DNA from: Cohnella panacarvi Gsoil 349
GTDB taxonomy: Bacteria > Bacillota > Bacilli > Paenibacillales > Paenibacillaceae
Direction: 5' to 3'
Assembly: GCF_000515335.1 (NCBI RefSeq)
Contig: NZ_KI911563.1
Coordinates: 2,368,355 to 2,432,354, forward strand
Length of the DNA stretch: 64,000 nucleotides
The notes below the pieces were generated by a model that made no database searches, was not told the DNA's origin, and saw nothing but the letters and a program-made list of their open reading frames with translations. Numbering within the stretch: position 1 is the first letter of the stretch; the number at the start of each line of letters is the position of its first letter. Shown here piece by piece: positions 1 to 64,000 of the stretch. A program made the position numbers and the translations under genes.

Positions 1-267
1 CTTTTTTAGCATTTCATTTTCCCGTATCAAGCTTTGTAAGTGTCGATCTTGGTTGATGTATTCTGTTTTTCGGCCACGCCGATCCAATAACCCGAACTGC
101 CCCAAGTTCCGATACTTCCGCATCCATTTTTTCATGCGATCTTGATCTGCAATCCCCAAATGTTCATTGATCTGACGATAAGTCCAACCTTCCTCAACAT
201 GGAGGCGAATTGCCTCTACTTTAACCTCATGCGTGTATCGCTTGAACTTCTGCCCCTTAACAGCCAT
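1..267 (-). CDS. IS3-type transposase OrfA (helix-turn-helix), partial
   Basis: The 89 visible codons begin MAVKGQKFKRYTHEVKVEAI and run off the window edge in frame. The segment EGWTYRQINEHLGIADQDRMKKWMR is a typical IS3/IS150 OrfA helix-turn-helix, followed by the basic LLDRRGRK stretch and the start of a leucine-zipper-like region (LIRENEMLKK). OrfA binds the terminal inverted repeats and is normally joined to the DDE-domain OrfB by programmed frameshifting; OrfB would lie to the left and is not visible. Family assignment rests on these motifs. Confidence 0.8.
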   Translation of the reverse strand, partial: MAVKGQKFKRYTHEVKVEAIRLHVEEGWTYRQINEHLGIADQDRMKKWMRKYRNLGQFGLLDRRGRKTEYINQDRHLQSLIRENEMLKK

Positions 268-345
268 AAAAAATGCACCCCCTAGAATTCATCGGATAAA
301 CCAGGGGTTTTTCCAATGTCCATTCTAAGGGGTGCACTCTACATG
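1..345 (-). mobile_element. IS3-family insertion sequence, left part only
   Basis: This is the terminus of an IS element that continues beyond the window's left edge. The outer end lies near 345, where the sequence reading inward on the minus strand starts TGCACCCCTTAGAAT. A related inverted copy of this motif lies at about 277-291, directly before the orfA start. The element sits beside the ssrA 3' remnant (361-394) and appears to have entered the loop of that remnant's terminator, because only one terminator arm (GTCAGGG, about 348-354) remains outside it. The exact terminal base and target duplication cannot be fixed without the other end. Confidence 0.7.
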
Positions 346-360
346 CAGTCAGGGTTCTTA

Positions 361-394
361 TGGTGGAGCCGAGGGGAGTCGACCCCCTGATCCA
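361..394 (-). repeat. ssrA 3'-end remnant (attachment-site-like)
   Basis: The segment matches the 3' terminus of both full tmRNA genes: TGGTGGAGCCGAGGGGAGT is identical to 7827-7845, then it degenerates after the T-arm. The preceding bases GTCAGGGTTCTTA (348-360) also match the flank of the native ssrA at 8303-8315, so about 45-50 bp is directly repeated at 343-391 and 8299-8346. Only the tRNA-like 3' end is present. The 3' end of ssrA is a well-known integration site for tyrosine-recombinase islands, so this is probably the scar of an older integration. No integrase is visible. Confidence 0.7.
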
Positions 395-450
395 AGAGAA
401 TAATACATGGTGCATCCCTCTTCTCTTCTTGAATGGATGTAGCGATAGCA

Positions 451-485
451 AAAGCCCCGAACGAAATTTTTTCGTTCGGGGCTTT
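451..485 (-). terminator. Rho-independent terminator of the cspA remnant
   Basis: A near-perfect palindrome with arms AGCCCCGAACGAAA and TTTCGTTCGGGGCT is followed on the minus strand by a short T-run. It lies just downstream of the cold-shock remnant's stop codon. Confidence 0.85.
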
Positions 486-495
486 ATGTGGCAGC

Positions 496-615
496 CTACA
501 GTTTTACGACATTCTCAGCTTGCGGTCCGCGATTACCTTGTACGGTATTAAATTCGACTTCGATGAAGCCGAAACCCTTGTCTGCATTAAACCATTTTAC
601 TGTTCCCGATTCCAC
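496..615 (-). pseudogene. cspA: cold-shock protein gene with in-frame internal deletion
   Basis: The minus-strand frame from GTG (615) reads [21 protein letters not shown] and then directly [18 protein letters not shown], 39 residues in all. An intact CspA-type protein has about 66. The N-terminal strand with RNP1 (KGFGFIEV) and the C-terminal strand are normal, but about 27 residues including RNP2 (VFVHF) are missing. The junction falls where intact homologues have VE at both sides of the gap, so slippage between short direct repeats is a plausible cause. An RBS-like AGGTGG and a terminator remain. A five-strand OB fold cannot form from this product, so it is probably non-functional. Confidence 0.85.
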
Positions 616-735
616 ATGAATTACCACCTAACTAATATTTACATGACTTTCTTATCCGGATTAGAAATAAAAAATTCACATATCGTACAAGGTTATTGCA
701 TCGAAGTAATAACCCTCTACGCTATGCGAATTCAG

Positions 736-786
736 TAGAAAGCGGTACCAGGTGAAAGCGGTACCAGGTAGGGATGCCGCTTTCTA
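736..786. repeat. tandem 16-bp repeat inside a hairpin
   Basis: Two exact tandem copies of GAAAGCGGTACCAGGT lie at 738-753 and 754-769. The outer sequence TAGAAAGCGG (736-745) is inverted as CCGCTTTCTA (777-786), so the block can fold into a 10-bp stem. No gene lies within it. It may act as a terminator for the gene at 820-1128, but there is no T-run. Confidence 0.6.
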
Positions 787-819
787 CATGCGCAGCAACA
801 ACGGACATGACCTGGATTC

Positions 820-1128
820 TTACCTTCTACATTCATACTCCTTGGTCGCGGCCTCCAACATCGCGTTCCAATCCGCGAAATCAGTCTCTCTTGCAACATG
901 CCGATCAAATAACTCGTCAGGGATATTCCGAACATCTTCGCGCGTTTCTACTTGGAAATTTCCCTTCGTCAAAAACTCCGCGAAGTTGTTCGCTGTGGAA
1001 TGCTTCTTCATGAACGTTTCGTCGAGTAACCGCGCCAACGAAACACCTTCAGAATCGATCTGCACGTCTTTCAATCCTTGCAATTCCTTCAACAGTTCAT
1101 CGAACGCCATCGGTTTATTCTTTCTCAA
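820..1128 (-). CDS. hypothetical protein, 102 aa
   Basis: A small acidic soluble protein with no signal peptide or membrane segment; I do not recognise the family. The start is TTG at 1128, chosen because AGGAGTG (1134-1140) lies immediately upstream at correct spacing. An extended -10 (TGTTATAAT on the minus strand, 1202-1207) is about 75 bp upstream. The sequence has a leucine-rich amphipathic N-terminal part (FDELLKELQGLKDVQI) and a charged C-terminus. It stands alone between the cspA remnant and a divergent DoxX-like gene in the accessory region. Confidence 0.65.
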   Translation of the reverse strand: MRKNKPMAFDELLKELQGLKDVQIDSEGVSLARLLDETFMKKHSTANNFAEFLTKGNFQVETREDVRNIPDELFDRHVARETDFADWNAMLEAATKEYECRR

Positions 1129-1386
1129 ACGATCACTCCTAGACTTTTATTGCGCAGCGCCTCGGCTGCAATCCGCCTCATACCATACACAAACCCAGTT
1201 CATTATAACACGTATTTGCGCCTGAACCTCTATCGCCATACTTGATATGGCACAAAAGTCAGGGCTCACCCTCGGCAAACCGCAATGCAGAAGACCGATG
1301 AATATCAGCGAGTGGATTCGTCAATATAATCGAGAGCTAGCAATAACCAATATCTGCTTTAATTACAATGATGGAGGATGAGATTG

Positions 1387-1815
1387 ATGAACGAACTGGA
1401 AATGAGCACGAAATCGGCGACGATCGCAACCGGCTTCTCAAGGCGGCGACTCTGGACGGCGCGCGGGATGTACGGAATCGTCATCCTGTTCATGCTATTC
1501 GATGGCATTGGCAAGCTCGCCAAGCCCAAGCAAGTAATAGAAGGGACTCTCGAACTGGGATATGAGGAACGCCATATCGCAGTATTGGGCGTTCTCGGCC
1601 TAATCTGCACCATCCTGTACGCGGTGCCGCGCACGCGCTTCGTGGGCGCGCTTCTGCTTACAGGCTTCTTGGGAGGGGCCGTGGCCGCACAGTTCAGGAT
1701 GGACAATCCGCTGTGGTCCAATACGCTGTTCCCCGTCTATATCGCAGTTTTGGCTTGGGGGCCGCTATGGCTCTTGGATCAGCGCTTACGTAACTTAATA
1801 TGGAAACGCCATTGA
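1387..1815 (+). CDS. DoxX-like small membrane protein
   Basis: A predicted 142-residue inner-membrane protein with about four hydrophobic helices: MYGIVILFMLFDGIGKL, IAVLGVLGLICTILYAV, FVGALLLTGFLGGAVAA and LFPVYIAVLAWGPLWLL. The GIGKLAKP region after the first helix and the GYEE segment before the second resemble DoxX-like proteins, whose precise role is mostly unknown (redox and sulfur functions are known for a few). The start at 1387 is preferred over an in-frame ATG at 1378, because GGAGG (1373-1377) is 9 nt from 1387 and touches 1378. It is followed by a GC-rich hairpin. Confidence 0.7.
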   Translation: MNELEMSTKSATIATGFSRRRLWTARGMYGIVILFMLFDGIGKLAKPKQVIEGTLELGYEERHIAVLGVLGLICTILYAVPRTRFVGALLLTGFLGGAVAAQFRMDNPLWSNTLFPVYIAVLAWGPLWLLDQRLRNLIWKRH

Positions 1816-1841
1816 TCACGCACGTTCCCTAAGCCAACAAA

Positions 1842-1863
1842 GCCCCGCCCCTCTCGGTGGGGC
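1842..1863 (+). terminator. GC hairpin after the DoxX-like gene
   Basis: Arms GCCCCGCC (1842-1849) and GGTGGGGC (1856-1863) can pair with one G-U. No T-run follows, so termination would be weak or the hairpin may only protect the 3' end. Confidence 0.45.
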
Positions 1864-1871
1864 TGCCGTAC

Positions 1872-1899
1872 GAAGCCGATAGGAGTCGCACCTCTGTCC
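1872..1899 (-). repeat. degenerate ssrA 3'-end-like segment
   Basis: The 28 bases align without gaps to the ssrA 3' end (native copy from about 8320, element copy from about 7831), with roughly 22 identities including AGCCGA, GGAGT and the final GTCC. It may be an older attachment-site scar between the 361 remnant and the transposon. The match is short and could be chance or a decayed tRNA-like end. Confidence 0.3.
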
Positions 1900-1987
1900 A
1901 GGGACTCCATGTCAACTGCTCTGCGCTCGGTTGAACCCAATGTCCTCATTCGGATTCGGGGCACTCCCCTTTCAGCCCACTAAAAAA

Positions 1988-1992
1988 CCCTG
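1988..1992. repeat. target-site duplication CCCTG, left copy
   Basis: This is the 5-bp direct repeat flanking the transposon; the right copy is at 8288-8292. Directly left, AAAAAA (1982-1987) is the displaced U-tract of the ssrA terminator read on the minus strand. Confidence 0.85.
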
Positions 1993-2139
1993 TGTGACTT
2001 CAATGATATGATTGCCAAAAAATCAGCCATATCATTGCCACAAACAGAGCCAAATGTACAGTATTTATTCTTAAATTATACCATTAAAATCAACGATAAT
2101 ATTGCCTAAAGTACATAAATAAATCATCCAGTTGCCAAA
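1993..2139 (+). repeat. transposon left end with TnsB-like 22-bp sites
   Basis: The terminal TGTGA is followed by related 22-mers at 1998-2019, 2021-2042, 2088-2109 and 2118-2139, most sharing an AATCA-like start and a TTGCC(A/T)AA end. The cores are partly palindromic (CAATGATATG at 2001-2010 is inverted at 2028-2037). The last two continue into AGTACA(T/A)A and are spaced 30 bp. This arrangement, a short terminal octamer then clustered 22-mers, is that of Tn7-like ends. Confidence 0.75.
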
Positions 2140-2177
2140 AGTACAAATAAGCTGTACGGTGAAAATATAGAAATATC

Positions 2178-2427
2178 ATGAGCGGAGTCACTTTGCTAAC
2201 GAAAAAAAGATATGGTGGTGGAGAGCTTGTTAGGGTTCCAGTTTATCCCCGGTAAGGAAGACCAATATATTGATAAATTTAAAAAAGTCATTACTGAGGA
2301 CTGGATAAGAAAGCAAACCCGACATATGTACTATAAAAATCAGTTCAAGGAAGCTGGTTCTTATTTTGACCTTTTGCATCCCATTATGGAGTATCACGTG
2401 GATATATGGTCGTCCTTGAGAACCTAA
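2178..2427 (+). pseudogene. possible frameshifted first gene of the transposon, unidentified
   Basis: From ATG 2178 the frame reads MSGVTLLTKKRYGGGELVRV and meets a stop at about 2253. In the next frame a 71-codon open stretch continues as KEDQYIDKFKKVITEDWIRK and ends HPIMEYHVDIWSSLRT. Removing one base near 2252 would join them into one protein of about 83 residues. It starts about 185 bp inside the left end, where the first transposition gene of Tn7 elements usually begins, and its tail overlaps the convergent TniQ-like gene. I do not recognise the family, and coding capacity itself is uncertain. Confidence 0.3.
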
Positions 2428-3005
2428 TCGGGACGGGCACTCTTGCTATTAGTTGCACTTGGTTTAAACCCTTTTTTCTTGGTTCCCATGTGTTCGTAAT
2501 ATCGCTGTATAACCTGGTTATACAGTTCTGGAAAACGAGAAGCTAAGTAACTTCTTGAGCAAGCCGTTTTCTCCATTATCTGCATCATGTGTGGTGGGGG
2601 ATTTTCCAAAAGCGAATCTTGCAGTACACGTTTAACTTTCTCTGCAATAAATCCTCGCTTTTTCTTTTTTTTAAAGTAATAGTTAGCTTCTTGGTTTATT
2701 TTTAAACCTTTCGTCTTATTCATTACTAGAGAATAAATTGTAGTATTTAAAAATGTAGCTAACCAAAGCAAACTTTCCAATTCAGGTTTGCTCTCTCCCT
2801 TTATCCATCCCCAAAGCGCATGCGGTAACCTTCCTGCGGATCTACCGAACTCAGCAACATTATCATTATAGTTCCTCTTTATGAATGCTTCTAACACCTT
2901 CGAAACTGACGATGAGCTATCAATCAGTAAAAGTGACTTTTGATTTACAATTACTCGTTTCAAGGAGTACGTCATTCTTCCCTTCGAGAAATGGTGTTGC
3001 TGCAC
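2424..3005 (-). CDS. TniQ/TnsD-like C-terminal protein (transposon target-selection family), short
   Basis: The 193-residue product contains the repeated helix-turn-helix architecture found in the C-terminal part of Firmicute TnsD/TniQ proteins. A segment like LPHALWGWIKGESKPELESL, followed by LLWLATFLNT, corresponds to the usual 'W-W-NGK-P-SLL-CLN' block. A later one (VKRVLQDSLLENPPPHMMQI, then SRSYLASRFPELYNQVIQRYYEH) matches the 'PPPS-EVARRLGYS-LYRHFPEL' block. TnsD proteins bind a chromosomal attachment site and recruit TnsC/TnsAB. The N-terminal zinc-binding TniQ part of full-length proteins (usually 400 or more aa) is absent, so this is a truncated or dedicated DNA-binding version. The start may be GTG 3005 or ATG 2975. 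The start lies only 20 bp from the divergent JAB gene. Confidence 0.6.
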   Translation of the reverse strand: MQQHHFSKGRMTYSLKRVIVNQKSLLLIDSSSSVSKVLEAFIKRNYNDNVAEFGRSAGRLPHALWGWIKGESKPELESLLWLATFLNTTIYSLVMNKTKGLKINQEANYYFKKKKKRGFIAEKVKRVLQDSLLENPPPHMMQIMEKTACSRSYLASRFPELYNQVIQRYYEHMGTKKKGFKPSATNSKSARPD

Positions 3006-3025
3006 ATTAGGGGGTTAATGCCTGC

Positions 3026-3529
3026 ATGAAGCTTCTCGAAATGACCAAGTCTCTGCACAGACAAGTAAGGGGCGACTTAGGTCGCCCTCACTCTCACGCT
3101 TCGGAACGTGTTGGCTTTGTCTTTTGTTTACTTAAAGGTAGAACCCTACGACTGACATCGTATACATCAGTTCCCGATGAGCTTTATATTAAAGATTCGA
3201 CTGTCGGTGCACGTATCAACCATCAGGCTATTGCGATGGCAATGAAGAAAGCTGATCATGAACGATTAGGAATTCTACATGTCCATGAGCATTGGGGGAC
3301 TGGGATTCCACAGTTCAGTGCAACTGATTTGTCCTCTCACTCTGATTTTTTACGTGCATTCCGGACGGCGAATCCAAATGCTGCTCACGGGTTTTTACTG
3401 CTAAGCAAAGATACTTTAATGGCTCGGGTCTGGCTACCAGGCGAATCAATCCATCGGGATATATTCCGGTGTGATTTCTCCGGAAAACTCTCTCTAGTTA
3501 GATTGCTAAGGAGGATACTGCAGATATGA
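3026..3529 (+). CDS. JAB/MPN-family metallopeptidase
   Basis: The 167-residue protein carries the JAB zinc motif: His85-x-His87 in HVHEHWG, then Ser98 and Asp101 in FSATD, with Glu27 in SERVGFVF as the likely catalytic acid. This is the H-x-H...S-x-x-D signature of isopeptidases that trim ubiquitin-like tails or remove conjugates. It overlaps the downstream E1-like gene by 4 bp, so the two are almost certainly co-translated. The start at 3026 is preceded by AGGGGG (3009-3014); no other in-frame start exists after an upstream stop. No ubiquitin-like protein or E2 gene is adjacent, unlike Bil-type or CBASS-associated systems. Target unknown; cargo location suggests defence or modification. Confidence 0.85.
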   Translation: MKLLEMTKSLHRQVRGDLGRPHSHASERVGFVFCLLKGRTLRLTSYTSVPDELYIKDSTVGARINHQAIAMAMKKADHERLGILHVHEHWGTGIPQFSATDLSSHSDFLRAFRTANPNAAHGFLLLSKDTLMARVWLPGESIHRDIFRCDFSGKLSLVRLLRRILQI

Positions 3530-4311
3530 GCAAAGTAAATAATCGTCAATCATTTCTCGGGGAGAAACTTGACAAAGTTCTAGGAAATTGTCTCGTAGGT
3601 GTAATCGGTCTAGGAGGGGGTGGTTCTCAGGTCGTTCAACAACTTGCTCATATCGGGTTTCGGCGATATGTCCTATGTGACTATGATACGATTGAGGGTA
3701 CAAATCTCAATCGTACGGTAGGAGCGACGTTACTCGATGTGGAGAATGAATCACGTAAGCTGGTTATTGCTGTCCGCATGATCCGCACTCTGCAACCAGA
3801 TGCGGAAATACAAGGAATTCCGAAGCGATTCCAAGAAGCAGCTGAAGACTTGAAGAAATGTGACGTTATATTCGGTTGCCTTGACGGGCTTGGAAATAGA
3901 GATCAGTTGGAGCGTCTCGCTCGTTCTGCGAATATTCCGTATATTGATATCGGAATGGATGTGAACGCAATGATTCCTGGCGAGCCCCCACGTATGTCGG
4001 GGCAGGTAATCGCCAGTCTCACAGGTCACCCCTGTATGAGATGTTACGGCTATATTAACGAAAAAGATTTGGCTAAAGAACACGCCGCATATGGAGACGC
4101 TGGTATTCGACCACAAGTCATTTGGCCAAATGGAGTATTATCTTCAACGGCTATTGGCGTCGCCCTCAATCTTTTGACTAATTGGACAATCCATGTAGAT
4201 AAACAAATCCTGTACTACGAATACGATGGAAACGTCGGAACCGTCAAACCGCACCTTTTCTACGAGCGGGAACTTCAACGTAATACTAGATGCCCGCATT
4301 ATCCAAGTTGA
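3526..4311 (+). CDS. E1-like ThiF-family adenylyltransferase
   Basis: The 261-residue Rossmann-fold protein shows the E1/ThiF/MoeB nucleotide site: glycine loop GLGGGGSQ (28-35), Asp52/Asp54 in CDYDTIEGTNLNR with Asn62-Arg63, Lys78, and Asp120 in FGCLDG. CxxC at 170-173 (HPCMRC) plus Cys256 could hold part of a zinc site. No cysteine occupies the usual E1 catalytic region (about 190-210, RPQVIWPNGVLSST), so it may adenylate without forming the thioester, or use another cysteine. Such enzymes activate the C-terminus of a ubiquitin-like or sulfur-carrier protein. Coupled to the JAB gene by a 4-bp overlap and followed by a strong terminator, so the pair forms a self-contained operon. Confidence 0.88.
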   Translation: MSKVNNRQSFLGEKLDKVLGNCLVGVIGLGGGGSQVVQQLAHIGFRRYVLCDYDTIEGTNLNRTVGATLLDVENESRKLVIAVRMIRTLQPDAEIQGIPKRFQEAAEDLKKCDVIFGCLDGLGNRDQLERLARSANIPYIDIGMDVNAMIPGEPPRMSGQVIASLTGHPCMRCYGYINEKDLAKEHAAYGDAGIRPQVIWPNGVLSSTAIGVALNLLTNWTIHVDKQILYYEYDGNVGTVKPHLFYERELQRNTRCPHYPS

Positions 4312-4328
4312 GTTGATTAATTAATGTG

Positions 4329-4353
4329 GCCCCCTTGTTTTACAAAAGGGGGC
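4329..4353 (+). terminator. terminator of the JAB-E1 operon
   Basis: Arms GCCCCCTT and AAGGGGGC flank a 9-nt loop 18 bp after the E1 stop codon. The AT-rich flank can serve as a terminator in either direction. Confidence 0.8.
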
Positions 4354-4505
4354 TTATACATATTTATCCATAACCATTTCTTTTTTTGAAATCTTAGTTA
4401 CTTTAATCGGGTGAAATTTTCGCCAATAAACAAGGCTCGGCCGTTAGCGCCGACGTTCTCGATAGAAAACGCTTGAGTAATTGTTAGAAGCTATATAGTA
4501 CTCAG

Positions 4506-5480
4506 TTAGTTTCCATTCGATTTAATTTTATCTACTTTATTAGTGGCAGCCTTTATATTAAGTATATTAATGGATGTATTTCCGTATTTTTTTTTTGTGG
4601 CTGAAGCAATTAAGAGTGACTTTATATCCTCCGCTTTAAGATCGGGGGAAATTGACAATATGATTGCCACAGCAGCTGATACCAATGGAGTTGCCGCTGA
4701 TGTACCACTAAACCAGTCCATACCATTCGTCGTAGACCCAGTTGTCAATAAATAACTACCCGGAGCTGCTATATTTCCAGCAGAATAATTTGATCGACTA
4801 TCCACAAACCCGGATTTAGTTAAGGCTGATACTGCAATTACATCCTTATATCGTCCAGGGAAATCATTCTCATTTTCCCCATCATTGCCTGCAGCTGCAA
4901 TTATTATTACACCTGAAGAAATTGCATTCTCAATAGCGATTCTCAATTCGTCTGAATCTGTTTTGGTCGTTAAGCTAATATTAATTATTTTTGCTTTATT
5001 CACGACTGCAAGATTAATAGCTTCTATTAGTCTGTCAATTGAAATACCGCTTTCCGAACCCACATCAATAGATAGTATGTTAGCGTTTGGCAATATTCCA
5101 CGTGGTGTTATCACACCATCACCATTTGCAGTAATTAATCCAGTAACTAAGGTGCCGTGAACAGAAGAAGGAGTATTTTCAAGAGTTATTTGTTTTATGC
5201 AGCTACTACATAAAAACTTATTATTAAGATCTATACCAGAATCTATTACAGCAATTAACGGTATGTTTTTTTGATTTAAACTTATGATATTTCGTCCGTT
5301 TATTAAATCCAGTGGCCAGGTGTAAAGTCCATTTAATTCTTTGTTTAAACCTGTAGATGTATAGACTTCACTAATTATTATTTTCCTGTTACTTATTGTA
5401 TCACTCCCTAATACCAAAGTTGTAACAATACAAATAACTAAAAGGAGAATATATTTAATATGCAAAAATCTGCTCACCAT
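4506..5480 (-). CDS. membrane-anchored or secreted subtilisin-like serine protease (S8)
   Basis: The 324-residue protein starts with a hydrophobic segment (YILLLVICIVTTLVLG) that is a signal or anchor. The S8 triad is clear: Asp80 in IAVIDSGID, His108 in VHGTLVTG and Ser261 in SGTSAATP, with oxyanion Asn199 in AAAGNDG. The prodomain is very short compared with typical subtilases. Start ATG 5480 is chosen because GAGGGG lies 10 nt upstream; the first 26 bp overlap the lipoprotein gene, so they are probably co-translated. It is low in GC like the other cargo. A specific protein substrate is not evident. It may act on the neighbouring exported protein. Confidence 0.85.
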   Translation of the reverse strand: MVSRFLHIKYILLLVICIVTTLVLGSDTISNRKIIISEVYTSTGLNKELNGLYTWPLDLINGRNIISLNQKNIPLIAVIDSGIDLNNKFLCSSCIKQITLENTPSSVHGTLVTGLITANGDGVITPRGILPNANILSIDVGSESGISIDRLIEAINLAVVNKAKIINISLTTKTDSDELRIAIENAISSGVIIIAAAGNDGENENDFPGRYKDVIAVSALTKSGFVDSRSNYSAGNIAAPGSYLLTTGSTTNGMDWFSGTSAATPLVSAAVAIILSISPDLKAEDIKSLLIASATKKKYGNTSINILNIKAATNKVDKIKSNGN

Positions 5481-6036
5481 CTTTATTAATCCCCTCAACA
5501 CCTATAACAATATTACCTTCAGGTTCATCAATTAGAACATAGCTGTACGTGTTCTCTTCTGATTTGGTAACATTAACTATTAAACCAGTGGAGAATTTAA
5601 TAACAATATCTGTTATTTCATCGTCTCGAATGAAACCACTAATAATATGGTACCGACCTTTATTATTTATTAGTCCCGACATCTCTAGTTTTGTAAATGG
5701 GACTGATTTATCTATCTTATTTAAAGTTTGGAACAAAATCTCCTGGTGGTTTCTATCCACAATAACTGAGCCTTCGTAATCATTATCTTGGGTACTAAAT
5801 AAAACGTATGATAAATCGCCGTATGTCGAGTCTTTAGTATATACAAGATTTATTGACTTTAAGTTTTGCTTCAGCTCGTCTTCAAAACTGTTTTTAATTA
5901 GTTGTTTATATTCTTGAAATACTTCTTTAGTATCACTCACTGAGTTCACATGCGTACTACACCCCAAAATTATCTGTGTCCAAAATAGAGCTAATATAGC
6001 CAAAAGTAACTTAGTTAAAACATTCCTCTTGACCAT
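5455..6036 (-). CDS. putative lipoprotein, 193 aa
   Basis: The N-terminus MVKRNVLTKLLLAILALFWT ends in the lipobox ILGC, so the mature protein should be anchored by a lipid-modified cysteine on the outer face of the membrane. The rest is mostly beta-rich with no family I recognise. The ATG at 6036 is preferred over upstream TTG 6045 because AAGGAGG lies 9 nt before it. The gene overlaps the subtilase downstream by 26 bp and follows the exported protein gene after a terminator. It may be an immunity or cofactor protein for the protease; this is inference from order only. Confidence 0.7.
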   Translation of the reverse strand: MVKRNVLTKLLLAILALFWTQIILGCSTHVNSVSDTKEVFQEYKQLIKNSFEDELKQNLKSINLVYTKDSTYGDLSYVLFSTQDNDYEGSVIVDRNHQEILFQTLNKIDKSVPFTKLEMSGLINNKGRYHIISGFIRDDEITDIVIKFSTGLIVNVTKSEENTYSYVLIDEPEGNIVIGVEGINKDGEQIFAY

Positions 6037-6061
6037 CAAAGCCAACCTCCTTCTTTATTAA

Positions 6062-6089
6062 AAGAGGTAGGGAACGTTCCCTACCTCTT
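6062..6089 (-). terminator. terminator between exported protein and lipoprotein genes
   Basis: A perfect palindrome centred on ACGT (arms AAGAGGTAGGGA and TCCCTACCTCTT) is followed on the minus strand by TTAAT. It separates the 6109-7116 gene from the lipoprotein-protease pair and may reduce read-through rather than block it. Confidence 0.8.
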
Positions 6090-6108
6090 AGATTAGACTT
6101 CAAAAAAT

Positions 6109-7116
6109 TTATTTGTAATAAGCAGCTAGTTTGTTGACCTGACCATTCATGTCAGGTAATAATCTAAACATGCAATATTGAGTATATGATTGCCCTGCGT
6201 TAACTGAGAGAGATAAACTTAAAAATGAAAAATTAACTCCACCACTAACTGAACCACTAACAGTCACCGTAAAATAAATTTGCGCTTCAGCATAATGGTT
6301 ATTTGTAACGAAGGTGCCTGTAGCATCATCATATTTTGCAGATAGGCGGTCGTTCTTGGTCGGAGTTCCGTAGGAGACAAACCCCGAAGAACTAGCTCCA
6401 GGAGTGTAGTTCCCTATTATAGAAGTCCAACTTCCGTCATTTTCATCCAAGATAGTTGTATAGTCCAAGTTAAGTATCGCAGCTTTAGCCCAATAAGTTG
6501 CATTGCCGAACGTCCATTGTGCATTTGCATTATTACAAACCCCGGGGCCACCACCTTGGCAGTTTGCACTTGTGTAATAAAGATCTTCATCATAACCACT
6601 TGGTTTTACCATTTTATCGTTTCCAGATTTCGTCCCTGGATCTTGGCTAAATTCAATAAAGCTGCCATCTGGATATTGAATTACATATTTACTTTGTTTA
6701 GGGTAGCGGTCCATGAATTTAGTAATATCTTCCTGTCCACGCGATGTAACAGGAGATCCTAGACCAGCCTTAATCGCTGAAGGATCTCCAGCTAATATTC
6801 TTTTCTTAAACCCCCTCGGATCTGCAGTAATCTCCTCAACTGGCACTGCTTCTACTTTATCTAGATCTAATACTTTCCCACTTTTCTCTAACCCCGCTAC
6901 TAAATCGTCTACAGATGCATAGTACTCAGCATCTTCGTTATTTAAGCCTTTCTCCATAAGGGCTTTAACCTTTTCATTATGTGGAGCATTTTTTTGCTCG
7001 CTTAGAGGCCTTGAAAAAAAATCTTCGCTATTTGCAGCTGAAGTCGGACTTTCAGCAAAAGCCTGCGAAGAAAACACTATTATTAAAACACAAGCTACTA
7101 TTAAGTAACGGTACAT
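6109..7116 (-). CDS. exported protein of unknown function, 335 aa
   Basis: A signal peptide (MYRYLIVACVLIIVFSSQAFAES) with an AFA-type cleavage site marks it as secreted. Residues 30-100 are charged and helical (EKVKALMEKGLNNEDAEYYA), then a middle region with GPGVCNNA and ASSSGFVSYG motifs, and a hydrophobic C-terminal block (NFSFLSLSLSVNAGQSY). I do not recognise the family. The start is ATG 7116 with AGGAGG 7 nt upstream; the preceding TTG is too close to it. It heads the gene set that continues with a lipoprotein and a subtilase; the charged N-terminal region would suit a propeptide removed by that protease, but no processing site is proven. Confidence 0.7.
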   Translation of the reverse strand: MYRYLIVACVLIIVFSSQAFAESPTSAANSEDFFSRPLSEQKNAPHNEKVKALMEKGLNNEDAEYYASVDDLVAGLEKSGKVLDLDKVEAVPVEEITADPRGFKKRILAGDPSAIKAGLGSPVTSRGQEDITKFMDRYPKQSKYVIQYPDGSFIEFSQDPGTKSGNDKMVKPSGYDEDLYYTSANCQGGGPGVCNNANAQWTFGNATYWAKAAILNLDYTTILDENDGSWTSIIGNYTPGASSSGFVSYGTPTKNDRLSAKYDDATGTFVTNNHYAEAQIYFTVTVSGSVSGGVNFSFLSLSLSVNAGQSYTQYCMFRLLPDMNGQVNKLAAYYK

Positions 7117-7375
7117 CAATTAACCTCCTAAGATTTTTAGCTGGCCAGCTCACTTAATAATATCCAGCATTTAACTTAATTAGTCAATATTTACTTTTGC
7201 GCGATTTTTACGTGTTGGAGATGGCTATGTAACTGACTACAATAAGCGTGTTCTTTTATGTAAGACATTTTTGAGCGTGAATAGTTTCATTCTGACACAA
7301 AATTAATAAAATAGACCTAATGTTTCGACAGAAACTCTCAATCAAGATCTGATAAGCACTTAGCAAAAAATAAAA
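7117..7375. other. AT-rich intergenic region, no gene seen
   Basis: This stretch separates the exported-protein gene from the XRE regulator. It should hold the promoter of the former; I see several AT-rich hexamers but no convincing -35/-10 pair. A small palindrome CTGGCCAG lies at 7141-7148. No ORF of note on either strand. Confidence 0.5.
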
Positions 7376-7398
7376 AAAGTGAAGTAATCCTTCACTTT
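7376..7398 (-). terminator. terminator of the XRE regulator gene
   Basis: Arms AAAGTGAAG and CTTCACTTT with a 5-nt loop are followed on the minus strand by a long T-rich tract, 13 bp after the stop codon. Confidence 0.9.
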
Positions 7399-7411
7399 AA
7401 ACTTTATGATA

Positions 7412-7756
7412 TTAACTTTGCTGGCGGTTGTGGTATCGTGACAATTTCATCTCAAGGAACTCCAACATTTCCCTTTTAGCAACTTCTTGTAGGTTTCTGA
7501 AACCTTTCAATAGAATATTTTCTTGCTCGTTTAATTTATCCAGATGCTGAGAATCTATATTCAATAATAGCCAGTTTAGATCTACCCCATAAGTTTTGGC
7601 TAATAATTGAAGAGTCTCACAAGACGGCTTACTCTTTCCGGTTTCTATTTCGCTTAGTGTGGCTTGAGATACTCCAATAATTTCTGCAAATGAAACTTGA
7701 TTTAAGTTATGTTGATTTCGAATCAGTTTAATTTTTAAAGAGATATTACTTTGCAT
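7412..7756 (-). CDS. XRE-family helix-turn-helix regulator
   Basis: The 114-residue protein has an N-terminal Cro/C1-type domain (residues about 7-65: IKLIRNQHNLNQVSFAEIIG, SQATLSEIETGKSKPS, LQLLAKTYGVDLNWLL) and a helical C-terminal tail that probably dimerises. GGGGAG lies 7-8 nt before the ATG. A 33-bp near-perfect palindrome starts 26 bp upstream and is a likely autoregulatory operator. Such single-domain regulators often control mobile-element cargo; here the candidate targets are its own promoter and the protease cassette downstream. Confidence 0.88.
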   Translation of the reverse strand: MQSNISLKIKLIRNQHNLNQVSFAEIIGVSQATLSEIETGKSKPSCETLQLLAKTYGVDLNWLLLNIDSQHLDKLNEQENILLKGFRNLQEVAKREMLEFLEMKLSRYHNRQQS

Positions 7757-7781
7757 GGATTATCTCCCCTATATATGCTAA

Positions 7782-7814
7782 ATGCACATTTTTGTCAGTG
7801 ACAAAAACGTGCAT
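7782..7814 (-). promoter_or_regulatory. 33-bp palindrome between cargo tmRNA and XRE gene
   Basis: Arms ATGCACATTTTTGTC (7782-7796) and GACAAAAACGTGCAT (7800-7814) match except for one position, around a 3-bp centre. It lies 13 bp downstream of the element-borne tmRNA 3' end and upstream of the XRE start, where TATATA near 7771-7776 could be the -10. It may be the XRE operator, the tmRNA terminator, or both. Confidence 0.6.
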
Positions 7815-7826
7815 AGATAGTATGTA

Positions 7827-8191
7827 TGGTGGAGCCGAGGGGAGTTGAACCCCTGTCCGAAAGTAACGCCACATTGCTTTCTACGGGTGTAGTCCCAGAT
7901 TTGATGTCACCCGAGAGACGCCCCGGAACCGGCTTCTCGTTGGGTCAGCCTGATTGTCTTCTTCAGCTAGCCCCAGGCGGAGACTAGACAGCGTATCCCA
8001 CTAAAGTTGAGCCTCTATCCCGCCACATGGGCGATGGAGAGTAGAAGCCTGGTAGCCGTTTCTTAGGCGGCGTAAGCCAGAGTTGGTTGTTGTTTGCCGT
8101 TTAATAGGCTTTCCGCGTTGTTATAGTAGCCGCAGCCCTACTACCCGCTTACAAAGTTCGTACTACTCCCGTCGAATCCAAAAACGGCCCC
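7827..8191 (-). ncRNA. ssrA: tmRNA, second complete copy inside the transposon
   Basis: The 365-nt gene has the same length as the native copy and differs by about 22 substitutions with no indels. The acceptor stem GGGGCCG (5') pairs with CGGCTCC before ACCA. The native gene has GGGGCTG/CAGCTCC, so the two copies differ by a compensated base pair. The tag ORF (8063-8098) encodes GKQQPTLAYAA and a TAA stop, identical to the native tag. The TTCGA T-loop-like 5' motif and 3' CCA are present. It should therefore be charged with alanine and rescue stalled ribosomes with SmpB. It lies just inside the right transposon end, so it is cargo. Promoter and terminator are less clear than for the native gene. 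Confidence 0.9.
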
Positions 8192-8212
8192 ATGATAAAA
8201 ATTAATTCAAAA

Positions 8213-8287
8213 AATCAAGCATATCCTTGCCAAACCGAGAATCAAGCATAAGGCTGCCAAAGCGGCAATATTATGGTTGATTCCACA
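8213..8287 (-). repeat. transposon right end with TnsB-like sites
   Basis: Two 22-bp repeats (8213-8234, 8240-8261) share AATCAAGCATA and GCCAAA, with period 27, and match the left-end site 2021-2042. The terminal 24 bp (8264-8287), read on the minus strand, starts TGTGGAATCAACCATAATAT and resembles the left-end site at 2088-2109 (AATCAACGATAATATTGCC). The repeat cores are semi-palindromic, so site orientation is ambiguous. Confidence 0.75.
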
Positions 8288-8309
8288 CCCTGACCTCATG
8301 CGGTCAGGG
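8288..8309 (-). terminator. native ssrA terminator stem, U-tract displaced by insertion
   Basis: CCCTGACC and GGTCAGGG form an 8-bp stem with a 6-nt loop 6 bp after the ssrA 3' end. Its first five bases are the right copy of the CCCTG target duplication. The T6 tract that should follow now lies at 1982-1987, beyond the transposon, so termination of native ssrA is probably altered. Confidence 0.85.
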
Positions 8310-8315
8310 TTCTTA

Positions 8316-8680
8316 TGGTGGAGCTGAGGGGAGTTGAACCCCTGTCCGAAGACAACGCCACACGGCTTTCTACGGGTGTAGTCCCAGATTTGATGTCACC
8401 CGAGAGACGCCCCGGAACCGGCTTCTCGTTGGGTCAGCCTGATTGTCTTCTTCCGCTAGCCCCAGGCGGAGACTAGACAGCGTATCCCACTAAAGTTGAG
8501 CCCTTAGCCCGCCACATGGGCGATGGAGAGTAAGAGCCTGGTAGCCGTTTCTTAGGCGGCGTAAGCCAGAGTTGGTTGTTGTTTGCCGTTTAATAGGCTT
8601 TCCGCGTTGTTAAAGCAGCCGCAGCCCTACTACCCGCTTACCATGCTCGATCTATCCCCGTCGAATCCAAAAACAGCCCC
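8316..8680 (-). ncRNA. ssrA: tmRNA, native copy
   Basis: The 365-nt tmRNA has acceptor stem GGGGCTG/CAGCTCC followed by ACCA, the GGATTCGA 5' T-arm-like motif, and a tag reading frame (8552-8587) encoding GKQQPTLAYAA then TAA. With the added alanine the tag ends in the usual hydrophobic AA degron. It rescues ribosomes stalled on truncated mRNAs together with SmpB, whose gene lies just upstream, the conserved order. A 22-bp-site-containing transposon is inserted 28 bp downstream. Confidence 0.97.
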
Positions 8681-8786
8681 GAATAGCGGAACGCCGTCAA
8701 CCGCTGCTGCGATGAGGCTTCCTAAAGGGTTACCCGCGACGGTAACTTGAAACTTAAATCTGGTCAAGCGATTTCCTTACTCACTT

Positions 8787-8819
8787 ATTATAGCACGCTT
8801 GAAGCGATATTGCTCAAAG
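8787..8819 (-). promoter_or_regulatory. candidate ssrA promoter
   Basis: On the minus strand TATAAT (8787-8792) is preceded by TTGAGC 19 bp upstream. Transcription would start near 8780, about 100 nt before the mature tmRNA 5' end, which is normal for an RNA needing 5' processing. Confidence 0.5.
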
Positions 8820-8854
8820 TGTTGCTGGCAAGGTTGGTCTTGCGTACCACCCGA

Positions 8855-9346
8855 TTATTTCGGGAAGCTGACCTTCTGCTTCTCCCGCAGAATCCGCTGA
8901 ATATCCCGCTGAACGTCCCGCTTGGCCGCCGTCTCGCGCTTGTCGTACTGCTTCTTGCCTCGGCCGACACCCAAGAGGAGCTTTGCGTAGCCGTTCTTAA
9001 TGTACACCTTAAGCGGTACGAGCGTGTAGCCCTCCTGCTTGACGGTGCCGAGCAGCTTCTTGATCTGCGCCTTGTGAAGCAACAGCTTCCGCGCGCGCGT
9101 CGGATCGGGCGGGTTGTGGCGGTTGCCCTGCTCGAACGGGCTGATATGCATGTTATGCAGGAACGCCTCGCCGTTACGGATCGTCGCGAACGCGTCGTTC
9201 AAGTTCGAGCGGCCCGTGCGGAGCGACTTGATCTCGGTGCCCGTCAGCACCAAGCCCGCTTCATAGGTTTCCTCGATGAAGTAATCGTGGGACGCCTTCT
9301 TATTCTGCGCTAACGGCTTATCGAAAAAATCTTTCTTCTTCGCCAC
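8855..9346 (-). CDS. smpB: SsrA-binding protein SmpB
   Basis: The 163-residue basic protein matches SmpB along its full length: [37 protein letters not shown], the [20 protein letters not shown] block and the C-terminal tail [17 protein letters not shown]. It binds the tRNA-like domain of tmRNA and delivers it to the A site with EF-Tu; the basic tail reads the empty mRNA channel. AGGAGGTGAAGG lies just before the ATG. The gene precedes the native ssrA. Both tmRNA copies could use it. Confidence 0.97.
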
Positions 9347-9450
9347 TTTCCTTCACCTCCTATGAATCTTGCAAGGCCGTCAATGATCGGACATTCATTA
9401 TAGCACGCGCCGAAGATCGCTTTCAATCGCCCGCACGCTCCGCGAAAAGG

Positions 9451-10383
9451 TTATTTCGATGCTCCCCCGAAACATTTGTCGATCAGCGCCATCCGGATGT
9501 AGAGACCGTTGACCGCTTGCCGGAAATACGCCGCTCGCGGATCGCCGTCCACTTCCTCCGTGATCTCGCCCGCGCGGGGCAACGGATGCAGCACGATCGC
9601 GTCTTGCTTCAATCGGCTCATCAGCTCGCCGTCGACGATGTACTTGCCGGAGGCTTTCTCGAACTCCTCCAGAGACGGGAAGCGTTCCTTCTGAATCCGC
9701 GTCTGGTACAGCACGTCGATCGAACCCGCGACCGAGTTCAGATCCGTCGTCTCCACGTAACGGATGCCTTTCTCGTCCAAGTACTTCTTCACGTTCTCCG
9801 GGATCCGTACGTTGTCGGGAGAAATATAATAAATCATAACGTCCTGGTAATTCGCAAGCATATAGCTCAGCGAGTGGACCGTCCGGCCGTACGCAAGATC
9901 GCCCACCATCGCGATCTTCAGACCGTCGATCTTGCCGAACTCCTTGCGGATCGTATAAGCGTCCAGCAGCGCCTGCGTCGGATGCTCCCCCGCTCCGTCG
10001 CCCGCGTTGAGGACCGGAACCGCAGACACTTTCGCCGCTCGTTTCGCCGCGCCGATATCCGTATGGCGCATAACGATGACATCGCTGTAGCCGCTGACGA
10101 TGCGGATCGTATCCTCGAGCGTCTCGCCTTTGATCGCGGACGAGAATTGCGCCGCGTTCTCCGTGCCGATGACGCCTCCGCCCAGCCGATGCATCGCCGA
10201 TTCGAAGCTGAGCCGCGTCCGCGTGCTGGCTTCGAAGAACAACGTGGTCATAATCTTGCCCTCATACCGCCGATCGCCGCCGCGTGCGACGACCTTCTCC
10301 ATCTCCTGAGCCGAATCGAACAGCTCCTCCAGCTCGTCCCTCGTAAATTGCTTCGCCCCAAGCACATGATACAGCTCTTTCAT
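9451..10383 (-). CDS. pyrB: aspartate carbamoyltransferase
   Basis: The 310-residue protein catalyses carbamoyl phosphate plus L-aspartate to N-carbamoyl-aspartate, the committed pyrimidine step. Carbamoyl-phosphate loop FFEASTRTRLSF (about 49-60), HPTQALLDAYT (about 134-144), MVGDLAYGRTVHSL (about 159-172) and the HPLPRAGEITEEV block are all present. It stands alone rather than in a pyr operon; no regulatory chain PyrI follows. The position between rnr and smpB is unusual. An array of AATAAC/GTTATT boxes lies immediately upstream. Confidence 0.93.
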   Translation of the reverse strand: MKELYHVLGAKQFTRDELEELFDSAQEMEKVVARGGDRRYEGKIMTTLFFEASTRTRLSFESAMHRLGGGVIGTENAAQFSSAIKGETLEDTIRIVSGYSDVIVMRHTDIGAAKRAAKVSAVPVLNAGDGAGEHPTQALLDAYTIRKEFGKIDGLKIAMVGDLAYGRTVHSLSYMLANYQDVMIYYISPDNVRIPENVKKYLDEKGIRYVETTDLNSVAGSIDVLYQTRIQKERFPSLEEFEKASGKYIVDGELMSRLKQDAIVLHPLPRAGEITEEVDGDPRAAYFRQAVNGLYIRMALIDKCFGGASK

Positions 10384-10537
10384 TCCTGCTCCGCCTCCCC
10401 GTACACACTATTCTCTATCCTATAAGATACGTCTTATTTTGTCTAATGCGCATTGATCTGCCCCCGCTCGCAAGGATAAACGGCGACTCCGATGACTGAT
10501 TTTCGTTGAGCTAGGCGACGTTTCTGTTCCTGAGATA

Positions 10538-10823
10538 AATAACAACGATTCGCAGTTATTTCGTCAACCGATGTATCGTCATCACCGAATAACAACGATT
10601 TGCAGTTATCTTTGTCCCATATCAACAAATCCTCATTTATACGTACGAATAACACTCGATTTGTTGTTATTTAATCCACTTCACTCGATTTCTCAAAAGC
10701 AACTGTCGATTTGCTGTTATTTAATCCGCTCTTCACTCGTTCTTACGACAGTAACAATCGATTTACTTTGATCTATTGCACTTCACTCGGTTTCTCGACA
10801 ATCGCTATCGAGTTGCTGTTATT
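10538..10823 (+). repeat. intergenic box array 1 (AATAAC...GTTATT family)
   Basis: About six related quasi-palindromic boxes start near 10538, 10588, 10648, 10698, 10748 and 10798. The best read AATAAC, 10-12 nt containing CGATT(T/C)G, then GTTATT. Later copies have degenerate left arms. The spacer between the last copies also repeats (ACTTCACTCG...TTTCTC). The 529-bp gap between pyrB and rnr contains nothing else apart from the rnr terminator. The family also occurs at 17.7, 33.7 and 40.2 kb with the same spacing pattern. Confidence 0.85.
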
Positions 10824-10867
10824 CGCGCTCTCGCACCCAGTCGTTAGCAGCCACTGCTTCTTATCAT

Positions 10868-10901
10868 AAGAAACCACCCGGCACACGTGCGCGCCAGGTG
10901 G
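10868..10901 (-). terminator. terminator of rnr
   Basis: Arms CCACCTGGC and GCCGGGTGG (minus strand) with one G-U pair are followed by TTTCTTAT, about 12 bp after the stop codon. Confidence 0.85.
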
Positions 10902-10912
10902 CTCTAATAGCC

Positions 10913-13780
10913 TTACTCCGCAGGCTGTTTCTTCCGCCGCTTCGGTTTGTCGGCGGCTCCGGCCGCATCCGGGGAAGCAGGCTTGCCGCCGCCTCTGGCG
11001 GCACCTTTGCCTTTGCCGCCGCGACCGCCGCCGCCCCTGCGGGAGCCTTGCGGTTTGCCGCCGTCCCCGCCTTCGCCGCCGTCATCGCCGGTTCGGGCAT
11101 AAGTGCCGGTAACGGGCAAGCCCCACATGTCGACTTTTTTGCCGCCTTTGCGCTTCGCCGGTTGCTCAGCAGGCACCGCGAGCGACGTTGTTGTCCCTTC
11201 AGCCTTAGCCGCTGCAGGATTGCGCCGCAGCCGCTCCTCTTGCCCGCGAGCTTGCACCGCTTTCGTCTCTGCCTGGTCACTACTGACGCCCCAGAACTTG
11301 CCGCCGCCGTTGTTGCCGAATAAGTCTCCGTTGCCGCCGTCGGTATTCCCTCGCGCCTTGCCGGGTTTGGATGGCTTGTTCTCTACTGCCGGCTTGCCGC
11401 CGCGCTGGTTCTCGAAGCCCGGTTTGTTGCCTCCGCGTCCGCCTCCGGCGCCCGGCTTACCGCCGCGTCCGCGACCGCCGCGACGCTCATCGCCGCCACG
11501 ACCTCCGCGCTCGCTGCCGCCGCGTCCCCCGGAGCTTCCGACGCCGAATCTGCCGCCTTCGCGGCTTTTCTTCTTGAACCCGCCTCCGGCGCCAGGTCCG
11601 CGCGCGTCTACCCAGCTTACACGGCCGCTGCCTCGCGGCTTCATGTCGACCATCTCGAAATCGATCGTATGATCGTCCATATTCACTCGGCCGACGCGGA
11701 TTTTCACCTCGTCGCCGATCCGGTAAATCTTGGACGTACGCTCGCCGATCAGCGCCATATGCAGCTCATGGAAGTGGTAATAATCGTCCGTCAAGTCGCT
11801 TAGACGAATAAGTCCTTCCACCGTGTTCTCCAGCTCGATGAACATGCCGAAGCTCGTTACGCCGCTAATGATGCCGGTGTATTCCTCGCCGATCTTATCG
11901 AGCATGAACTCGGCTTTCTTCAGCTTCTCCGTATCCCGCTCCGCTTCGACCGCGACGCGCTCGCGCTCCGAAGATTGCAGCGCGATGTCGGACATGCGCG
12001 CGGCCAACGCCTCGAACCGGCTCTCCGGCAGCAATCCGTCGTTCTCCAGCACCTCGCGCATGACGCGGTGTACGACTAAGTCCGGGTACCGCCGGATCGG
12101 CGAAGTAAAGTGCGTATAGAACTCCGCCGCCAGCCCGAAGTGTCCCAAGCTCTCCGGATCGTATTTCGCCTGCTTCATCGACCGCAGCATCATCGTGCTG
12201 ATGACGGTCTCTTCCTTCGTACCGCGAATTTCTTCCAATAAAGTCTGCAACGCGCGAGGATGCACCGAATTGCCTTTACCCTTCACCGCGTAACCGAAGT
12301 TGCCGGCGAATTGCATGAAGTGCATCAGCTTCTCGCCGTCCGGATCTTCATGAATCCGGTAGATGAACGGCACCTTCAGCCAGTGGAAGTGCTCCGCCAC
12401 CGTCTCGTTGGCCGCCAGCATGAACTCTTCGATGATCTGCTCCGCGATCGAACGCTCGCGCTTCACGATCTCGACCGGCTTGCCTTCGGCGTCCATGATG
12501 ACCTTCGACTCCTGGAAGTCGAAGTCGATCGCGCCGCGGCGCATGCGCTGCCCGCGCAGAGCCATGGCCAGTTCGCGCATCAGCTTAAAGTTGTCGACCA
12601 GTCCCGCATACCGCTCCGTCACTTCGGGATCTTCTTCGTTCAATATTTTCCTCACGTTCGTATACGTCATGCGCTCCGTCGTCCGGATCACGCTCGTGAA
12701 CACGTCATGACGCACCCGGCGCATCGTCTTCGGATCGAACTCCATCTCGCACGACATCGTCAGCCGGTCCACTTTCGGATTGAGAGAACAGATGCCGTTG
12801 GACAGCCGATGCGGGAGCATCGGAATAACGCGATCGACCAGATACACGCTGCACCCGCGATTATAGGCTTCCTCGTCCAGCTTCGACTTCTCGCGCACGT
12901 AATAGCTCACGTCCGCGATATGCACGCCGAGCAGCCAGTTGCCGTTGTCGAGCAATTCCACGTTAACCGCATCGTCGAGATCCTTCGCGTCTTCGCCGTC
13001 GATCGTGACGATCGTCTTGTTCCGCAGATCCCGGCGCCCTTGGCGCACGATCTCTTCTTCCGTGATCGCGTCCGGTGCAGCCTCCGCTTCTGCCATCGTT
13101 TCCTCAGGGAAGCTTTCCGGCAGTCCATGCTTGCGGATAATGCTCAGAATGTCTACGCCAGGATCGTCCTTATGACCAAGAATCTCAATAATTTCGCCTT
13201 CGGCCGCAGAGCGTCCTTCGGGGTATCGAATCACGTTCGCAACGACCTTCTGCCCCGTTACCGCACCCTTGAAGTTTTCCGCCCGAATGAAAATATCTTT
13301 CTGAATCCGTTTATCGTCAGGCACGACGAACCCGAAGCTCTCGTGATGGTTGAATACCCCCACGACCTGCGTAACCGCTCGCTTCACGATGCGGACGATC
13401 TCGCCTTCGAGCTTCCCGCCCGCATTCGTACCGGTGACTCGCGCCAGCACGATGTCGCCGTTCATCGTCCCTTTCATATCGTTCGCATGAATGTACAGAT
13501 CGGGATGTTCCTTCTCGTCTGGAATCAGGAACGCGAATCCCTTAGGATGCGCCTGAATCCGTCCCCGCAATAAATTCATCCGCTCCGGTACCCCGTAACG
13601 GTCGGTTCTCGTCATTACGATCTTGCCTTCTTGCTCCATATCGGCCAGCATTCGCAGGAAGCTCTTGAATTCCGCAGCATCCGATATTCCAAAATGCTTC
13701 TCCAGCTCTTGGTACGTCATCGGCTTATACGCCGTTTCGCGCATAAAGTCCAGCAGTTCCTGCTCCGTACACATCGGCAT
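10913..13780 (-). CDS. rnr: ribonuclease R with long RGG-rich tail
   Basis: A 3'-5' exoribonuclease of the RNB family that degrades structured RNA and takes part in trans-translation, matching its place near smpB-ssrA. Domains in order: N-terminal winged helix (1-70), two cold-shock domains (70-225), RNB catalytic core (about 260-590, with TIDGEDAKDLDDAV supplying the metal-binding aspartates and TSPIRRYPDL), and an S1 domain (about 640-725). About 235 further residues are low-complexity Gly/Arg/Lys with many RGG and GRGG runs, making it 955 aa against the usual 700-800. Start ATG 13780 is preferred over GTG 13789, because GAGG lies 8 nt upstream of it. Confidence 0.95.
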   Translation of the reverse strand: MPMCTEQELLDFMRETAYKPMTYQELEKHFGISDAAEFKSFLRMLADMEQEGKIVMTRTDRYGVPERMNLLRGRIQAHPKGFAFLIPDEKEHPDLYIHANDMKGTMNGDIVLARVTGTNAGGKLEGEIVRIVKRAVTQVVGVFNHHESFGFVVPDDKRIQKDIFIRAENFKGAVTGQKVVANVIRYPEGRSAAEGEIIEILGHKDDPGVDILSIIRKHGLPESFPEETMAEAEAAPDAITEEEIVRQGRRDLRNKTIVTIDGEDAKDLDDAVNVELLDNGNWLLGVHIADVSYYVREKSKLDEEAYNRGCSVYLVDRVIPMLPHRLSNGICSLNPKVDRLTMSCEMEFDPKTMRRVRHDVFTSVIRTTERMTYTNVRKILNEEDPEVTERYAGLVDNFKLMRELAMALRGQRMRRGAIDFDFQESKVIMDAEGKPVEIVKRERSIAEQIIEEFMLAANETVAEHFHWLKVPFIYRIHEDPDGEKLMHFMQFAGNFGYAVKGKGNSVHPRALQTLLEEIRGTKEETVISTMMLRSMKQAKYDPESLGHFGLAAEFYTHFTSPIRRYPDLVVHRVMREVLENDGLLPESRFEALAARMSDIALQSSERERVAVEAERDTEKLKKAEFMLDKIGEEYTGIISGVTSFGMFIELENTVEGLIRLSDLTDDYYHFHELHMALIGERTSKIYRIGDEVKIRVGRVNMDDHTIDFEMVDMKPRGSGRVSWVDARGPGAGGGFKKKSREGGRFGVGSSGGRGGSERGGRGGDERRGGRGRGGKPGAGGGRGGNKPGFENQRGGKPAVENKPSKPGKARGNTDGGNGDLFGNNGGGKFWGVSSDQAETKAVQARGQEERLRRNPAAAKAEGTTTSLAVPAEQPAKRKGGKKVDMWGLPVTGTYARTGDDGGEGGDGGKPQGSRRGGGGRGGKGKGAARGGGKPASPDAAGAADKPKRRKKQPAE

Positions 13781-13860
13781 CCGTATCACCTCGTCCTATG
13801 TATTATACGCAGTTTGCGACATCGGCAATCGGATGAACGACCTTGTCTTCCGCATTGCAC

Positions 13861-13890
13861 AAAAAAAGCAGGAAGCTTACGCTCCCTGCT
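13861..13890 (-). terminator. terminator of secG
   Basis: Arms AGCAGGGAGC and GCTTCCTGCT (minus strand) with a GTAA loop are followed by T7. Confidence 0.9.
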
Positions 13891-13905
13891 TATCCACGTC
13901 GGTCA

Positions 13906-14142
13906 TTAGTTTTGTACGACGTAAGCCACTACCAAAGATAAAATAAAGAACCCGATCGCGAGACCGATCGTTACGCGCTGCAAAAACAGGTCGAGACCGC
14001 GAGCTTTCTGTTTGCCGAACAAGTGCTCCGCACCGCCGGAGATGGCGCCAGACAGACCTGCGCTCTTACCGCGTTGGAGAAGAACGACAGCAATCAGACC
14101 TAGCGAGAATACGATCAGCAGAATCTTGAAAAATACGTCCAC
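13906..14142 (-). CDS. secG: preprotein translocase subunit SecG
   Basis: The 78-residue protein has two hydrophobic helices ([16 protein letters not shown] and [20 protein letters not shown]) joined by the conserved loop [20 protein letters not shown], diagnostic of SecG. It sits in the membrane with SecYE and assists SecA-driven export. The start is GTG 14142 with AAGGGGG upstream. A strong terminator separates it from rnr, its conserved neighbour. Confidence 0.95.
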
Positions 14143-14276
14143 CGCTTACACCCCCTTGGCACCTCTTAACGGTACCTATACAAAAACAGTATTCTCATTT
14201 TATCACAATGCCCGTCCGATTGACAACCAATAACGGTTGGTCATTGTTGGCTGCAAGAGAACGGCGTTATCGACGC

Positions 14277-15461
14277 TTAGAAGAAGTCCATGAGACACGT
14301 CTTCCGAGCAGGAATGCGACGCTCCAGCCTCGCGATCGCCAGGTCATCGCCCGCGACCCGCCCGACTTCTCTCAGGAACGAAGGCCGCCGGTCGCCGAGC
14401 AGCATGGCCGTCAACGTCTGAATATCGCAAGCGATGCACGCTTCCGTCGCGGCTGCCTCTTCGGCCGAGATCCGCTCCAATCTCGCTTGCCCGCCCGCAT
14501 CCCATTGAAGCTTGAACGTACCGTCGTTCCACGAAGCGTGCGGATCAGACAATCGCAGCGCAACGGATTCATCGCTCGTACCGGCTTCCCAAGCAACCAT
14601 CGTAACGAACGCTTCCGCGTCTACGATCCGACTCATGAAGTACGGCACGATCTCTTGCTTAATTCGGGGATTCGCGAGCAAGAACGTTAGCGGATCATCC
14701 ATCGGCACGTCCAACGTCGCCTCTTCGATCATCGAGTCATGATTCGAGATATACGTCCATAGCGCATCTCTCGCCTGCTCGGTAACGCTTGCCCAATCGA
14801 GTACCGTCAGCTTCCGGTCCGCGACGTCGTACAGCACATACCCTTCCGGCTTGCCGCTCTCGCTCTCGTACACGGCACACGTTCCCGCTTTCGACAGGAG
14901 CTTATCCGCCCACCACTCGTCCGAACGCGCCAGCATACCGCTGTAACGCGAAGCGTATACCTCGTAGACGGCGTTCAAAACGGCCGGTTCCGGCTTCGCA
15001 ACTCTTGTTACCCGGCCCGGTACGTCCACCCGCTTCGGAAGTTGCCCGGTCGCCAGCGTATATCGCTTGCGTTCGATCGTGAATTCCCATCCGTATGCGC
15101 GATAGAAGGCGAACGAGAACGGATACAGCATGCTGACCGTCTGGCCTGCTCTCTTCATCTCTTCCAGCGAATGCGCGAGCAGCTTCCTCACGCAGCCTTG
15201 CCTTCTTGCGTCCGGCCAGGTGGCGACGCCGGCGACGCCTCCCATCGCAAGCTTGCGTCCTTGCACCCACGTTTCGAACGGAATGACCGTCAACGCCGAC
15301 AGCAGCCGCCCGTTCTCGTCGAAGTAGCCCCAATCGTGCGAGGGCCGCCACTTCTGTCTCCTCGATTCGATGTCCGCCTCGCTTAATCGGAACTGGAACG
15401 CGAATTGGGACAAAGCCATTCGTTCTTCGTAATGTTCTTGGCTAAGCTGTCTAATCGCCAC
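14277..15461 (-). CDS. Eis-like GNAT acetyltransferase
   Basis: The 394-residue protein has an N-terminal GNAT fold with the acetyl-CoA loop VATWPDARRQGCVRKLL (about 79-95), a second GNAT-like middle domain, and a C-terminal SCP2-like domain, the layout of the Eis family. Eis enzymes acetylate aminoglycosides or other amines, but most Firmicute homologues have no known substrate. The start GTG 15461 has GAGGGGAG 8 nt upstream. It is a single gene, with no terminator obvious before the 3' neighbour secG. Confidence 0.8.
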   Translation of the reverse strand: MAIRQLSQEHYEERMALSQFAFQFRLSEADIESRRQKWRPSHDWGYFDENGRLLSALTVIPFETWVQGRKLAMGGVAGVATWPDARRQGCVRKLLAHSLEEMKRAGQTVSMLYPFSFAFYRAYGWEFTIERKRYTLATGQLPKRVDVPGRVTRVAKPEPAVLNAVYEVYASRYSGMLARSDEWWADKLLSKAGTCAVYESESGKPEGYVLYDVADRKLTVLDWASVTEQARDALWTYISNHDSMIEEATLDVPMDDPLTFLLANPRIKQEIVPYFMSRIVDAEAFVTMVAWEAGTSDESVALRLSDPHASWNDGTFKLQWDAGGQARLERISAEEAAATEACIACDIQTLTAMLLGDRRPSFLREVGRVAGDDLAIARLERRIPARKTCLMDFF

Positions 15462-15547
15462 TTCCCATTCTCCCCTCTATCGCAACGACAACCTTATCGT
15501 ACCATTTTCCCGCGTTTACGCGCCAATCGAACCCCTACGCGCAAGAA

Positions 15548-15567
15548 AACCCGGCATATGCCGGGTT
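15548..15567 (-). terminator. terminator of the TIM-barrel isomerase gene
   Basis: A perfect 20-bp palindrome AACCCGGCATATGCCGGGTT is followed on the minus strand by TTCTTG, 32 bp after the stop codon. Confidence 0.85.
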
Positions 15568-15599
15568 CGTCCTGTATTCGTAAGCTATGATCCGTATCG

Positions 15600-16364
15600 T
15601 TAAATCCAACCGCGCGATTTGAAATATTCGAAGTTCTTCTTCGCGCTGACGAGCGAAGATTCTTCGTACCGCTCCTGCTCGATAATGACGTACTCCACGC
15701 CGGCTGCTTCGCAAGCCGCCAATGCCGAATCCCAATCGACCGTGCCGCGCCCGATCTCCGTATCCACGCCGTCCGCTTGGAAATCCTTCGCATGGACGAG
15801 CGGCAAGCGTCCCGCATACTTTTTGACGTACGCCGCCGGATCCTGACCCGCGACCTTCACCCAACCAAGGTCGAACTCCGCGAACAGCTTCGACGCCGGA
15901 ATGCGCTCCAAGAGCTGGTCGATGATCAATTGACCGCCGACGGGCTTGAATTCGAAATCGTGGTTATGATAGCCGAACTCGAGGCCCGCTTCCGTTACGA
16001 TTCCCGCCGCCTTCCCGATCGTGTCGACGAATTGGGCAACGTCGTCCGCCGTCGGGGATTGACCGAGCGGGTACCAAGGCACGACGAATCTTCTCAGGCC
16101 TAGCTCTTGCGCCATCTCTACGGATTTCTTGAGGTTGTCCCAGATCGCCGGGTCGTTCGCCGTCAATCCGATGTGCGCCGATGTCGCGTTAAGGCCCGCA
16201 TCCGCAAGCGCCTTGCGCACTTCCGTCGCGGAATGCCCGAATAGCCCCGCAAGCTCTACGTTCTTATATCCAATGTCTGCGATTTCCCGGATCGTCCCGA
16301 GGAAATCCTTCTCGCTGCGGTCGCGTACGGAGTATAACTGAATGCCCACTTGCGGTTTGCTCAT
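15600..16364 (-). CDS. sugar phosphate isomerase/epimerase, IolE-like TIM barrel
   Basis: The 254-residue protein belongs to the xylose-isomerase-like/AP-endonuclease-2 superfamily: GIQLYSVRDR at the start, NVELAG, FGYHNHDFEF (metal histidines), EFDLGWVKVAG, HAKDF and a final metal Glu in VIIEQERY. Family members isomerise or epimerise sugars and inositol derivatives with a divalent metal. No substrate genes adjoin it. Cytoplasmic, no signal peptide. The RBS is weak (AGGATGG 11 nt from ATG). Confidence 0.85.
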   Translation of the reverse strand: MSKPQVGIQLYSVRDRSEKDFLGTIREIADIGYKNVELAGLFGHSATEVRKALADAGLNATSAHIGLTANDPAIWDNLKKSVEMAQELGLRRFVVPWYPLGQSPTADDVAQFVDTIGKAAGIVTEAGLEFGYHNHDFEFKPVGGQLIIDQLLERIPASKLFAEFDLGWVKVAGQDPAAYVKKYAGRLPLVHAKDFQADGVDTEIGRGTVDWDSALAACEAAGVEYVIIEQERYEESSLVSAKKNFEYFKSRGWI

Positions 16365-16578
16365 TGTCTATACACCATCCTACTCGAATGTGATCGCGTC
16401 CTTACTCTTCTCATTATAGGGGAATGCATGCAACGTTCCGAGCGGGCTTTTTGCTCTCTTTATATGGCATTTTGGAGCGGCTGAACGAGCACCCGTGCGT
16501 TTTTTTCTTCCAATTGGAAAACTTTCTGCCGATTCGAGTCGTATATTTAGCTGAACGCTCCAGGAAAGGATGGGTCCC

Positions 16579-17622
16579 GTGAACTCCGATCAGCAACCGC
16601 CTTCCACCGAACAGCCGCCTTTATCGCCTAGGCTAAAGCCCAAGCGACGCATGTCCCGGCGGACGCGTAGCATTATTCTATATTCCAGCCTAAGCGTCGT
16701 GCTCGCGGTTTGCCTTGTCATTGCCTATTATTATTACTCGGTTCGGTCGTTCGCCGACGAAATATACGGCAACTCCAAAGACATCCCGACCATGGATACG
16801 GCGCCGATCGAAGGCGGCCCTCCCGTGCCGATTCCGGAGCCGCCCGAATGGGACGGCACCGAGCGCGTGAACATCCTGCTGCTCGGCGGAGATTCCAGAG
16901 GGTTGAAAGCCGATTCGCATCCCCGCTCCGACACGATGATGATCGCGTCCATCGACCCGGTTGCCAAAGACATCCATCTTTTCTCGATACTCCGCGATAC
17001 GTATACGAGCATCGACCACCACGGCTCGAACCGGATCAACGCCGCCGTCACGTTCGGCGGACCGCGCCTCGCGATGAGCACCGTCAGCGATCTTGTCGGC
17101 TTGCCGATTCACCATTACGTCTATACCGATTTCGAAGGCTTCATCTCGCTCATCGACGCGCTCGGAGGCATCGATTTCGAAGTCGACAAGCCGATGCGCC
17201 GCACGGACAATCGAGACGATCCCAGGTACAATATTAACCTGGAAGCCGGCATGCAGCACATGGACGGATTGACCGCGCTGCAATACGTTCGGTTCCGCGG
17301 CGATATCCAATCCGACTACGGCCGATCCGACCGGCAGCGCCGCTTCCTCTCCGCGATCGCCGACGAGATGAAAAAGACGACTTCGCTTATCCGGCTGCCG
17401 CAACTGTTGAAGAGCATCGCGCCGTACATCGAGACCGACATTCCGCCCGACGACTTGCTCAAGCTCGCCCGTCTCGGCATGAAGCTCGACACCGGCAACA
17501 TCGCCGGCATACAGCTTCCTCAGAACGGGGCGTTCAAGGACGCCAAGGTCAACGAGATGGACGTGCTCGTCGTGGACGAAGACAAGATCAAGAGTTACGT
17601 GCTGGAACAGTTGGCTTCCTAA
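16579..17622 (+). CDS. LytR-CpsA-Psr (LCP) family cell-wall glycopolymer ligase
   Basis: The 347-residue type II membrane protein has a basic cytoplasmic N-terminus, one transmembrane helix (SIILYSSLSVVLAVCLVIAY) and an extracellular LCP domain. The domain shows NILLLGGDSRG, RSDTMMIASIDP, the arginine-containing SILRDTYT loop, RINAAVTFGG and LQYVRFR...SDYGRSDRQRRF. LCP proteins transfer teichoic acids or other glycopolymers from undecaprenyl carriers to peptidoglycan. GTG 16579 is preferred over ATG 16570: AGGAAAGG ends at 16569, giving 9 nt spacing. It is monocistronic, followed by box array 2. Confidence 0.93.
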   Translation: MNSDQQPPSTEQPPLSPRLKPKRRMSRRTRSIILYSSLSVVLAVCLVIAYYYYSVRSFADEIYGNSKDIPTMDTAPIEGGPPVPIPEPPEWDGTERVNILLLGGDSRGLKADSHPRSDTMMIASIDPVAKDIHLFSILRDTYTSIDHHGSNRINAAVTFGGPRLAMSTVSDLVGLPIHHYVYTDFEGFISLIDALGGIDFEVDKPMRRTDNRDDPRYNINLEAGMQHMDGLTALQYVRFRGDIQSDYGRSDRQRRFLSAIADEMKKTTSLIRLPQLLKSIAPYIETDIPPDDLLKLARLGMKLDTGNIAGIQLPQNGAFKDAKVNEMDVLVVDEDKIKSYVLEQLAS

Positions 17623-17639
17623 CTTGGCCGGTCATCTTT

Positions 17640-17773
17640 CCGGCTTGAGAATGGCTGTTATTTAAATAAAATGTGAGCGGTATATTGTCAGAGACACTAT
17701 AAAGTTGCAAATGTGTGTTATTCTACACGCTCGCATGCAATCAAACGGTGAATAACTGCGATTGGTTGTTATT
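17640..17773 (+). repeat. intergenic box array 2
   Basis: Three boxes of the AATAAC...GTTATT family, ending near 17663, 17722 and 17772 (spacing about 60 and 50). Only the last (17751-17773, AATAACTGCGATTGGTTGTT then ATT) has both arms; the others keep the GTTATT arm. The array lies in the convergent gap between the LCP gene and the amino-sugar kinase gene and is followed by an uncharacterised GTCAGGGACG/CGTCCCTGAC hairpin at 17789-17817. Confidence 0.65.
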
Positions 17774-17788
17774 CATACGAATAAACCG

Positions 17789-17817
17789 TCAGGGACGCTT
17801 CCGGTCGTCCCTGACGG
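17789..17817 (-). terminator. terminator at the end of the MurNAc cluster
   Basis: Arms CCGTCAGGGACG and CGTCCCTGACGG form a 12-bp stem with a short loop. It lies 23 bp beyond the kinase stop codon, and T/A-rich sequence follows on the minus strand. Confidence 0.75.
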
Positions 17818-17839
17818 TTTTTCGGTTACGGGCAAAGGA

Positions 17840-18754
17840 TTACGGCTGCGCCTCCTCCAATGCGATCTTCACGGCGCCCCACGCAGCTTCTCTCTTGGCG
17901 GGATACACGCTCATCTCCGGATAACGCTCGCCGACTGCCCGAATCAGCTCCGACCTCACGTGCGCGTTTTTAAGCAACACGCTGCCGGCCAAGGCGAGAT
18001 TACCGCCCTGCAAGCCCAGTCTCTCCGCTACCGGTACGACCAGCTCGAAGAGCGATTCGGCGCTCTTGCGGGCGATATTCAGAGCGGCGGCATCCCCGGC
18101 GTCGCATGCCTCCGAGAGCAGCGGCGCCAACGCGGCGATATCCGCTTTGTTCGTGCGCTTGTCGTGGGCGAACGCGATCAGTTGGCCGACCGAATCCGCC
18201 TGCATGCGCTCGTAGACGAGAGACGTAAGCACGGTCGGAGGCAGACGTCCGTCGTTCGCCTTCGCGACGGCGGTCAGCAGTTCTCGCCCGATACTATAGC
18301 CGCTGCCCTCGTCGTCCAGCAAATACCCGCAGCCGCCGGCGCGATGCGACGCTCCGGTATCGTCGCGGCCGAAGCAGATCGAACCCGTGCCCGCGATCAG
18401 AATGATGCCGCTTCGTTCATCGTGCGCGCCTCGCAGCGCGATCTCCTGGTCGCCGACGATGATCGGGACGCCTTCGAACCCGCAGCTCCGGACAAGCTCC
18501 GTCAATCGCGGCACGACCTCGGGATTGCTGATTCCCGCCGTGCCGATGCATACGCGCACGCAGTTGCCGAGCCCGCCGCAGACGCGGTCGATCGTCCCGA
18601 ACATCTCCTCGAAGCTGCGGCGAATGCTCGAAGCGTCCTGCCCGTTATAATTCATCGCCCCCGACGCGAAAGCATAGACGACGTTACCTTGTTCATCCGC
18701 GACGACGACCGAGGTTTTCGTGCCTCCGCCGTCCATGCCGGCCACGTAATTCAT
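17840..18754 (-). CDS. BadF/BcrA-type amino-sugar kinase (GlcNAc/MurNAc kinase-like)
   Basis: The 304-residue ASKHA-fold kinase has phosphate-1 motif GMDGGGTKTSVVVAD, adenosine/phosphate-2 motif LIAGTGSICFG, and the LLDDEGSGYSIGRE block of N-acetylglucosamine kinase family proteins. In clostridia the MurK member phosphorylates MurNAc and GlcNAc at O-6. Last gene in a long minus-strand cluster with murQ, nagZ, namZ and anmK. The ABC importer would deliver unphosphorylated sugar, so a kinase is needed before MurQ can act. The substrate is inferred from context. Confidence 0.85.
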   Translation of the reverse strand: MNYVAGMDGGGTKTSVVVADEQGNVVYAFASGAMNYNGQDASSIRRSFEEMFGTIDRVCGGLGNCVRVCIGTAGISNPEVVPRLTELVRSCGFEGVPIIVGDQEIALRGAHDERSGIILIAGTGSICFGRDDTGASHRAGGCGYLLDDEGSGYSIGRELLTAVAKANDGRLPPTVLTSLVYERMQADSVGQLIAFAHDKRTNKADIAALAPLLSEACDAGDAAALNIARKSAESLFELVVPVAERLGLQGGNLALAGSVLLKNAHVRSELIRAVGERYPEMSVYPAKREAAWGAVKIALEEAQP

Positions 18755-18771
18755 CCGTAACAGTCCCTTCC

Positions 18772-20349
18772 TTATCCGAACGTTCCGAACTTCGTTAGGC
18801 TGATCTTCCCGTTAGCTTGGGCGGCTCCGCCTAGAACCGCGATCAGGGACGAGAGAGCCAGCCTCGTGTACTCGAAAGCGGCCAGACAGGCGACGTCTCC
18901 CTCAAGACGTTCCAAGTCGTACGGCTTGCCTAGCGCGATGGCGATAACCCGGTGACCGTTCTTCGCGAGCCGGTTCGCGAGCGCGAGCTGACCCGGATTG
19001 TCGACCGCATTGTACAAGCCGATGACGACGCGCCCATAAGGTCTCGCCCGTTCCGCGATCGACCGCCATTCCGCTTCGCCGGGATTGCTCGGGACCGTTT
19101 CGTGAGCCGCCGCGAACGCCGCGCCCATCGTCTCCGCGAACCCGCTTCCCTTGTTCGTCGCATTCGAGACCAAATCCGCGCGATACGGCGCGACGCCGAG
19201 GAACAGCGTGCCCGAATCTCCTGCATGGATCGGCTCCAGCTTCCCGCGAACGAGGCAGATGCTGTCCTTGCTCATCGCCGATGCCGCGAGCCGGTGAGTT
19301 TCGCTTCCGACTTCGTCCAGCATCTCTTCGGCGTCGACGACCGAGCTCTCGTATTTGCGTTTATAAGCAAGCACATTGGCAACCGCTTCGTCGATCGCCT
19401 CCATCGGCAGCTCCCCCGATCGCACGGCCGCCTCGATTGCCTTCACGGCCTCGATCACGAGCTCCGGCGTATGGCTGATGAACAGCATGTGCACGCCGGC
19501 CTTCAGCGCGCCTACCGCTCCCCGGGCGGTACCGTAATGCTTCCGGATGGCGTCCATTTCCAAGCAATCGGACACGACCAGTCCCTTGAATCCTAGCCGT
19601 TCCTTGAGCAGTCCGGTAATAACCGCGCGCGACATCGTCGCCGGAACAGGCTCGGTCTCGAGCATCGGGAACAGGATGTGCGACGTCATCACGCATTCCG
19701 CCCCTTGGGCGATCGCCTTCCGGAACGGCTTAAGCTCTAACTGCTCCAGCTCCTCCAGCGACTTGCCGATAGACGGCAATCCGATATGGGAATCGACCTC
19801 GGTGTCCCCGTGTCCGGGAAAATGCTTGACGCATGCCAGCACGCCGCCGCCTTTCAATCCCTTCATCATCTGAACGCCGAACTTCTCGACGACCTCGGCC
19901 GTATCGCCGTACGACCGCACGTTGATGACCGGATTGCGAGGGTTGTTGTTGATGTCCAGCACCGGCGCCAGGTTGAAATTGATGCCGAGCGCACGCAGTT
20001 CGAGAGCTGTCAAGCGACCCGCGGCATATGCGTGCTCCGGCTTCCCCGTCGACGCGATCGCCATCGCCCCCGGCACGTTCGTCGCGTCCGCGGGCAGGCG
20101 AACGACGCGTCCGCCCTCCTGGTCGATGGCGATCAACGCCGGATGGCCGGTCCAGCCCTTGATATCCTTCTGAAGCTCGGCGCAAAGCGACCGGAGTTGC
20201 CCGGCGTTCTCCACGTTATGCGCGAACAGAATGACGTTGCCGATCTTATAATCGGAGATGAGCCGCTTCATCTCGCCGCTGATGAACGGCGAGGGGAATC
20301 CGGTGAAGATCAGCTGGCCGATCTTCTCTTTCAAGGTCATATCCTTCAT
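18772..20349 (-). CDS. nagZ: beta-N-acetylglucosaminidase NagZ, GH3
   Basis: A glycoside hydrolase family 3 enzyme that removes GlcNAc from GlcNAc-MurNAc (or anhydro) muropeptides. It has AIDQEGGRVVRL, the NagZ-specific catalytic loop KHFPGHGDTEVDSH (His/Asp dyad) and nucleophile Asp in VVSDCLEMDAI. A C-terminal domain of about 170 residues follows the barrel, as in B. subtilis NagZ. No signal peptide, so it should act in the cytoplasm. ATG 20349 has GAGG 8 nt upstream; TTG 20370 overlapping the namZ stop is the alternative. Confidence 0.92.
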   Translation of the reverse strand: MKDMTLKEKIGQLIFTGFPSPFISGEMKRLISDYKIGNVILFAHNVENAGQLRSLCAELQKDIKGWTGHPALIAIDQEGGRVVRLPADATNVPGAMAIASTGKPEHAYAAGRLTALELRALGINFNLAPVLDINNNPRNPVINVRSYGDTAEVVEKFGVQMMKGLKGGGVLACVKHFPGHGDTEVDSHIGLPSIGKSLEELEQLELKPFRKAIAQGAECVMTSHILFPMLETEPVPATMSRAVITGLLKERLGFKGLVVSDCLEMDAIRKHYGTARGAVGALKAGVHMLFISHTPELVIEAVKAIEAAVRSGELPMEAIDEAVANVLAYKRKYESSVVDAEEMLDEVGSETHRLAASAMSKDSICLVRGKLEPIHAGDSGTLFLGVAPYRADLVSNATNKGSGFAETMGAAFAAAHETVPSNPGEAEWRSIAERARPYGRVVIGLYNAVDNPGQLALANRLAKNGHRVIAIALGKPYDLERLEGDVACLAAFEYTRLALSSLIAVLGGAAQANGKISLTKFGTFG

Positions 20350-20366
20350 GCGCGCAACCTCGTCTT

Positions 20367-21512
20367 TCAATAGAAATGATAAGTCCGCTTCTGCTCCGCG
20401 AACGCGGCGCTTTCCTCGCGAAACCGCTCCAGCAGCGCGTTTACGCCGTCCGGCTCCGTATGGCGGTAGACGTCGCTCCCGCCGAGCAGGTCGATGAACG
20501 GTCTACCGCCTTCCTTGAACGGAGACAGGAACTCGAATGCTTCGTACCTGCGCATAATCTCGTATAGCAGCCGAACGCCCGTCTCGAGCGGCTGTACGGC
20601 GCGAATGTCCGATACGTGAAGATGAACGCCGCCGCACAGCTCTCCCTGGAACTTGGAGAAGACGGGTTTATAATAGATCGGACGGAAAACGACGCCCGGA
20701 AGTTGCATTCGGTTCATCGCATCCGCCAGCTTCTCCGCTTCGATGAACGGAGCGCCGACGATCTCGAAAGGCGCGGTCGTCCCTCGCCCTTCGGACACGT
20801 TCGTGCCTTCGAACAAGCAAGTGCCGGGGTATAGAAGCGCCGATTCGAACCGCGGCAGCCCCATCGAAGGCGGCACCCATAGACGGCCGGTCTCAGGGAA
20901 CAGCATGCTCCGTTCCCAACCTTCGCACCGGATGACGTGAAGCTCGCCGTTCCAACCCATCCGGTCGTTCGCCATCGTGGCGACTTCTCCGCACGTTAAG
21001 CCATACCGGACGCTCATCGGATAATTGCCGACGAACGAACGGTACTCCGTGCGAAGAATGCCACCTTCGACGGTTACGCCGTCCAGCGGGTTAGGCCGAT
21101 CGAGCACGATGAACGGTTTGCCCGCTTTCGCGCAATCCTCGAGCGCGTACAGCATCGTATAGACGAACGTATAATACCGGACGCCGACGTCCTGAATGTC
21201 GTATACGATCGCATCTACCGCGTCTAACATGTCATCCGTCAACCGTTTGGAGTCGCGGCGATAGAGGCTGTATACCGGCACGCCCGTCAATGGATCCAAG
21301 TACGTGTCCACCATCGCTCCCGCTTGCCTATCGCCCCGCACGCCGTGCTCGGGCGAGAACAACGCGGTTAGCCGATAGTCGTCGTGCAGCAGCTTTATCG
21401 TGGACTCGAACTTCGCGTTCAGCCCCGTCGGCGACGTAATCAGCCCCAGCCGTTTGCCTTGAAGCAACCGCCCCTCTTGCGCAATGCGGTCGATGCCGTA
21501 TCGCACGCTCAT
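20367..21512 (-). CDS. namZ: exo-beta-N-acetylmuramidase NamZ (DUF1343, GH171)
   Basis: The 381-residue protein matches the DUF1343/NamZ family end to end: GLITSPTGLNAK, LFSPEHGVRGD (Glu in the active site), VYDIQDVGVRYYTFVYTM, VLDRPNPLDG and LYPGTCLFEGTNVSEGRGTT. NamZ releases MurNAc from the non-reducing end of peptidoglycan fragments. B. subtilis NamZ is secreted; here there is no signal peptide, which fits intracellular cleavage of imported MurNAc-GlcNAc. AAGGAAGG lies 8 nt before the ATG. Its stop overlaps a possible nagZ start. Confidence 0.93.
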   Translation of the reverse strand: MSVRYGIDRIAQEGRLLQGKRLGLITSPTGLNAKFESTIKLLHDDYRLTALFSPEHGVRGDRQAGAMVDTYLDPLTGVPVYSLYRRDSKRLTDDMLDAVDAIVYDIQDVGVRYYTFVYTMLYALEDCAKAGKPFIVLDRPNPLDGVTVEGGILRTEYRSFVGNYPMSVRYGLTCGEVATMANDRMGWNGELHVIRCEGWERSMLFPETGRLWVPPSMGLPRFESALLYPGTCLFEGTNVSEGRGTTAPFEIVGAPFIEAEKLADAMNRMQLPGVVFRPIYYKPVFSKFQGELCGGVHLHVSDIRAVQPLETGVRLLYEIMRRYEAFEFLSPFKEGGRPFIDLLGGSDVYRHTEPDGVNALLERFREESAAFAEQKRTYHFY

Positions 21513-21527
21513 GGCCGCACCTTCCTT

Positions 21528-22238
21528 TTACAATAAATCGGATTTCAGCAAGCGCATGTTCTCTTCCGGGATCATGAAAGTCTCCGCGTACCGCTTGCGC
21601 GCCTCGATGCCGCGAACTCTCTTCAGATGCTTGTAGTATTCCAGGTACTCGTACGACTTGCTGCCGGTGACGAACCAATGATGCGAGACGGCTTTCACCC
21701 AAAGCTCGAAAGCTTCATCTGTGAAATCGACGTACACGTAAGGTTTATAGTCGACCGCATCCTCCCAATTCTCCGCGTAATAGAGCCGCGAGGCGAAGTG
21801 GGCGGGCTTCTCCCGCACGAACGTAGGCAGAGCGGCATAGTATCTCGCGTCATTGACGATTCGATGGGTCGACATATGATCCTTATGCATACTGTTCTTG
21901 AAATGGGTAATGATGATATCGGCCTTCACTTCCCGGATCACATCGCATACCCGGTAGCGCATCTCTTCGTTGTCCCGAAGCTCCCCGTCCGGGATGTCGA
22001 ACACGATCGCTTCGCCGCCAAGCTCGGCCGCGAACGCCTTCGCCTCGCGAACCTTCTGTTCCCGATAGTCCGCCATATCCCTTCCCGCAGGCACGCCGCG
22101 CTCGCCGGCAGTCAATGCCAGCGTCACGATTCGATCGCCCTTCAAGGCATGGCTGCTAAGCACGCCTCCCGCCGTAAGCTCCGCGTCTCCTACATGTCCG
22201 CCGATTGCCAGCACCGTTAACTTCTTGCGTTCGCTCAT
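21528..22238 (-). CDS. PIG-L family deacetylase-like protein with altered active-site motif
   Basis: The 236-residue protein has the LmbE/PIG-L fold. The N-terminal motif is GGHVGDAE (13-20) where active deacetylases have AHPDDE: the zinc ligands His15 and Asp18 remain, but the Asp that acts as general base is Gly17. The third ligand region MHKDHMSTH is present. Family members deacetylate GlcNAc-containing molecules; here the expected substrate would be a wall sugar. It may be inactive or use a different base. It is 4 bp from the upstream GNAT and 16 bp from namZ, so same operon. Confidence 0.8.
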   Translation of the reverse strand: MSERKKLTVLAIGGHVGDAELTAGGVLSSHALKGDRIVTLALTAGERGVPAGRDMADYREQKVREAKAFAAELGGEAIVFDIPDGELRDNEEMRYRVCDVIREVKADIIITHFKNSMHKDHMSTHRIVNDARYYAALPTFVREKPAHFASRLYYAENWEDAVDYKPYVYVDFTDEAFELWVKAVSHHWFVTGSKSYEYLEYYKHLKRVRGIEARKRYAETFMIPEENMRLLKSDLL

Positions 22239-22241
22239 CGC

Positions 22242-23207
22242 TTATAGCCCCTTCCTCATCACCGCGAATGTTCTAACCGTCCGAAATCCGGCTTTCTCGT
22301 AAATCCGATACGCGAAGTTGCCTTCCCCCGTAAACAAAGACATATATTCCGTCCCAATATCCCGGAACGCTTCGCAGAGACGGAAGAACAACACGCTGCC
22401 GAGACCATGCCCCTCATGCTCGGGATGCACGCCGATACCGGCGAAATAGCCCCGCCCGCTCGGCTCGCGGACGACCGGTCCGGCGAAGCCCGCAGCCTTG
22501 CCGTCCTTAGCCGCGATAACGACGGGCACGCCGTCCGCCGTGCATCCCGCGATTTCCTTCCGCCACAGCGGATTGCCTAAAGCGTCTAACATATCCTCTA
22601 CTCCGGTATGCCTATCCGGTTCGTACAGCGCGATTTCGTAACCGTCCGCTTCCGCCTTCGCCGCTTTGTCTTCGATGTCTTGCGGGACGGAGAAGCCTTG
22701 CAGCGGCAAATACATCGCGTACTGCTGCACCCGCTGCGCGTATCCCCGTTCGAGCAGATAGCGATGGAGCCTGCTGCCGACCGGCACTCCCGGCGCGTTG
22801 TTATGTTCGTGCCCCGGCGTATCCGGGACGTACCAAGGCAGCCGGATCGGGTTGAAAAACCAGAAGTCCGCTTGCGTCTTGCCCAGCCGACGGAATCGAT
22901 TCTCCAGCGCGCCAAGCAGCTTCCCGTAGTTATCGTCGGACTGATGCCCGGCTGCGACGACGACGCAAGCGATATATCCCGCCGCATGGCCAAGCGGCAG
23001 ATCGTCGCCGGTGCATCCGCAAGCGAAGCCGATCGCCCGCCCTGCCTCGAGCAACACGAACGCGGACTCCGCCTGGAAGTACGGGTTGTTCAGGATAGTC
23101 GCGCGAAAGCTCTCGGCCGTCATCTCCTTATAGCCGTCTTGCGAGGCCGACTCGTTCCAGAGCGCGATGACTTCGTCGCCATACCGGTCGTTCCAAGTTT
23201 CAATCAT
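22242..23207 (-). CDS. GNAT family acetyltransferase, two tandem domains
   Basis: The protein of about 321 residues contains two GNAT-like halves. The C-terminal one shows the acetyl-CoA loop GIGVHPEHEGHGLGSVLFF and a following SLFTGEGNFAYRIYEKAGF motif; the N-terminal one is degenerate (IACVVVAAGHQSDDNYGKLL). Start ATG 23207 is preferred over 23216, which lies right at the GGGGA ribosome site. Between anmK and PIG-L genes, so likely involved in amino-sugar or muropeptide metabolism; substrate unknown. Confidence 0.8.
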   Translation of the reverse strand: MIETWNDRYGDEVIALWNESASQDGYKEMTAESFRATILNNPYFQAESAFVLLEAGRAIGFACGCTGDDLPLGHAAGYIACVVVAAGHQSDDNYGKLLGALENRFRRLGKTQADFWFFNPIRLPWYVPDTPGHEHNNAPGVPVGSRLHRYLLERGYAQRVQQYAMYLPLQGFSVPQDIEDKAAKAEADGYEIALYEPDRHTGVEDMLDALGNPLWRKEIAGCTADGVPVVIAAKDGKAAGFAGPVVREPSGRGYFAGIGVHPEHEGHGLGSVLFFRLCEAFRDIGTEYMSLFTGEGNFAYRIYEKAGFRTVRTFAVMRKGL

Positions 23208-23253
23208 GATGCTCATTCCCCGCTTTCACCCGACCGAATCTAGTCGACGCCGG

Positions 23254-24456
23254 CTAATACGATATTTTCCCGAGTATCCTCTCTTGTCCCGCTCCCGTAA
23301 CGCTCGGTAGATGGTTGCTGCGCCTTGCGATCGCATAGTCCGCCAACAAAGCGAATGCGACCGCTTCCTTGGCGTCGCTGTTCAGGCCGATGTCTTCCTG
23401 CGTCATGACGCGCACGCCCATCGGCTCCATCTCCTGCTTGATCCGTTCCATCAAGACCGGATTGTAGCTTCCGCCTCCGCCGACGACGATCGCGTCAGCC
23501 GGGTTGCGATCCCGCACGAATCGGCGATAGCTTTCTCCGATCGACCATGCGGTCAGCTCCGTAACCGTGGCGATCAGATCGTTGGACGAGATCTGATTCT
23601 CCCGGCCGCAACGAAGCAGCTTGGTCATATATTTCGAGTCGAATAGCTCTCTGCCCGTCGACTTCGGCGGCGGCTTCCTATAGTAGGGCTCATGCTTGAG
23701 CTGATCCAGCAGACCCGCATGCACCGTTCCGCTTCGCGCAAGCTCGCCTCCCGCATCCATCTTCCTGCCCGGATATAGCCGCGACACCGCGCCGTCGATC
23801 AGCACGTTGCCCGGACCGGTATCGAAAGCGTACACTTGCCCGGGCGTCGCTCCGGCCGGAATGACGGTCATGTTGCCGATGCCTCCGATATTCTGAAGCA
23901 GCAAAGTCCGATCCGGCTCCCGGTACAACAGATATTCGGTGAACGGAACGAGCGGCGCCCCCTGGCCTCCCGCGGCCATGTCGGCCGGACGGAAGTCGGA
24001 GACGCACGGAATGCCTGTCCTGGCGGCGATAACGGACCCTTCTCCGATCTGCACCGTATATCGCAGCTCGAAGCCGTCTTCCAACGCCGGCTCGGGCGAA
24101 TGGTAGATCGTCTGGCCGTGGGATCCGATAACCCCGATGTCTTCGGGCCTTAATCCGGCTGCCGAGATCGCGGACAACGCGGCCTGGGCATATAACTCGC
24201 CGAGCCGTACGTTCATCTTGCCCACTCGGTCGACCGTCGCATGCCCGGGATCGAACAAGGCGAATATCGCTTCCCGAACCTGCGCCGGATAGGGCGTGTT
24301 CTCGAACGCGAGCAGCTTCACCTTCGGCCGTTCGCAGCTTTGTTCCCCGTCCTCGATCGAGATGACGGCCGCGTCGATGCCGTCGACGGACGTGCCTGAC
24401 ATTAGCCCGACGGCAAGACGCGGGCCATTCGCCGAATCGCGTCCGTTCCCCGTCAT
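23254..24456 (-). CDS. anmK: anhydro-N-acetylmuramic acid kinase
   Basis: The 400-residue AnmK converts 1,6-anhydroMurNAc plus ATP and water to MurNAc-6-phosphate, cleaving the anhydro ring. Motifs: VGLMSGTSVDGIDAAV at the N-terminus, GSHGQTIYHSP, PFTEYLLYRE, the DTGPGNVLIDG block and VVGGGGSYNPVLMERI near the C-terminus. The ATG overlaps the upstream permease stop by 4 bp (ATGA), so they are translationally coupled. Product feeds MurQ. AnhydroMurNAc comes from lytic transglycosylases, so the cell can recycle both hydrolase and transglycosylase products. Confidence 0.96.
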   Translation of the reverse strand: MTGNGRDSANGPRLAVGLMSGTSVDGIDAAVISIEDGEQSCERPKVKLLAFENTPYPAQVREAIFALFDPGHATVDRVGKMNVRLGELYAQAALSAISAAGLRPEDIGVIGSHGQTIYHSPEPALEDGFELRYTVQIGEGSVIAARTGIPCVSDFRPADMAAGGQGAPLVPFTEYLLYREPDRTLLLQNIGGIGNMTVIPAGATPGQVYAFDTGPGNVLIDGAVSRLYPGRKMDAGGELARSGTVHAGLLDQLKHEPYYRKPPPKSTGRELFDSKYMTKLLRCGRENQISSNDLIATVTELTAWSIGESYRRFVRDRNPADAIVVGGGGSYNPVLMERIKQEMEPMGVRVMTQEDIGLNSDAKEAVAFALLADYAIARRSNHLPSVTGAGQERILGKISY

Positions 24457-25313
24457 CCTTTCACCGCTCCCACGGTAACGCCTTGCAGGAAATATTTCTG
24501 AAGGCTGAAGAACAAGATGAACATCGGCAACGCCGCGACCGTCGCCCCCGCCATCATCGGCGAGAAATACGTCGTGCTATTGAATCGGAAATTTTTCAGC
24601 CCGAGCTGGATCGTCTGCATATCCATCGAATTGGTGACGAGGAGCGGCCAGAAGAACGTGTTCCAGCTGTCCATGAACGTCAGGATGGCCATAACGGCCA
24701 GCACCGTCTTCGACAACGGCATGATGATGCGGAAGAAAATTCGGAATTGGTTGCAGCCTTCAACCTTGGCGCTTTCGATAATCTCCGTCGGGATGCTCGA
24801 CATGAACTGCTTCGCCAAGAACACGTTGAACACCGTGACGAGTCCCGGCATGATCATCGCCGTGTACGTATTCTCCATCTCGAACGTATTCACGACGAGG
24901 ATGTAGAGCGGCACCTGAGTCACTTGGTACGGGATCATCATCGCGCAGAGCAGGATCGCGAACAGGACGTTGCGCCCTCTGAAACGGATTTTGGAGAAGG
25001 CGTACCCCGCCATGCCGGCGAACACCACGTTCGACACCATGACGCAAGCGGCGACGATAAGCGAGTTCCAGATCCATCTCAGCGAATACTCGCTGTAGTC
25101 GAAGAAAAATTTATAGGAATCCAGCGTGAATTTGCCCGGCCATAACGTGTAGTTCATTGCGCCTGCTTCGACCGCGTCGCCGAACGACGAGATGACCATG
25201 AAGTAGATCGGGAACAGCGTCGCCAAAGCGAACAGAAGCAAGACGAAGACGATCGCGCCGTCCCGGGCCCTTCGAACCAACGGGTTCGCGTGCGTTTTTT
25301 TGTATAAAGCCAT
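24453..25313 (-). CDS. sugar ABC transporter permease, MalG type
   Basis: The 286-residue inner-membrane protein has six predicted helices and the permease signature EAA-like loop IESAKVEGCNQFRIFFRIIMPLSK (about 189-212) that contacts the ATPase. The N-terminus is basic and cytoplasmic. It pairs with the MalF-type permease and lipoprotein upstream. No ATP-binding subunit is encoded nearby, typical for Firmicute CUT1 systems that share a common MsmK-like ATPase. From context it imports MurNAc-containing sugars; substrate not proven. Confidence 0.93.
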   Translation of the reverse strand: MALYKKTHANPLVRRARDGAIVFVLLLFALATLFPIYFMVISSFGDAVEAGAMNYTLWPGKFTLDSYKFFFDYSEYSLRWIWNSLIVAACVMVSNVVFAGMAGYAFSKIRFRGRNVLFAILLCAMMIPYQVTQVPLYILVVNTFEMENTYTAMIMPGLVTVFNVFLAKQFMSSIPTEIIESAKVEGCNQFRIFFRIIMPLSKTVLAVMAILTFMDSWNTFFWPLLVTNSMDMQTIQLGLKNFRFNSTTYFSPMMAGATVAALPMFILFFSLQKYFLQGVTVGAVKG

Positions 25314-25330
25314 ATGGCGTTCCTGCCTCC

Positions 25331-26239
25331 CTAGTACTCCACGTCTTTACCGAACGCTTTGAACTGTATAAGCGCGATGGTTGCGATAATCACCGTCAGA
25401 ATGAGCGATTGAGCCGCCGCCTCGCCGAACTCGAAATACTTGAACGCATTGTTGAAAATAAGCAGCCCGACCATCGTCGTCGCGTTGTCCGGTCCGCCGC
25501 CCGTCATGAGGAACGCGTTCTGGAACACTTGGAAGGAACCGATTACGCCCGTGACGAGCAGGAAGAGCGTCGTCGGCTTCAGGAACGGGAGAACGATGTA
25601 ACGAAGCTTCTGCAGGAAGTTCGCGCCGTCCAGCTCAGCGGCTTCATAATAGCTGTCGTCGATGCCGAGCAGCGCCGCCAAGTAGATGATGATGCTTGTG
25701 CCGTGGCTGGATAGCCAAGACATCAGCACGAGCGAGAACATCGACGTATCGCTCGTACCCAGCCAGTTCTGGTTATGGATTCCGAAGAAGCCGATCAGTT
25801 GGTTCAGAATGCCCTCCGGCAACGGATCGTATATCCATAGCCAGACGACGGACATCGTAACGCCGCTCGCCACGGCCGGCAAATAATAGACGGCCTTGAA
25901 CGTCGTCTGCAGCCGTTTCCTGAGCGGAAGGATCAAGATCGCGATCACGAAAGAGATCAACAGGTTGACGGGAACCGTCAGAACCGTATATTTGATCGTA
26001 TTGCGGATCGACTTCCAAAAGAGATCATCGCGGAGCGTTTCCGCGTAATTGTCTAAGCCGATATAAGTGGAGCCGAGCGGTTTGTATTCCTGGAAGCTGA
26101 TCAGGAAAGCGCTTACGACGGGATACGCCGTGAACAGCGCGTATACGACGAGAGCCACGGCGATAAACGCGTAGGCCCATGCCCAATCGCCGTCTTTGAT
26201 CATTCGTTTCTTGTATGTCTTCGTTGCCGGTTGAGCCAT
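25331..26239 (-). CDS. sugar ABC transporter permease, MalF type
   Basis: The 302-residue inner-membrane protein has six predicted helices, starting WAYAFIAVALVVYALFTAYP, and the EAA loop YYEAAELDGANFLQKLRYIVLP. ATG 26239 is chosen with AAGGGG 10 nt upstream; an in-frame TTG at 26269 lacks a ribosome site. It follows the binding-protein gene after a perfect hairpin and precedes the MalG-type permease by 17 bp. Confidence 0.92.
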   Translation of the reverse strand: MAQPATKTYKKRMIKDGDWAWAYAFIAVALVVYALFTAYPVVSAFLISFQEYKPLGSTYIGLDNYAETLRDDLFWKSIRNTIKYTVLTVPVNLLISFVIAILILPLRKRLQTTFKAVYYLPAVASGVTMSVVWLWIYDPLPEGILNQLIGFFGIHNQNWLGTSDTSMFSLVLMSWLSSHGTSIIIYLAALLGIDDSYYEAAELDGANFLQKLRYIVLPFLKPTTLFLLVTGVIGSFQVFQNAFLMTGGGPDNATTMVGLLIFNNAFKYFEFGEAAAQSLILTVIIATIALIQFKAFGKDVEY

Positions 26240-26277
26240 GCCGCCGTACCCCTTTATGAGCCGATTCAAATCGAGAT

Positions 26278-26309
26278 CGGATAGCCGCTGTACGATCAGC
26301 GGCTATCCG
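26278..26309 (-). promoter_or_regulatory. perfect 12-bp hairpin between binding-protein and permease genes
   Basis: CGGATAGCCGCT (26278-26289) is exactly inverted at 26298-26309 around an 8-nt loop. No T-run follows. Such hairpins after binding-protein genes often protect the upstream mRNA from exonucleases, giving more binding protein than permease. Confidence 0.75.
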
Positions 26310-26321
26310 ACGTTCGCAATC

Positions 26322-27779
26322 TTAGTCTTGGACGACGCCGTCGGCGCCGAATTCTTTCACAGCTGCTTTCATGACTTCATCGTACATCTTCTCAGGCGTA
26401 ATCTCGTTAGCGAGCAAGGCTTGCATCTTCGGAATGATCACTTCGTCTTCGAGCTTGATCGCTTTCGCGCTCAGTTCCGCAGGGATATCCGGGCGAGGAG
26501 GCGTCGCGAACGTCAGCATCCGCTCTACCGCCGCCAAGTTTTCCGCGCTGCGCTCGATCGTCAGGCTTGCCGCCGCGGCTTTCGCGCTTTCCGTGATGTG
26601 CGAAGCGAACAGATCGTTGTTCGTGACTGCCGCGACTTTGCCGCTTGCCAGGTAGTATGCCGCTTTCGCGACGTTCGCTTTATGCTCGGCAGTCGGTTCT
26701 TTCTTGCCGCGGAACGTCACGTATCCGTCGATGACCGTCGTCGAGACCGGCTGAGCGCCTGCGAAGGTCGGTACCGGCAGCACGATATAATCGACCTTGA
26801 TGCTGTCCTTAACCGCGCTTCCGTCGTTCGCTTCGAGCTTGGCGTTATTCGCCTTCGCGGAGTTCTCGAACGTGGCCAACCCTTTGCCCGTGATCATCGT
26901 CTGGCCGGTCAGGAACATATTCCAACGTTTGCCCGCGTCGACGGAGCTAAGCTCTTTCGGCATCGAGCCGTCGTCGATCATCTGTCTGACCGCTTTGAGC
27001 ACTTCCAAGTAATTTTTGCTCGTATAAGCGAACTTCAAATCTTTCGTGAACGGATCCGCCATTCCCGCGTTTTTAGCCAAGATCGTCAAGTAGTCTCTCG
27101 CGGCGACGCCGGCCGTGGCGAATACGAAGCCGTAATGCTTGCCGCCTGCCGCGCCGCTCTTGATCGCCTCGCGGAATTGTTCGTACGTCCAGCCTTCCTG
27201 CTGTACTTTCTTCCAGTCGACGCCCGCTTCCTCCAGATACTGCTTATTGCCGCCGATCGAGTGGACGACCATGTACGCCGGGAATCCGTACAACCCCGCT
27301 CCGCTTTTCATATAATCGAGCGTTACCGCCGGGTTATAGTCGGCGATCATCTCCGGCGTGACCGAATCCGTAATGTCCATCAGCATGCCTTGCTCAAGAT
27401 ATTTCGGGATGCTGGAAGAGCCGATGAACGCGATATCCGGCGGGCTGCCCGCGTTCACTTGCGTATCGAGCTTCTGGGTCATGTCTTCCCAGCCTGCCGG
27501 TTCGATTTTCAAAGTCAAGTTCGGGTACAAGGCGTTGAAATCCTTCTCGATCTGCGCGATGCTCTCTTGATACTTCGGCGAGATCGGCGGCAGCAGCGCG
27601 GTAATCGTGTCCTTCGCCGCTTCCGGGGCGGCGGAGCTTGCCGCCGGCGAGCCGGAGCTTGGAGAGTCGCTTGCGGATGGCGAAGCATTGTTGTTATTGT
27701 TGTTACCGCATGCTGCTAACACGGAGAGCGATAACGTTGTTGCCAGGATGGATGTTAGAACTTTCTTTCTGCTCTTCAT
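26322..27779 (-). CDS. sugar ABC transporter substrate-binding lipoprotein
   Basis: The 485-residue CUT1-family binding protein has a signal peptide with lipobox SVLAACGN (Cys24), a Ser/Pro/Ala linker, and the two-lobed solute-binding fold (INAGSPPDIAFIGSSSIPKYLEQGML, GLYGFPAYMV, MIDDGSMPKE, TMITGKGLATF, STTVIDGYVTF). It captures sugar outside the membrane and hands it to the permeases. First gene after murQ in the cluster. From neighbours, the ligand is probably a muropeptide-derived sugar such as GlcNAc-MurNAc or MurNAc. Confidence 0.92.
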   Translation of the reverse strand: MKSRKKVLTSILATTLSLSVLAACGNNNNNNASPSASDSPSSGSPAASSAAPEAAKDTITALLPPISPKYQESIAQIEKDFNALYPNLTLKIEPAGWEDMTQKLDTQVNAGSPPDIAFIGSSSIPKYLEQGMLMDITDSVTPEMIADYNPAVTLDYMKSGAGLYGFPAYMVVHSIGGNKQYLEEAGVDWKKVQQEGWTYEQFREAIKSGAAGGKHYGFVFATAGVAARDYLTILAKNAGMADPFTKDLKFAYTSKNYLEVLKAVRQMIDDGSMPKELSSVDAGKRWNMFLTGQTMITGKGLATFENSAKANNAKLEANDGSAVKDSIKVDYIVLPVPTFAGAQPVSTTVIDGYVTFRGKKEPTAEHKANVAKAAYYLASGKVAAVTNNDLFASHITESAKAAAASLTIERSAENLAAVERMLTFATPPRPDIPAELSAKAIKLEDEVIIPKMQALLANEITPEKMYDEVMKAAVKEFGADGVVQD

Positions 27780-27842
27780 TGCGTAAATCCTCCCTTTTTC
27801 ATATATGTTGCAATATCATGCACTCGCGCCCGCAGGCCTTAG

Positions 27843-28757
27843 TCAAAGCGCCTGGGCACTCGTACGGATTGCCGCCTTCAGACTGCCTTCGGTGCGCGCT
27901 AGAGCGAGCGCCGCGTTCTCCGCGTTCATGCCGGTTCGAATCATCAAGATCGCCAGCTTGCAGTTCATGGAAGCCCTTTCAAGATAAACTTTGGCTAATC
28001 CCTGCTCGACGCCCGTCGCTTCCTGGATGATCCGGATGGACCGGTCGTACAGCTTCAAGTTGCTGGCTTTCAGGTCGACCATCAGGTTGTCGTATGTTTT
28101 GCCGAGCTTCACCATCGTGCTCGTGGACAGCATGTTGAGTACAAGCTTCTGCGCGGTTCCTGCCTTGAGTCTGGTGGATCCCATGATCACCTCGGGACCG
28201 ACGACGGGAGCGATGCAGACGTCGCATACGGCTTCAAGCTTGGAACGCCTGTTGTTCGTCACCCCGATCGTCGCCGCGCCGAGCTTGGACGCCTGCCGCA
28301 ATCCGGCAATGACGAACGCCGCGCTGCCGCTGGCGGAAATGCCGATTACCGCATCCTTATCCGTCACGCCGCAGCGCTCGATGAGCGCAACCCCCTCCTC
28401 TTCCTTGTCCTCGAAACCTTCCACCGCTACTCTTAGCGCAATGTCTCCCCCGGCAATATGGCCTTGCACCAGCTCGGGATCGACGCCGAAGGTCGGCGGA
28501 CATTCCGATGCGTCGAGTACGCCCAGCCTTCCCGAAGTGCCTGCCCCGACGTACAGCATTCTGCCTCCCGCCTTCAGCTTGCGATAACAAATATCGACCG
28601 CTTGCGCGATTTCGGGAATGACTTCCGCTACCGCCGCGGGAACTTTGGCGTCCTCTTCGTTGAGAAGCCTCAGCATCTGTTCCGTCGTGCATTCATCGAT
28701 CATCTTCGTCTTCTGATTAATCTCCTCCGTCGTCAAGCCTGCAAGATAATCGTTCAT
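27843..28757 (-). CDS. murQ: N-acetylmuramic acid 6-phosphate etherase
   Basis: MurQ cleaves the lactyl ether of MurNAc-6P to GlcNAc-6P plus D-lactate, the hub reaction of MurNAc catabolism. The 304-residue SIS-fold protein has the family signature VGAGTSGRLGVLDASECPPTFG, GHIAGGD, GISASGSAAFV and GSTRLKAGTAQKLVLNML. ATG 28757 is preferred, with AGGAG 7 nt upstream; longer in-frame starts lack a ribosome site. First gene of the salvage operon, preceded by a promoter and MurR-like operator. Confidence 0.97.
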   Translation of the reverse strand: MNDYLAGLTTEEINQKTKMIDECTTEQMLRLLNEEDAKVPAAVAEVIPEIAQAVDICYRKLKAGGRMLYVGAGTSGRLGVLDASECPPTFGVDPELVQGHIAGGDIALRVAVEGFEDKEEEGVALIERCGVTDKDAVIGISASGSAAFVIAGLRQASKLGAATIGVTNNRRSKLEAVCDVCIAPVVGPEVIMGSTRLKAGTAQKLVLNMLSTSTMVKLGKTYDNLMVDLKASNLKLYDRSIRIIQEATGVEQGLAKVYLERASMNCKLAILMIRTGMNAENAALALARTEGSLKAAIRTSAQAL

Positions 28758-28833
28758 CGCCATTCTCCTACCCTGATTATTGGTCCGGATTTCAGTCTTT
28801 ATTAACTCTTTTTGTGTATCTCTTGCTGAGGTT

Positions 28834-28863
28834 AATATAATACGCAAGTCGATTATTCGTCAA
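28834..28863 (-). promoter_or_regulatory. promoter of the murQ operon
   Basis: On the minus strand TTGACG (28858-28863) and TATATT (28834-28839) are 18 bp apart, giving a start near 28827 and a leader of about 70 nt to murQ. Confidence 0.65.
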
Positions 28864-28870
28864 TAGAATT

Positions 28871-28893
28871 TGAAATAAAATTTCATAATGAAA
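28871..28893. promoter_or_regulatory. MurR/RpiR operator candidate upstream of murQ
   Basis: TGAAATAAAATTTCA (28871-28885) is a palindrome with 3-bp centre, overlapping a second palindrome TTTCATAATGAAA (28881-28893). It lies directly upstream of the -35. A related 15-mer, TGAAATTTATTTTCA, lies upstream of murR at 29897-29911. Confidence 0.6.
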
Positions 28894-28925
28894 TAAATTT
28901 TTGGTTTAATAACGTCAATATGCGA

Positions 28926-28975
<50 letters not shown>

Positions 28976-28981
28976 TTTCCG

Positions 28982-29857
28982 TTATCGGGACGACGATCTG
29001 CGGTGCTTGCCGGACAGGATGTTATGCGTCTTCGATAAATATTTCTTCACGTTCTGGTATTCCGCGCTCGCAACGCCCGCGAACAGAATGTCGATGACGT
29101 TCAGCATCGCGATCCGCGAGCCCATCGCGCCGCTGCGGATCGTAAGCTCCGGCGTCGAGATGTACAGCACGATATTCGCCTTATCCGCCAGTTCGCTCTT
29201 GTTGTACTTCGTAATCGCGATAACCTGCGCGCCGTTCTTCTTGACGATATCGAGCGCTTCGAGAATTTCCGACGTATCCCCGGAGTTCGAGATGAAGATG
29301 GCCACGTCTCCCCTGCCAAGCAGCGTAGCGGCCGTTAGCTGGCTGTGTCCGTCGATATAGGCGTGGCACATCTTGTTGATGCGGGAAAACTTCTGTTCCC
29401 CGTCCTTGCACACCAAACCGGAAGCGCCGATGCCGAAGAACACGATCCGGTCGCTCGCCCGCAGCGCCTTCACCGCCCGGGCGACTTCGCCGCGGTCCAG
29501 TACGCTTAACGTGTCCTCGATCGATTTCATATTGTTGCGGGAGATGTTGGCGATAATCGTCGTCAAATCGTCTCCCGGCTGAATGTCCGTATATTGATCC
29601 TTCTGTTCGTCTTCCATCGAGCCGATCGACGCGGAGATGCTGACGATAAAGCTTCGGTACCCGCTGCAGCCCATCGTCTTGCAGAAGCGCAGCACGGACG
29701 CGTCGCTCGTCTTGCTCAATTGGGCAAGCTGCTTAATCGACAGATGCGGGATTTCGTCCAAGTTGGCCAGGATATATTCGGCCACCAGCTTCTCGACGGG
29801 AGTCAAGCTTTCCTTCATGTCCCGCATCTTGATCAGAATATTATCGTGTATCGCCAT
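28982..29857 (-). CDS. murR: MurR/RpiR-family regulator
   Basis: The 291-residue protein has an N-terminal HTH_6 domain (LSIKQLAQLSKTSDASVLRFCKTMGCSGY, about 39-67) and a C-terminal SIS domain (FFGIGASGLVCKDGEQKFSR, ISNSGDTSEILEALDI) that binds phosphosugars. MurR-type proteins repress MurNAc catabolic genes and are released by MurNAc-6P. It is encoded on the same strand just upstream of murQ, with a strong terminator between. Palindromes of the same type precede both murQ and murR, consistent with autoregulation. Naming is by context; other RpiR functions are possible. Confidence 0.88.
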   Translation of the reverse strand: MAIHDNILIKMRDMKESLTPVEKLVAEYILANLDEIPHLSIKQLAQLSKTSDASVLRFCKTMGCSGYRSFIVSISASIGSMEDEQKDQYTDIQPGDDLTTIIANISRNNMKSIEDTLSVLDRGEVARAVKALRASDRIVFFGIGASGLVCKDGEQKFSRINKMCHAYIDGHSQLTAATLLGRGDVAIFISNSGDTSEILEALDIVKKNGAQVIAITKYNKSELADKANIVLYISTPELTIRSGAMGSRIAMLNVIDILFAGVASAEYQNVKKYLSKTHNILSGKHRRSSSR

Positions 29858-29896
29858 ATTCGTCCCTACTTATCCATTTAATAAAGTCACGGTTAT

Positions 29897-29911
29897 TGAA
29901 ATTTATTTTCA
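29897..29911. promoter_or_regulatory. MurR/RpiR operator candidate upstream of murR
   Basis: TGAAATTTATTTTCA, 40 bp upstream of the murR start, matches the murQ operator candidate in arms and length (one arm has one mismatch). Confidence 0.55.
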
Positions 29912-29941
29912 TATTAATCGTACGGGTATGAAAAGACAAGA

Positions 29942-31285
29942 TCATTCCTTAGGCGCCGCGATTCTCTCGTACAAGTAATCGACGACGTGTTTCGCTTCCA
30001 TCCGTCCCTTCGCCCCGTGCTTCTCGATGCCCAGCTTCATCTGGAGCAGGCAACCGGGGTTGCTCGTCAGCATGTAGCGGGCATTCGTCTCGTTCGCATG
30101 TTCCATCTTGTGCCGCAAAATTTGTCCGGCCATCTCCGGCTGCGTGACGTTATAGATGCCCGCCGATCCGCAGCAGCGGTCCGATTCTTTCATCTCGCAG
30201 TAATGCGCTCCGCTCACTTGCCTCATAAGCCGTCTTGGCGCATCGGAACTTTTCATGACATTGCGCAGATGGCACGAGTCCTGGTAGGTGATCGTCACCG
30301 GCTCGGCGGCTTCGGCTTCCGCGAACGCCGGCAATCTGCCGCGTTCGACGATCAGATTCGCGACGTCCACCGTACGGGATGCCAACCATTCTCCAAGCTC
30401 GGCATATTCCCGATCGTCGTGAAGAAGATGATCGTACTCGACGAGGAACGCCCCGCAGCCGCCCGCGTTGGATACGACGTAATCGACGTCTGCCGAGCGG
30501 AAAGTCTTCGCGTTGGCGCGAGCCAGCTCGCGGGCTTGCTCCATCTCTCCGCTATGCGCGTGCAACGCGCCGCAGCACGTCTGACTCGGAGGAATAACGA
30601 CCTCGAATCCCGCTTCGGACAGCAGCTTGACCGTGTTGACGTTCGTCTCCGCGAACAGGACGTCCATCAAGCAGCCCCTGAACAGCGCGACGCGGGCGAT
30701 CTTCTCGCCTTTGGCCGGGTATACTTCTCCGATCCTCTCCAATACGCCTCTTCCGGTAGCGTCCGGCAATACGTTCTCCATCTCCCGCATGTGCTCAGGG
30801 AACAACTTCATCGCTCCGCTTCGTCTCGCGAGCGCGCGCAAACCGGATTTCCGGTAGAACGCTAGCAAACTGCCTGCCCGCTTCAGGCGGTTGCGATGCG
30901 GAAGTATGCTCTTGAAGAACAGCCTGCGTACGCCGGTCATCAGCGGTCCGCGCTCGGCGTGATCCTCGATCGCGTCGCGCGCTTGCTCGATCAACTGGCC
31001 GTATTTCACGTCAGCGGGACAAGCCGGTTCGCACGCGCGGCAGCCCAAGCAGTGGTCCATCTGGTCGCGGAACGATCCGTCAGGTTCCATTAATCCGTCC
31101 GTTACCGCCTTCATGAGCGCGATCCGTCCGCGAGGAGACTCTTGTTCGAGACCGGTCTCCCGGAAAGTCGGACAAGCGGGCAGGCAGAAGCCGCAGCGCA
31201 TGCAGTTCGTCAACTGATCGTAGTCCAGCTTGGCGATCAGCGACTTCTTCAGCGGATTGCCGAGTTCTTCGGTTGTCTTAGCCAC
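29942..31285 (-). CDS. glcF: glycolate oxidase iron-sulfur subunit
   Basis: The 447-residue protein has two 4Fe-4S motifs, CMRCGFCLPACP (about 28-39) and CLGCRACEPACP (about 79-90), and two CCG domains (SQTCCGALHAHSG, ESDRCCGSAGIYN). It accepts electrons from the FAD subunit GlcD and passes them to the quinone pool at the membrane. The GTG start overlaps the glcD end by 8 bp. Substrate could be glycolate, or D-lactate, which MurQ in the adjacent cluster releases. Confidence 0.92.
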   Translation of the reverse strand: MAKTTEELGNPLKKSLIAKLDYDQLTNCMRCGFCLPACPTFRETGLEQESPRGRIALMKAVTDGLMEPDGSFRDQMDHCLGCRACEPACPADVKYGQLIEQARDAIEDHAERGPLMTGVRRLFFKSILPHRNRLKRAGSLLAFYRKSGLRALARRSGAMKLFPEHMREMENVLPDATGRGVLERIGEVYPAKGEKIARVALFRGCLMDVLFAETNVNTVKLLSEAGFEVVIPPSQTCCGALHAHSGEMEQARELARANAKTFRSADVDYVVSNAGGCGAFLVEYDHLLHDDREYAELGEWLASRTVDVANLIVERGRLPAFAEAEAAEPVTITYQDSCHLRNVMKSSDAPRRLMRQVSGAHYCEMKESDRCCGSAGIYNVTQPEMAGQILRHKMEHANETNARYMLTSNPGCLLQMKLGIEKHGAKGRMEAKHVVDYLYERIAAPKE

Positions 31286-32693
31286 GATCGATGACCACCC
31301 TTTTCCTCGTTTCCTTCGCGAACATCTTGCCCGGGTTAAGCAGATTGTCCGGATCGAACGCCGTCTTGATTCCTTTCATCAGTTCGACCCCCGCCGCCCC
31401 GACTTTCCATTCCAGGAACGGCGACTTCACGAGCCCTACGCCATGTTCGCCCGTAATCGTGCCTCCGAGCTCGATGGCCGCCGCGAAAATGTCCTCGAAC
31501 GCCTGCTCGACGCGATGTACCTCTTCCTTGTCCCGCGCGTCCGTCGTCGCGGTCGGGTGCAGATTGCCGTCTCCCGCATGTCCGAACGTGGCGATCGACA
31601 CGCCGTATTTCGCGGCGATTTCGTTGATGCGCAACACCATGTCGGCAATGCGCGAGCGCGGAACCGTCGCGTCCTCGAGAATCGTCGTCGGGCGCAGCCG
31701 GGCGAGCGCCGTGAATGCGCTGCGCCGTGCCGTAAGCAGCTTCTCCGCTTGCTCGCGGCTTTCCGCGATGTCGATCCGATCGGCCCCCTCCGAAGCGCAA
31801 ATGTCCTTGATCCGTTCGATGTCCCGTTCCACGGTTGCCGACTCTCCGTCTTGCTCGATGAGCAGAATCGCCGCCATATCGCGCGGCAGCCCCAGCTTCG
31901 CGAAGTCGTCGACGACCCGAATCGTCGGATTGTCCATAATCTCGAGCGTCGCGGGTATGATGCGCGATCCGACGATTCTGGAGACGGTTCTCGCCGCGCC
32001 GTATATATCCTTGTACATCGCAAGCATCGTCTTCTTGCTCTCCGGCGGCGGAACCAGCCTCAACGTCGCTTCCGTCACGATCGCCAGCGTCCCCTCCGAA
32101 CCGACGAGCAGCTTGGTCAGATCGTAGCCGGCGACGTCCTTCATCAGCTTGCCGCCGGTGCGAATGATCTCGCCGCTCGCCAGCACCGCTTCGAGCCCGA
32201 TGACGTAATCTTTGGTCGTCCCGTATTTCAACCCGCGCAATCCGCCCGAGCACTCCGCGATATTGCCGCCGATCGTCGATATTCTCATGCTGCTCGGATC
32301 GGGCGGGTAGAACAGTCCCATCGATTCGACATGCGCCGTGAAGTCCGCCGTAATTACGCCGGGCTGGACCGTCGCCGTCAAGTTATCCGCGTCGACCTCG
32401 CGGATGCGATTCATCCGGTGCATGACCATGACGATTCCTCCTTGGATAGGAACCGTCCCTCCGCACAGATTAGATCCTGAGCCTCTAGGCACGATCGGCA
32501 CCCGGTGCGCGGAAAGCACCTTCATGATTTCCGACACTTGCTCCGTACTCTCCGGATAGATGACTCCGTCAGGCATATGCTGCAACATCGGCGTCCCGTC
32601 GTAAGAATGCGCCACGAGCGATTCCCGATCGTCTCTGAAATGTCTCTGCCCTACGATCTGCCGCAATTGCCTAGCAACGGCTGGTTCCAGCAC
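31278..32693 (-). CDS. glcD: glycolate/D-lactate oxidase FAD subunit
   Basis: The 471-residue flavoprotein has the vanillyl-alcohol-oxidase-type FAD domain (VPIVPRGSGSNLCGGTVPI, GNIAECSGGLRGLKYGTTKDYV) and the FAD-oxidase C-terminal domain ending in GTITGEHGVGLVKSPFL. It oxidises glycolate or D-lactate at the membrane with GlcF. GTG 32693 has AGGAGGGG 5 nt upstream. The divergent GntR regulator and a palindrome in the shared control region suggest substrate-responsive control. Proximity to murQ makes D-lactate attractive but unproven. Confidence 0.92.
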   Translation of the reverse strand: MLEPAVARQLRQIVGQRHFRDDRESLVAHSYDGTPMLQHMPDGVIYPESTEQVSEIMKVLSAHRVPIVPRGSGSNLCGGTVPIQGGIVMVMHRMNRIREVDADNLTATVQPGVITADFTAHVESMGLFYPPDPSSMRISTIGGNIAECSGGLRGLKYGTTKDYVIGLEAVLASGEIIRTGGKLMKDVAGYDLTKLLVGSEGTLAIVTEATLRLVPPPESKKTMLAMYKDIYGAARTVSRIVGSRIIPATLEIMDNPTIRVVDDFAKLGLPRDMAAILLIEQDGESATVERDIERIKDICASEGADRIDIAESREQAEKLLTARRSAFTALARLRPTTILEDATVPRSRIADMVLRINEIAAKYGVSIATFGHAGDGNLHPTATTDARDKEEVHRVEQAFEDIFAAAIELGGTITGEHGVGLVKSPFLEWKVGAAGVELMKGIKTAFDPDNLLNPGKMFAKETRKRVVIDRG

Positions 32694-32716
32694 CTGTACC
32701 CCTCCTATGTTGTCAG

Positions 32717-32729
32717 GTCATCTGATGAC
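32717..32729. promoter_or_regulatory. perfect palindrome, candidate GntR operator
   Basis: GTCATCTGATGAC is perfectly symmetric, typical of FadR/GntR operators. It lies just downstream of the likely glcD start point, so binding there would block transcription. Confidence 0.65.
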
Positions 32730-32738
32730 TTTGGGTTC

Positions 32739-32767
32739 ATTATAGGTTACTTTTATAGTATTGTATA
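32739..32767 (-). promoter_or_regulatory. promoter of glcDF
   Basis: On the minus strand TATAAT (32739-32744) and a weak -35 TATACA (32762-32767) are separated by 17 bp, with the palindrome 10 bp further downstream. Confidence 0.6.
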
Positions 32768-32808
32768 GATATTAGATTGTGGGACAAGCGACTTGTCGGA
32801 GGCTGGAT

Positions 32809-33528
32809 ATGCGTCATATGAAAATCGAAACACCCAAAGGACACGAACTGGTCGCGGAGGACATCCTTCGCCGCATACGGGAAGGCGAATGGCAGCCGGG
32901 CCAGCGGCTTCCTTCCGTCGTAGAGCTGGCCGAAGCTTACGGCGTCGGCCGCTCGACGATTCGCGAAGCGGCGAGCGCGCTGAAAGCGATGGGCTGGCTG
33001 GACGTACGGCACGGCGGAGGAACTTTCGTCCGAGCGGAACTGCCTGACGAGTCCGGCAAAGGTAAAGGCGGAAGCTCGCTGTTTCAGGACGCCGAATCGT
33101 TGATCGAGCTGCTCGAGGTACGCCGAACGTTAGAAATCGGAGCAGCCTCGCTCGCGGCGGAGCGCCGAACGTCCGCCGACATCGATAAGCTTCGCGCCTT
33201 GCTCGCAGCGATGGAGTCAAGCCTTGAGCAGGGAGATACGCTTGCGGGCGAACGGGCAGACGCGGAATTCCACATGACCCTTGCGGCGGCATCGGGAAAT
33301 TCGTTGCTCGCGCAGCTCATGGAATCGCTCTCCCACCGGTTCTCGGGTTCGATTCGCCAGACGAGGGAGCTCTGGTTTTACGGCGAGAAGGCGACGGCCG
33401 CACGTCTGCTCGCCGAGCATCGGTTGATCTTCCAAGCAATCGAAAATCGCGATAAGCAGCGCGCCGCGGCGTTGATCGCCGATCATCTCAGCAAAGTCGA
33501 GCAAGTCCTTCGCGAAGCGCTGCCGTAA
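32809..33528 (+). CDS. GntR/FadR-family regulator
   Basis: The 239-residue protein has an N-terminal winged helix (VAEDILRRIREGEWQPGQRL, GVGRSTIREAASALKAMGWL) and a C-terminal FCD helical ligand domain (EVRRTLEIGAASLAAERRT, ADAEFHMTLAAASGN, HRLIFQAIENRD). It is divergent from glcD and probably regulates glcDF by binding the palindrome at 32717-32729, in the manner of LldR/GlcC proteins that sense 2-hydroxy acids. ATG 32809 has GGAGG 6 nt upstream; upstream GTG 32779 does not. Confidence 0.9.
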   Translation: MRHMKIETPKGHELVAEDILRRIREGEWQPGQRLPSVVELAEAYGVGRSTIREAASALKAMGWLDVRHGGGTFVRAELPDESGKGKGGSSLFQDAESLIELLEVRRTLEIGAASLAAERRTSADIDKLRALLAAMESSLEQGDTLAGERADAEFHMTLAAASGNSLLAQLMESLSHRFSGSIRQTRELWFYGEKATAARLLAEHRLIFQAIENRDKQRAAALIADHLSKVEQVLREALP

Positions 33529-33636
33529 GAAGAATGAAACCTCGGCACCTTCCTTCGCCAACCTGTTTTTGCATTTTGACCGGATCCGCGCTGAATGGTT
33601 GTGACAAACTCGACTGAGCGTGCGATAGACGCCACA

Positions 33637-33820
33637 AATAACAACGATACGCAGCTATTTCCTCTGTAGGGGTCCCATTATCGTCAAATAACAGCGATTC
33701 GCAGTTACTTTGGCCCCTTTTCTATCGAATCGCACGGTTTCGTTAGAATAACTATCGATCTGTTGTTATTTTCAATTTGTTGCTTTATATCCCGAATATA
33801 ACTATTGATTTGTTGTTATT
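33637..33820 (+). repeat. intergenic box array 3
   Basis: Four boxes begin at about 33637, 33687, 33747 and 33797, with spacing 50/60/50. The first two read AATAACA(A/G)CGAT(A/T)CGCAG(C/T)TA, the last two AATAAC (or TATAAC) TAT(C/T)GAT(C/T)TG, then TTGTTATT. The convergent 379-bp gap between the GntR gene and eno holds nothing else except the eno terminator. Confidence 0.85.
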
Positions 33821-33841
33821 TGTTCGAAATTCCTCGCAGAA

Positions 33842-33883
33842 AAAGGACCAAGCCGTGCGTCGATCGCCGCAGCTTGGTCCTTT
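33842..33883 (-). terminator. terminator of the glycolytic operon
   Basis: AAAGGACCAAGC and GCTTGGTCCTTT form a perfect 12-bp stem around an 18-nt loop, 25 bp after the eno stop, and are followed by TTCT on the minus strand. Confidence 0.9.
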
Positions 33884-33907
33884 GCCGTTCCGAGGTTTCG
33901 TCCCCGA

Positions 33908-35426
<1,519 letters not shown>

Positions 35427-36959
35427 TCAAACCAACGACTTGCCTGTCATTTCCTTCGGTTGAGGCAGTTGCATCAGCTTCAGCAGCGTCGGAGCGACGT
35501 CGGCCAGGATGCCGCCTTCGCGAAGGTTATGGCCGGCTTGCGTTATAATGCATGGAACCGGGTTCGTCGTGTGAGCCGTGAACGGACGCCCGTTGTCGTC
35601 AATGACCATGTCGCCGTTGCCGTGGTCCGCGATGATGACGGCTACGCCGCCTTTCGCGATGACCGCGTCGACGACTTTGCCAAGGCATTCGTCCGTCGCT
35701 TCGACCGCCTTGATCGTCGGCTCCAGCATGCCGGAGTGGCCGACCATATCGACGTTGGCGAAGTTAAGGATGATAGCGTCGTGTTTATCCGCTTCGATCT
35801 CCTGGACCGCCGCTTCGGCAACCTCGTACGCGCTCATTTCCGGTTGAAGGTCATACGTCGCGACTTTAGGCGAATTGATCAGAATGCGCGTCTCGCCGTC
35901 CAGCACGTGATCGCGTCCGCCGCTAAAGAAGAAAGTGACGTGCGGATACTTCTCCGTCTCGGCAATGCGCAATTGCTTCTTGCCCTGTTGAACGAACACT
36001 TCGCCAAGCGTATTGTCGAGTTCCTTCGGCTTGTAAGCCACGAGCCCGCCGATCGTCTCCGCGAACAGCGTCATGCAGACGAAGTACAGCTTGCTTGGAG
36101 CGCCGGGACCGCGATCGAAACCGCGGAAATCGTCGTTCGTGAATACTTGCGACAGCTGAATCGCGCGGTCGGGACGGAAATTGAAGAAGATGACCGCGTC
36201 CTCGGACTCTACCAGCGCATTCGGTTTGCCGCTTGCGTCCACGATTACTGTAGGCACGAAGAACTCGTCGTATACGTTGTTCGCGTAAGATTCTTTCACC
36301 GCTGCTACCGCATCGGTTGCCGCAGGACCCTCTCCGTAAACCATGGCGCGGTAGGACTTCTCTACGCGATCCCAGCGCTTGTCGCGGTCCATCGCGTAGT
36401 AGCGGCCTTGAACCGTCGCCAGCGTACCGACGCCGACCTCTTTGATCTTATCCTGCAGCTGCTGCAGGAAACTAACGCCGCTGTCCGGAGCGACGTCGCG
36501 TCCGTCGAGGAACGCATGGATGTAAACTTCGTTAAGCTCTTCCTTCTTCGCCAGGTCAAGCAGCGCGAAGAGATGATCGATGTGGCTATGAACGCCGCCG
36601 TTCGAAAGCAAGCCGTACAGATGAAGCTTCTTGCCGTTCGATTTGGCATGGCGCACCGCGCCGACCAACGTCTCGTTCGCGTAAAAATCCTGGTCGCGAA
36701 TCGACTTCGTAATCCGCGTCAAGTCTTGATAGACGATTCGTCCCGCGCCGATGTTCAGGTGGCCGACTTCGGAGTTGCCCATCTGTCCTTCCGGCAGACC
36801 GACGGCTTCGCCGCATGCGGTAAGCGTCGTGTGCGGGAACGTGTTCCAATAACGATCGTAGTTCGGCTTCTTCGCTTGGGCGACGGCATTGCCGTGCGTC
36901 TCATCGCGGAGGCCGAAGCCGTCGAGAATAATAAGCGCAACCGGTTTAGGTGCTGACAT
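35427..36959 (-). CDS. gpmI: 2,3-bisphosphoglycerate-independent phosphoglycerate mutase
   Basis: The 510-residue manganese enzyme interconverts 3- and 2-phosphoglycerate through a phosphoserine. [16 protein letters not shown] carries the first metal Asp; [20 protein letters not shown] carries the nucleophilic Ser; [15 protein letters not shown] carries later ligands. In spore formers its Mn/pH dependence helps accumulate 3-PGA in the forespore. It starts one base after the tpiA stop region, so the genes are cotranscribed. Confidence 0.98.
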
Positions 36960-36960
36960 C

Positions 36961-37728
<768 letters not shown>

Positions 37729-38910
37729 CTATTTGTCGTTCAGCGCGACTACGCCAGGAAGAGCTTTGCCTTCCATGAACTCCAGCGATGCGCCGCCGCC
37801 CGTCGAGATATGATCCATCTTATCGGCCAGCTTGAACTTCTCGGCCGCCGCAGCGGAGTCGCCGCCGCCGATAACCGTGTAACCCGCCGTCGTCGCGCAA
37901 GCTTGCGCGACCGCGCGCGTGCCGTTCGCGAAGTCGTCGACTTCGAATACGCCCATCGGTCCGTTCCAGACGACCAGCTTGGAGTTCTTGATGACTTCCG
38001 CGTAAATCTCGCGCGTCTTCGGACCGATGTCGACGCCTTCCTTGTGCGAAGGAATGCCGTCGACTCCGACGATGTCCATGTTGACGGCTTCTTTGAAGCT
38101 TTCGGATACGATGATATCGACCGGCAGCAGGAAGTTCTTGCCGAGCTTCTTCGCCTTCTCCATGAATTCGAGCACGAGGTCGAGCTTGGAATTGTCGCAC
38201 AGCGACAGGCCGATTTCATGGCCTTGCGCTTTGAAGAACGTATAAGACAAGCCGCCGCCGATGATGATGTTGTCGGCGATTTCGATCATTTTGTTGATGA
38301 CGTCGATTTTATCCTTGACCTTGGAGCCGCCGACGATCGCGGTGAAAGGACGCTCGGGGTTGTTCAGCGCTTTGCCGAGCACGTCGAGCTCTTTCTCCAT
38401 CAGCAAGCCGGATACGGCAGGAAGATGATGAGCGACGCCTTCCGTCGAAGCATGCGCGCGGTGAGCCGCGCCGAATGCGTCGTTCACGTAAAGGTCGGCG
38501 AGCTCTGCTAATGCTTTCGCCAGCGCCGGATCGTTCTTCTCTTCTCCTGCTTCGAAACGTACGTTCTCAAGCAGCAATACGTCTCCGTTGTTCAGTGCGT
38601 TGGCTTTCGCTTTGACCGCGGCGCCTACGACTTCATCTGCCTTAGCTACCGATTTGCCGAGCAATTCGGACAAGCGTGCGGCTACGGGCGTCAGGCGAAG
38701 GCCGTCTACCACTTCGCCGTTCGGACGACCAAGGTGGCTCGCCAGAATGATTTTCGCGCCGTTCTCGATTAAGTAGCGAATCGTCGGAAGCGTTTCGCGA
38801 ATGCGCGTATCGTCCGTAATCGCGCCGTTCTCGAGCGGAACGTTAAAGTCCACGCGAACGAGCACCTTTTTGCCGGCAACCTCAATATCTCTTACGCTTT
38901 TCTTATTCAA
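37729..38910 (-). CDS. pgk: phosphoglycerate kinase
   Basis: The 393-residue enzyme makes ATP from 1,3-bisphosphoglycerate. Motifs: [23 protein letters not shown], the hinge region [16 protein letters not shown] and C-terminal [12 protein letters not shown]. The start is TTG 38910, giving the usual N-terminus MNKKSVRD with GAGGAGG 6 nt upstream; a longer ATG start would add nine odd residues. It follows gap after a set of hairpins. Confidence 0.97.
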
Positions 38911-38954
38911 GTACGACTCCTCCTCGGAAACTTCCATATCGCCTATCCATGAAG

Positions 38955-39020
38955 CAGGACACCCATGACGGGTGTCCGAGGGGCAACCCCCTCGAAATCC
39001 CCCTGCAAGAGGGGGTTTCG
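38955..39020 (-). promoter_or_regulatory. three consecutive hairpins between gap and pgk
   Basis: GGACACCC/GGGTGTCC, GAGGGG/CCCCTC and GAAATCCCCCT/AGAGGGGGTTTC follow one another with short loops. There is no T-run, so they are more likely mRNA stabilisers or processing sites than a terminator. Confidence 0.7.
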
Positions 39021-39039
39021 GGAGTTGCGCAATGCTATA

Positions 39040-40122
<1,083 letters not shown>

Positions 40123-40128
40123 CTATTG

Positions 40129-40313
40129 AATAACAACGATTTGCAGTTATTTCGCTTCCGGCAACTGTAGTCTTCGAAAATAACAACCTTTTGCAGTTAT
40201 TTCCCGATCACACGCCGGACTTACGCAATTTCAGTAGAAACAGCTATCGATTTGCAGTAATTTCGGAGGTTCGTAAACTTTCAGATGAAAATAACTGCCG
40301 ATTCGCCGTTATT
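40129..40313 (+). repeat. intergenic box array 4 (in the cggR-gap leader)
   Basis: Four boxes start at about 40129, 40179, 40239 and 40290 (spacing 50/60/51). Three have both arms, for example AATAACAACGATTTGCAG then TTATT, and AATAACTGCCGATTCGCC then GTTATT; the third is degenerate. They are inside the cggR-gap operon, so on the mRNA they are read as the complementary strand (also AAUAAC...GUUAUU, as the box is quasi-palindromic). Confidence 0.85.
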
Positions 40314-40331
40314 TCCTTCACGACGTCCGGG

Positions 40332-41354
40332 TTAGAGGTGCTTAAGCGCTTCTTCGGCGCCCGCTTCGTCCGTTACCAGCACGTCGTCGTGCCCGAACCG
40401 AACCACCGACGCGATGGCTTCGCCTTTGCTTCGTCCGCCAGCGATGCCGATTACGACACCCGCCGCTTCGATGTCCTCCAGCCGTAACCCCGCCGTGGCC
40501 ATCCGATGCACGACTTTGCCGCTGCGGTCGAAGTAGTAGCCGAACGCTTCCGCCAGCGCGCCGTCTTTAAGCAGCTCGTTCTTCGTCACGTCGCTAAGCT
40601 TGCGCCTTCCCGCCATCGTCATAGCGTCCCCGATCCCGTGGACGACGATCCTGGCGCTGCGGATCATGTCGACGACCTCGCGCACGTTAGGCTCTTGCAT
40701 GAGCGTCTGGTACGCTTCCTCACTAAGGTGGTCCGGCACGTGAAGCATCCGATACCGAGCTCCGGTGCGTTTAGCCAATTCCGCGGCGATCGTGTTCGCC
40801 TGGTAATCCACGCTTTCGCCAAGGCCTCCGCGAGCCGGTACGAACCAGTTATCGCGAAGCTGCGCCGGAGCCGTGAACTGCGAAGCCATTCTTGCCATCG
40901 TCGATCCGCCCATCACCGCAACGACATCTCCCGCGGATAAGCTTTCGCGCAACACTCGGCTGCCCGCACGCCCCAATTCGCGTTTGACATGATCGGAGAC
41001 GTCGGAGTCTCCCGGCACGATGACGACCCGCTTCAGCCCGAAAGCTTGACGAACCGCTTCTTCCAGGTCCGACAGTCCGAACACTTCCTTGACGATCGGC
41101 TCCATCTCTTCTACGAGTTGCCTTCCGGAGTCGCTTAACGTCATCCCGGAAGCACCGATCTCGAGCAGTCCTTGCGCGCGAAGCATCTCAAGCTCCGTCC
41201 GCAGCACCCGCTCCGTCAAGTCTACGCTGCTCGCCAGCGTACGGCGGCCGATCGTTCCCGTCACGAAGATGCGGCGCAGAATGTCGTATCTCTTCTCCAT
41301 CGTCTGGAGGATGTCGGGAATCAACTTCTTTTGAATGTCTACGATTTTTCGCAT
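40332..41354 (-). CDS. cggR: central glycolytic genes regulator
   Basis: The 340-residue SorC/DeoR-type repressor has an N-terminal winged helix (ILRRIFVTGTIGRRTLASSV, ERVLRTELEMLRAQGLL) and a sugar-phosphate domain (VMGGSTMARMA, HGIGDAMTMAGRR, GIAGGRSKGEAIASVV). CggR represses the gap operon and is released by fructose-1,6-bisphosphate. As first gene it is autoregulated. Two direct repeats just downstream of its promoter match the operator layout known from B. subtilis. Confidence 0.95.
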   Translation of the reverse strand: MRKIVDIQKKLIPDILQTMEKRYDILRRIFVTGTIGRRTLASSVDLTERVLRTELEMLRAQGLLEIGASGMTLSDSGRQLVEEMEPIVKEVFGLSDLEEAVRQAFGLKRVVIVPGDSDVSDHVKRELGRAGSRVLRESLSAGDVVAVMGGSTMARMASQFTAPAQLRDNWFVPARGGLGESVDYQANTIAAELAKRTGARYRMLHVPDHLSEEAYQTLMQEPNVREVVDMIRSARIVVHGIGDAMTMAGRRKLSDVTKNELLKDGALAEAFGYYFDRSGKVVHRMATAGLRLEDIEAAGVVIGIAGGRSKGEAIASVVRFGHDDVLVTDEAGAEEALKHL

Positions 41355-41422
41355 GGATCCGCGTTTCCTCCCGGAGAGTCAATCCTCGGCAATCATGCGA
41401 TGCGATTCGCTGGTCGCGAATC

Positions 41423-41452
41423 GTCCCACCATTACTCTTTAAGTCCCACCAT
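41423..41452 (-). promoter_or_regulatory. CggR operator candidate, two direct repeats
   Basis: GTCCCACCAT occurs at 41423-41432 and 41443-41452 (minus strand ATGGTGGGAC), exactly 20 bp apart, that is two helical turns. The position right after the -10 matches repression by blocking elongation. Confidence 0.75.
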
Positions 41453-41453
41453 C

Positions 41454-41482
41454 ATTTTAACGAAAATCCCGGAACGATGCAA
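41454..41482 (-). promoter_or_regulatory. promoter of the cggR-gap operon
   Basis: On the minus strand TTGCAT (41477-41482) and TAAAAT (41454-41459) are 17 bp apart. Confidence 0.7.
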
Positions 41483-41580
41483 CAGAAACGTACACGATTT
41501 TCACAAATTTACACGCTCATGCTTACTTGATTTTACACCACGGATGAACTATAATACTTTTTGCTGTCCTGTTTGGATGT

Positions 41581-41655
41581 GCGCCCGTGGTCCAACGGAT
41601 ATGACGTAGGCCTCCGGAGCCTGAGATCGAGGTTCGATTCCTCGCGGGCGCGCCA
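41581..41655 (+). tRNA. tRNA-Arg(CCG)
   Basis: The 75-nt gene folds as a cloverleaf: acceptor GCGCCCG/CGGGCGC, anticodon arm GGCCTCCGGAGCC with anticodon CCG (reads CGG), T arm GAGGTTCGATTCCTC and encoded CCA. It stands alone. Confidence 0.97.
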
Positions 41656-41730
41656 ATTGCCTTCCGCGCTTCATGCGCATCAACCATTATCCTACAATAT
41701 ATCTTCGACCGATTCATTCGGCTTAGCACG

Positions 41731-41776
41731 GGCTGTACCTTAGTTGTTATACGACGACCTTAGGTACGGCCTTTAT
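41731..41776 (+). terminator. terminator of the tRNA-Arg gene
   Basis: GGCTGTACCT and AGGTACGGCC pair (one G-U) around a 21-nt loop and are followed by TTTATT. Confidence 0.7.
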
Positions 41777-41790
41777 TCTGCTCGCAATGA

Positions 41791-41818
41791 AGAAACCGCC
41801 CTCGAGAGGGCGGTTTCT
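41791..41818 (-). terminator. terminator of the FN3 gene
   Basis: Perfect palindrome AGAAACCGCCCT...AGGGCGGTTTCT with CGAG centre, 19 bp beyond the stop codon of the 41837-42265 gene. It could serve both strands. Confidence 0.8.
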
Positions 41819-41836
41819 GTTCGCTTACGGCGAATT

Positions 41837-42265
41837 TTAATACGGCACCGCATAAGTTGGTTTGGACTTGCTTGACTCCTCTGCCTTCCCATTGGTAATC
41901 CTTACTGCCGATACCTTGAACTCGTAAGTTTCGCCTACAGGAAGATTCACCGTGTACCCGCGATAGGCATTTGCGCTTACTTTGGTAGGCACGGTTGCGC
42001 TAAAGCCCGTTTCCGTCGTATATCTGCGATACACAACGTAATGATCAATCTTGCTGGTCGTGGTAGGCATCCATGTAAGAGTGGCTTGCGATTGTCCCGG
42101 CATGGCCACCAAATTCGTCGGCGGATAAACAATCGACGGAACTTGCGCGTTTCCCGAAGCTCCGGCTTGCTTGGAAGCGCCGGCGACCATGGTGCATGCA
42201 ATCAAAAGCGCGATCAATAGGATCTTGCCCATCCGACCGGATGCGCATCTCATAGCGAGCATCAT
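41837..42265 (-). CDS. small exported protein with one fibronectin type III domain
   Basis: The 142-residue protein has a signal peptide (MGKILLIALLIACTMVAGAS) and one FN3 domain (PPTNLVAMPGQSQATLTWMP, YVVYRRYTTETGF, VGETYEFKVSAV). Nothing else is attached, so it is probably an extracellular accessory or matrix protein. AAAGGAGG lies 6 nt before the ATG. A second, similar small FN3 protein is 64 bp upstream; the pair arose by duplication or forms one module. Confidence 0.8.
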   Translation of the reverse strand: MMLAMRCASGRMGKILLIALLIACTMVAGASKQAGASGNAQVPSIVYPPTNLVAMPGQSQATLTWMPTTTSKIDHYVVYRRYTTETGFSATVPTKVSANAYRGYTVNLPVGETYEFKVSAVRITNGKAEESSKSKPTYAVPY

Positions 42266-42329
42266 TCTTTTCCTCCTTTCCGAACATTCGGATAAATCCT
42301 ATTCATTGCGTATCTACAGGAGGAAAGAA

Positions 42330-42776
42330 TCAAGGCGCATTCTTAGGGAACGCGTATACGGAAGCCGAGGGCAGCGATTGCAAGTTGTTCGAGTTAACGG
42401 CTTTGACTCTGAATTCATAGGAAGTGTTGTCGATATACAACCCTCCGATTGTCGTGCCGAGATAAGCGGTAGCGCTGTTGATGGTCACGGATGTCCAAGG
42501 ATTCGTTCCGCCTGGGCTTTCCTCTCTGTACTGCACGATATATTTCGTAATATTCGTTTCAGGCGGCGCGTTCCATGTCAGCTTAACAGCGCCGTAAAGC
42601 GGCGTAGGACTCAAGCCCGTAGGCTGACTAGGAATTCCCGTGATAACGGGCACGGGCGCTCCCGAGGACGCGAAGGCGGAACTCGGAACCATGCTAAGGA
42701 TGAGACTGGCGGCGAGAAGCGCGAACAATACGATTTTACCCAATAGATTGCCTTTCGTAACGCTTAAAGTAGACAT
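42330..42776 (-). CDS. small exported protein with one fibronectin type III domain
   Basis: The 148-residue protein has a signal peptide (LLGKIVLFALLAASLILSMV, cleavage near AFAS) and one FN3 domain (QPTGLSPTPLYGAVKLTWNA, YIVQYREESPGG, DNTSYEFRVKAVNS). ATG 42776 is favoured over 42782 because GGGGA lies 7 nt before it. It is the first gene of the FN3 pair; a long structured leader precedes it. Confidence 0.8.
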   Translation of the reverse strand: MSTLSVTKGNLLGKIVLFALLAASLILSMVPSSAFASSGAPVPVITGIPSQPTGLSPTPLYGAVKLTWNAPPETNITKYIVQYREESPGGTNPWTSVTINSATAYLGTTIGGLYIDNTSYEFRVKAVNSNNLQSLPSASVYAFPKNAP

Positions 42777-42856
42777 GAACATTCCCCTTCCAGGGTTCTA
42801 TGACCCGATAAAATAATGGCAATACGATCTTGCTTCTTGTTCTCCGTCGATTCCTT

Positions 42857-42914
42857 ATCGAGCTTGCCTTACGGATCATGCCCGACTCGGGCAGAGGTTG
42901 GCGGCCCTCTCGAT
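42857..42914 (-). other. structured leader candidate upstream of the FN3 genes
   Basis: ATCGAG (42857-42862) can pair with CTCGAT (42909-42914), enclosing a perfect hairpin TGCCCGACTCGGGCA (42879-42893). The FN3 leader is about 250 bp. It does not match a riboswitch class I can name. The rest of the 432-bp gap contains a doubled TTGTATAATT motif (near 43020-43041) and the clpP promoter. Confidence 0.4.
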
Positions 42915-43137
42915 GCAATCACTTGTTTCGGAACATTACGGAATTGAATCGGCATTATTCCCCTCCCCTCTGGACTGCGAATCCGCCGAATGGCCGGTGC
43001 ATGATCATTATCTCATGTTTTTGTATAATTTTGTATAATTCGATCAAATTATATTATAAGAAATCTTCAAATGTTAATTTGCCAAAGTTTTCTTTATTCT
43101 GCCCCAAGCGGGTTGCGAAATAGGAGCAATTCGGTTC

Positions 43138-43154
43138 TTTGACGTTCTTTGACT
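43138..43154 (-). promoter_or_regulatory. CtsR operator of clpP
   Basis: On the minus strand AGTCAAAGAACGTCAAA gives two GTCAAA heptads with a 3-bp gap, the CtsR box. It overlaps the clpP -35, so CtsR would repress clpP until heat or protein stress. Confidence 0.85.
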
Positions 43155-43177
43155 TTTGTTTGAGATTTCGCTATGAT
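43149..43177 (+). promoter_or_regulatory. clpP promoter
   Basis: TTGACT (43149-43154) and TATGAT (43172-43177) are 17 bp apart; the start point would be near 43185, about 25 nt from the clpP ATG. Confidence 0.8.
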
Positions 43178-43208
43178 AAGAAAACCAAATCCTGAGGAGG
43201 GACGTCTA

Positions 43209-43796
43209 ATGAGCTTCATTCCAATGGTCGTCGAACAAAGTAACCGCGGGGAAAGAGCCTACGACATCTATTCCCGTCTATTGAAAGACCGCATCGTATT
43301 CTTGGGTACGCCGGTGAACGATGTAGTCGCCAACTCCATTATCGCTCAGTTGCTGTTCCTTGCCGCTGAAGATCCGGAAAAGGATATCCACCTCTACATT
43401 AACAGTCCGGGCGGCTCCATCACTTCCGGGATGGCGATCTACGATACGATGCAATTCATTAAACCGGACGTGTCCACCATCTGCGTGGGCATGGCCGCCT
43501 CGATGGGCGCTTTCCTGCTCGCGGCGGGCGCCAAAGGCAAGCGTTTCGCGCTGCCTAACAGCGAGGTCATGATTCACCAGCCGCTCGGAGGAGCGGAGGG
43601 TCAAGCCAGCGATATCGAAATTCGCGCCAGACGCATTCTGAAGATGCGCGATAAACTGAACGCCATTCTCGCCGAACGTACCGGTCAACCGATCGAACGG
43701 ATCGAGAAAGATACGGATCGCGACAACTTCATGGAAGCAGAAACCGCTCGCGAATACGGTCTGATCGACAAAGTCATCGAGAAAATCGGCAACTGA
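43209..43796 (+). CDS. clpP: ATP-dependent Clp protease proteolytic subunit
   Basis: The 195-residue serine peptidase forms the double-heptamer chamber served by ClpX/ClpC. The N-terminus [20 protein letters not shown], the Ser in [14 protein letters not shown], the His in [10 protein letters not shown], and Asp in [11 protein letters not shown] form the triad. ATG 43209 has GAGGAGGG 7 nt upstream. A CtsR box and sigma-A promoter precede it. tmRNA-tagged proteins are ClpXP substrates, linking it functionally to ssrA. Confidence 0.98.
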
Positions 43797-43949
43797 TACC
43801 ACAACTTCTGAATTGTGTCAACAACAATTCAAATCTTTGAATGCCCCCTCTCCCGTCCGGACAATCCATGGTATGCTTGGTTATGAGGGAATACCATATA
43901 CCTCCAGTTCTAGTCAGCACCTAGGAACTTTGGAAGAGGGGGATCTTGC

Positions 43950-44210
43950 ATGAACCAACGGTCCTATCCGTACGTTGTGAGCGACCAGTTCGAACCGAAT
44001 ATGCCTTACCAGCCATCCAACCGCAGACCTATCGATACGATTGCCGCTCGTCGGCTAAGCGATAAAGCTTCACTGCTACGTCCGCTAAGAGATGAACACC
44101 TGCTGGAAGTATACCGGGAAGCGAAGAAGTTGAATCTCTCGGCGGAATTTATCGAATTGCTTGAAGAAGCCATCTCGATGCGTCAGTTGGACACTTACCA
44201 AGAAGCTTAA
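43950..44210 (+). CDS. sda: Sda-family sporulation checkpoint inhibitor, N-terminally extended
   Basis: Residues about 45-80 (PLRDEHLLEVYREAKKLNLS, then AEFIELLEEAISMRQL) match the helical hairpin of Sda, which binds sporulation histidine kinases such as KinA and blocks phosphotransfer when DNA replication is unfinished. B. subtilis Sda is about 46-52 aa; here about 45 extra residues, polar and with a conserved-looking RRPIDTIAARRLSDK segment, precede the hairpin. AGAGGGGG lies 9 nt before the ATG. No DnaA boxes are evident upstream. Confidence 0.75.
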   Translation: MNQRSYPYVVSDQFEPNMPYQPSNRRPIDTIAARRLSDKASLLRPLRDEHLLEVYREAKKLNLSAEFIELLEEAISMRQLDTYQEA

Positions 44211-44230
44211 CTTTCGATTGAAATTCCTGT

Positions 44231-44255
44231 ACCGCACCCCTTAACGGAGTGCGGT
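44231..44255 (+). terminator. terminator of sda
   Basis: ACCGCACCCC pairs with the GGAGTGCGGT side and is followed by CTTTTG, 20 bp after the stop codon. Confidence 0.8.
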
Positions 44256-44280
44256 CTTTTGTTTGCTCTAGCTAACCGAA

Positions 44281-44330
44281 AAGCCAGGGCGGTTGCATCG
44301 GGAATGAACCCTGTGCAACCGCCCTGGCTT
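44281..44330. terminator. perfect 17-bp hairpin between sda and crh
   Basis: AAGCCAGGGCGGTTGCA (44281-44297) is exactly inverted at 44314-44330 around a 16-nt loop. Flanking TTTCG/TTTTCGG would allow termination in either direction. Confidence 0.75.
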
Positions 44331-44347
44331 TCGTTATTCGGATGCAA

Positions 44348-44369
44348 AAAGCTCCCGCGCGGGAGCTTT
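44348..44369 (-). terminator. terminator of the rapZ-crh operon
   Basis: Perfect palindrome AAAGCTCCCGC/GCGGGAGCTTT followed on the minus strand by TTGC, 14 bp beyond the crh stop. Confidence 0.85.
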
Positions 44370-44382
44370 AAGCTGTATGGGA

Positions 44383-44652
44383 TTATTGGTTTTCGAGCTC
44401 TTCTTTGCTGACTAATTGCACTAAAGCGGTTACAGCTTGCTCTGCGTCGGAACCTTCGGCGCTAATTGCGACTTCTGTACCGGAACTAATCGCAAGACTC
44501 ATAATACCCATGATGCTTTTGGCGTTAACTTTCTTATCATCCTTCTCCACGAACACATCAGAGGAGAATTTATTGGCTTCTTGCACGAATAGTGCCGCCG
44601 GTCTGGCGTGAAGCCCCGTTTTTAGCCGAACAACCACCGGCTGTCTCGTCAT
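44383..44652 (-). CDS. crh: Crh-type HPr-like protein with an active-site histidine
   Basis: The 89-residue protein matches Crh more closely than HPr (VVVRLKTGL, AALFVQEANKFSSDVFVEKD, VNAKSIMGIMSLA) and sits at the Crh position after whiA. B. subtilis Crh has Gln15 in place of His and cannot accept phosphate from PTS Enzyme I; here residue 15 is His (LHARPA). Ser46, phosphorylated by HPr kinase to act with CcpA in catabolite repression, is present. So it may work both in PTS transfer and in CcpA co-regulation, or be the only HPr variant of its type. Confidence 0.9.
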   Translation of the reverse strand: MTRQPVVVRLKTGLHARPAALFVQEANKFSSDVFVEKDDKKVNAKSIMGIMSLAISSGTEVAISAEGSDAEQAVTALVQLVSKEELENQ

Positions 44653-44752
44653 GGAACGGCTACCCCCTATCTTTAATCGTCCCTCTTCTTCGGAACCCCG
44701 AACATCGTTTCTTAGCTATTATAACATTGAATAAACCTAATTTGCTATACGC

Positions 44753-45688
44753 TTATGCGCCGCCGTTTCGGATTTTTTCAGCCCATTCATCCAATTTTCT
44801 CAACCTGTGGTTGACACCGGACTTGCTTACTTGACCCTTGAGCAGATCGCCGACTTCCTTCAGGTTCATGTCGGGATGCTGAAGCCTGATCTCCGCGACT
44901 TCGCGTAATTTTTCCGGCAAATTGTGCAATCCGACTTCTTTCTGCAGCAGCTTTATGTTGTCGATCTGCCGAACCGCGGCACCGATCGTCTTATTCAGAT
45001 TAGCGGTCTCGCAATTGACGATCCGGTTGACCGAGTTGCGCATGTCCCTCATGATCCGGACGTCCTCGAATTTGAATAACGCTTGATGAGCCCCGATAAT
45101 GCTCAGAAACTCGATGATTTTCTCGCCCTCTTTAATATAAAGCACGAAGCCCTTCTTCCGCTCGATGAATCTCGCGTTAAGCTGGAACCTGTTCGCGAGC
45201 TCGACAAGCGCTTGGCAATGCTCTTCGTAGAGGGAAGCGATCTCCAGATGGTATGAGGAGCCTTCCGGATTGTTGACCGAGCCCCCGGCCAAGAACGCGC
45301 CACGCAAGTACGCCCTTTTGCAGCACGGCTTCTTGATCAGGTTCTTATCGATGCTCGGATGGAAGTTGAAGCCTTCCGTCGTGATCGACAGATCTTTGAG
45401 AATTTCCTCCACGCCCCCGGGAATCCGGACGACATAGACGTTGTTCTTCTTCAGCCGCATCTTTTTGCGAACGAGCAATTCGGTAGGGACGGAGTAATGG
45501 CGCTTAAGCAGCGTATAGATTCTTCGCGAAATCGCCGCGTTCTCCGTCGCGATGTCCAGCACGACGCGTTTGGCGGTCAATGCTACCGTTCCGTTCATGC
45601 GGATGAGCGCGGACAGTTCGGCACGCTCGCAACAGCCGTCCGCGACGACCATCGTCAGCTCTTTTTTCGTTTGTGCCGCGAAAGACAT
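44753..45688 (-). CDS. whiA: WhiA-family DNA-binding protein
   Basis: The 311-residue protein has an N-terminal LAGLIDADG-like fold ([47 protein letters not shown]) and a C-terminal helix-turn-helix ([36 protein letters not shown]). It influences cell division and chromosome segregation in Firmicutes and sporulation in actinobacteria. The rapZ-yvcK-whiA-crh order is conserved; it starts 4 bp after yvcK. Confidence 0.95.
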
Positions 45689-45691
45689 GCC

Positions 45692-46681
45692 TTAGTCACC
45701 CTTTCGAATCATCCAATCTTCCACGAGCTGATAGATATGATCGCTCAATCTAGCGGCATCGTGGCGCAAATACGTACGGAACAGCACGAGCTTGTCGGCG
45801 ATGACTTTATACCCCCGCCGCGTTACCTCTTCCAAGTCCAGATGGACGGCTTTTGAGCCTTTCTCGGCATACAAGCTTTGCACTTGAGGCGGAATTTCTC
45901 CATCGTTCACGATCACATAATCGAATAGATGATGCCCGATATGCTTATGAATAGCTACCAAATGATCGCTTACGGAATAGTTGTCCGTCTCCCCGGGCTG
46001 CGTCATCACGTTGCAGACGAACAGCTTCACCGCATCCGAGCCCACGATCGCCTCGGCCAGCTTCGGCACGATTAGATTAGGAATAATGCTCGTATATAAG
46101 CTTCCCGGTCCGATCAGAATCGCATCGGCCTGCCGCAGCGCTTCAACGGCCTCTCGGAGCGGCTCTACGTTAGGCGGTTCGATGAACACCCTGCGGATCG
46201 GTTGCCCCGACTTCGGGATCGTCGACTCGCCGACGACGATCGAGCCGTCCGCCATCTCCGCCTTCAGGACGATCGCTTGATTAGCCGCGGGCAGAACCCG
46301 GCCGCTAACCGCGAAAATCCGGCTAAGCTCCGTAATCCCCGTCACGAAATCGCCCGTAATATCAGTCATGGCAGCCAGAATCAAATTACCCAAGCTGTGT
46401 CCCGCAAGCCCGGTGCCGTTGCTGAATCGGTACTTCAACACCTCTTCCATCAACGGCTCCGTATCCGCGAGCGCCGTCAGCACGTTGCGAATATCCCCGG
46501 GCGGCGGCATCTGCATCTCTTCGCGCAGCCTGCCCGAACTTCCGCCGTCGTCGGCGACCGTCACGATTGCCGTAATGTCGAGCGGCTTTTGTTTCAATCC
46601 GCGCAACATCACCGACAACCCCGTGCCGCCTCCGATGACGACGATCCGCGGCATACGCGGAAGATCATGTTGCCCTATCAC
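45692..46681 (-). CDS. yvcK: YvcK/GlmR gluconeogenesis and cell-wall factor
   Basis: The UDP-GlcNAc-binding CofD-like protein (about 330 aa) has VVIGGGTGLSVMLRGLK, VADDGGSSGRLREE, PPGDIRNVLTAL, and LLIGPGSLYTSIIPNLI motifs. It directs carbon to UDP-GlcNAc during gluconeogenic growth and affects cell shape. GTG 46681 has GAGG 8 nt upstream; GTG 46690 sits directly at that site. It overlaps no neighbour and follows rapZ by 10 bp. Confidence 0.94.
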   Translation of the reverse strand: MIGQHDLPRMPRIVVIGGGTGLSVMLRGLKQKPLDITAIVTVADDGGSSGRLREEMQMPPPGDIRNVLTALADTEPLMEEVLKYRFSNGTGLAGHSLGNLILAAMTDITGDFVTGITELSRIFAVSGRVLPAANQAIVLKAEMADGSIVVGESTIPKSGQPIRRVFIEPPNVEPLREAVEALRQADAILIGPGSLYTSIIPNLIVPKLAEAIVGSDAVKLFVCNVMTQPGETDNYSVSDHLVAIHKHIGHHLFDYVIVNDGEIPPQVQSLYAEKGSKAVHLDLEEVTRRGYKVIADKLVLFRTYLRHDAARLSDHIYQLVEDWMIRKGD

Positions 46682-46691
46682 TGGTGCCACC

Positions 46692-47582
46692 TCAATTCTG
46701 CCTGTCGCGTTCCGAATCGCGATGGCTGACCCGGATATGCTCCGTCTCGCTAGACCCGAGTCTACGCCCTAAATATTCCGCGATCGCTACGGACCGATGT
46801 TTGCCTCCGGTGCACCCGATTCCGATGACGACCTGGCTTTTACCTTCTTTATGATAAAGCGGGATCAAATATTGCAGCATGTCGAGCAGCTTCGCCAGGA
46901 ACGTCTGCGTCTCAGGCCACTTCATAACGTAATCGTACACCTCGGGCTCTTGCCCGGTCTTCGGACGCAACTGCTCCACGTAATGCGGATTCGGAAGGAA
47001 CCGCACGTCGAAGATCAGATCGGCGTCGATGGGAACGCCGTATTTGAAACCGAACGAAGTCAAGTTGATCGAGATGTTGTTGCGATCGAGGTCGGTGAAC
47101 CGCCCGATGATTTTCTCTTTCAACGCCGCAGGCTTCAAGCTACTCGTATCGATGACTTGCGTAGCCCAGCCCTTCAAATCCTCGAGCAGCTTTCTCTCCG
47201 ACCGAATGCCGTCCAGAGGCATGCCTTCCGGCGCCAGCGGGTGTCTGCGGCGGCTCTCCTTGTAACGCTGAACCAGAACGCTGTCGGTAGCGTCGAGGAA
47301 CAGAATCTCGTAATGAATCGTGTAGTGCTCGCGAATATAGTTAAGCGATTCCGAGAGCGCCGTGAAAAACTCGCGCCCGCGCAAGTCGATGACGAGCGCG
47401 ACTTTCGCGATGCGCCCCTGCGACTGCTCGATTAACTCCGCGAACTTCGGAATGAGCACAGGCGGTAAATTATCCACGCAGAAAAATCCGAGATCCTCGA
47501 GACTTTGCACCGCGATCGTCTTGCCCGCTCCCGACATGCCCGTAATAATGACCAGCGTAGGTTGCGCGACCATGTTATCCAT
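46692..47582 (-). CDS. rapZ: RapZ/YvcJ nucleotide-binding protein
   Basis: The 296-residue P-loop protein has the Walker A motif [18 protein letters not shown], the DLRGREFF motif and the C-terminal signature [19 protein letters not shown]. In E. coli RapZ controls GlmS through small RNAs; in Bacillus YvcJ acts in competence with GTP/ATP binding. ATG 47582 with GAGG 6 nt upstream is preferred over a longer start. First gene of the block. Confidence 0.95.
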
Positions 47583-47669
47583 AAGCGTCCTCTCCCTTGG
47601 GTGGCTATGAACGACAGAACGCTTGACCCGCCGCAAGCGCAGCGGAGCCAAGCGTCAACTCTTCCTGCA

Positions 47670-48626
47670 TCACGCGCGTTGGAACAATCCCGCTGCGCCT
47701 ACGACGCCGGCATTATTGCCAAGCTCGGCCGCAACGATCTCCACGTCTTCGTTCGCGGCCGAAGGGGTCAGCTTCTGGAACACCTCGCGAATTTGCGCGA
47801 ACAGGAATTCTCCGGCTTTGCTAACTCCTCCGCCAAGAATGAACCGTTGCGGATTAACGACAACCGCGACCGCAGCCAGCGATTTGCCTAAATAAAATGC
47901 CGCGCGGCTCACGATCCGCTGAGCGACTTCGTCGCCGTTCTTGGCCGCGTCGAACACTTCCTTCGCGGCCGTCACCCCGTCCTCGATCAACGCGAGCGAC
48001 GTCTTATCTCCCCGGGAAACCGCATCGCGCGCCATCCTGATGATGCCCGTCGCCGAGGATACCGTCTCCAAGCAGCCCATCTTGCCGCAACCGCATTGGA
48101 TCGCCTCCAGATCCGGCACGACCGACATATGCCCAAGCTCGCCGGCCATGCCGGAGAAGCCCTCGATGAGCCGGTCGTTCAGAATGATGCCGCCTCCGAC
48201 ACCCGTTCCGAGCGTATAGCACACGCAGTTCGCCACGCCTCTACCGGCGCCGCCCCATGCCTCGCCAAGCGCTGCAACGTTGGCGTCATTGTTGATCTTG
48301 ACGGGTTTGCCCAGCTTCTCTTCCATGATTTGCTTCACGTGCACGTTCCGGAACGGAAGGTTCGCGCTGAAATCCACGATCCCTTCCCGAATGTTCAGGA
48401 AGCCCGCGATCCCGATCCCGATCCCGGCTACGGCTTCCCACTCCTCCGTACCCGGCGGCACCAGCTCGTTCACGTAAGCCGCAATGTTATTCAGCACGGT
48501 ATCCGTACCGCCCGCAGCTTCCGTCGGGCCCTCATGCGTGCGAAGCAAATCTCCCGAAGCGTTGCACAGCCCTACCTTGATGGCGGTTCCGCCAAGATCT
48601 ACGCCTACGTACAACAATTGTGACAT
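47670..48626 (-). CDS. glcK: ROK-family glucokinase
   Basis: The 318-residue enzyme has the ATP motif VGVDLGGTAIKVGL, substrate motif INNDANVAALGEAW, and ROK zinc signature GELGHMSVVPDLEAIQCGCG/KMGCLE. It phosphorylates free glucose. ATG 48626 has GAGGTG 9 nt upstream. It lies downstream of trxB and 87 bp before rapZ. Confidence 0.93.
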   Translation of the reverse strand: MSQLLYVGVDLGGTAIKVGLCNASGDLLRTHEGPTEAAGGTDTVLNNIAAYVNELVPPGTEEWEAVAGIGIGIAGFLNIREGIVDFSANLPFRNVHVKQIMEEKLGKPVKINNDANVAALGEAWGGAGRGVANCVCYTLGTGVGGGIILNDRLIEGFSGMAGELGHMSVVPDLEAIQCGCGKMGCLETVSSATGIIRMARDAVSRGDKTSLALIEDGVTAAKEVFDAAKNGDEVAQRIVSRAAFYLGKSLAAVAVVVNPQRFILGGGVSKAGEFLFAQIREVFQKLTPSAANEDVEIVAAELGNNAGVVGAAGLFQRA

Positions 48627-48682
48627 GTTAGTCGACACCTCATAAAGAATAATGGTAACGCGTTAAGAATGTTCTATCCAGG

Positions 48683-49630
48683 TTATAACGTCTGGCTCCA
48701 ATCATGCGTAGCCGAATGCTCCAAGAATCGCTCGCAATCGAGCGCCGCCATGCATCCGCTGCCCGCCGCCGTAATCGCTTGGCGGTATTTGTTGTCCTGA
48801 ACGTCGCCGCAAGCGAATACTCCCGGCACGTTCGTCTCGGACGTTCCCGGCTTCACTTGGATATAACCGTGCTCGTCCGTATCGATCTGTCCGCCCAGGA
48901 ACTTCGTGTTCGGCGTATGCCCGATCGCCACGAACAACCCTTGCGTGTCGATAACCTCTTCTTCGCCGGTCGCGTTGTTGCGTACTTTCAGACCGGTCAC
49001 GCCGTTATCTCCCGCAAGCACTTCCAGCGGCGTTCGGTTCAAGTTCCAGACGATCTTGCCGTTCTCCCGCGCGCGATCCTGCATGATCTTCGATGCCCGC
49101 ATCTCGTCGCGGCGATGCACGAGCGTTACCTCGGACGCGAACCGCGTCAAGAAGTTCGCTTCTTCCATCGCCGAATCCCCGCCGCCTGCGACGATGATCT
49201 TCTTGCCTCTGAAGAAGAATCCGTCGCAAGTCGCGCACGTGCTGACGCCGCGGCCTACGTTGTCGCGTTCTCCCGGAATGCCTAAGTACTTCGCGGAGGC
49301 GCCGGTGGAAATGATGATCGTCTCGGCCCGAAGCTGTTCTCCGCCCTCGAGCGACAACGTGAACGGACGCTTCGTCAAATCCGCTTCGTTAATCCAGCCC
49401 GTGCGGAATTCCGCGCCGAAGCGTTCGGCTTGCTTGCGCATGTTAGCCATCAATTCCGGTCCCATGATGCCCTCCGGAAACCCGGGAAAGTTCTCGACCT
49501 CCGTCGTCGTCGTCAATTGACCGCCCGGCTCAGGCCCTTCGATGACGAGCGGCGACAAATTCGCCCGCGCCAGATAGATCGCTGCCGTCAATCCGGCAGG
49601 GCCGGTACCGATTACGATACATTTATGCAT
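48683..49630 (-). CDS. trxB: thioredoxin reductase
   Basis: The 315-residue FAD/NADPH enzyme reduces thioredoxin. Motifs: VIGTGPAGLTAAIYLARA (FAD), the redox pair CATC at about 132-135 (STCATCDGFFF), VAGGGDSAMEEANFL (NADPH) and GVFACGDVQDNKYRQ. AGGAGG precedes the ATG. Its position beside the TPR protein is conserved in Firmicutes. Confidence 0.98.
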   Translation of the reverse strand: MHKCIVIGTGPAGLTAAIYLARANLSPLVIEGPEPGGQLTTTTEVENFPGFPEGIMGPELMANMRKQAERFGAEFRTGWINEADLTKRPFTLSLEGGEQLRAETIIISTGASAKYLGIPGERDNVGRGVSTCATCDGFFFRGKKIIVAGGGDSAMEEANFLTRFASEVTLVHRRDEMRASKIMQDRARENGKIVWNLNRTPLEVLAGDNGVTGLKVRNNATGEEEVIDTQGLFVAIGHTPNTKFLGGQIDTDEHGYIQVKPGTSETNVPGVFACGDVQDNKYRQAITAAGSGCMAALDCERFLEHSATHDWSQTL

Positions 49631-49664
49631 CTATGCTGCCTCCTAGTCCATGCTGTGTAAAGAT

Positions 49665-51395
49665 TCAATGGAACGACGGTGTCGTTAAGTCCAGTTTCTC
49701 CCGAATGCCGCACGCTTCATCAATTCGGTTCGCATAGCGGCTAATGCTCGCTTGGGATACGCCGTACCGGCTCACGAGATCCGCGTAGGTTACCGTTCTG
49801 CGGTGCATCTTCGCCGTCCAATATTCAAGCGCGGCCGCCCATCCCGTCGTCTTGTGAAGCTTGGGTACATCCGGATAGACGCGCGACAGGAAGTCGACCC
49901 ACAACGTCATCATATCGTGCTGCTGCACGACGTCGTAGCGTCCGGACATCCCCGCGAGCGCTTGCTCCAGAACCGCTTGCCAAGCGCTGTCCCATACCGG
50001 CAGCCTTGCGGATTTACGCCTTGCTTCAAGCGTCAGCGTCCGTCCGCCGAACGTAACCGCCAGCGTCTCCTGCACGCCGATCGACCGCAGGACGAGCACG
50101 GCCACGCGCTTCAATTCGTCTTCCTCGCCTGCGTCGATCAGGAACGCCTTCAGCGCTTCGATCACCTCATCGTCCGCGATGAGGCCGAGTGCCTGTATCA
50201 CTTGCACTTTCGTCTTGCGATCGCCGTGGCGAAGCGCCCAGAAGAACGAAGAACGAATAAGCGGCTCGCGCTTAAGAGCTTCCGTAACGAGCCCCGGATT
50301 GTTCTCCCATTGCCGGAACTGCTCCTCGAACGGAAGGTGGTAGTGATAATGCGACGGGGCGCTCTCTTCCCCGGCGCGCACCTTCTCCAGCTTATTCAAG
50401 TAATAGAGCGGAACGGGCGATCCCTCGTCCAGCTTCTCGGCTTGTTTCCAGTGCCTCTCCGCGTCGTCGTACCTCGCCAAATTCGTCGCCGCCACCGCGG
50501 CGAAATGATGCAAGCTCGGCTCGCCCGACAGTTCTCCCGTGCGCAGCAGGCGAAGAAAATGCCGGTAAGCTTCCTTATGCTCCCCAACGATGCCGAGCGT
50601 CGTGGCCATCTTGAACACGTGCTCGGGATGGAACGGAACCGTCTTGTTCAACCGATCGACGAGCGTGCGAAGCGGCCCTTCCTGATTCGAATGCTGGTAG
50701 AATATCGCCAGATTGCACAACGCGTGCAAATTCCCCGGCTCGGAATCCAGCACCTCGTTAATCGTGACGATGGACTTCTCGAACAGCCCCATATAATAGT
50801 ATGCCAGTCCGAGGTTGTTGCGCGCCGCCAGAAAGCCAGGTTCTTTCTCGATAATGTCTTCCAATATTTTCACCGCGTCGGCGAAGCGTCCGGCTTCAAG
50901 AAGCTCGCGGGCTTTGTCGTGAGCGAATACGTTTTCTTTGGATTTGATCGTGGATAACTTCGTCGGACGGTTCAGCTCGAACTTCAGCAGATCCAGCAGC
51001 TCATCCGCTTCATCCAGGAATTGGCCGTCCAGATCGTTCTCCAGATACCGAACGAGCGCCTCTTCGGCCGCTTCGTACAGCTCCATGTTGGCGTAATTGT
51101 TCGCCAAGTAGTAATAACATTCCGTCATCGCCGGATCGATGCGTTCGAGCACGGAGCGAAGAATGTCGTTCGACTCCTCGTAACGGCCCATCTCCGACAG
51201 AATACCCGCCATATTGCAATGGTTGACCGGATTTTCCGGCTCGAATTCGACCGCTTTGCGAAAATATTTCAATGCCTTGTCGTAATGATAACGATCCAGC
51301 GACTGCACGGCTCGTTCGAAGAAGAATGTCGCGTCCAGTCGGATCGGAATCACTTTGGGACGCCGGTTTTTAGCCGCGCGCTTCCGCTGACTCAT
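49665..51395 (-). CDS. TPR-repeat protein with C-terminal helix-turn-helix
   Basis: The 576-residue cytoplasmic protein begins with a basic stretch, then contains about eight tetratricopeptide units (YDKALKYFRKAVEFEPENPV, AECYYYLANNYANMELYEAA, FLAARNNLGLAYYYMGLFEK, LHALCNLAIFYQHSNQEGPL). The last 60 residues form an HTH (TYADLVSRYGVSQASISRYA). Function unknown; the family is conserved next to trxB. ATG 51395 has GGAGGTG 8 nt upstream. Confidence 0.85.
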   Translation of the reverse strand: MSQRKRAAKNRRPKVIPIRLDATFFFERAVQSLDRYHYDKALKYFRKAVEFEPENPVNHCNMAGILSEMGRYEESNDILRSVLERIDPAMTECYYYLANNYANMELYEAAEEALVRYLENDLDGQFLDEADELLDLLKFELNRPTKLSTIKSKENVFAHDKARELLEAGRFADAVKILEDIIEKEPGFLAARNNLGLAYYYMGLFEKSIVTINEVLDSEPGNLHALCNLAIFYQHSNQEGPLRTLVDRLNKTVPFHPEHVFKMATTLGIVGEHKEAYRHFLRLLRTGELSGEPSLHHFAAVAATNLARYDDAERHWKQAEKLDEGSPVPLYYLNKLEKVRAGEESAPSHYHYHLPFEEQFRQWENNPGLVTEALKREPLIRSSFFWALRHGDRKTKVQVIQALGLIADDEVIEALKAFLIDAGEEDELKRVAVLVLRSIGVQETLAVTFGGRTLTLEARRKSARLPVWDSAWQAVLEQALAGMSGRYDVVQQHDMMTLWVDFLSRVYPDVPKLHKTTGWAAALEYWTAKMHRRTVTYADLVSRYGVSQASISRYANRIDEACGIREKLDLTTPSFH

Positions 51396-51479
51396 CGGCA
51401 AGGCACCTCCCGTCGTTCGTTTGCTTGCAAGTTAACCACCAAGATTATAACACAGCGCGCCCGATCCATAAAATAAAAA

Positions 51480-51505
51480 CCGCCGACCCCAAAGGTTGTC
51501 GGCGG
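51480..51505 (-). terminator. terminator of prs (end of the his-prs block)
   Basis: CCGCCGAC and GTCGGCGG with a 10-nt loop are followed by T5 on the minus strand, 13 bp after the prs stop. Confidence 0.9.
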
Positions 51506-51518
51506 CGTATTCGATTGA

Positions 51519-52472
51519 TTAAATGCCGGCGTTCTTGAAAAGCGTGCTGATCGAACCGCCTTCCATGATGATGCGGGTCGCGTCGGCCAGCATCGGAGCG
51601 ACGGAGATGACTTTGAATCGCGGAGAACGGTCTTCCGGCAGCAGGATCGAGTCGGTAACGACGACTTCCCGGATGTTCGGATGATCGAGGCGCTCGAGCG
51701 CGGGACCCGAGAACAAAGGATGCGTCGCGCAGACGAAGCCGTCCTCGGCGCCGCGTTCCTTCAAGCCTTCGACAACGTTGACGATCGTCGTTCCGGTATC
51801 GATCATGTCCTCGATGATGATCGGCGTGCAGCCTTCGACGTCGCCGATGACGTGAGTGATAACCGACTCGTTATGGGCAGGACGCTTCTTGATCATGATG
51901 GCGAAAGAGCAATCGAGTTGGTTCGCGAGCTTCTCCGCCGTCGAAGCGCGGCCCGCGTCGGGCGATACGACGACAGGGTTGCGGATATTCTTGGATTTCA
52001 AATAATCGCTGATGAGATCGAGAGCGGTCAAGTGATCGACCGGAATGTTGAAGAAGCCTTGGATCGCCGGCGCGTGAAGATCGATCGTAACGATCCGGTT
52101 GGCGCCGACCGTCGTCAGGACGTCCGCGACCATCTTCGCCGAGATCGGCTCGCGCGGGGCGGCCTTCCGTTCTTGGCGGGCATAGCCGTAATACGGCAGC
52201 ACTACGTTAATTGTCCGGGCCGAAGCACGTTTAGCAGCGTCGATCATGACAAGCAATTCAACGAAATAATCATTGATCGGATGAGATAACGATTGAACGA
52301 TGAAGACGTCGCAGTTCCGAATCGTTTCTTCGAAGTGAACGTACACCTCGCCGCTCTTGAATCGGGAGAGCTTGATCTTGCCTAGCGGCAAACCGAGATG
52401 CTCGGCAATGTTGGCTGCCAACTGCGGATTCGATGATCCGGAAAAAATACGAAGTTTGCTGCTGCTGTACAT
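51519..52472 (-). CDS. prs: ribose-phosphate pyrophosphokinase
   Basis: The 317-residue enzyme makes PRPP from ribose-5-phosphate and ATP. Motifs: KLRIFSGSSNPQLA, the flexible loop region RQERKAAPREPISAK, the PRPP signature VVVSPDAGRASTAEKLA and DMIDTGTTIVN. ATG 52472 has GGAGG 5-6 nt upstream; the ORF extends 23 codons further without a ribosome site. It lies after hisJ, so PRPP synthesis neighbours PRPP-using histidine synthesis. Confidence 0.97.
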   Translation of the reverse strand: MYSSSKLRIFSGSSNPQLAANIAEHLGLPLGKIKLSRFKSGEVYVHFEETIRNCDVFIVQSLSHPINDYFVELLVMIDAAKRASARTINVVLPYYGYARQERKAAPREPISAKMVADVLTTVGANRIVTIDLHAPAIQGFFNIPVDHLTALDLISDYLKSKNIRNPVVVSPDAGRASTAEKLANQLDCSFAIMIKKRPAHNESVITHVIGDVEGCTPIIIEDMIDTGTTIVNVVEGLKERGAEDGFVCATHPLFSGPALERLDHPNIREVVVTDSILLPEDRSPRFKVISVAPMLADATRIIMEGGSISTLFKNAGI

Positions 52473-52557
52473 GACACCCTCCAAATTGTAATCGACACGC
52501 TTCGTGCCGAAATCCGTCAATTCGACTAATCTATTATACAACCATTAGGAGCGGAAT

Positions 52558-53412
52558 TCAAAACGATATAAGAGACCGTTTACGCCCTTCGAACGCGGCC
52601 AAGTGCGTATATCCGATTCTGTGCAGCAACTCTCTCGCTTCAGCCCCTTTTTGCCCTACTTTATCGGGGTGATGCGCGTCGGAGCCGTACGTGACGGGAA
52701 TGTCCAGCGCCTTCGCGCGCGCCAGGATCCGCTCCGAAGGGTATTGCTCTTTGCACGGCGCGTGAATGCCCGCCACGTTCAGCTCGAAAGCGAGCCCGTG
52801 CTTCTTCACCGCTTGCAAAGCCGCTTCCTCTAGCTCCGTCACGTCCTCCTCCGGCGGTCTAGCGAACCTCTTAATGGCGTCGATATGGCCGATATAGTCG
52901 TAGAAACCGGTCGCTGCCGCTTTCTGGATCGCGTCGAAGTACTGGGCGTACGCATCGACGACGCGGCGCCCTTCCCACCGATGGGCTTGGCGGAAGTCCG
53001 TCACGTCCCACGTCCCGAGAAAATGCACCGATCCGATCACGTAGTCCCACGGGTATCCCTTGACGATCGCCTCGATTTTATCCTCGAAACCTTCGACGTA
53101 ATCGCCCTCGAGACCAACCCGCACCGAGATCCGATCTTTATACTTCTCTTTCAAGCGGAAGCACTCTTCCACGTAACGAGGCAGCTCGTCCATCGGCATC
53201 GCGATGTCGGGATGCTCCTCTTGCGACAGGTTGACCAGAGGCATATGGTCGGACAAGCCGATTTGCTTCATCCCTTGCGCGACCGCGCTTTGCACGTACT
53301 CTTCCAGCTCGCCGATCGCGTGACCGCATCGCACGTTGTGCGTATGATAGTCGATCGGCATCCCTTGCGCCCGATCCCCGCTCACGTTCTCGTTCGTCGT
53401 CATGGCCGTCAC
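52558..53412 (-). CDS. hisJ: histidinol-phosphatase, PHP family
   Basis: The 284-residue HisJ/HisK-type enzyme removes phosphate from L-histidinol-phosphate. PHP metal motifs DYHTHNVRCGHA, GLSDHMPLV, EGDYVEG, VIGSVHFLG and YGSDAHHPD are present. It replaces the HAD phosphatase used by other bacteria. GTG 53412 touches the hisIE stop; ATG 53403 is an equal alternative. Last his gene. Confidence 0.92.
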   Translation of the reverse strand: MTAMTTNENVSGDRAQGMPIDYHTHNVRCGHAIGELEEYVQSAVAQGMKQIGLSDHMPLVNLSQEEHPDIAMPMDELPRYVEECFRLKEKYKDRISVRVGLEGDYVEGFEDKIEAIVKGYPWDYVIGSVHFLGTWDVTDFRQAHRWEGRRVVDAYAQYFDAIQKAAATGFYDYIGHIDAIKRFARPPEEDVTELEEAALQAVKKHGLAFELNVAGIHAPCKEQYPSERILARAKALDIPVTYGSDAHHPDKVGQKGAEARELLHRIGYTHLAAFEGRKRSLISF

Positions 53413-54093
53413 CTAGTCTTTCTTGACCGGCTTGCGGTGCCGGAACTCCAGCTCCTCCAGCACGTCGTCGAACGGAATGCCTTGCTCGCGCAGCAGCACC
53501 ATCAGGTGGAAAATAAGGTCCGCCGCCTCGCCGCGCAGCTCCTTCGCGTCGCGCTTCATCGCCGCGATGATCACTTCCGCTGATTCCTCTCCGACTTTCT
53601 TCAGAATCTTCTCGACGCCCTTGTTGAACAAGTACGTCGTATACGCGCCTTCCGGACGCTCCGCGTCGCGCTGGGCGATCGTCGCCTCCAGGCGGCTGAG
53701 CGGACCGAAGCGGTCTGCTTCCGCTTGCGCTTCCTGGGCTTCGCCTTCGGCAGGTTCCGCCGAACGGTAGAAGCAGCTGTACGCGCCGGTGTGGCAAGCC
53801 GGGCCTTGCTGCCAAACTTTCACGAGGAGCGTGTCGCCGTCGCAATCGTAAGACAAAGACTCGATTCGCTGCGTATGTCCGCTCGTCGCGCCTTTGTTCC
53901 ATAGCTCGTTGCGCGAACGGCTCCAGAACCACGTCTGCCCGCTTTCCAGCGATAGACGAAGCGATTCTTTATTCATGTAGGCCAGCATCAACACTTCTTT
54001 GCTGAGCGCGTCCTGCACGACCGCCGGCACGAGACCGTCCGCGTTCCAGGCGATCTGCTCCAGCAAGCCGTTCTCTTTAAACTTCGCCGTCAT
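53413..54093 (-). CDS. hisIE: bifunctional phosphoribosyl-AMP cyclohydrolase / -ATP pyrophosphatase
   Basis: The 226-residue fusion performs steps 2 and 3 of histidine synthesis. N-terminal HisI ([49 protein letters not shown] with zinc Cys/Asp residues) is joined by an Ala/Glu-rich linker (about residues 118-128) to C-terminal HisE ([31 protein letters not shown]). The start overlaps hisF by 4 bp. Confidence 0.96.
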
Positions 54094-54848
54094 CGTACGT
54101 TCACTCCCTTGGCGCGCAAAGCATCCTTAACCTCTTGCACCGTAATTTCTTTAAAGTGGAAAATGCTCGCCGCCAGTCCCGCATCGGCGTCAGCTTCAGC
54201 GAATACGTCGACGAAATGCTCCGCGTTCCCCGCTCCGCCCGAAGCGATAACGGGAATGCCTACGCTATTCGATACCGCGCGCGTCAGCGCGATGTCGAAG
54301 CCGTTCTTGGTGCCGTCCGCGTCCATGCTCGTCAGCAGCAGCTCGCCTGCCCCGCGACGCTCCGCTTCCTGCGCCCAGGCGATCGCGCGCAGCCCCGTCG
54401 GGTTACGGCCGCCGTGCGTGTACACTTCCCAATCGTTCCAATCGGCGTTCCACTTGGCGTCGATCGCCACGACGATGCATTGAGCGCCGAACACGCGCGA
54501 GCCTTCGTTGATCAAATCCGGCGTGCGCACCGCCGACGTATTGATGCCGATTTTGTCCGCGCCGGCGCGCAACAGCCGCTTCATGTCTTCGACCGTGGAG
54601 ATGCCCCCGGCGACGGTGAACGGGATCGTGATCTCGCCGGCCGTCCGCTTGACGACTTCGACAATCGCCGCGCGACCTTCGACGGAAGCGGTAATATCTA
54701 GAAATACAAGCTCGTCGGCGCCCTCGCGGTCGTAGATGGCCGCAAGCTCGACAGGATCGCCCGCATCGCGCAGATTGACGAAGTTAACGCCCTTAACGAC
54801 GCGTCCGTCTTTCACGTCCAGACATGGAATAATTCGTTTGGCTAACAT
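54090..54848 (-). CDS. hisF: imidazole glycerol phosphate synthase, cyclase subunit
   Basis: The 252-residue half-barrel-repeat protein closes the imidazole ring using ammonia from HisH. Catalytic Asp11 in [14 protein letters not shown] and Asp130 in VVAIDAKWN, with phosphate loops [12 protein letters not shown] and [11 protein letters not shown], are present. 4-bp overlap with hisIE. Confidence 0.97.
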
Positions 54849-54863
54849 TGTCCGTTCCTCCTT

Positions 54864-55631
54864 CTACCGCGTCCGCTTCGGATCGCAATAGTCAACGACT
54901 TCCCTATAAGGAAGCGCCCCTCCGAATATATCGAGCGCGCTGCCGATCGTAATGTCCAGCTTGCCGCCGGTGATGTCGCGGAAGCGCTCCAGGTCCGCGA
55001 TCGAGCGCGCGCCTCCCGCGTACGTAGCCGGTATGCGGGTCCATTCCGCCAGCTTCGCCGCCAGCTTCTCCTGAACGCCTTCCCGCTTCCCTTCCACGTC
55101 TACGGCGTGAATGAGGAACTCGTCGCAGTAGCTTTCCAGCTCGCGAACCGTCGCCTCGTTCACCTCCAAATCGCTGAACGTCGTCCATTGGTTCGTGACC
55201 ACGTACCACTTGCCGTCCCGTTCTTTGCAGCTCAGGTCGAGCACGAGCCGCTCCTTGCCGACTTCGGATACGATTTTACGCAAGTTATCCATATGAAGCC
55301 GGCCGTCACGGAATACATACGAGGTCACGATGACGTGCGATGCGCCCTCGCGCAAGTATTCGGACGCATTATCGGCCGTAATGCCTCCGCCGATCTGCAA
55401 CCCTCCCGGATACGCGCGAAGCGCGGACAACGCCGCATCGCGATTGCCCCCGCCCAGCATAATGATATGTCCGCCGGTTAACCCGTCTTCCTTGTATAAC
55501 GAAGCGAAGTAATCCGCTCCGCGTTCGGAGACGAAGTTCTCCACGACTTTGGAAGGATCGGCCTGCAGCGTCTCCCCGACGATCTGCTTCACTTTGCCTT
55601 GATGAATATCGATGCACGGTCTGAACCGCAA
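54864..55631 (-). CDS. hisA: ProFAR isomerase, HisA
   Basis: The 255-residue half-barrel-repeat isomerase starts FRPCIDIHQGKVKQIVG with catalytic Asp8. The sequence (KERDGKWYVVTNQW, the second-half Asp-like region DEFLIHAVDVEGKREGVQEK, YAGGARSIADLERF) is somewhat divergent, of the eukaryotic HIS6-like clade type seen in some Firmicutes. It lies between hisF and hisH as expected. A canonical bacterial HisA would read DLKDG here. Confidence 0.85.
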   Translation of the reverse strand: MRFRPCIDIHQGKVKQIVGETLQADPSKVVENFVSERGADYFASLYKEDGLTGGHIIMLGGGNRDAALSALRAYPGGLQIGGGITADNASEYLREGASHVIVTSYVFRDGRLHMDNLRKIVSEVGKERLVLDLSCKERDGKWYVVTNQWTTFSDLEVNEATVRELESYCDEFLIHAVDVEGKREGVQEKLAAKLAEWTRIPATYAGGARSIADLERFRDITGGKLDITIGSALDIFGGALPYREVVDYCDPKRTR

Positions 55632-55637
55632 CTTCGC

Positions 55638-56255
55638 TCAACCCTTTCTCGCCAGCCGGGTCATCCCGACGAACCTTTCGAGCAGTCGCATACCTAGCGC
55701 CCCGCTCTTCTCCGGATGGAATTGCATGCCGAACAGCGATCCGCGTCCGACGATGGCCGTCACCGGCTGATGATAGTCCGTCACCGCGAGCAAATCCGAC
55801 GGATTTTCCGGCAGAGCGTGGTACGAATGCACGAAATAAACGTGGCTCGGCTCCACGCCCTCGAACAGAGGGCCGGCTTGCTTGAACGCCAGCTCGTTCC
55901 AGCCCATGTGCGGGATCTTGTACGAGCCTTGAAACCGCACGACGCGGCCCGGCAATAGATTCAATCCTCGATGCGTCCCGTGCTCTTCGCTCTCGGTGAA
56001 GAGCAGCTGCATGCCGAGACAAATGCCGAGCAAAGGTTTGCCCGTCGCCGCGTATTGCTTGACCACGGCGTCGAGGCCGGTCTCCCGCAAGTTCGCCATC
56101 GCGTCTCCGAACGCGCCGACTCCCGGGAGAATGGCTCCTTCGGCAGCCAAGATCGTTGCCGGATCGGACGTGACGACCGCTTCGCAGCCGAGCCGTTCCA
56201 CGGCTTTGCTGACGCTGTGCAGGTTGCCCATTCCGTAGTCGATAATGGCGATCAC
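55638..56255 (-). CDS. hisH: imidazole glycerol phosphate synthase, glutaminase subunit
   Basis: The 205-residue class I amidotransferase has nucleophile Cys in PLLGICLGMQLLF and His/Glu in FGMQFHPEKSG. IDYGMGNLHSV at the start is typical of HisH. It supplies ammonia to HisF. The start abuts hisB. Confidence 0.97.
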   Translation of the reverse strand: MIAIIDYGMGNLHSVSKAVERLGCEAVVTSDPATILAAEGAILPGVGAFGDAMANLRETGLDAVVKQYAATGKPLLGICLGMQLLFTESEEHGTHRGLNLLPGRVVRFQGSYKIPHMGWNELAFKQAGPLFEGVEPSHVYFVHSYHALPENPSDLLAVTDYHQPVTAIVGRGSLFGMQFHPEKSGALGMRLLERFVGMTRLARKG

Positions 56256-56864
56256 TTACAGCACTCCTTTCGTGGAGGGCACGCCCTTCACGCGGGGATC
56301 GATGGAGGTCGCTTCGTCCAGCGCGCGGCCGAAAGCTTTGAACACCGCCTCGATCATATGGTGCGTATTGCGTCCATAGTGGACGATGACATGCAGCGTA
56401 ACGCGCGCTTCGAGCGCGAACTTCCACAGGAACTCTTCCACGAGCTCGACCGTGAAGCTGCCGACGGTCGCAGCCGGGAATTCCGCCCGCAGCTCGAAGT
56501 GAGGACGGTTGCTGACATCGATAACGACTTGCGCCAGCGCTTCGTCCATCGGTACGAACACGCTCGCATAGCGCTTGATGCCCGCTTTGTCGCCGAGCGC
56601 TTCGCGCAGCGCTTGGCCGAGGCAGATGCCGATATCCTCGACGGTGTGATGATCGTCGATGTCCACGTCGCCGCGCGCATCGACTTTAAGGTCGAATTGG
56701 CCGTGCTTCGCGAACAAATCCAGCATGTGGTTCAAGAACGGAACGTCCGTCTCGAGCGATACGTCTCCCGAGCCGTCCACGCCTAGCGACAGCGTGATAT
56801 CCGTCTCGTTCGTGCGGCGGGACACCGCCCCGCTGCGGCCTTGCTTCGTTTCCCATTCACTCAT
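56256..56864 (-). CDS. hisB: imidazoleglycerol-phosphate dehydratase
   Basis: The 202-residue manganese enzyme has both metal-ligand HH motifs: [16 protein letters not shown] (about 70-85) and [20 protein letters not shown] (about 162-181). [18 protein letters not shown] is also conserved. Monofunctional, with no phosphatase domain, consistent with HisJ in the operon. Confidence 0.97.
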
Positions 56865-58151
56865 TTAAGATTCCCGTCCTTCCAATCGGATTTCGACGGC
56901 GCGCGCATGCCCTTCAAGCCCTTCATGGCGGGCAAGCGCGGCGATGCCGGCTGCGTCTCTTAACAATGCTTCCTTGCTGTATCGAATCAAGCTGGATTTC
57001 TTCATGAAGTCGTCCACGTTCAGCGGCGACGAGAACCGCGCCGTGCCGTTCGTCGGCAGAATGTGGTTCGGTCCAGCGAAGTAATCGCCGACCGGTTCGG
57101 AGCTGTAAGGGCCGAGGAAGATCGCCCCCGCCGTCTCGATGCGTCCGAGCAGCTCCATCGGCTCCTCCGTCATCACTTCCAAGTGCTCCGGCGCCAGTTG
57201 GTTCACGACCTCCACGCCTTCGCTTAGACTATCCACAACGAGAATCGCGCCGTACTGCTCCAGCGACTTGCGCGCGATGTCGGCGCGCGGCAGCGTCGCT
57301 ACTTGGCGGTCCAATTCAGCGGCGACCGCCTCTGCCAACGCTTGCGACGGCGTGACAAGCACCGCCGACGCCATCTCGTCGTGCTCCGCTTGCGACAGCA
57401 TATCCGCGGCAATGTAACGCGGATCGGCGCTATCGTCCGCCAGCACGGCAATCTCGCTCGGGCCCGCGATGCTGTCGATGTCGACCGCGCCGAACACGGC
57501 GCGTTTCGCCAGCGCCACGTAGATATTGCCGGGTCCGCAGATTTTATCGACGGCGGGGATGCTCGCCGTCCCGTAGGCCAGCGCGGCTACCGCTTGGGCG
57601 CCGCCGACCCGGTACATCTCCGTCACGCCCGCTTCCGCGGCCGCCACGAGAATGTACGGGTCGATCCCTTCGCGCCCGCCCGTCGCCGGCGGCGTTACAA
57701 GCGCGATCTCCGGCACCCCGGCGACCTTCGCCGGCAACACGTTCATGAGCACCGACGACGGATAGGCCGCTTTGCCGCCGGGCACGTACAGCCCGACCCT
57801 GCGCAGCGGTCTATGGACCATGCCCAGCATCGTACCGTCCGGCTGCAAGTCGACCCATGTATTGCGCTTCTGCTTCTCGTGGAACGCCGTAATGTTCGCT
57901 GCCGCCTGGCGGAGCGCCTCCAGAAACTCCGGCTCCACCTTGGCGTAGGCGCCTTGGATTTCCTCTTCGGTCACCCGAAGCTGTCCCGCCGTCAGCGACG
58001 CTTTATCGAATGCCGCCGTATAACGGAGCAACGCTTCGTCGCCTTCGCGGGCAACCGCCTCCACGATCCGCTTAACGGCCTCGTTCTGCTCCGGCGTGCC
58101 GTACTCCACCTTGCGGTCGAGCTTGAAACCTTCCGCTTTTCCTATATACAT
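56865..58151 (-). CDS. hisD: histidinol dehydrogenase
   Basis: The 428-residue zinc enzyme oxidises histidinol to histidine in two NAD-dependent steps. Motifs: [52 protein letters not shown] (catalytic Glu/His pair in the following part) and [25 protein letters not shown] is 10 nt before the ATG. hisB starts right at its stop. Confidence 0.97.
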
Positions 58152-58183
58152 CCGTGTGCGACCTCCGATCCGTTCAATTCCCT

Positions 58184-58819
58184 TTATACGCTAACCTGGA
58201 TTACCGTACTGAGCCGATCGCACAGTTCCTGAATCGCCGTGTTTTTCAATCGGTAGCTTACTCGGTTCGCGATCAGCCTGCTCGTGACTTGGAACAGCGT
58301 CTCCATCTCGACCAGACCGTTCTCCCGCAGCGTCGTCCCCGTCTCGACCATATCGACGATCCGATCCGCCAAGCCGATGAGCGGCGCAAGCTCGATCGAG
58401 CCGTTCAGCTTGATGACCTCCACTTGCTCGCCCTTCTCGCGGTAATACTGGGAAGCGACGTTGGAATACTTCGTCGCGACGCGCGGATGAATGACCGGCT
58501 TCCAGTCCGGCAGTCCGATGACGGACATCCGGCACTTAGCGATGCCAAGGTCGAGCAGCTCGTAGACGTCTTTATTCTCCTCCATCAGCACGTCCTTGCC
58601 GACGATGCCGATGTCCGCGACGCCGTACTCGACATACGTCGGGACATCGACCGGTTTGGCCATGATGAACTCCATGTTCGCTTCCGGAACGGGAATAATA
58701 AGCTTGCGGGAGTCGTCGAAATCCTCCGGTATCGGTAGCCCTGCTTGGCGGAAGAGCTTGCTCGCTTGCTTATAGATCCGCCCTTTGGGCATGGCAACCT
58801 TCAAGATTCCTTCCGTCAT
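58184..58819 (-). CDS. hisG: ATP phosphoribosyltransferase, short form
   Basis: The 211-residue catalytic subunit performs the first step (ATP plus PRPP). Its short length lacks the C-terminal histidine-binding domain, so it needs HisZ for activity and feedback control. [18 protein letters not shown] and the PRPP site [16 protein letters not shown] are present. The ATG overlaps the hisZ stop by 4 bp. Confidence 0.97.
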
Positions 58820-60042
58820 GCTTGACCCTCCTTCCCGTTCACCAGAACCAACCGATCGTATTCGACGCCTCTAAATTCAAAGGGACGATTCGTTAAATAT
58901 TCGGCGATCTCCAGCCCGACAAGGCTATCGAGTTGTTCTCCCGTTACTAACGCCGTAACGACGGTCTCTCCGCTTGTCCTGCGTATCGTCGCTTCCTTAA
59001 GCGCCTCCGCCTTATCGTCTTGCACGTAGGCGACCAACGTCCTTCTGGCATCGTCCGCCTCGTCAGGGACCACTTCCATAATCCGCGTCGTCTTGAGCGC
59101 GAAGCCCGTCGCAGGCGCAGGCCGGCCGAATTGCGCGAGCAGATTGTCGTAACGTCCTCCGCTGCACACCGGAAATCCGAGGTTGGACGCATAGCCTTCG
59201 AAAGTCATTCCCGTGTAGTAAGAGAAATCCCCGATCATCGTGAGATCGATCAGCACGTGCTCCTGCACGCCGTACGCGGAAAGATTATCCCATATTTCGC
59301 ACAGGTGCCGGATCGCCGCTTGGGCGCTTGCGTTGCTGCTAAGCTCGAGCGCATGGCTGCATACCTCCTGCCCGCCGCGCAGTCGCAGGATCCCTTCCAG
59401 CTCTTCCCGAACCGAATCGCCGATCACAAGCTTGCGCAGAAAATCGCGATAGCCGACATGATCCCGCTGAAGCAAACATTCTTTGAGCGCCTCTTGCTCG
59501 CCGGAGCGGCCCGGCAACGTCTCTTCGAACAGCCCGTTCAGAAAGCCCACGTGTCCGATCGCGATCTTGAAAGCCGGAACGCCCGCAGCCTGCAGCGAGG
59601 CGATGGCCAGCGCGATCACTTCCGCATCCGCCTCGGGAGAAGCGTCTCCGACCAGTTCGACGCCGGTCTGGAAAAACTCCGCTTCCCGCCCCCCCTTATC
59701 CTCGAAAGCCCGGAATACGTTCCCGTGATAACTAAGCCTTAGCGGAAACTGCTTATCCTTCAACAGAGATCCGACGACGCGCGCGATCGGAGCCGTCATG
59801 TCCGAACGCAGCACGATCGTCGTGCCTTTCTGATTAAGCAGTTTAAATAGCTTCTGATCCGACGTTGCGCTCGCGACGCCGACCGTATCGTAATACTCGA
59901 TCGTAGGCGTCATAATCTGCTCGTAGCCCCATCGCTGCATGCAGTCCAGCACGTTCCGCTCGATGCGGCGCAGCTTCGCCACGGCATGCGGCAAATAATC
60001 TTTGACGCCTGTCGGTTTCTCGAAAACTTTTGGTTTAGACAC
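58816..60042 (-). CDS. hisZ: ATP phosphoribosyltransferase regulatory subunit
   Basis: The HisRS paralogue without tRNA ligation; it binds histidine and activates short HisG. Motifs: [48 protein letters not shown] (class II aaRS-like) and [18 protein letters not shown] 60042 has GAGGG 8 nt upstream and gives [12 protein letters not shown]; the longer ATG start at 60072 is less likely. First gene of the operon. Confidence 0.95.
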
Positions 60043-60136
60043 CCTGCGCACCCTCGTTTCTACGCCTTGCATTTTACTTTATTACATTAAAGCGATAACA
60101 AGTTACCATACTGCCAAAATGAAGAAGTTAGTCGTA

Positions 60137-60165
60137 ATCTTATCATGCCTCATCTTGCGCGTCAA
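60137..60165 (-). promoter_or_regulatory. promoter of the histidine operon
   Basis: TTGACG (60160-60165) and TAAGAT (60137-60142) on the minus strand are exactly 17 bp apart. The leader to hisZ is about 90 nt, too short for a T-box. Confidence 0.75.
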
Positions 60166-60208
60166 CCCATTACGCCCTAAGCAGGCGCTCTCCCAATCAA
60201 GACAAAAA

Positions 60209-60237
60209 CCGCTTGGTCGCCTCGCGGCGACAAGCGG
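60209..60237 (-). terminator. terminator of the exported FAD protein gene
   Basis: CCGCTTG/CAAGCGG with inner GTCGCC/GGCGAC and TCGC loop, followed by T5 on the minus strand, 9 bp after the stop. Confidence 0.9.
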
Positions 60238-60245
60238 TCGTTTCC

Positions 60246-62159
60246 TTAATGAATTTTGGCGCCGGCTACATTCTCCGCAAGATCCCGAATGATCATGAAC
60301 GCCTCGCCGTTCGTCAGCTTATTCGGATCGGCGAAGTCTTTGACCGTCTGCTTCCGAATCCAACCTTGCCCGATCAGCCAATCCGATGCTTGATCCATCG
60401 ATACGTCCCGATCCGAAGCGCGGGCAATGGCGTACGCGGCGTCTTCCCATCTCAGGTTAGCCGAGTCCGCATTCAACAAGGTCGCGATGTCTTGCTTCGA
60501 CTGCATGGACGGATACTTCTTCTGCAGCTTGCGGTACACGTTGGCGAACCGTTTCGGATTCGACGGCTCATCAAGCGCCCAGGCCTTGTTATCGTAGCCG
60601 CCGACCGTCGCGAAGATGCTGACCGCCGCTAGCAAACCTTCGTAATTCTTATGCTTCATATACTCGGGTTTGGCGAACGGTCTCATTCTTAAGTCCATGC
60701 CTTGTTTAGTCAGACGATCGCGCAGTTCCTTCATATCCGCGCTCGAACGCGACAGCTCGCGCAGCGACTTGTTCTTGTCCTTCGCCAGCTTCGCCGCGGC
60801 GCCCGCGGCTTCGCCCGTCGCCATTCCGAGCGGAATGACGCGCGCGCTTCCGTGAGGCAGCGTATCGAAGCTTGCGGACCGTCCCACGACGAGCAACCCG
60901 TCGATGCGTTTAGGTACGAGCGTACGGAATGGAACGCCGTACTGCTCCGGAATCATTAAGATCGATCCGACCGTGACCGAACCCGGATTGCTGGTGCTGG
61001 AGCCTTGAATGTCGACCTCGTAAGAACCGTAGGCGATCGCGTCCGGGAAATCCCGGTTCTCCATCAGATCGGCGATCGTCAGCCGGTATTCCCCGACGAT
61101 ATGCCTCGATTCCCGCACGTACAGCTCCGATGCGACCCCTGCGTAGGTCACGTTACGGAAAGGCTTGTATTTCTTCTTCAAATAATCAACGATCAACGGC
61201 GCTTCCTTCGTGCCGATCTTGATGCCCTCTTCCAGCGACGCCGGATCCAGCGGATCGATGCCGTAAATCTGCATCGTGTTCAGCAAGATCGTATTATCGT
61301 CTTGTCGGCCGATATTCAGGCTGCGGATCCGCACGCGATCCGGATTCGATGACGGATACTCCCTCGCGTTGCTATACCCCCAGATACTCCTTGAATCGGA
61401 GCCGACTCCGGGATAGTTCCGCATGGCCTGCCATACGTCGTCCGTAACTCCGGCGATTTTGAAGACGAGGGTTACCGCAATGCGGTTGTCGGAAGGCTCG
61501 CCAAGATCTTCGCGAAGAAGCGTGAAGGGCACGCCGGCCGCAGCGGCGACATCCGCATCTTGAGTCGCGTCAATTACAGCTCCGGCGCGAACCGTAAGCG
61601 GCTTCCCGTTGTCTCTCAAGATGTTCATTCCGACGACTTTCGAACCTTCTAATACAGGCGTAACCTTCGCGTTCATCAGCAGATCGATATTTTTCTCGTC
61701 CTGCACGAGCTTCTGGAACGCGTTCGCCGCCCGGTTCACATCGAACGAGGTGCCCTCGATCATCTCGTACCATTCTTGATAGATGCCCTTATTCAACGTT
61801 TTCTCCGGGTACTTGCCCTTCACGACCGGAGACTTGTTCATGTCCAATGAGTTAAGGCCGCCAAGCGTCATCAGACCGCCAAGCCTATTCCGCTTACGCG
61901 GCTCGACAAGCAGCGTTTTCAACCCGTTGCGAGCAGCCGATACCGCCGCCGTAATTCCCTCCGGATCCGTGCCGACCACGATAACGTCGTACGTCGCGGA
62001 CGGCGATCCTGCCTGGACCAATGGGACGGGCTTAATCTTAACGTCATAGGAAGCGGCGAACGGTTGCGGCATGAGCACGAAAATGACAATGGCGAGAACC
62101 AGCAGCGTTCTTGCGTATTTCAGGACTTGGATGGCGTTGGAACGCTTTTTTGATTTCAT
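60246..62159 (-). CDS. exported FAD-dependent oxidoreductase with C-terminal SLH-like region
   Basis: The 637-residue protein has a signal-anchor (VLKYARTLLVLAIVIFVLMP) then an FAD_oxidored-type domain: YDVIVVGTDPEGITAAVSAA (dinucleotide loop, GTDPEG instead of GxGxxG), GAVIDATQDADVAA, GLLVVGRSASFDTLPHGSAR and PLGMATGEAAGAAA. The last 110 residues resemble S-layer homology/EF-type repeats (EDAAYAIARASDRDV, LTNGEAFMIIRDL). ATG 62159 has AGAAGGG upstream. Divergent from a paralogue at 62333. The substrate is unknown. Confidence 0.8.
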   Translation of the reverse strand: MKSKKRSNAIQVLKYARTLLVLAIVIFVLMPQPFAASYDVKIKPVPLVQAGSPSATYDVIVVGTDPEGITAAVSAARNGLKTLLVEPRKRNRLGGLMTLGGLNSLDMNKSPVVKGKYPEKTLNKGIYQEWYEMIEGTSFDVNRAANAFQKLVQDEKNIDLLMNAKVTPVLEGSKVVGMNILRDNGKPLTVRAGAVIDATQDADVAAAAGVPFTLLREDLGEPSDNRIAVTLVFKIAGVTDDVWQAMRNYPGVGSDSRSIWGYSNAREYPSSNPDRVRIRSLNIGRQDDNTILLNTMQIYGIDPLDPASLEEGIKIGTKEAPLIVDYLKKKYKPFRNVTYAGVASELYVRESRHIVGEYRLTIADLMENRDFPDAIAYGSYEVDIQGSSTSNPGSVTVGSILMIPEQYGVPFRTLVPKRIDGLLVVGRSASFDTLPHGSARVIPLGMATGEAAGAAAKLAKDKNKSLRELSRSSADMKELRDRLTKQGMDLRMRPFAKPEYMKHKNYEGLLAAVSIFATVGGYDNKAWALDEPSNPKRFANVYRKLQKKYPSMQSKQDIATLLNADSANLRWEDAAYAIARASDRDVSMDQASDWLIGQGWIRKQTVKDFADPNKLTNGEAFMIIRDLAENVAGAKIH

Positions 62160-62332
62160 AACCCTTCTCGCTTTCTCTCTATTTCTCCCACTAATATGTC
62201 GGATTTTCATAACAGAATAACATACAACGGCTCATATTTCGAGCATTGAGCCTTTCAATCTATTTACATCTTACTAGATTTTAGATACCATTTGTGTGCT
62301 ATTGACTTAGATTCATAGGGGGACGACACCGC

Positions 62333-64000
62333 ATGTTTTGCCGACAACGACTACGCCGCCGCCTCGCTCCGTTTATTTGCGCCCTCATGTTATTAACGCT
62401 GCTTATGAATACGATCGGAACGCCTCATCTATATGCCGCATCGTATAAGGTTTCGCTGCAACCGCTTGCTCCGATTCCGTCCGTATCCAAGCCTCAAAGC
62501 GATTACGACGTGATCGTGGCGGGCACCGACCCCGAAGGCGTTACCGCCGCCGTATCCGCTGCGCGCAACGGTCTGAAGGTACTGCTGGTCGAGCCTCGGC
62601 AGAAGCGTACCATTCTCGGCGGGCTAATGACGCTAGGCTGGCTCAATTCGCTCGATAACAACAAGGCGCCCTTGATTAATTCCAAATACCCTTCGCCTTA
62701 CTTGAACCAGGGCATCTTCGACGAGTGGTATCGTCTGATCGAGGGGACTTCGTTCGACGTTAACCGCGCGGCGAGCGCCTTCCAGAAACTCGTACAGAAC
62801 GAGAAGAACATCGACGTGCTCATGAACGTCAAATCGCTCGAACCGATCATGTACGATCTTAAAGTCGCCGGCATGCGTATCGTGAATGCCGATAATTCTT
62901 CGTACGACGTACGAAGCGGCGCGGTTATCGACGCCACGCAGGACGCGGATATCGCCGCGCTGGCGGGTGCTCCCTTCACGATGGGACGGGAGGATATCGG
63001 CGAGCCCGAAGCCCGCATGGCCGTAACGCTCGTCATTAAGCTTGGCGGAGTCACGGACAAGGTCTGGAACGAGCTGAAGAAATATCCGGGGGTAGGCTCC
63101 GACGCCCGAAGCATATGGGGATACTCGGAAGCTAGAGAATACCCGTCCTCCAACCCGACCCGCGTCAAAATGCGCGGGCTGAACATCGGTCGCCAGGACG
63201 ATAACACGATATTGATCAATTCGATGCAAATTTACGGCATTGATCCGCTCGATCCCGCTTCCGTGCGGGAAGGAATGCAGATCGGCGCCAAGGAAGCTCC
63301 GCTTATCGTCGATTATTTGAAGCAGAACTTCAAGCCGTTCGCAAGCCTGAAGTACGTCGGAGTCGCGCCCGAGCTTTACGTGCGCGAGTCCAGGCACCTG
63401 ATCGGCGAGTATCGGCTTCGCATGACAGACCTGATGGAGAACCGGAACTTCTGGGACGCCATCGCTTATGGTTCCTACGAAGTCGATATTCAATCCTTGA
63501 GCGCCACCGCCGGCGGAGCGGTGATGATGCTGCCCGAACAATACGGCGTGCCTTTCCGGACGCTGGTGCCTAAGAACATCGATGGATTGCTTGTCGTCGG
63601 CAGGTCGGCCAGCTTCGATTCGCTGCCGCATGGCAGCGCGCGAGTTATTCCCTTAGGCATGGCGACGGGCCAAGCAGCGGGCGCCGCGGTTAAGCTGGCC
63701 CAAGAACGCAACATGAACTTCAGGCAGCTTTCCCGTTCTTGGAGCGCCATTACCGAGTTGCGCTCCCGCCTGACGAAGCAAGGCATGGATTTGAGAATGA
63801 GACCTTTCGCGAAGCCGGAATACGCAAGCCATCCCGACTATGCCGGATTGCTTGCCGCCACTAGTCTTTCCTTAACCGCCGGAGGCTACAAGAACGATGC
63901 TTGGAAGCTGGACGGCCCTGCCAGTTCCGTCTTGCTCCTCAATAGCGTGCACAGACTGCAGAAAATATACCCGTCGTATTTCGGTACGAATATCGACGAT
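62333..64000 (+). CDS. exported FAD-dependent oxidoreductase paralogue, partial at window edge
   Basis: 556 codons are visible, open to the right edge. After a signal peptide (PFICALMLLTLLMNTIG) the sequence follows the minus-strand neighbour closely (DYDVIVAGTDPEGVTAAVSA, GAVIDATQDADIAALAGAPF, EGTSFDVNRAASAFQKLVQ, LPHGSARVIPLGMATGQAAG). The genes are divergent with about 170 bp between starts and probably arose by inverted duplication. AGGGGG lies 10 nt before ATG 62333. Confidence 0.85.
   Translation, partial: MFCRQRLRRRLAPFICALMLLTLLMNTIGTPHLYAASYKVSLQPLAPIPSVSKPQSDYDVIVAGTDPEGVTAAVSAARNGLKVLLVEPRQKRTILGGLMTLGWLNSLDNNKAPLINSKYPSPYLNQGIFDEWYRLIEGTSFDVNRAASAFQKLVQNEKNIDVLMNVKSLEPIMYDLKVAGMRIVNADNSSYDVRSGAVIDATQDADIAALAGAPFTMGREDIGEPEARMAVTLVIKLGGVTDKVWNELKKYPGVGSDARSIWGYSEAREYPSSNPTRVKMRGLNIGRQDDNTILINSMQIYGIDPLDPASVREGMQIGAKEAPLIVDYLKQNFKPFASLKYVGVAPELYVRESRHLIGEYRLRMTDLMENRNFWDAIAYGSYEVDIQSLSATAGGAVMMLPEQYGVPFRTLVPKNIDGLLVVGRSASFDSLPHGSARVIPLGMATGQAAGAAVKLAQERNMNFRQLSRSWSAITELRSRLTKQGMDLRMRPFAKPEYASHPDYAGLLAATSLSLTAGGYKNDAWKLDGPASSVLLLNSVHRLQKIYPSYFGTNIDD

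Follow-up and report, generated by a model that had tools for sequence, protein, structure and literature searches.

Why should a transposon that has settled behind the tmRNA gene, ssrA, carry a complete second tmRNA gene of its own? The question is raised by a 64,000-nucleotide stretch of DNA from Cohnella panacarvi Gsoil 349 (hereafter the window). An earlier sequence-only reading had proposed a Tn7-like transposon inserted into the ssrA terminator, and overlooked the complete second gene, here called ssrA', just inside the right end. The features of the locus are as follows.

1982..1987, minus strand: T6 tract of the host ssrA terminator, moved to the far side of the element (sequence, joined flanks)
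1988..1992, no strand: target-site duplication CCCTG, left (sequence)
1993..2137, plus strand: left end with four TnsB-like sites at 1998-2017, 2021-2040, 2088-2107 and 2118-2137 (matrix scan, spacing as in relatives)
2424..3005, minus strand: remnant of the C-terminal half of a TnsD/TniQ protein, 193 aa, in the position of tniQ2 of relatives (protein matches)
3026..3529, plus strand: JAB-like protein, cargo (Pfam match below cut-off, E 0.016)
3526..4311, plus strand: ThiF/E1-like protein, cargo (domain search)
4506..5501, minus strand: subtilase S8 peptidase, cargo (domain search)
5455..6045, minus strand: protein without assigned family, lipoprotein-like start as judged by eye, cargo (ORF)
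6109..7119, minus strand: protein without assigned family, signal-peptide-like start as judged by eye, cargo (ORF)
7412..7756, minus strand: Xre/Cro-type regulator, 43-48% identical to the regulator adjacent to the right end in five relatives
7783..7813, minus strand: hairpin behind ssrA' with a weak U-tract, placed as behind ssrA' in G155, G050 and TIAN
7827..8191, minus strand: ssrA', intact tmRNA gene inside the element (ARAGORN; RF00023, 180.1 bits; compensatory changes)
8192..8287, minus strand: right end, 96 bp, with three TnsB-like sites at 8263-8282 (minus), 8240-8259 (plus) and 8213-8232 (plus) (matrix scan, spacing as in relatives)
8288..8292, no strand: target-site duplication CCCTG, right (sequence)
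8288..8309, minus strand: host ssrA terminator hairpin, separated from T6 by the insertion (folding of joined flanks)
8316..8680, minus strand: host ssrA, the attachment-site gene (ARAGORN; RF00023, 181.0 bits)

The paired inverted-repeat ends proposed at 1993 and 8287 hold up: read inward, TGTGACTTCAATGATATGATTGCC from 1993 and TGTGGAATCAACCATAATATTGCC from 8287 are identical at 17 of 24 positions, and in a scan of the whole window for TGTG/CACA pairs spaced 0.5-45 kb apart with identical 5-bp flanks, this pair was the best of three, the other two reaching 14/24. CCCTG does stand duplicated outside both ends, at 1988-1992 and 8288-8292. The TnsB-like sites suspected inside the ends were recovered by a matrix scan, four on the left, of which 2118-2137 is weak (12.3 bits), and three on the right, where the inner two face the opposite way to the outer one; the scores are inflated, because the matrix was partly seeded from the window's own ends. 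Spacing was no input to the matrix, and it is common to five relatives, with right-end sites at 0/23/50 and left-end sites at 0/23/88-90/118-120. The window element has TGT..ACA ends with such site arrays; exceptions to these termini are the right ends of G155, G050 and G485, which begin TGA, and the left ends of G155, G050 and G323, which finish ATA, not ACA. GC content is 38.9% in the element, against 56.7% in the remaining window.

The ends, the duplication, a TnsD remnant and complete relatives bear out a Tn7-like, ssrA-linked transposon, but not a complete one, as tnsABC is missing. No TnsA/TnsB transposase and no TnsC AAA+ regulator were found among the eight window ORFs scanned, and searches of the genome that holds the window gave nothing for TnsAB at 1e-60 and nothing for TniQ. 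The sole remnant of a transposition gene is the C-terminal half of a TnsD/TniQ protein (2424..3005), which is 27% identical to TniQ2 of G155 (E 2e-10), matches residues 248-393 of TnsD in PDB 8v32 (E 2e-4), and at 1e-3 matches neither the TniQs of G323 nor those of G092. Without tnsABC the window copy is therefore defective and, judging from its sequence, is a stranded deletion derivative of 6.3 kb.

Relatives with tnsABC at ssrA, which the sequence-only reading had suggested looking for, exist in two other genomes, G155 and G050, as contiguous 32.8-kb elements, each on a single contig. Both encode fused TnsAB, TnsC, two TniQs and defence cargo, in the order right end, ssrA', hairpin, Xre, cargo, tniQ1, tnsAB, tnsC, tniQ2, left end, and are flanked by 5-bp duplications. 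TnsAB is also present in G323 and TIAN, whose elements lie on two contigs each with ends paired by target-site duplication and end sequence, and in G443 with an in-frame stop. The G155 TnsC matches PF05621 (45.5 bits) and PF13401 (56.2 bits), and its two complete TniQ proteins match PF06527 at 67.0 and 42.3 bits (cut-off 27). TnsAB of the relatives matches the 'Integrase' of PDB 9bw1 at 820 bits, and their TnsD-type TniQs match TnsD of 8v32 at 209 bits (TniQ1) and 147 bits (the other TniQ); both structures hold what we take to be type I-B2 CAST proteins. The ssrA-homing TnsABs form one clade (support 100/99.7). With the near-identical pair G155/G050 excluded, they are 46-70% identical to one another versus 41-44% to those of G289, G092 and G466, and TniQ1 is 36-57% versus 24-33% identical in the same comparison; the relatives at 41-44% TnsAB identity are inserted at sites other than ssrA. 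The ssrA insertion site also gathers defence systems: the PADLOC matches listed include CBASS, Wadjet and Qat in G050 and Avs and Gabija in G155, and no cas gene is evident among those listed for 10 cargo proteins of G050 and 8 proteins of G155.

All five elements examined have a 5-bp target-site duplication, that of TIAN and of G323 being matched across two contigs each. In G443 the duplication agrees at 5/5 positions with the farther left end and at 4/5 with the nearer, and an older remnant probably lies next to its left end; in G323 an older remnant adjoins the left end, and the left flank there is not plain host DNA. The left end of G485 was looked for and not found.

What marks the insertion point? 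Joining the flanks does, as had been claimed, rebuild the host ssrA terminator: the 54-nt joint folds at -27.4 kcal/mol, its stem beginning 6 nt past the CCA end of ssrA and running into T6. A terminator is restored in this way in four of five elements examined, and in the window, G155, TIAN and G323 the insertion point is either inside the hairpin or between the stem and its U-tract. The proposal that the element recognises the sequence of the terminator as such is nevertheless already contradicted, and we consider it very improbable: in 7/7 ssrA insertions, 28 or 29 nt separate the element from the 3' end of ssrA, G443 and G485 are inserted past an intact terminator, and both duplications and terminator sequences vary among hosts. 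The constant distance makes ssrA the landmark, and the terminator is struck because it is located at 28-29 nt. All seven insertions have one orientation, with the right end adjoining ssrA. An uninterrupted site, which the sequence-only reading had suggested looking for, was not found in a near relative; none of nine insertion-free host loci is close enough, and in the host with an identical ssrA (G058, L087) the sequence behind ssrA differs, so that it offers no exact empty site.

Host ssrA and ssrA' form a tandem in the window. The RF00023 match of ssrA' spans 374/374 positions, ARAGORN gives its tag as GKQQPTLAYAA, and its acceptor, GGGGCCG/CGGCTCC with CCA, includes G3-U70, a pair with a role in alanine charging. 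Compared with the host copy, ssrA' shows six compensatory changes that are two-sided and lie in helices with a reliable alignment; this count excludes six pairs that differ in the helix spanning model positions 204-235, because the two rows are aligned differently there. Each copy retains 72 of 94 model pairs, and of the pairs counted one, 38/327, is disrupted in ssrA'. A match to permuted tmRNA (RF04321) at 8063-8377 combines the 3' half of the host gene with the 5' half of ssrA', and we read it as a by-product of the tandem. Intact and, by its pairing pattern, structurally constrained, ssrA' is a candidate for activity in trans-translation. Only in G155 and G050 do promoter-like scores of the right end clearly exceed those of shuffled sequence (11 and 13 of 500; window 132, G323 99, TIAN 389, G443 429), leaving a promoter within the right end unsupported in four of six elements.

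How widespread is this arrangement? Our tandem pattern fixes the spacing at 105-135 nt between genes (112-142 in the 394-genome search) and requires exact consensus letters, so its counts are lower bounds: at least 4 of 394 family genomes, at least 6 of 392 order genomes, among which are the four from the family search (the two sets mostly overlap), and at least 3 loci in a collection of 84,980 species. Matches to the pattern on 50 IMG/VR contigs were not taken as tandems, because ARAGORN gives a permuted tmRNA in 48/50 and nothing in L122 and L145. Phage records searched for TnsAB gave no match, and no tRNA copies were found in the 6 loci examined of 45 matching records of plasmid-borne relatives. 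Six of seven ssrA-inserted elements carry ssrA', a share biased upward because those six were found through the tandem search; among six elements found by transposase alone, five carry it. The exception, G485, also homes to ssrA, at a distance of 28 nt, and has the Xre gene without ssrA', which is therefore dispensable for homing. These surveys detect ssrA elements that have ssrA' or TnsAB; elements with neither escape them.

In our preferred explanation, TniQ1, a TnsD-type TniQ in the complete relatives, would most likely read the tRNA-like 3' end of ssrA and direct insertion 28-29 nt downstream, right end toward ssrA. Insertion would often cut off the U-tract of the host ssrA terminator from the stem, read-through from host ssrA would pass into the right end, and ssrA' with its own terminator would re-form a complete tmRNA-terminator unit. 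The likeliest role of ssrA' would be to secure a supply of tmRNA and clean termination where the element has inserted. Counting against this explanation are G443, which keeps ssrA' behind an intact host terminator, G485, which homes without ssrA', the unsupported right-end promoter in four of six elements, and the rejection, given below, of a single ssrA' lineage. Taken whole, the account of the window element as a stranded derivative of an ssrA-homing, fused-TnsAB Tn7-like element, with targeting by TniQ1 and supply by ssrA', has in our estimate an even chance of being right.

That ssrA' is a passenger, a host ssrA picked up at the right end when transposition was imprecise, homogenised by gene conversion with the adjacent host gene and of no service to the element, we regard as possible, though rather unlikely. 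The window ssrA' and the ssrA of its own host are sisters (support 100/99), and differences between the copies cluster at the gene ends, the pattern to be expected if the middle had been converted: 14 of 22 in the window, with none of 82 reference pairs equally extreme, and 20 of 30 between inner and outer copies in G443 (none of 166). The reference set comprised 50 ssrA rows, 30 from search loci and 20 hand-chosen, and L094, G323's own host gene, was excluded from pair counts. G485 moreover manages without ssrA'. Against this, compensatory changes and intact tags keep ssrA' functional-looking, the slot between the right-end sites and the hairpin-Xre unit is the same in the five elements with a complete right end, and the ssrA' copies of G155 and G050 are 98.6% identical although their hosts' own ssrA genes fall in different clades. 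A single ssrA' lineage was rejected for the gene middle (p 0.0001) and more weakly for the ends (p 0.022). An inner acceptor GGGGCCG as a universal mark of 'self' was true of the first five inner copies and was dropped because the G443 inner copy has GGGGGCG; among reference rows, GGGGGCG/CGCCTCC occurs in 46/50 and GGGGCCG in 4/50.

Alternatively, ssrA' might mimic the target, its 3' end being bound by resident TniQ1 so that TnsD is titrated or a second insertion barred, with Xre as the switch. The 3' end does closely resemble that of the presumed target, the Xre gene is conserved beside ssrA', and Xre proteins regulate transposition in I-F3 CASTs, as passages of PMC11406308 describe. Insertions have nevertheless recurred at the same place, as older remnants at the left end attest in G323 and probably G443; a short binding site would suffice, making a whole tmRNA unnecessary; and G485 has Xre without ssrA'. 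We find this mimicry doubtful. The tandem genes, and the standing of ssrA as a common integrase target in the portions of the literature consulted, could also point to an integrase-type island with a restored copy, or to a plain tandem duplication of ssrA. The 5-bp duplications, paired ends and TnsB-site arrays, the TnsAB, TnsC and TniQ of relatives, and two whole ssrA copies with the host gene unsplit already contradict both, whose probability we put as next to nil.

The ssrA-homing family belongs to the fused-TnsAB branch of Tn7-like elements, which includes type I-B2 and I-D CASTs. Passages of PMC11406308 name fused TnsAB and tRNA-gene-homing TnsDs as marks of this branch. The family shares with it the TnsAB fusion, TnsC, TnsD-type TniQs and, going by excerpts of PMC10293859 in which CyCAST inserts 30-33 nt behind tRNA-Leu, fixed-distance homing behind a small RNA gene. 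It differs in attaching at ssrA, at 28-29 nt, in its two TnsD-sized TniQs and in that most known members bring a whole copy of the target gene; no Cas protein is evident among the listed matches of the scanned proteins. The right end of Tn7 likewise lies near its target gene, glmS, of which Tn7 to our knowledge carries no copy. Portions of PMC2918618 describe Tn7 homing at a fixed distance behind conserved glmS, and a 1986 title cited there places the insertion point in the glmS terminator; in both respects the family is alike, and it differs in its fused TnsA and TnsB and its RNA-gene target. Integrase islands and phages also enter at ssrA and leave it functional, yet, as described for Islander, they interrupt the gene and make good the part that is displaced, whereas the present elements leave the host gene whole and bring a complete second one with them.

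That these elements are a gene-homing transposon family whose right end bears, as part of the family's own biology, a functional copy of the target gene that co-evolves with it, a mobile tmRNA replacing or doubling that of the host when insertion takes place, strikes us as plausible, at somewhat less than even chances. No other Tn7-like element with a complete copy of its target gene is known to us, and the papers searched yielded no ssrA-homing, ssrA'-carrying one. The tmRNA gene is an addition to the attachment sites of TnsD-type selectors and, since TnsDs of this branch home to tRNA genes, a selector of the tmRNA end would make a natural pair with them for learning how TnsD reads RNA genes. 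ssrA' further makes it testable what damage insertion at a 'safe site' does by breaking a terminator, and whether elements make up for it; G485, which shares the homing but lacks ssrA', offers a ready comparison.

The inserted element occupies 1993-8287 and has a GC content of 38.9%, against 56.7% in the remaining window. Its 24-nt TGTG/CACA ends are identical at 17/24 positions with CCCTG on both sides, which upholds the end repeats and duplication described by the sequence-only reading, and rank first among the window's three TGTG/CACA pairs whose 5-bp flanks are identical. A matrix made from end sites gave four TnsB-like sites in the left (L) end and three in the right (R) end, in line with the internal sites proposed from sequence, and the joined flanks give the terminator expected: CCCTGACC-GCATGA-GGTCAGGG-T6, starting 6 nt beyond the CCA that ends ssrA, with a 54-nt joint folding at -27.4 kcal/mol.

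ARAGORN and Rfam identify two complete minus-strand tmRNA genes in the window:

8316-8680, minus strand: host ssrA, the attachment-site gene (ARAGORN, Rfam)
7827-8191, minus strand: ssrA', inside the element, with the 96-bp right end between it and the host side (ARAGORN, Rfam)

The sequence-only reading had overlooked the second of these (7827-8191). The window's own genome has two tmRNA matches over cut-off and no further full tmRNA. ssrA' is 93.9% identical to host ssrA, encodes the same tag, ends in CCA and has the G3-U70 pair. Each gene keeps 72/94 Rfam model pairs; where helices align reliably, both sides of six pairs differ between the two genes with pairing kept, and one model pair is broken in ssrA'. 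Rfam also matches a permuted tmRNA at 8063-8377, composed of the host ssrA 3' half and the ssrA' 5' half; a tandem tmRNA gene pair can mimic a permuted tmRNA. Among IMG/VR contigs matched by the tandem pattern (L099-L148), ARAGORN found a permuted tmRNA in 48 of 50 and none of any kind in two.

No transposase was found among eight ORFs scanned between the element's ends, and the window's own genome, a single contig, yielded no TniQ match and no TnsAB match at 1e-60. The ORF at 2424-3005 has 27% identity to the C-terminal half of a relative's TniQ (E 2e-10) and matches TnsD residues 248-393 of PDB 8v32 (E 2e-4); it is missing the TniQ domain itself, and gave nothing at 1e-3 against the TniQs of two relatives, G323 (taken as P. 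taihuensis) and G092. By its gene content the window copy is a stranded element. Its cargo comprises a ThiF/E1-like protein whose JAB-like partner is weakly matched, an S8 peptidase, two unknown proteins and an Xre regulator; a 71-aa ORF near the L end (2212-2427) has no Pfam or PADLOC match.

Tandem ssrA with the window's spacing occurs in 4/394 genomes of the family, in 6/392 of the order, four being the same, and at three loci (Paenibacillus tianmuensis, P. taihuensis and P. mellifer) of an 84,980-species collection, which may lack the window's closest records. Genomes G155 and G050 (taken as P. mellifer) contain complete single-contig elements of ~32.8 kb with perfect target-site duplications (TSDs), GAGGT and AGCTT respectively. 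Both run, from host ssrA, R end, ssrA', hairpin, Xre, cargo, tniQ1, fused tnsAB, tnsC, tniQ2, L end; these are ssrA-located relatives with tnsABC, which the earlier reading had proposed to look for, with tnsAB fused. In G155, Mu-transpos_C, TniB and TniQ exceed the Pfam cut-off, with rve and both TnsA domains under it (TnsA N-terminal 26.4 vs 26.5 bits); TnsAB matches solved chain 9bw1 at 820 bits, and TniQ1 and TniQ2 match TnsD 8v32 at 209 and 147 bits. Cargo matches listed include CBASS proteins (cyclase, E1-E2, JAB and HNH-SAVED), Wadjet JetB/C/D and QatA/C/D in G050 (L040, L048), and Avs2, Avs1b(-like), and Gabija GajA and GajB in G155 (L039, L046).

All six ssrA' elements, and G485, whose element stands at ssrA without ssrA', space their R sites identically (0, +23 inverted, +50 inverted). 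L-site spacing (0, 23, 88-90, 118-120) is common to the window, G155, G050, P. tianmuensis (TIAN, taken as G394/G430), G323 and the farther array of G443. The site matrix was seeded with window, G155, G323 and TIAN ends, and the scans that first found the G443 and G485 sites had neither genome's ends among the seeds. The shared spacing therefore makes the window copy a family member by its ends as well as its place.

In 7/7 ssrA insertions (window, G155, G050, TIAN, G323, G443, G485), 28 or 29 nt separate the last CCA-position base from the R end. Terminators and TSDs vary among them, so the end of ssrA is the ruler. Insertion into the ssrA terminator, as first read, is correct in that the window's terminator is split, but the terminator is not the target, since the distance is constant and G443 and G485 have a complete terminator upstream of the insertion. 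Flank joints refold into a terminator in the window (-27.4 kcal/mol), G155 (-40.1), TIAN (-24.1) and G323 (-18.0), the last two with flanks taken from separate contigs, the L flank of G323 being an older remnant; the 54-nt G050 joint has no terminator fold (-7.8 kcal/mol), with a longer stem readable by eye. In Tn7, TnsD likewise measures from glmS (PMC2918618), and CAST I-D offers a close parallel, homing 30-33 nt behind tRNA-Leu (PMC10293859).

The six ssrA-homing elements that have a transposase group in one TnsAB clade (100/99.7), and the four elements located elsewhere lie outside it. With the near-identical G155/G050 pair omitted, TniQ1 identity is 36-57% among ssrA-homing elements vs 24-33% to G289, G092 and G466; the TnsAB gap across the same sets is smaller (46-70% vs 41-44%). 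TniQ2 identity is 21-28% among G155, G050, G323 and TIAN, save 86.6% between G155 and G050, a pair with 98-99% identity in its remaining core proteins. From this pattern TniQ1 is the likelier reader of ssrA, and TniQ2 probably serves another target. The fused-TnsAB relatives in G289, G092 and G466 (L073-L076, L173-L175) lie beside a gene that we take to be comEC-like, with no tmRNA nearby; no attachment gene was found for them.

ssrA' travels with the element, as it is 98.6% identical between G155 and G050 despite host ssrA genes in different clades. The ssrA' of the window groups as sister to the ssrA of its own host (100/99). Inner and outer copies differ chiefly at the gene ends in the window (14/22 differences) and G443 (20/30), a bias matched by 0/82 and 0/166 reference pairs of similar identity, respectively, and weak or absent in G155 (43/356 pairs match), G050 (77/742) and TIAN (20/607). 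Gene conversion probably exchanges the middles of tandem copies. A listed host ssrA in G246 (L098) combines gene ends of the element type with an ordinary terminator, and is possibly a donor or a converted host gene.

In G323 (L071-L072, C18), part of a decayed R end is joined to a truncated ssrA' fragment:

~25205-25420 of the reversed joined stretch: older-insertion remnant, abutting the newer element's L end and TSD on the outside

In G443 (L155-L156), 4.1 kb lies between two L-end arrays, at 31028 and 35118 of the joined stretch, and the TnsAB frame is interrupted by an in-frame stop. The ssrA site has probably received more than one insertion.

Tandem ssrA was the search pattern behind six of the seven ssrA insertions, so ssrA' is present in these by construction. 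In a less biased sample, the ten of 392 order genomes with TnsAB at 1e-100, five elements are at ssrA with ssrA' (G155, G050, G323, G430 of TIAN, and G443; that of G323 is interrupted by a contig end) and one at ssrA without it (G485); the other four (G289, G092, G466, G508) have no tmRNA in the fetched 40-60 kb, and no right end was located for them. The R sites of G485 adjoin a hairpin and the Xre gene directly, so the ssrA' slot lies between the R sites and that unit. A single clade of carriers is not rejected (p 0.208), and carriage may reflect one gain and a loss, or two gains.

The portions of the literature consulted on Tn7-like elements, TnsD/TniQ with tmRNA/ssrA and duplicate tmRNA genes contain no such element. 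ssrA' might be a passenger, or might mimic the target of TnsD; we favour both less than a role in supply and termination, to which we give about an even chance. ssrA' is present in all four or five terminator-splitting elements, a biased sample, and, of the two that leave the terminator whole, in G443 and not in G485. Behind ssrA' lies a hairpin, with values of -20 to -25 kcal/mol for the four elements that were folded; any read-through coming from the host gene would thus cross the R end and then stop behind ssrA'.
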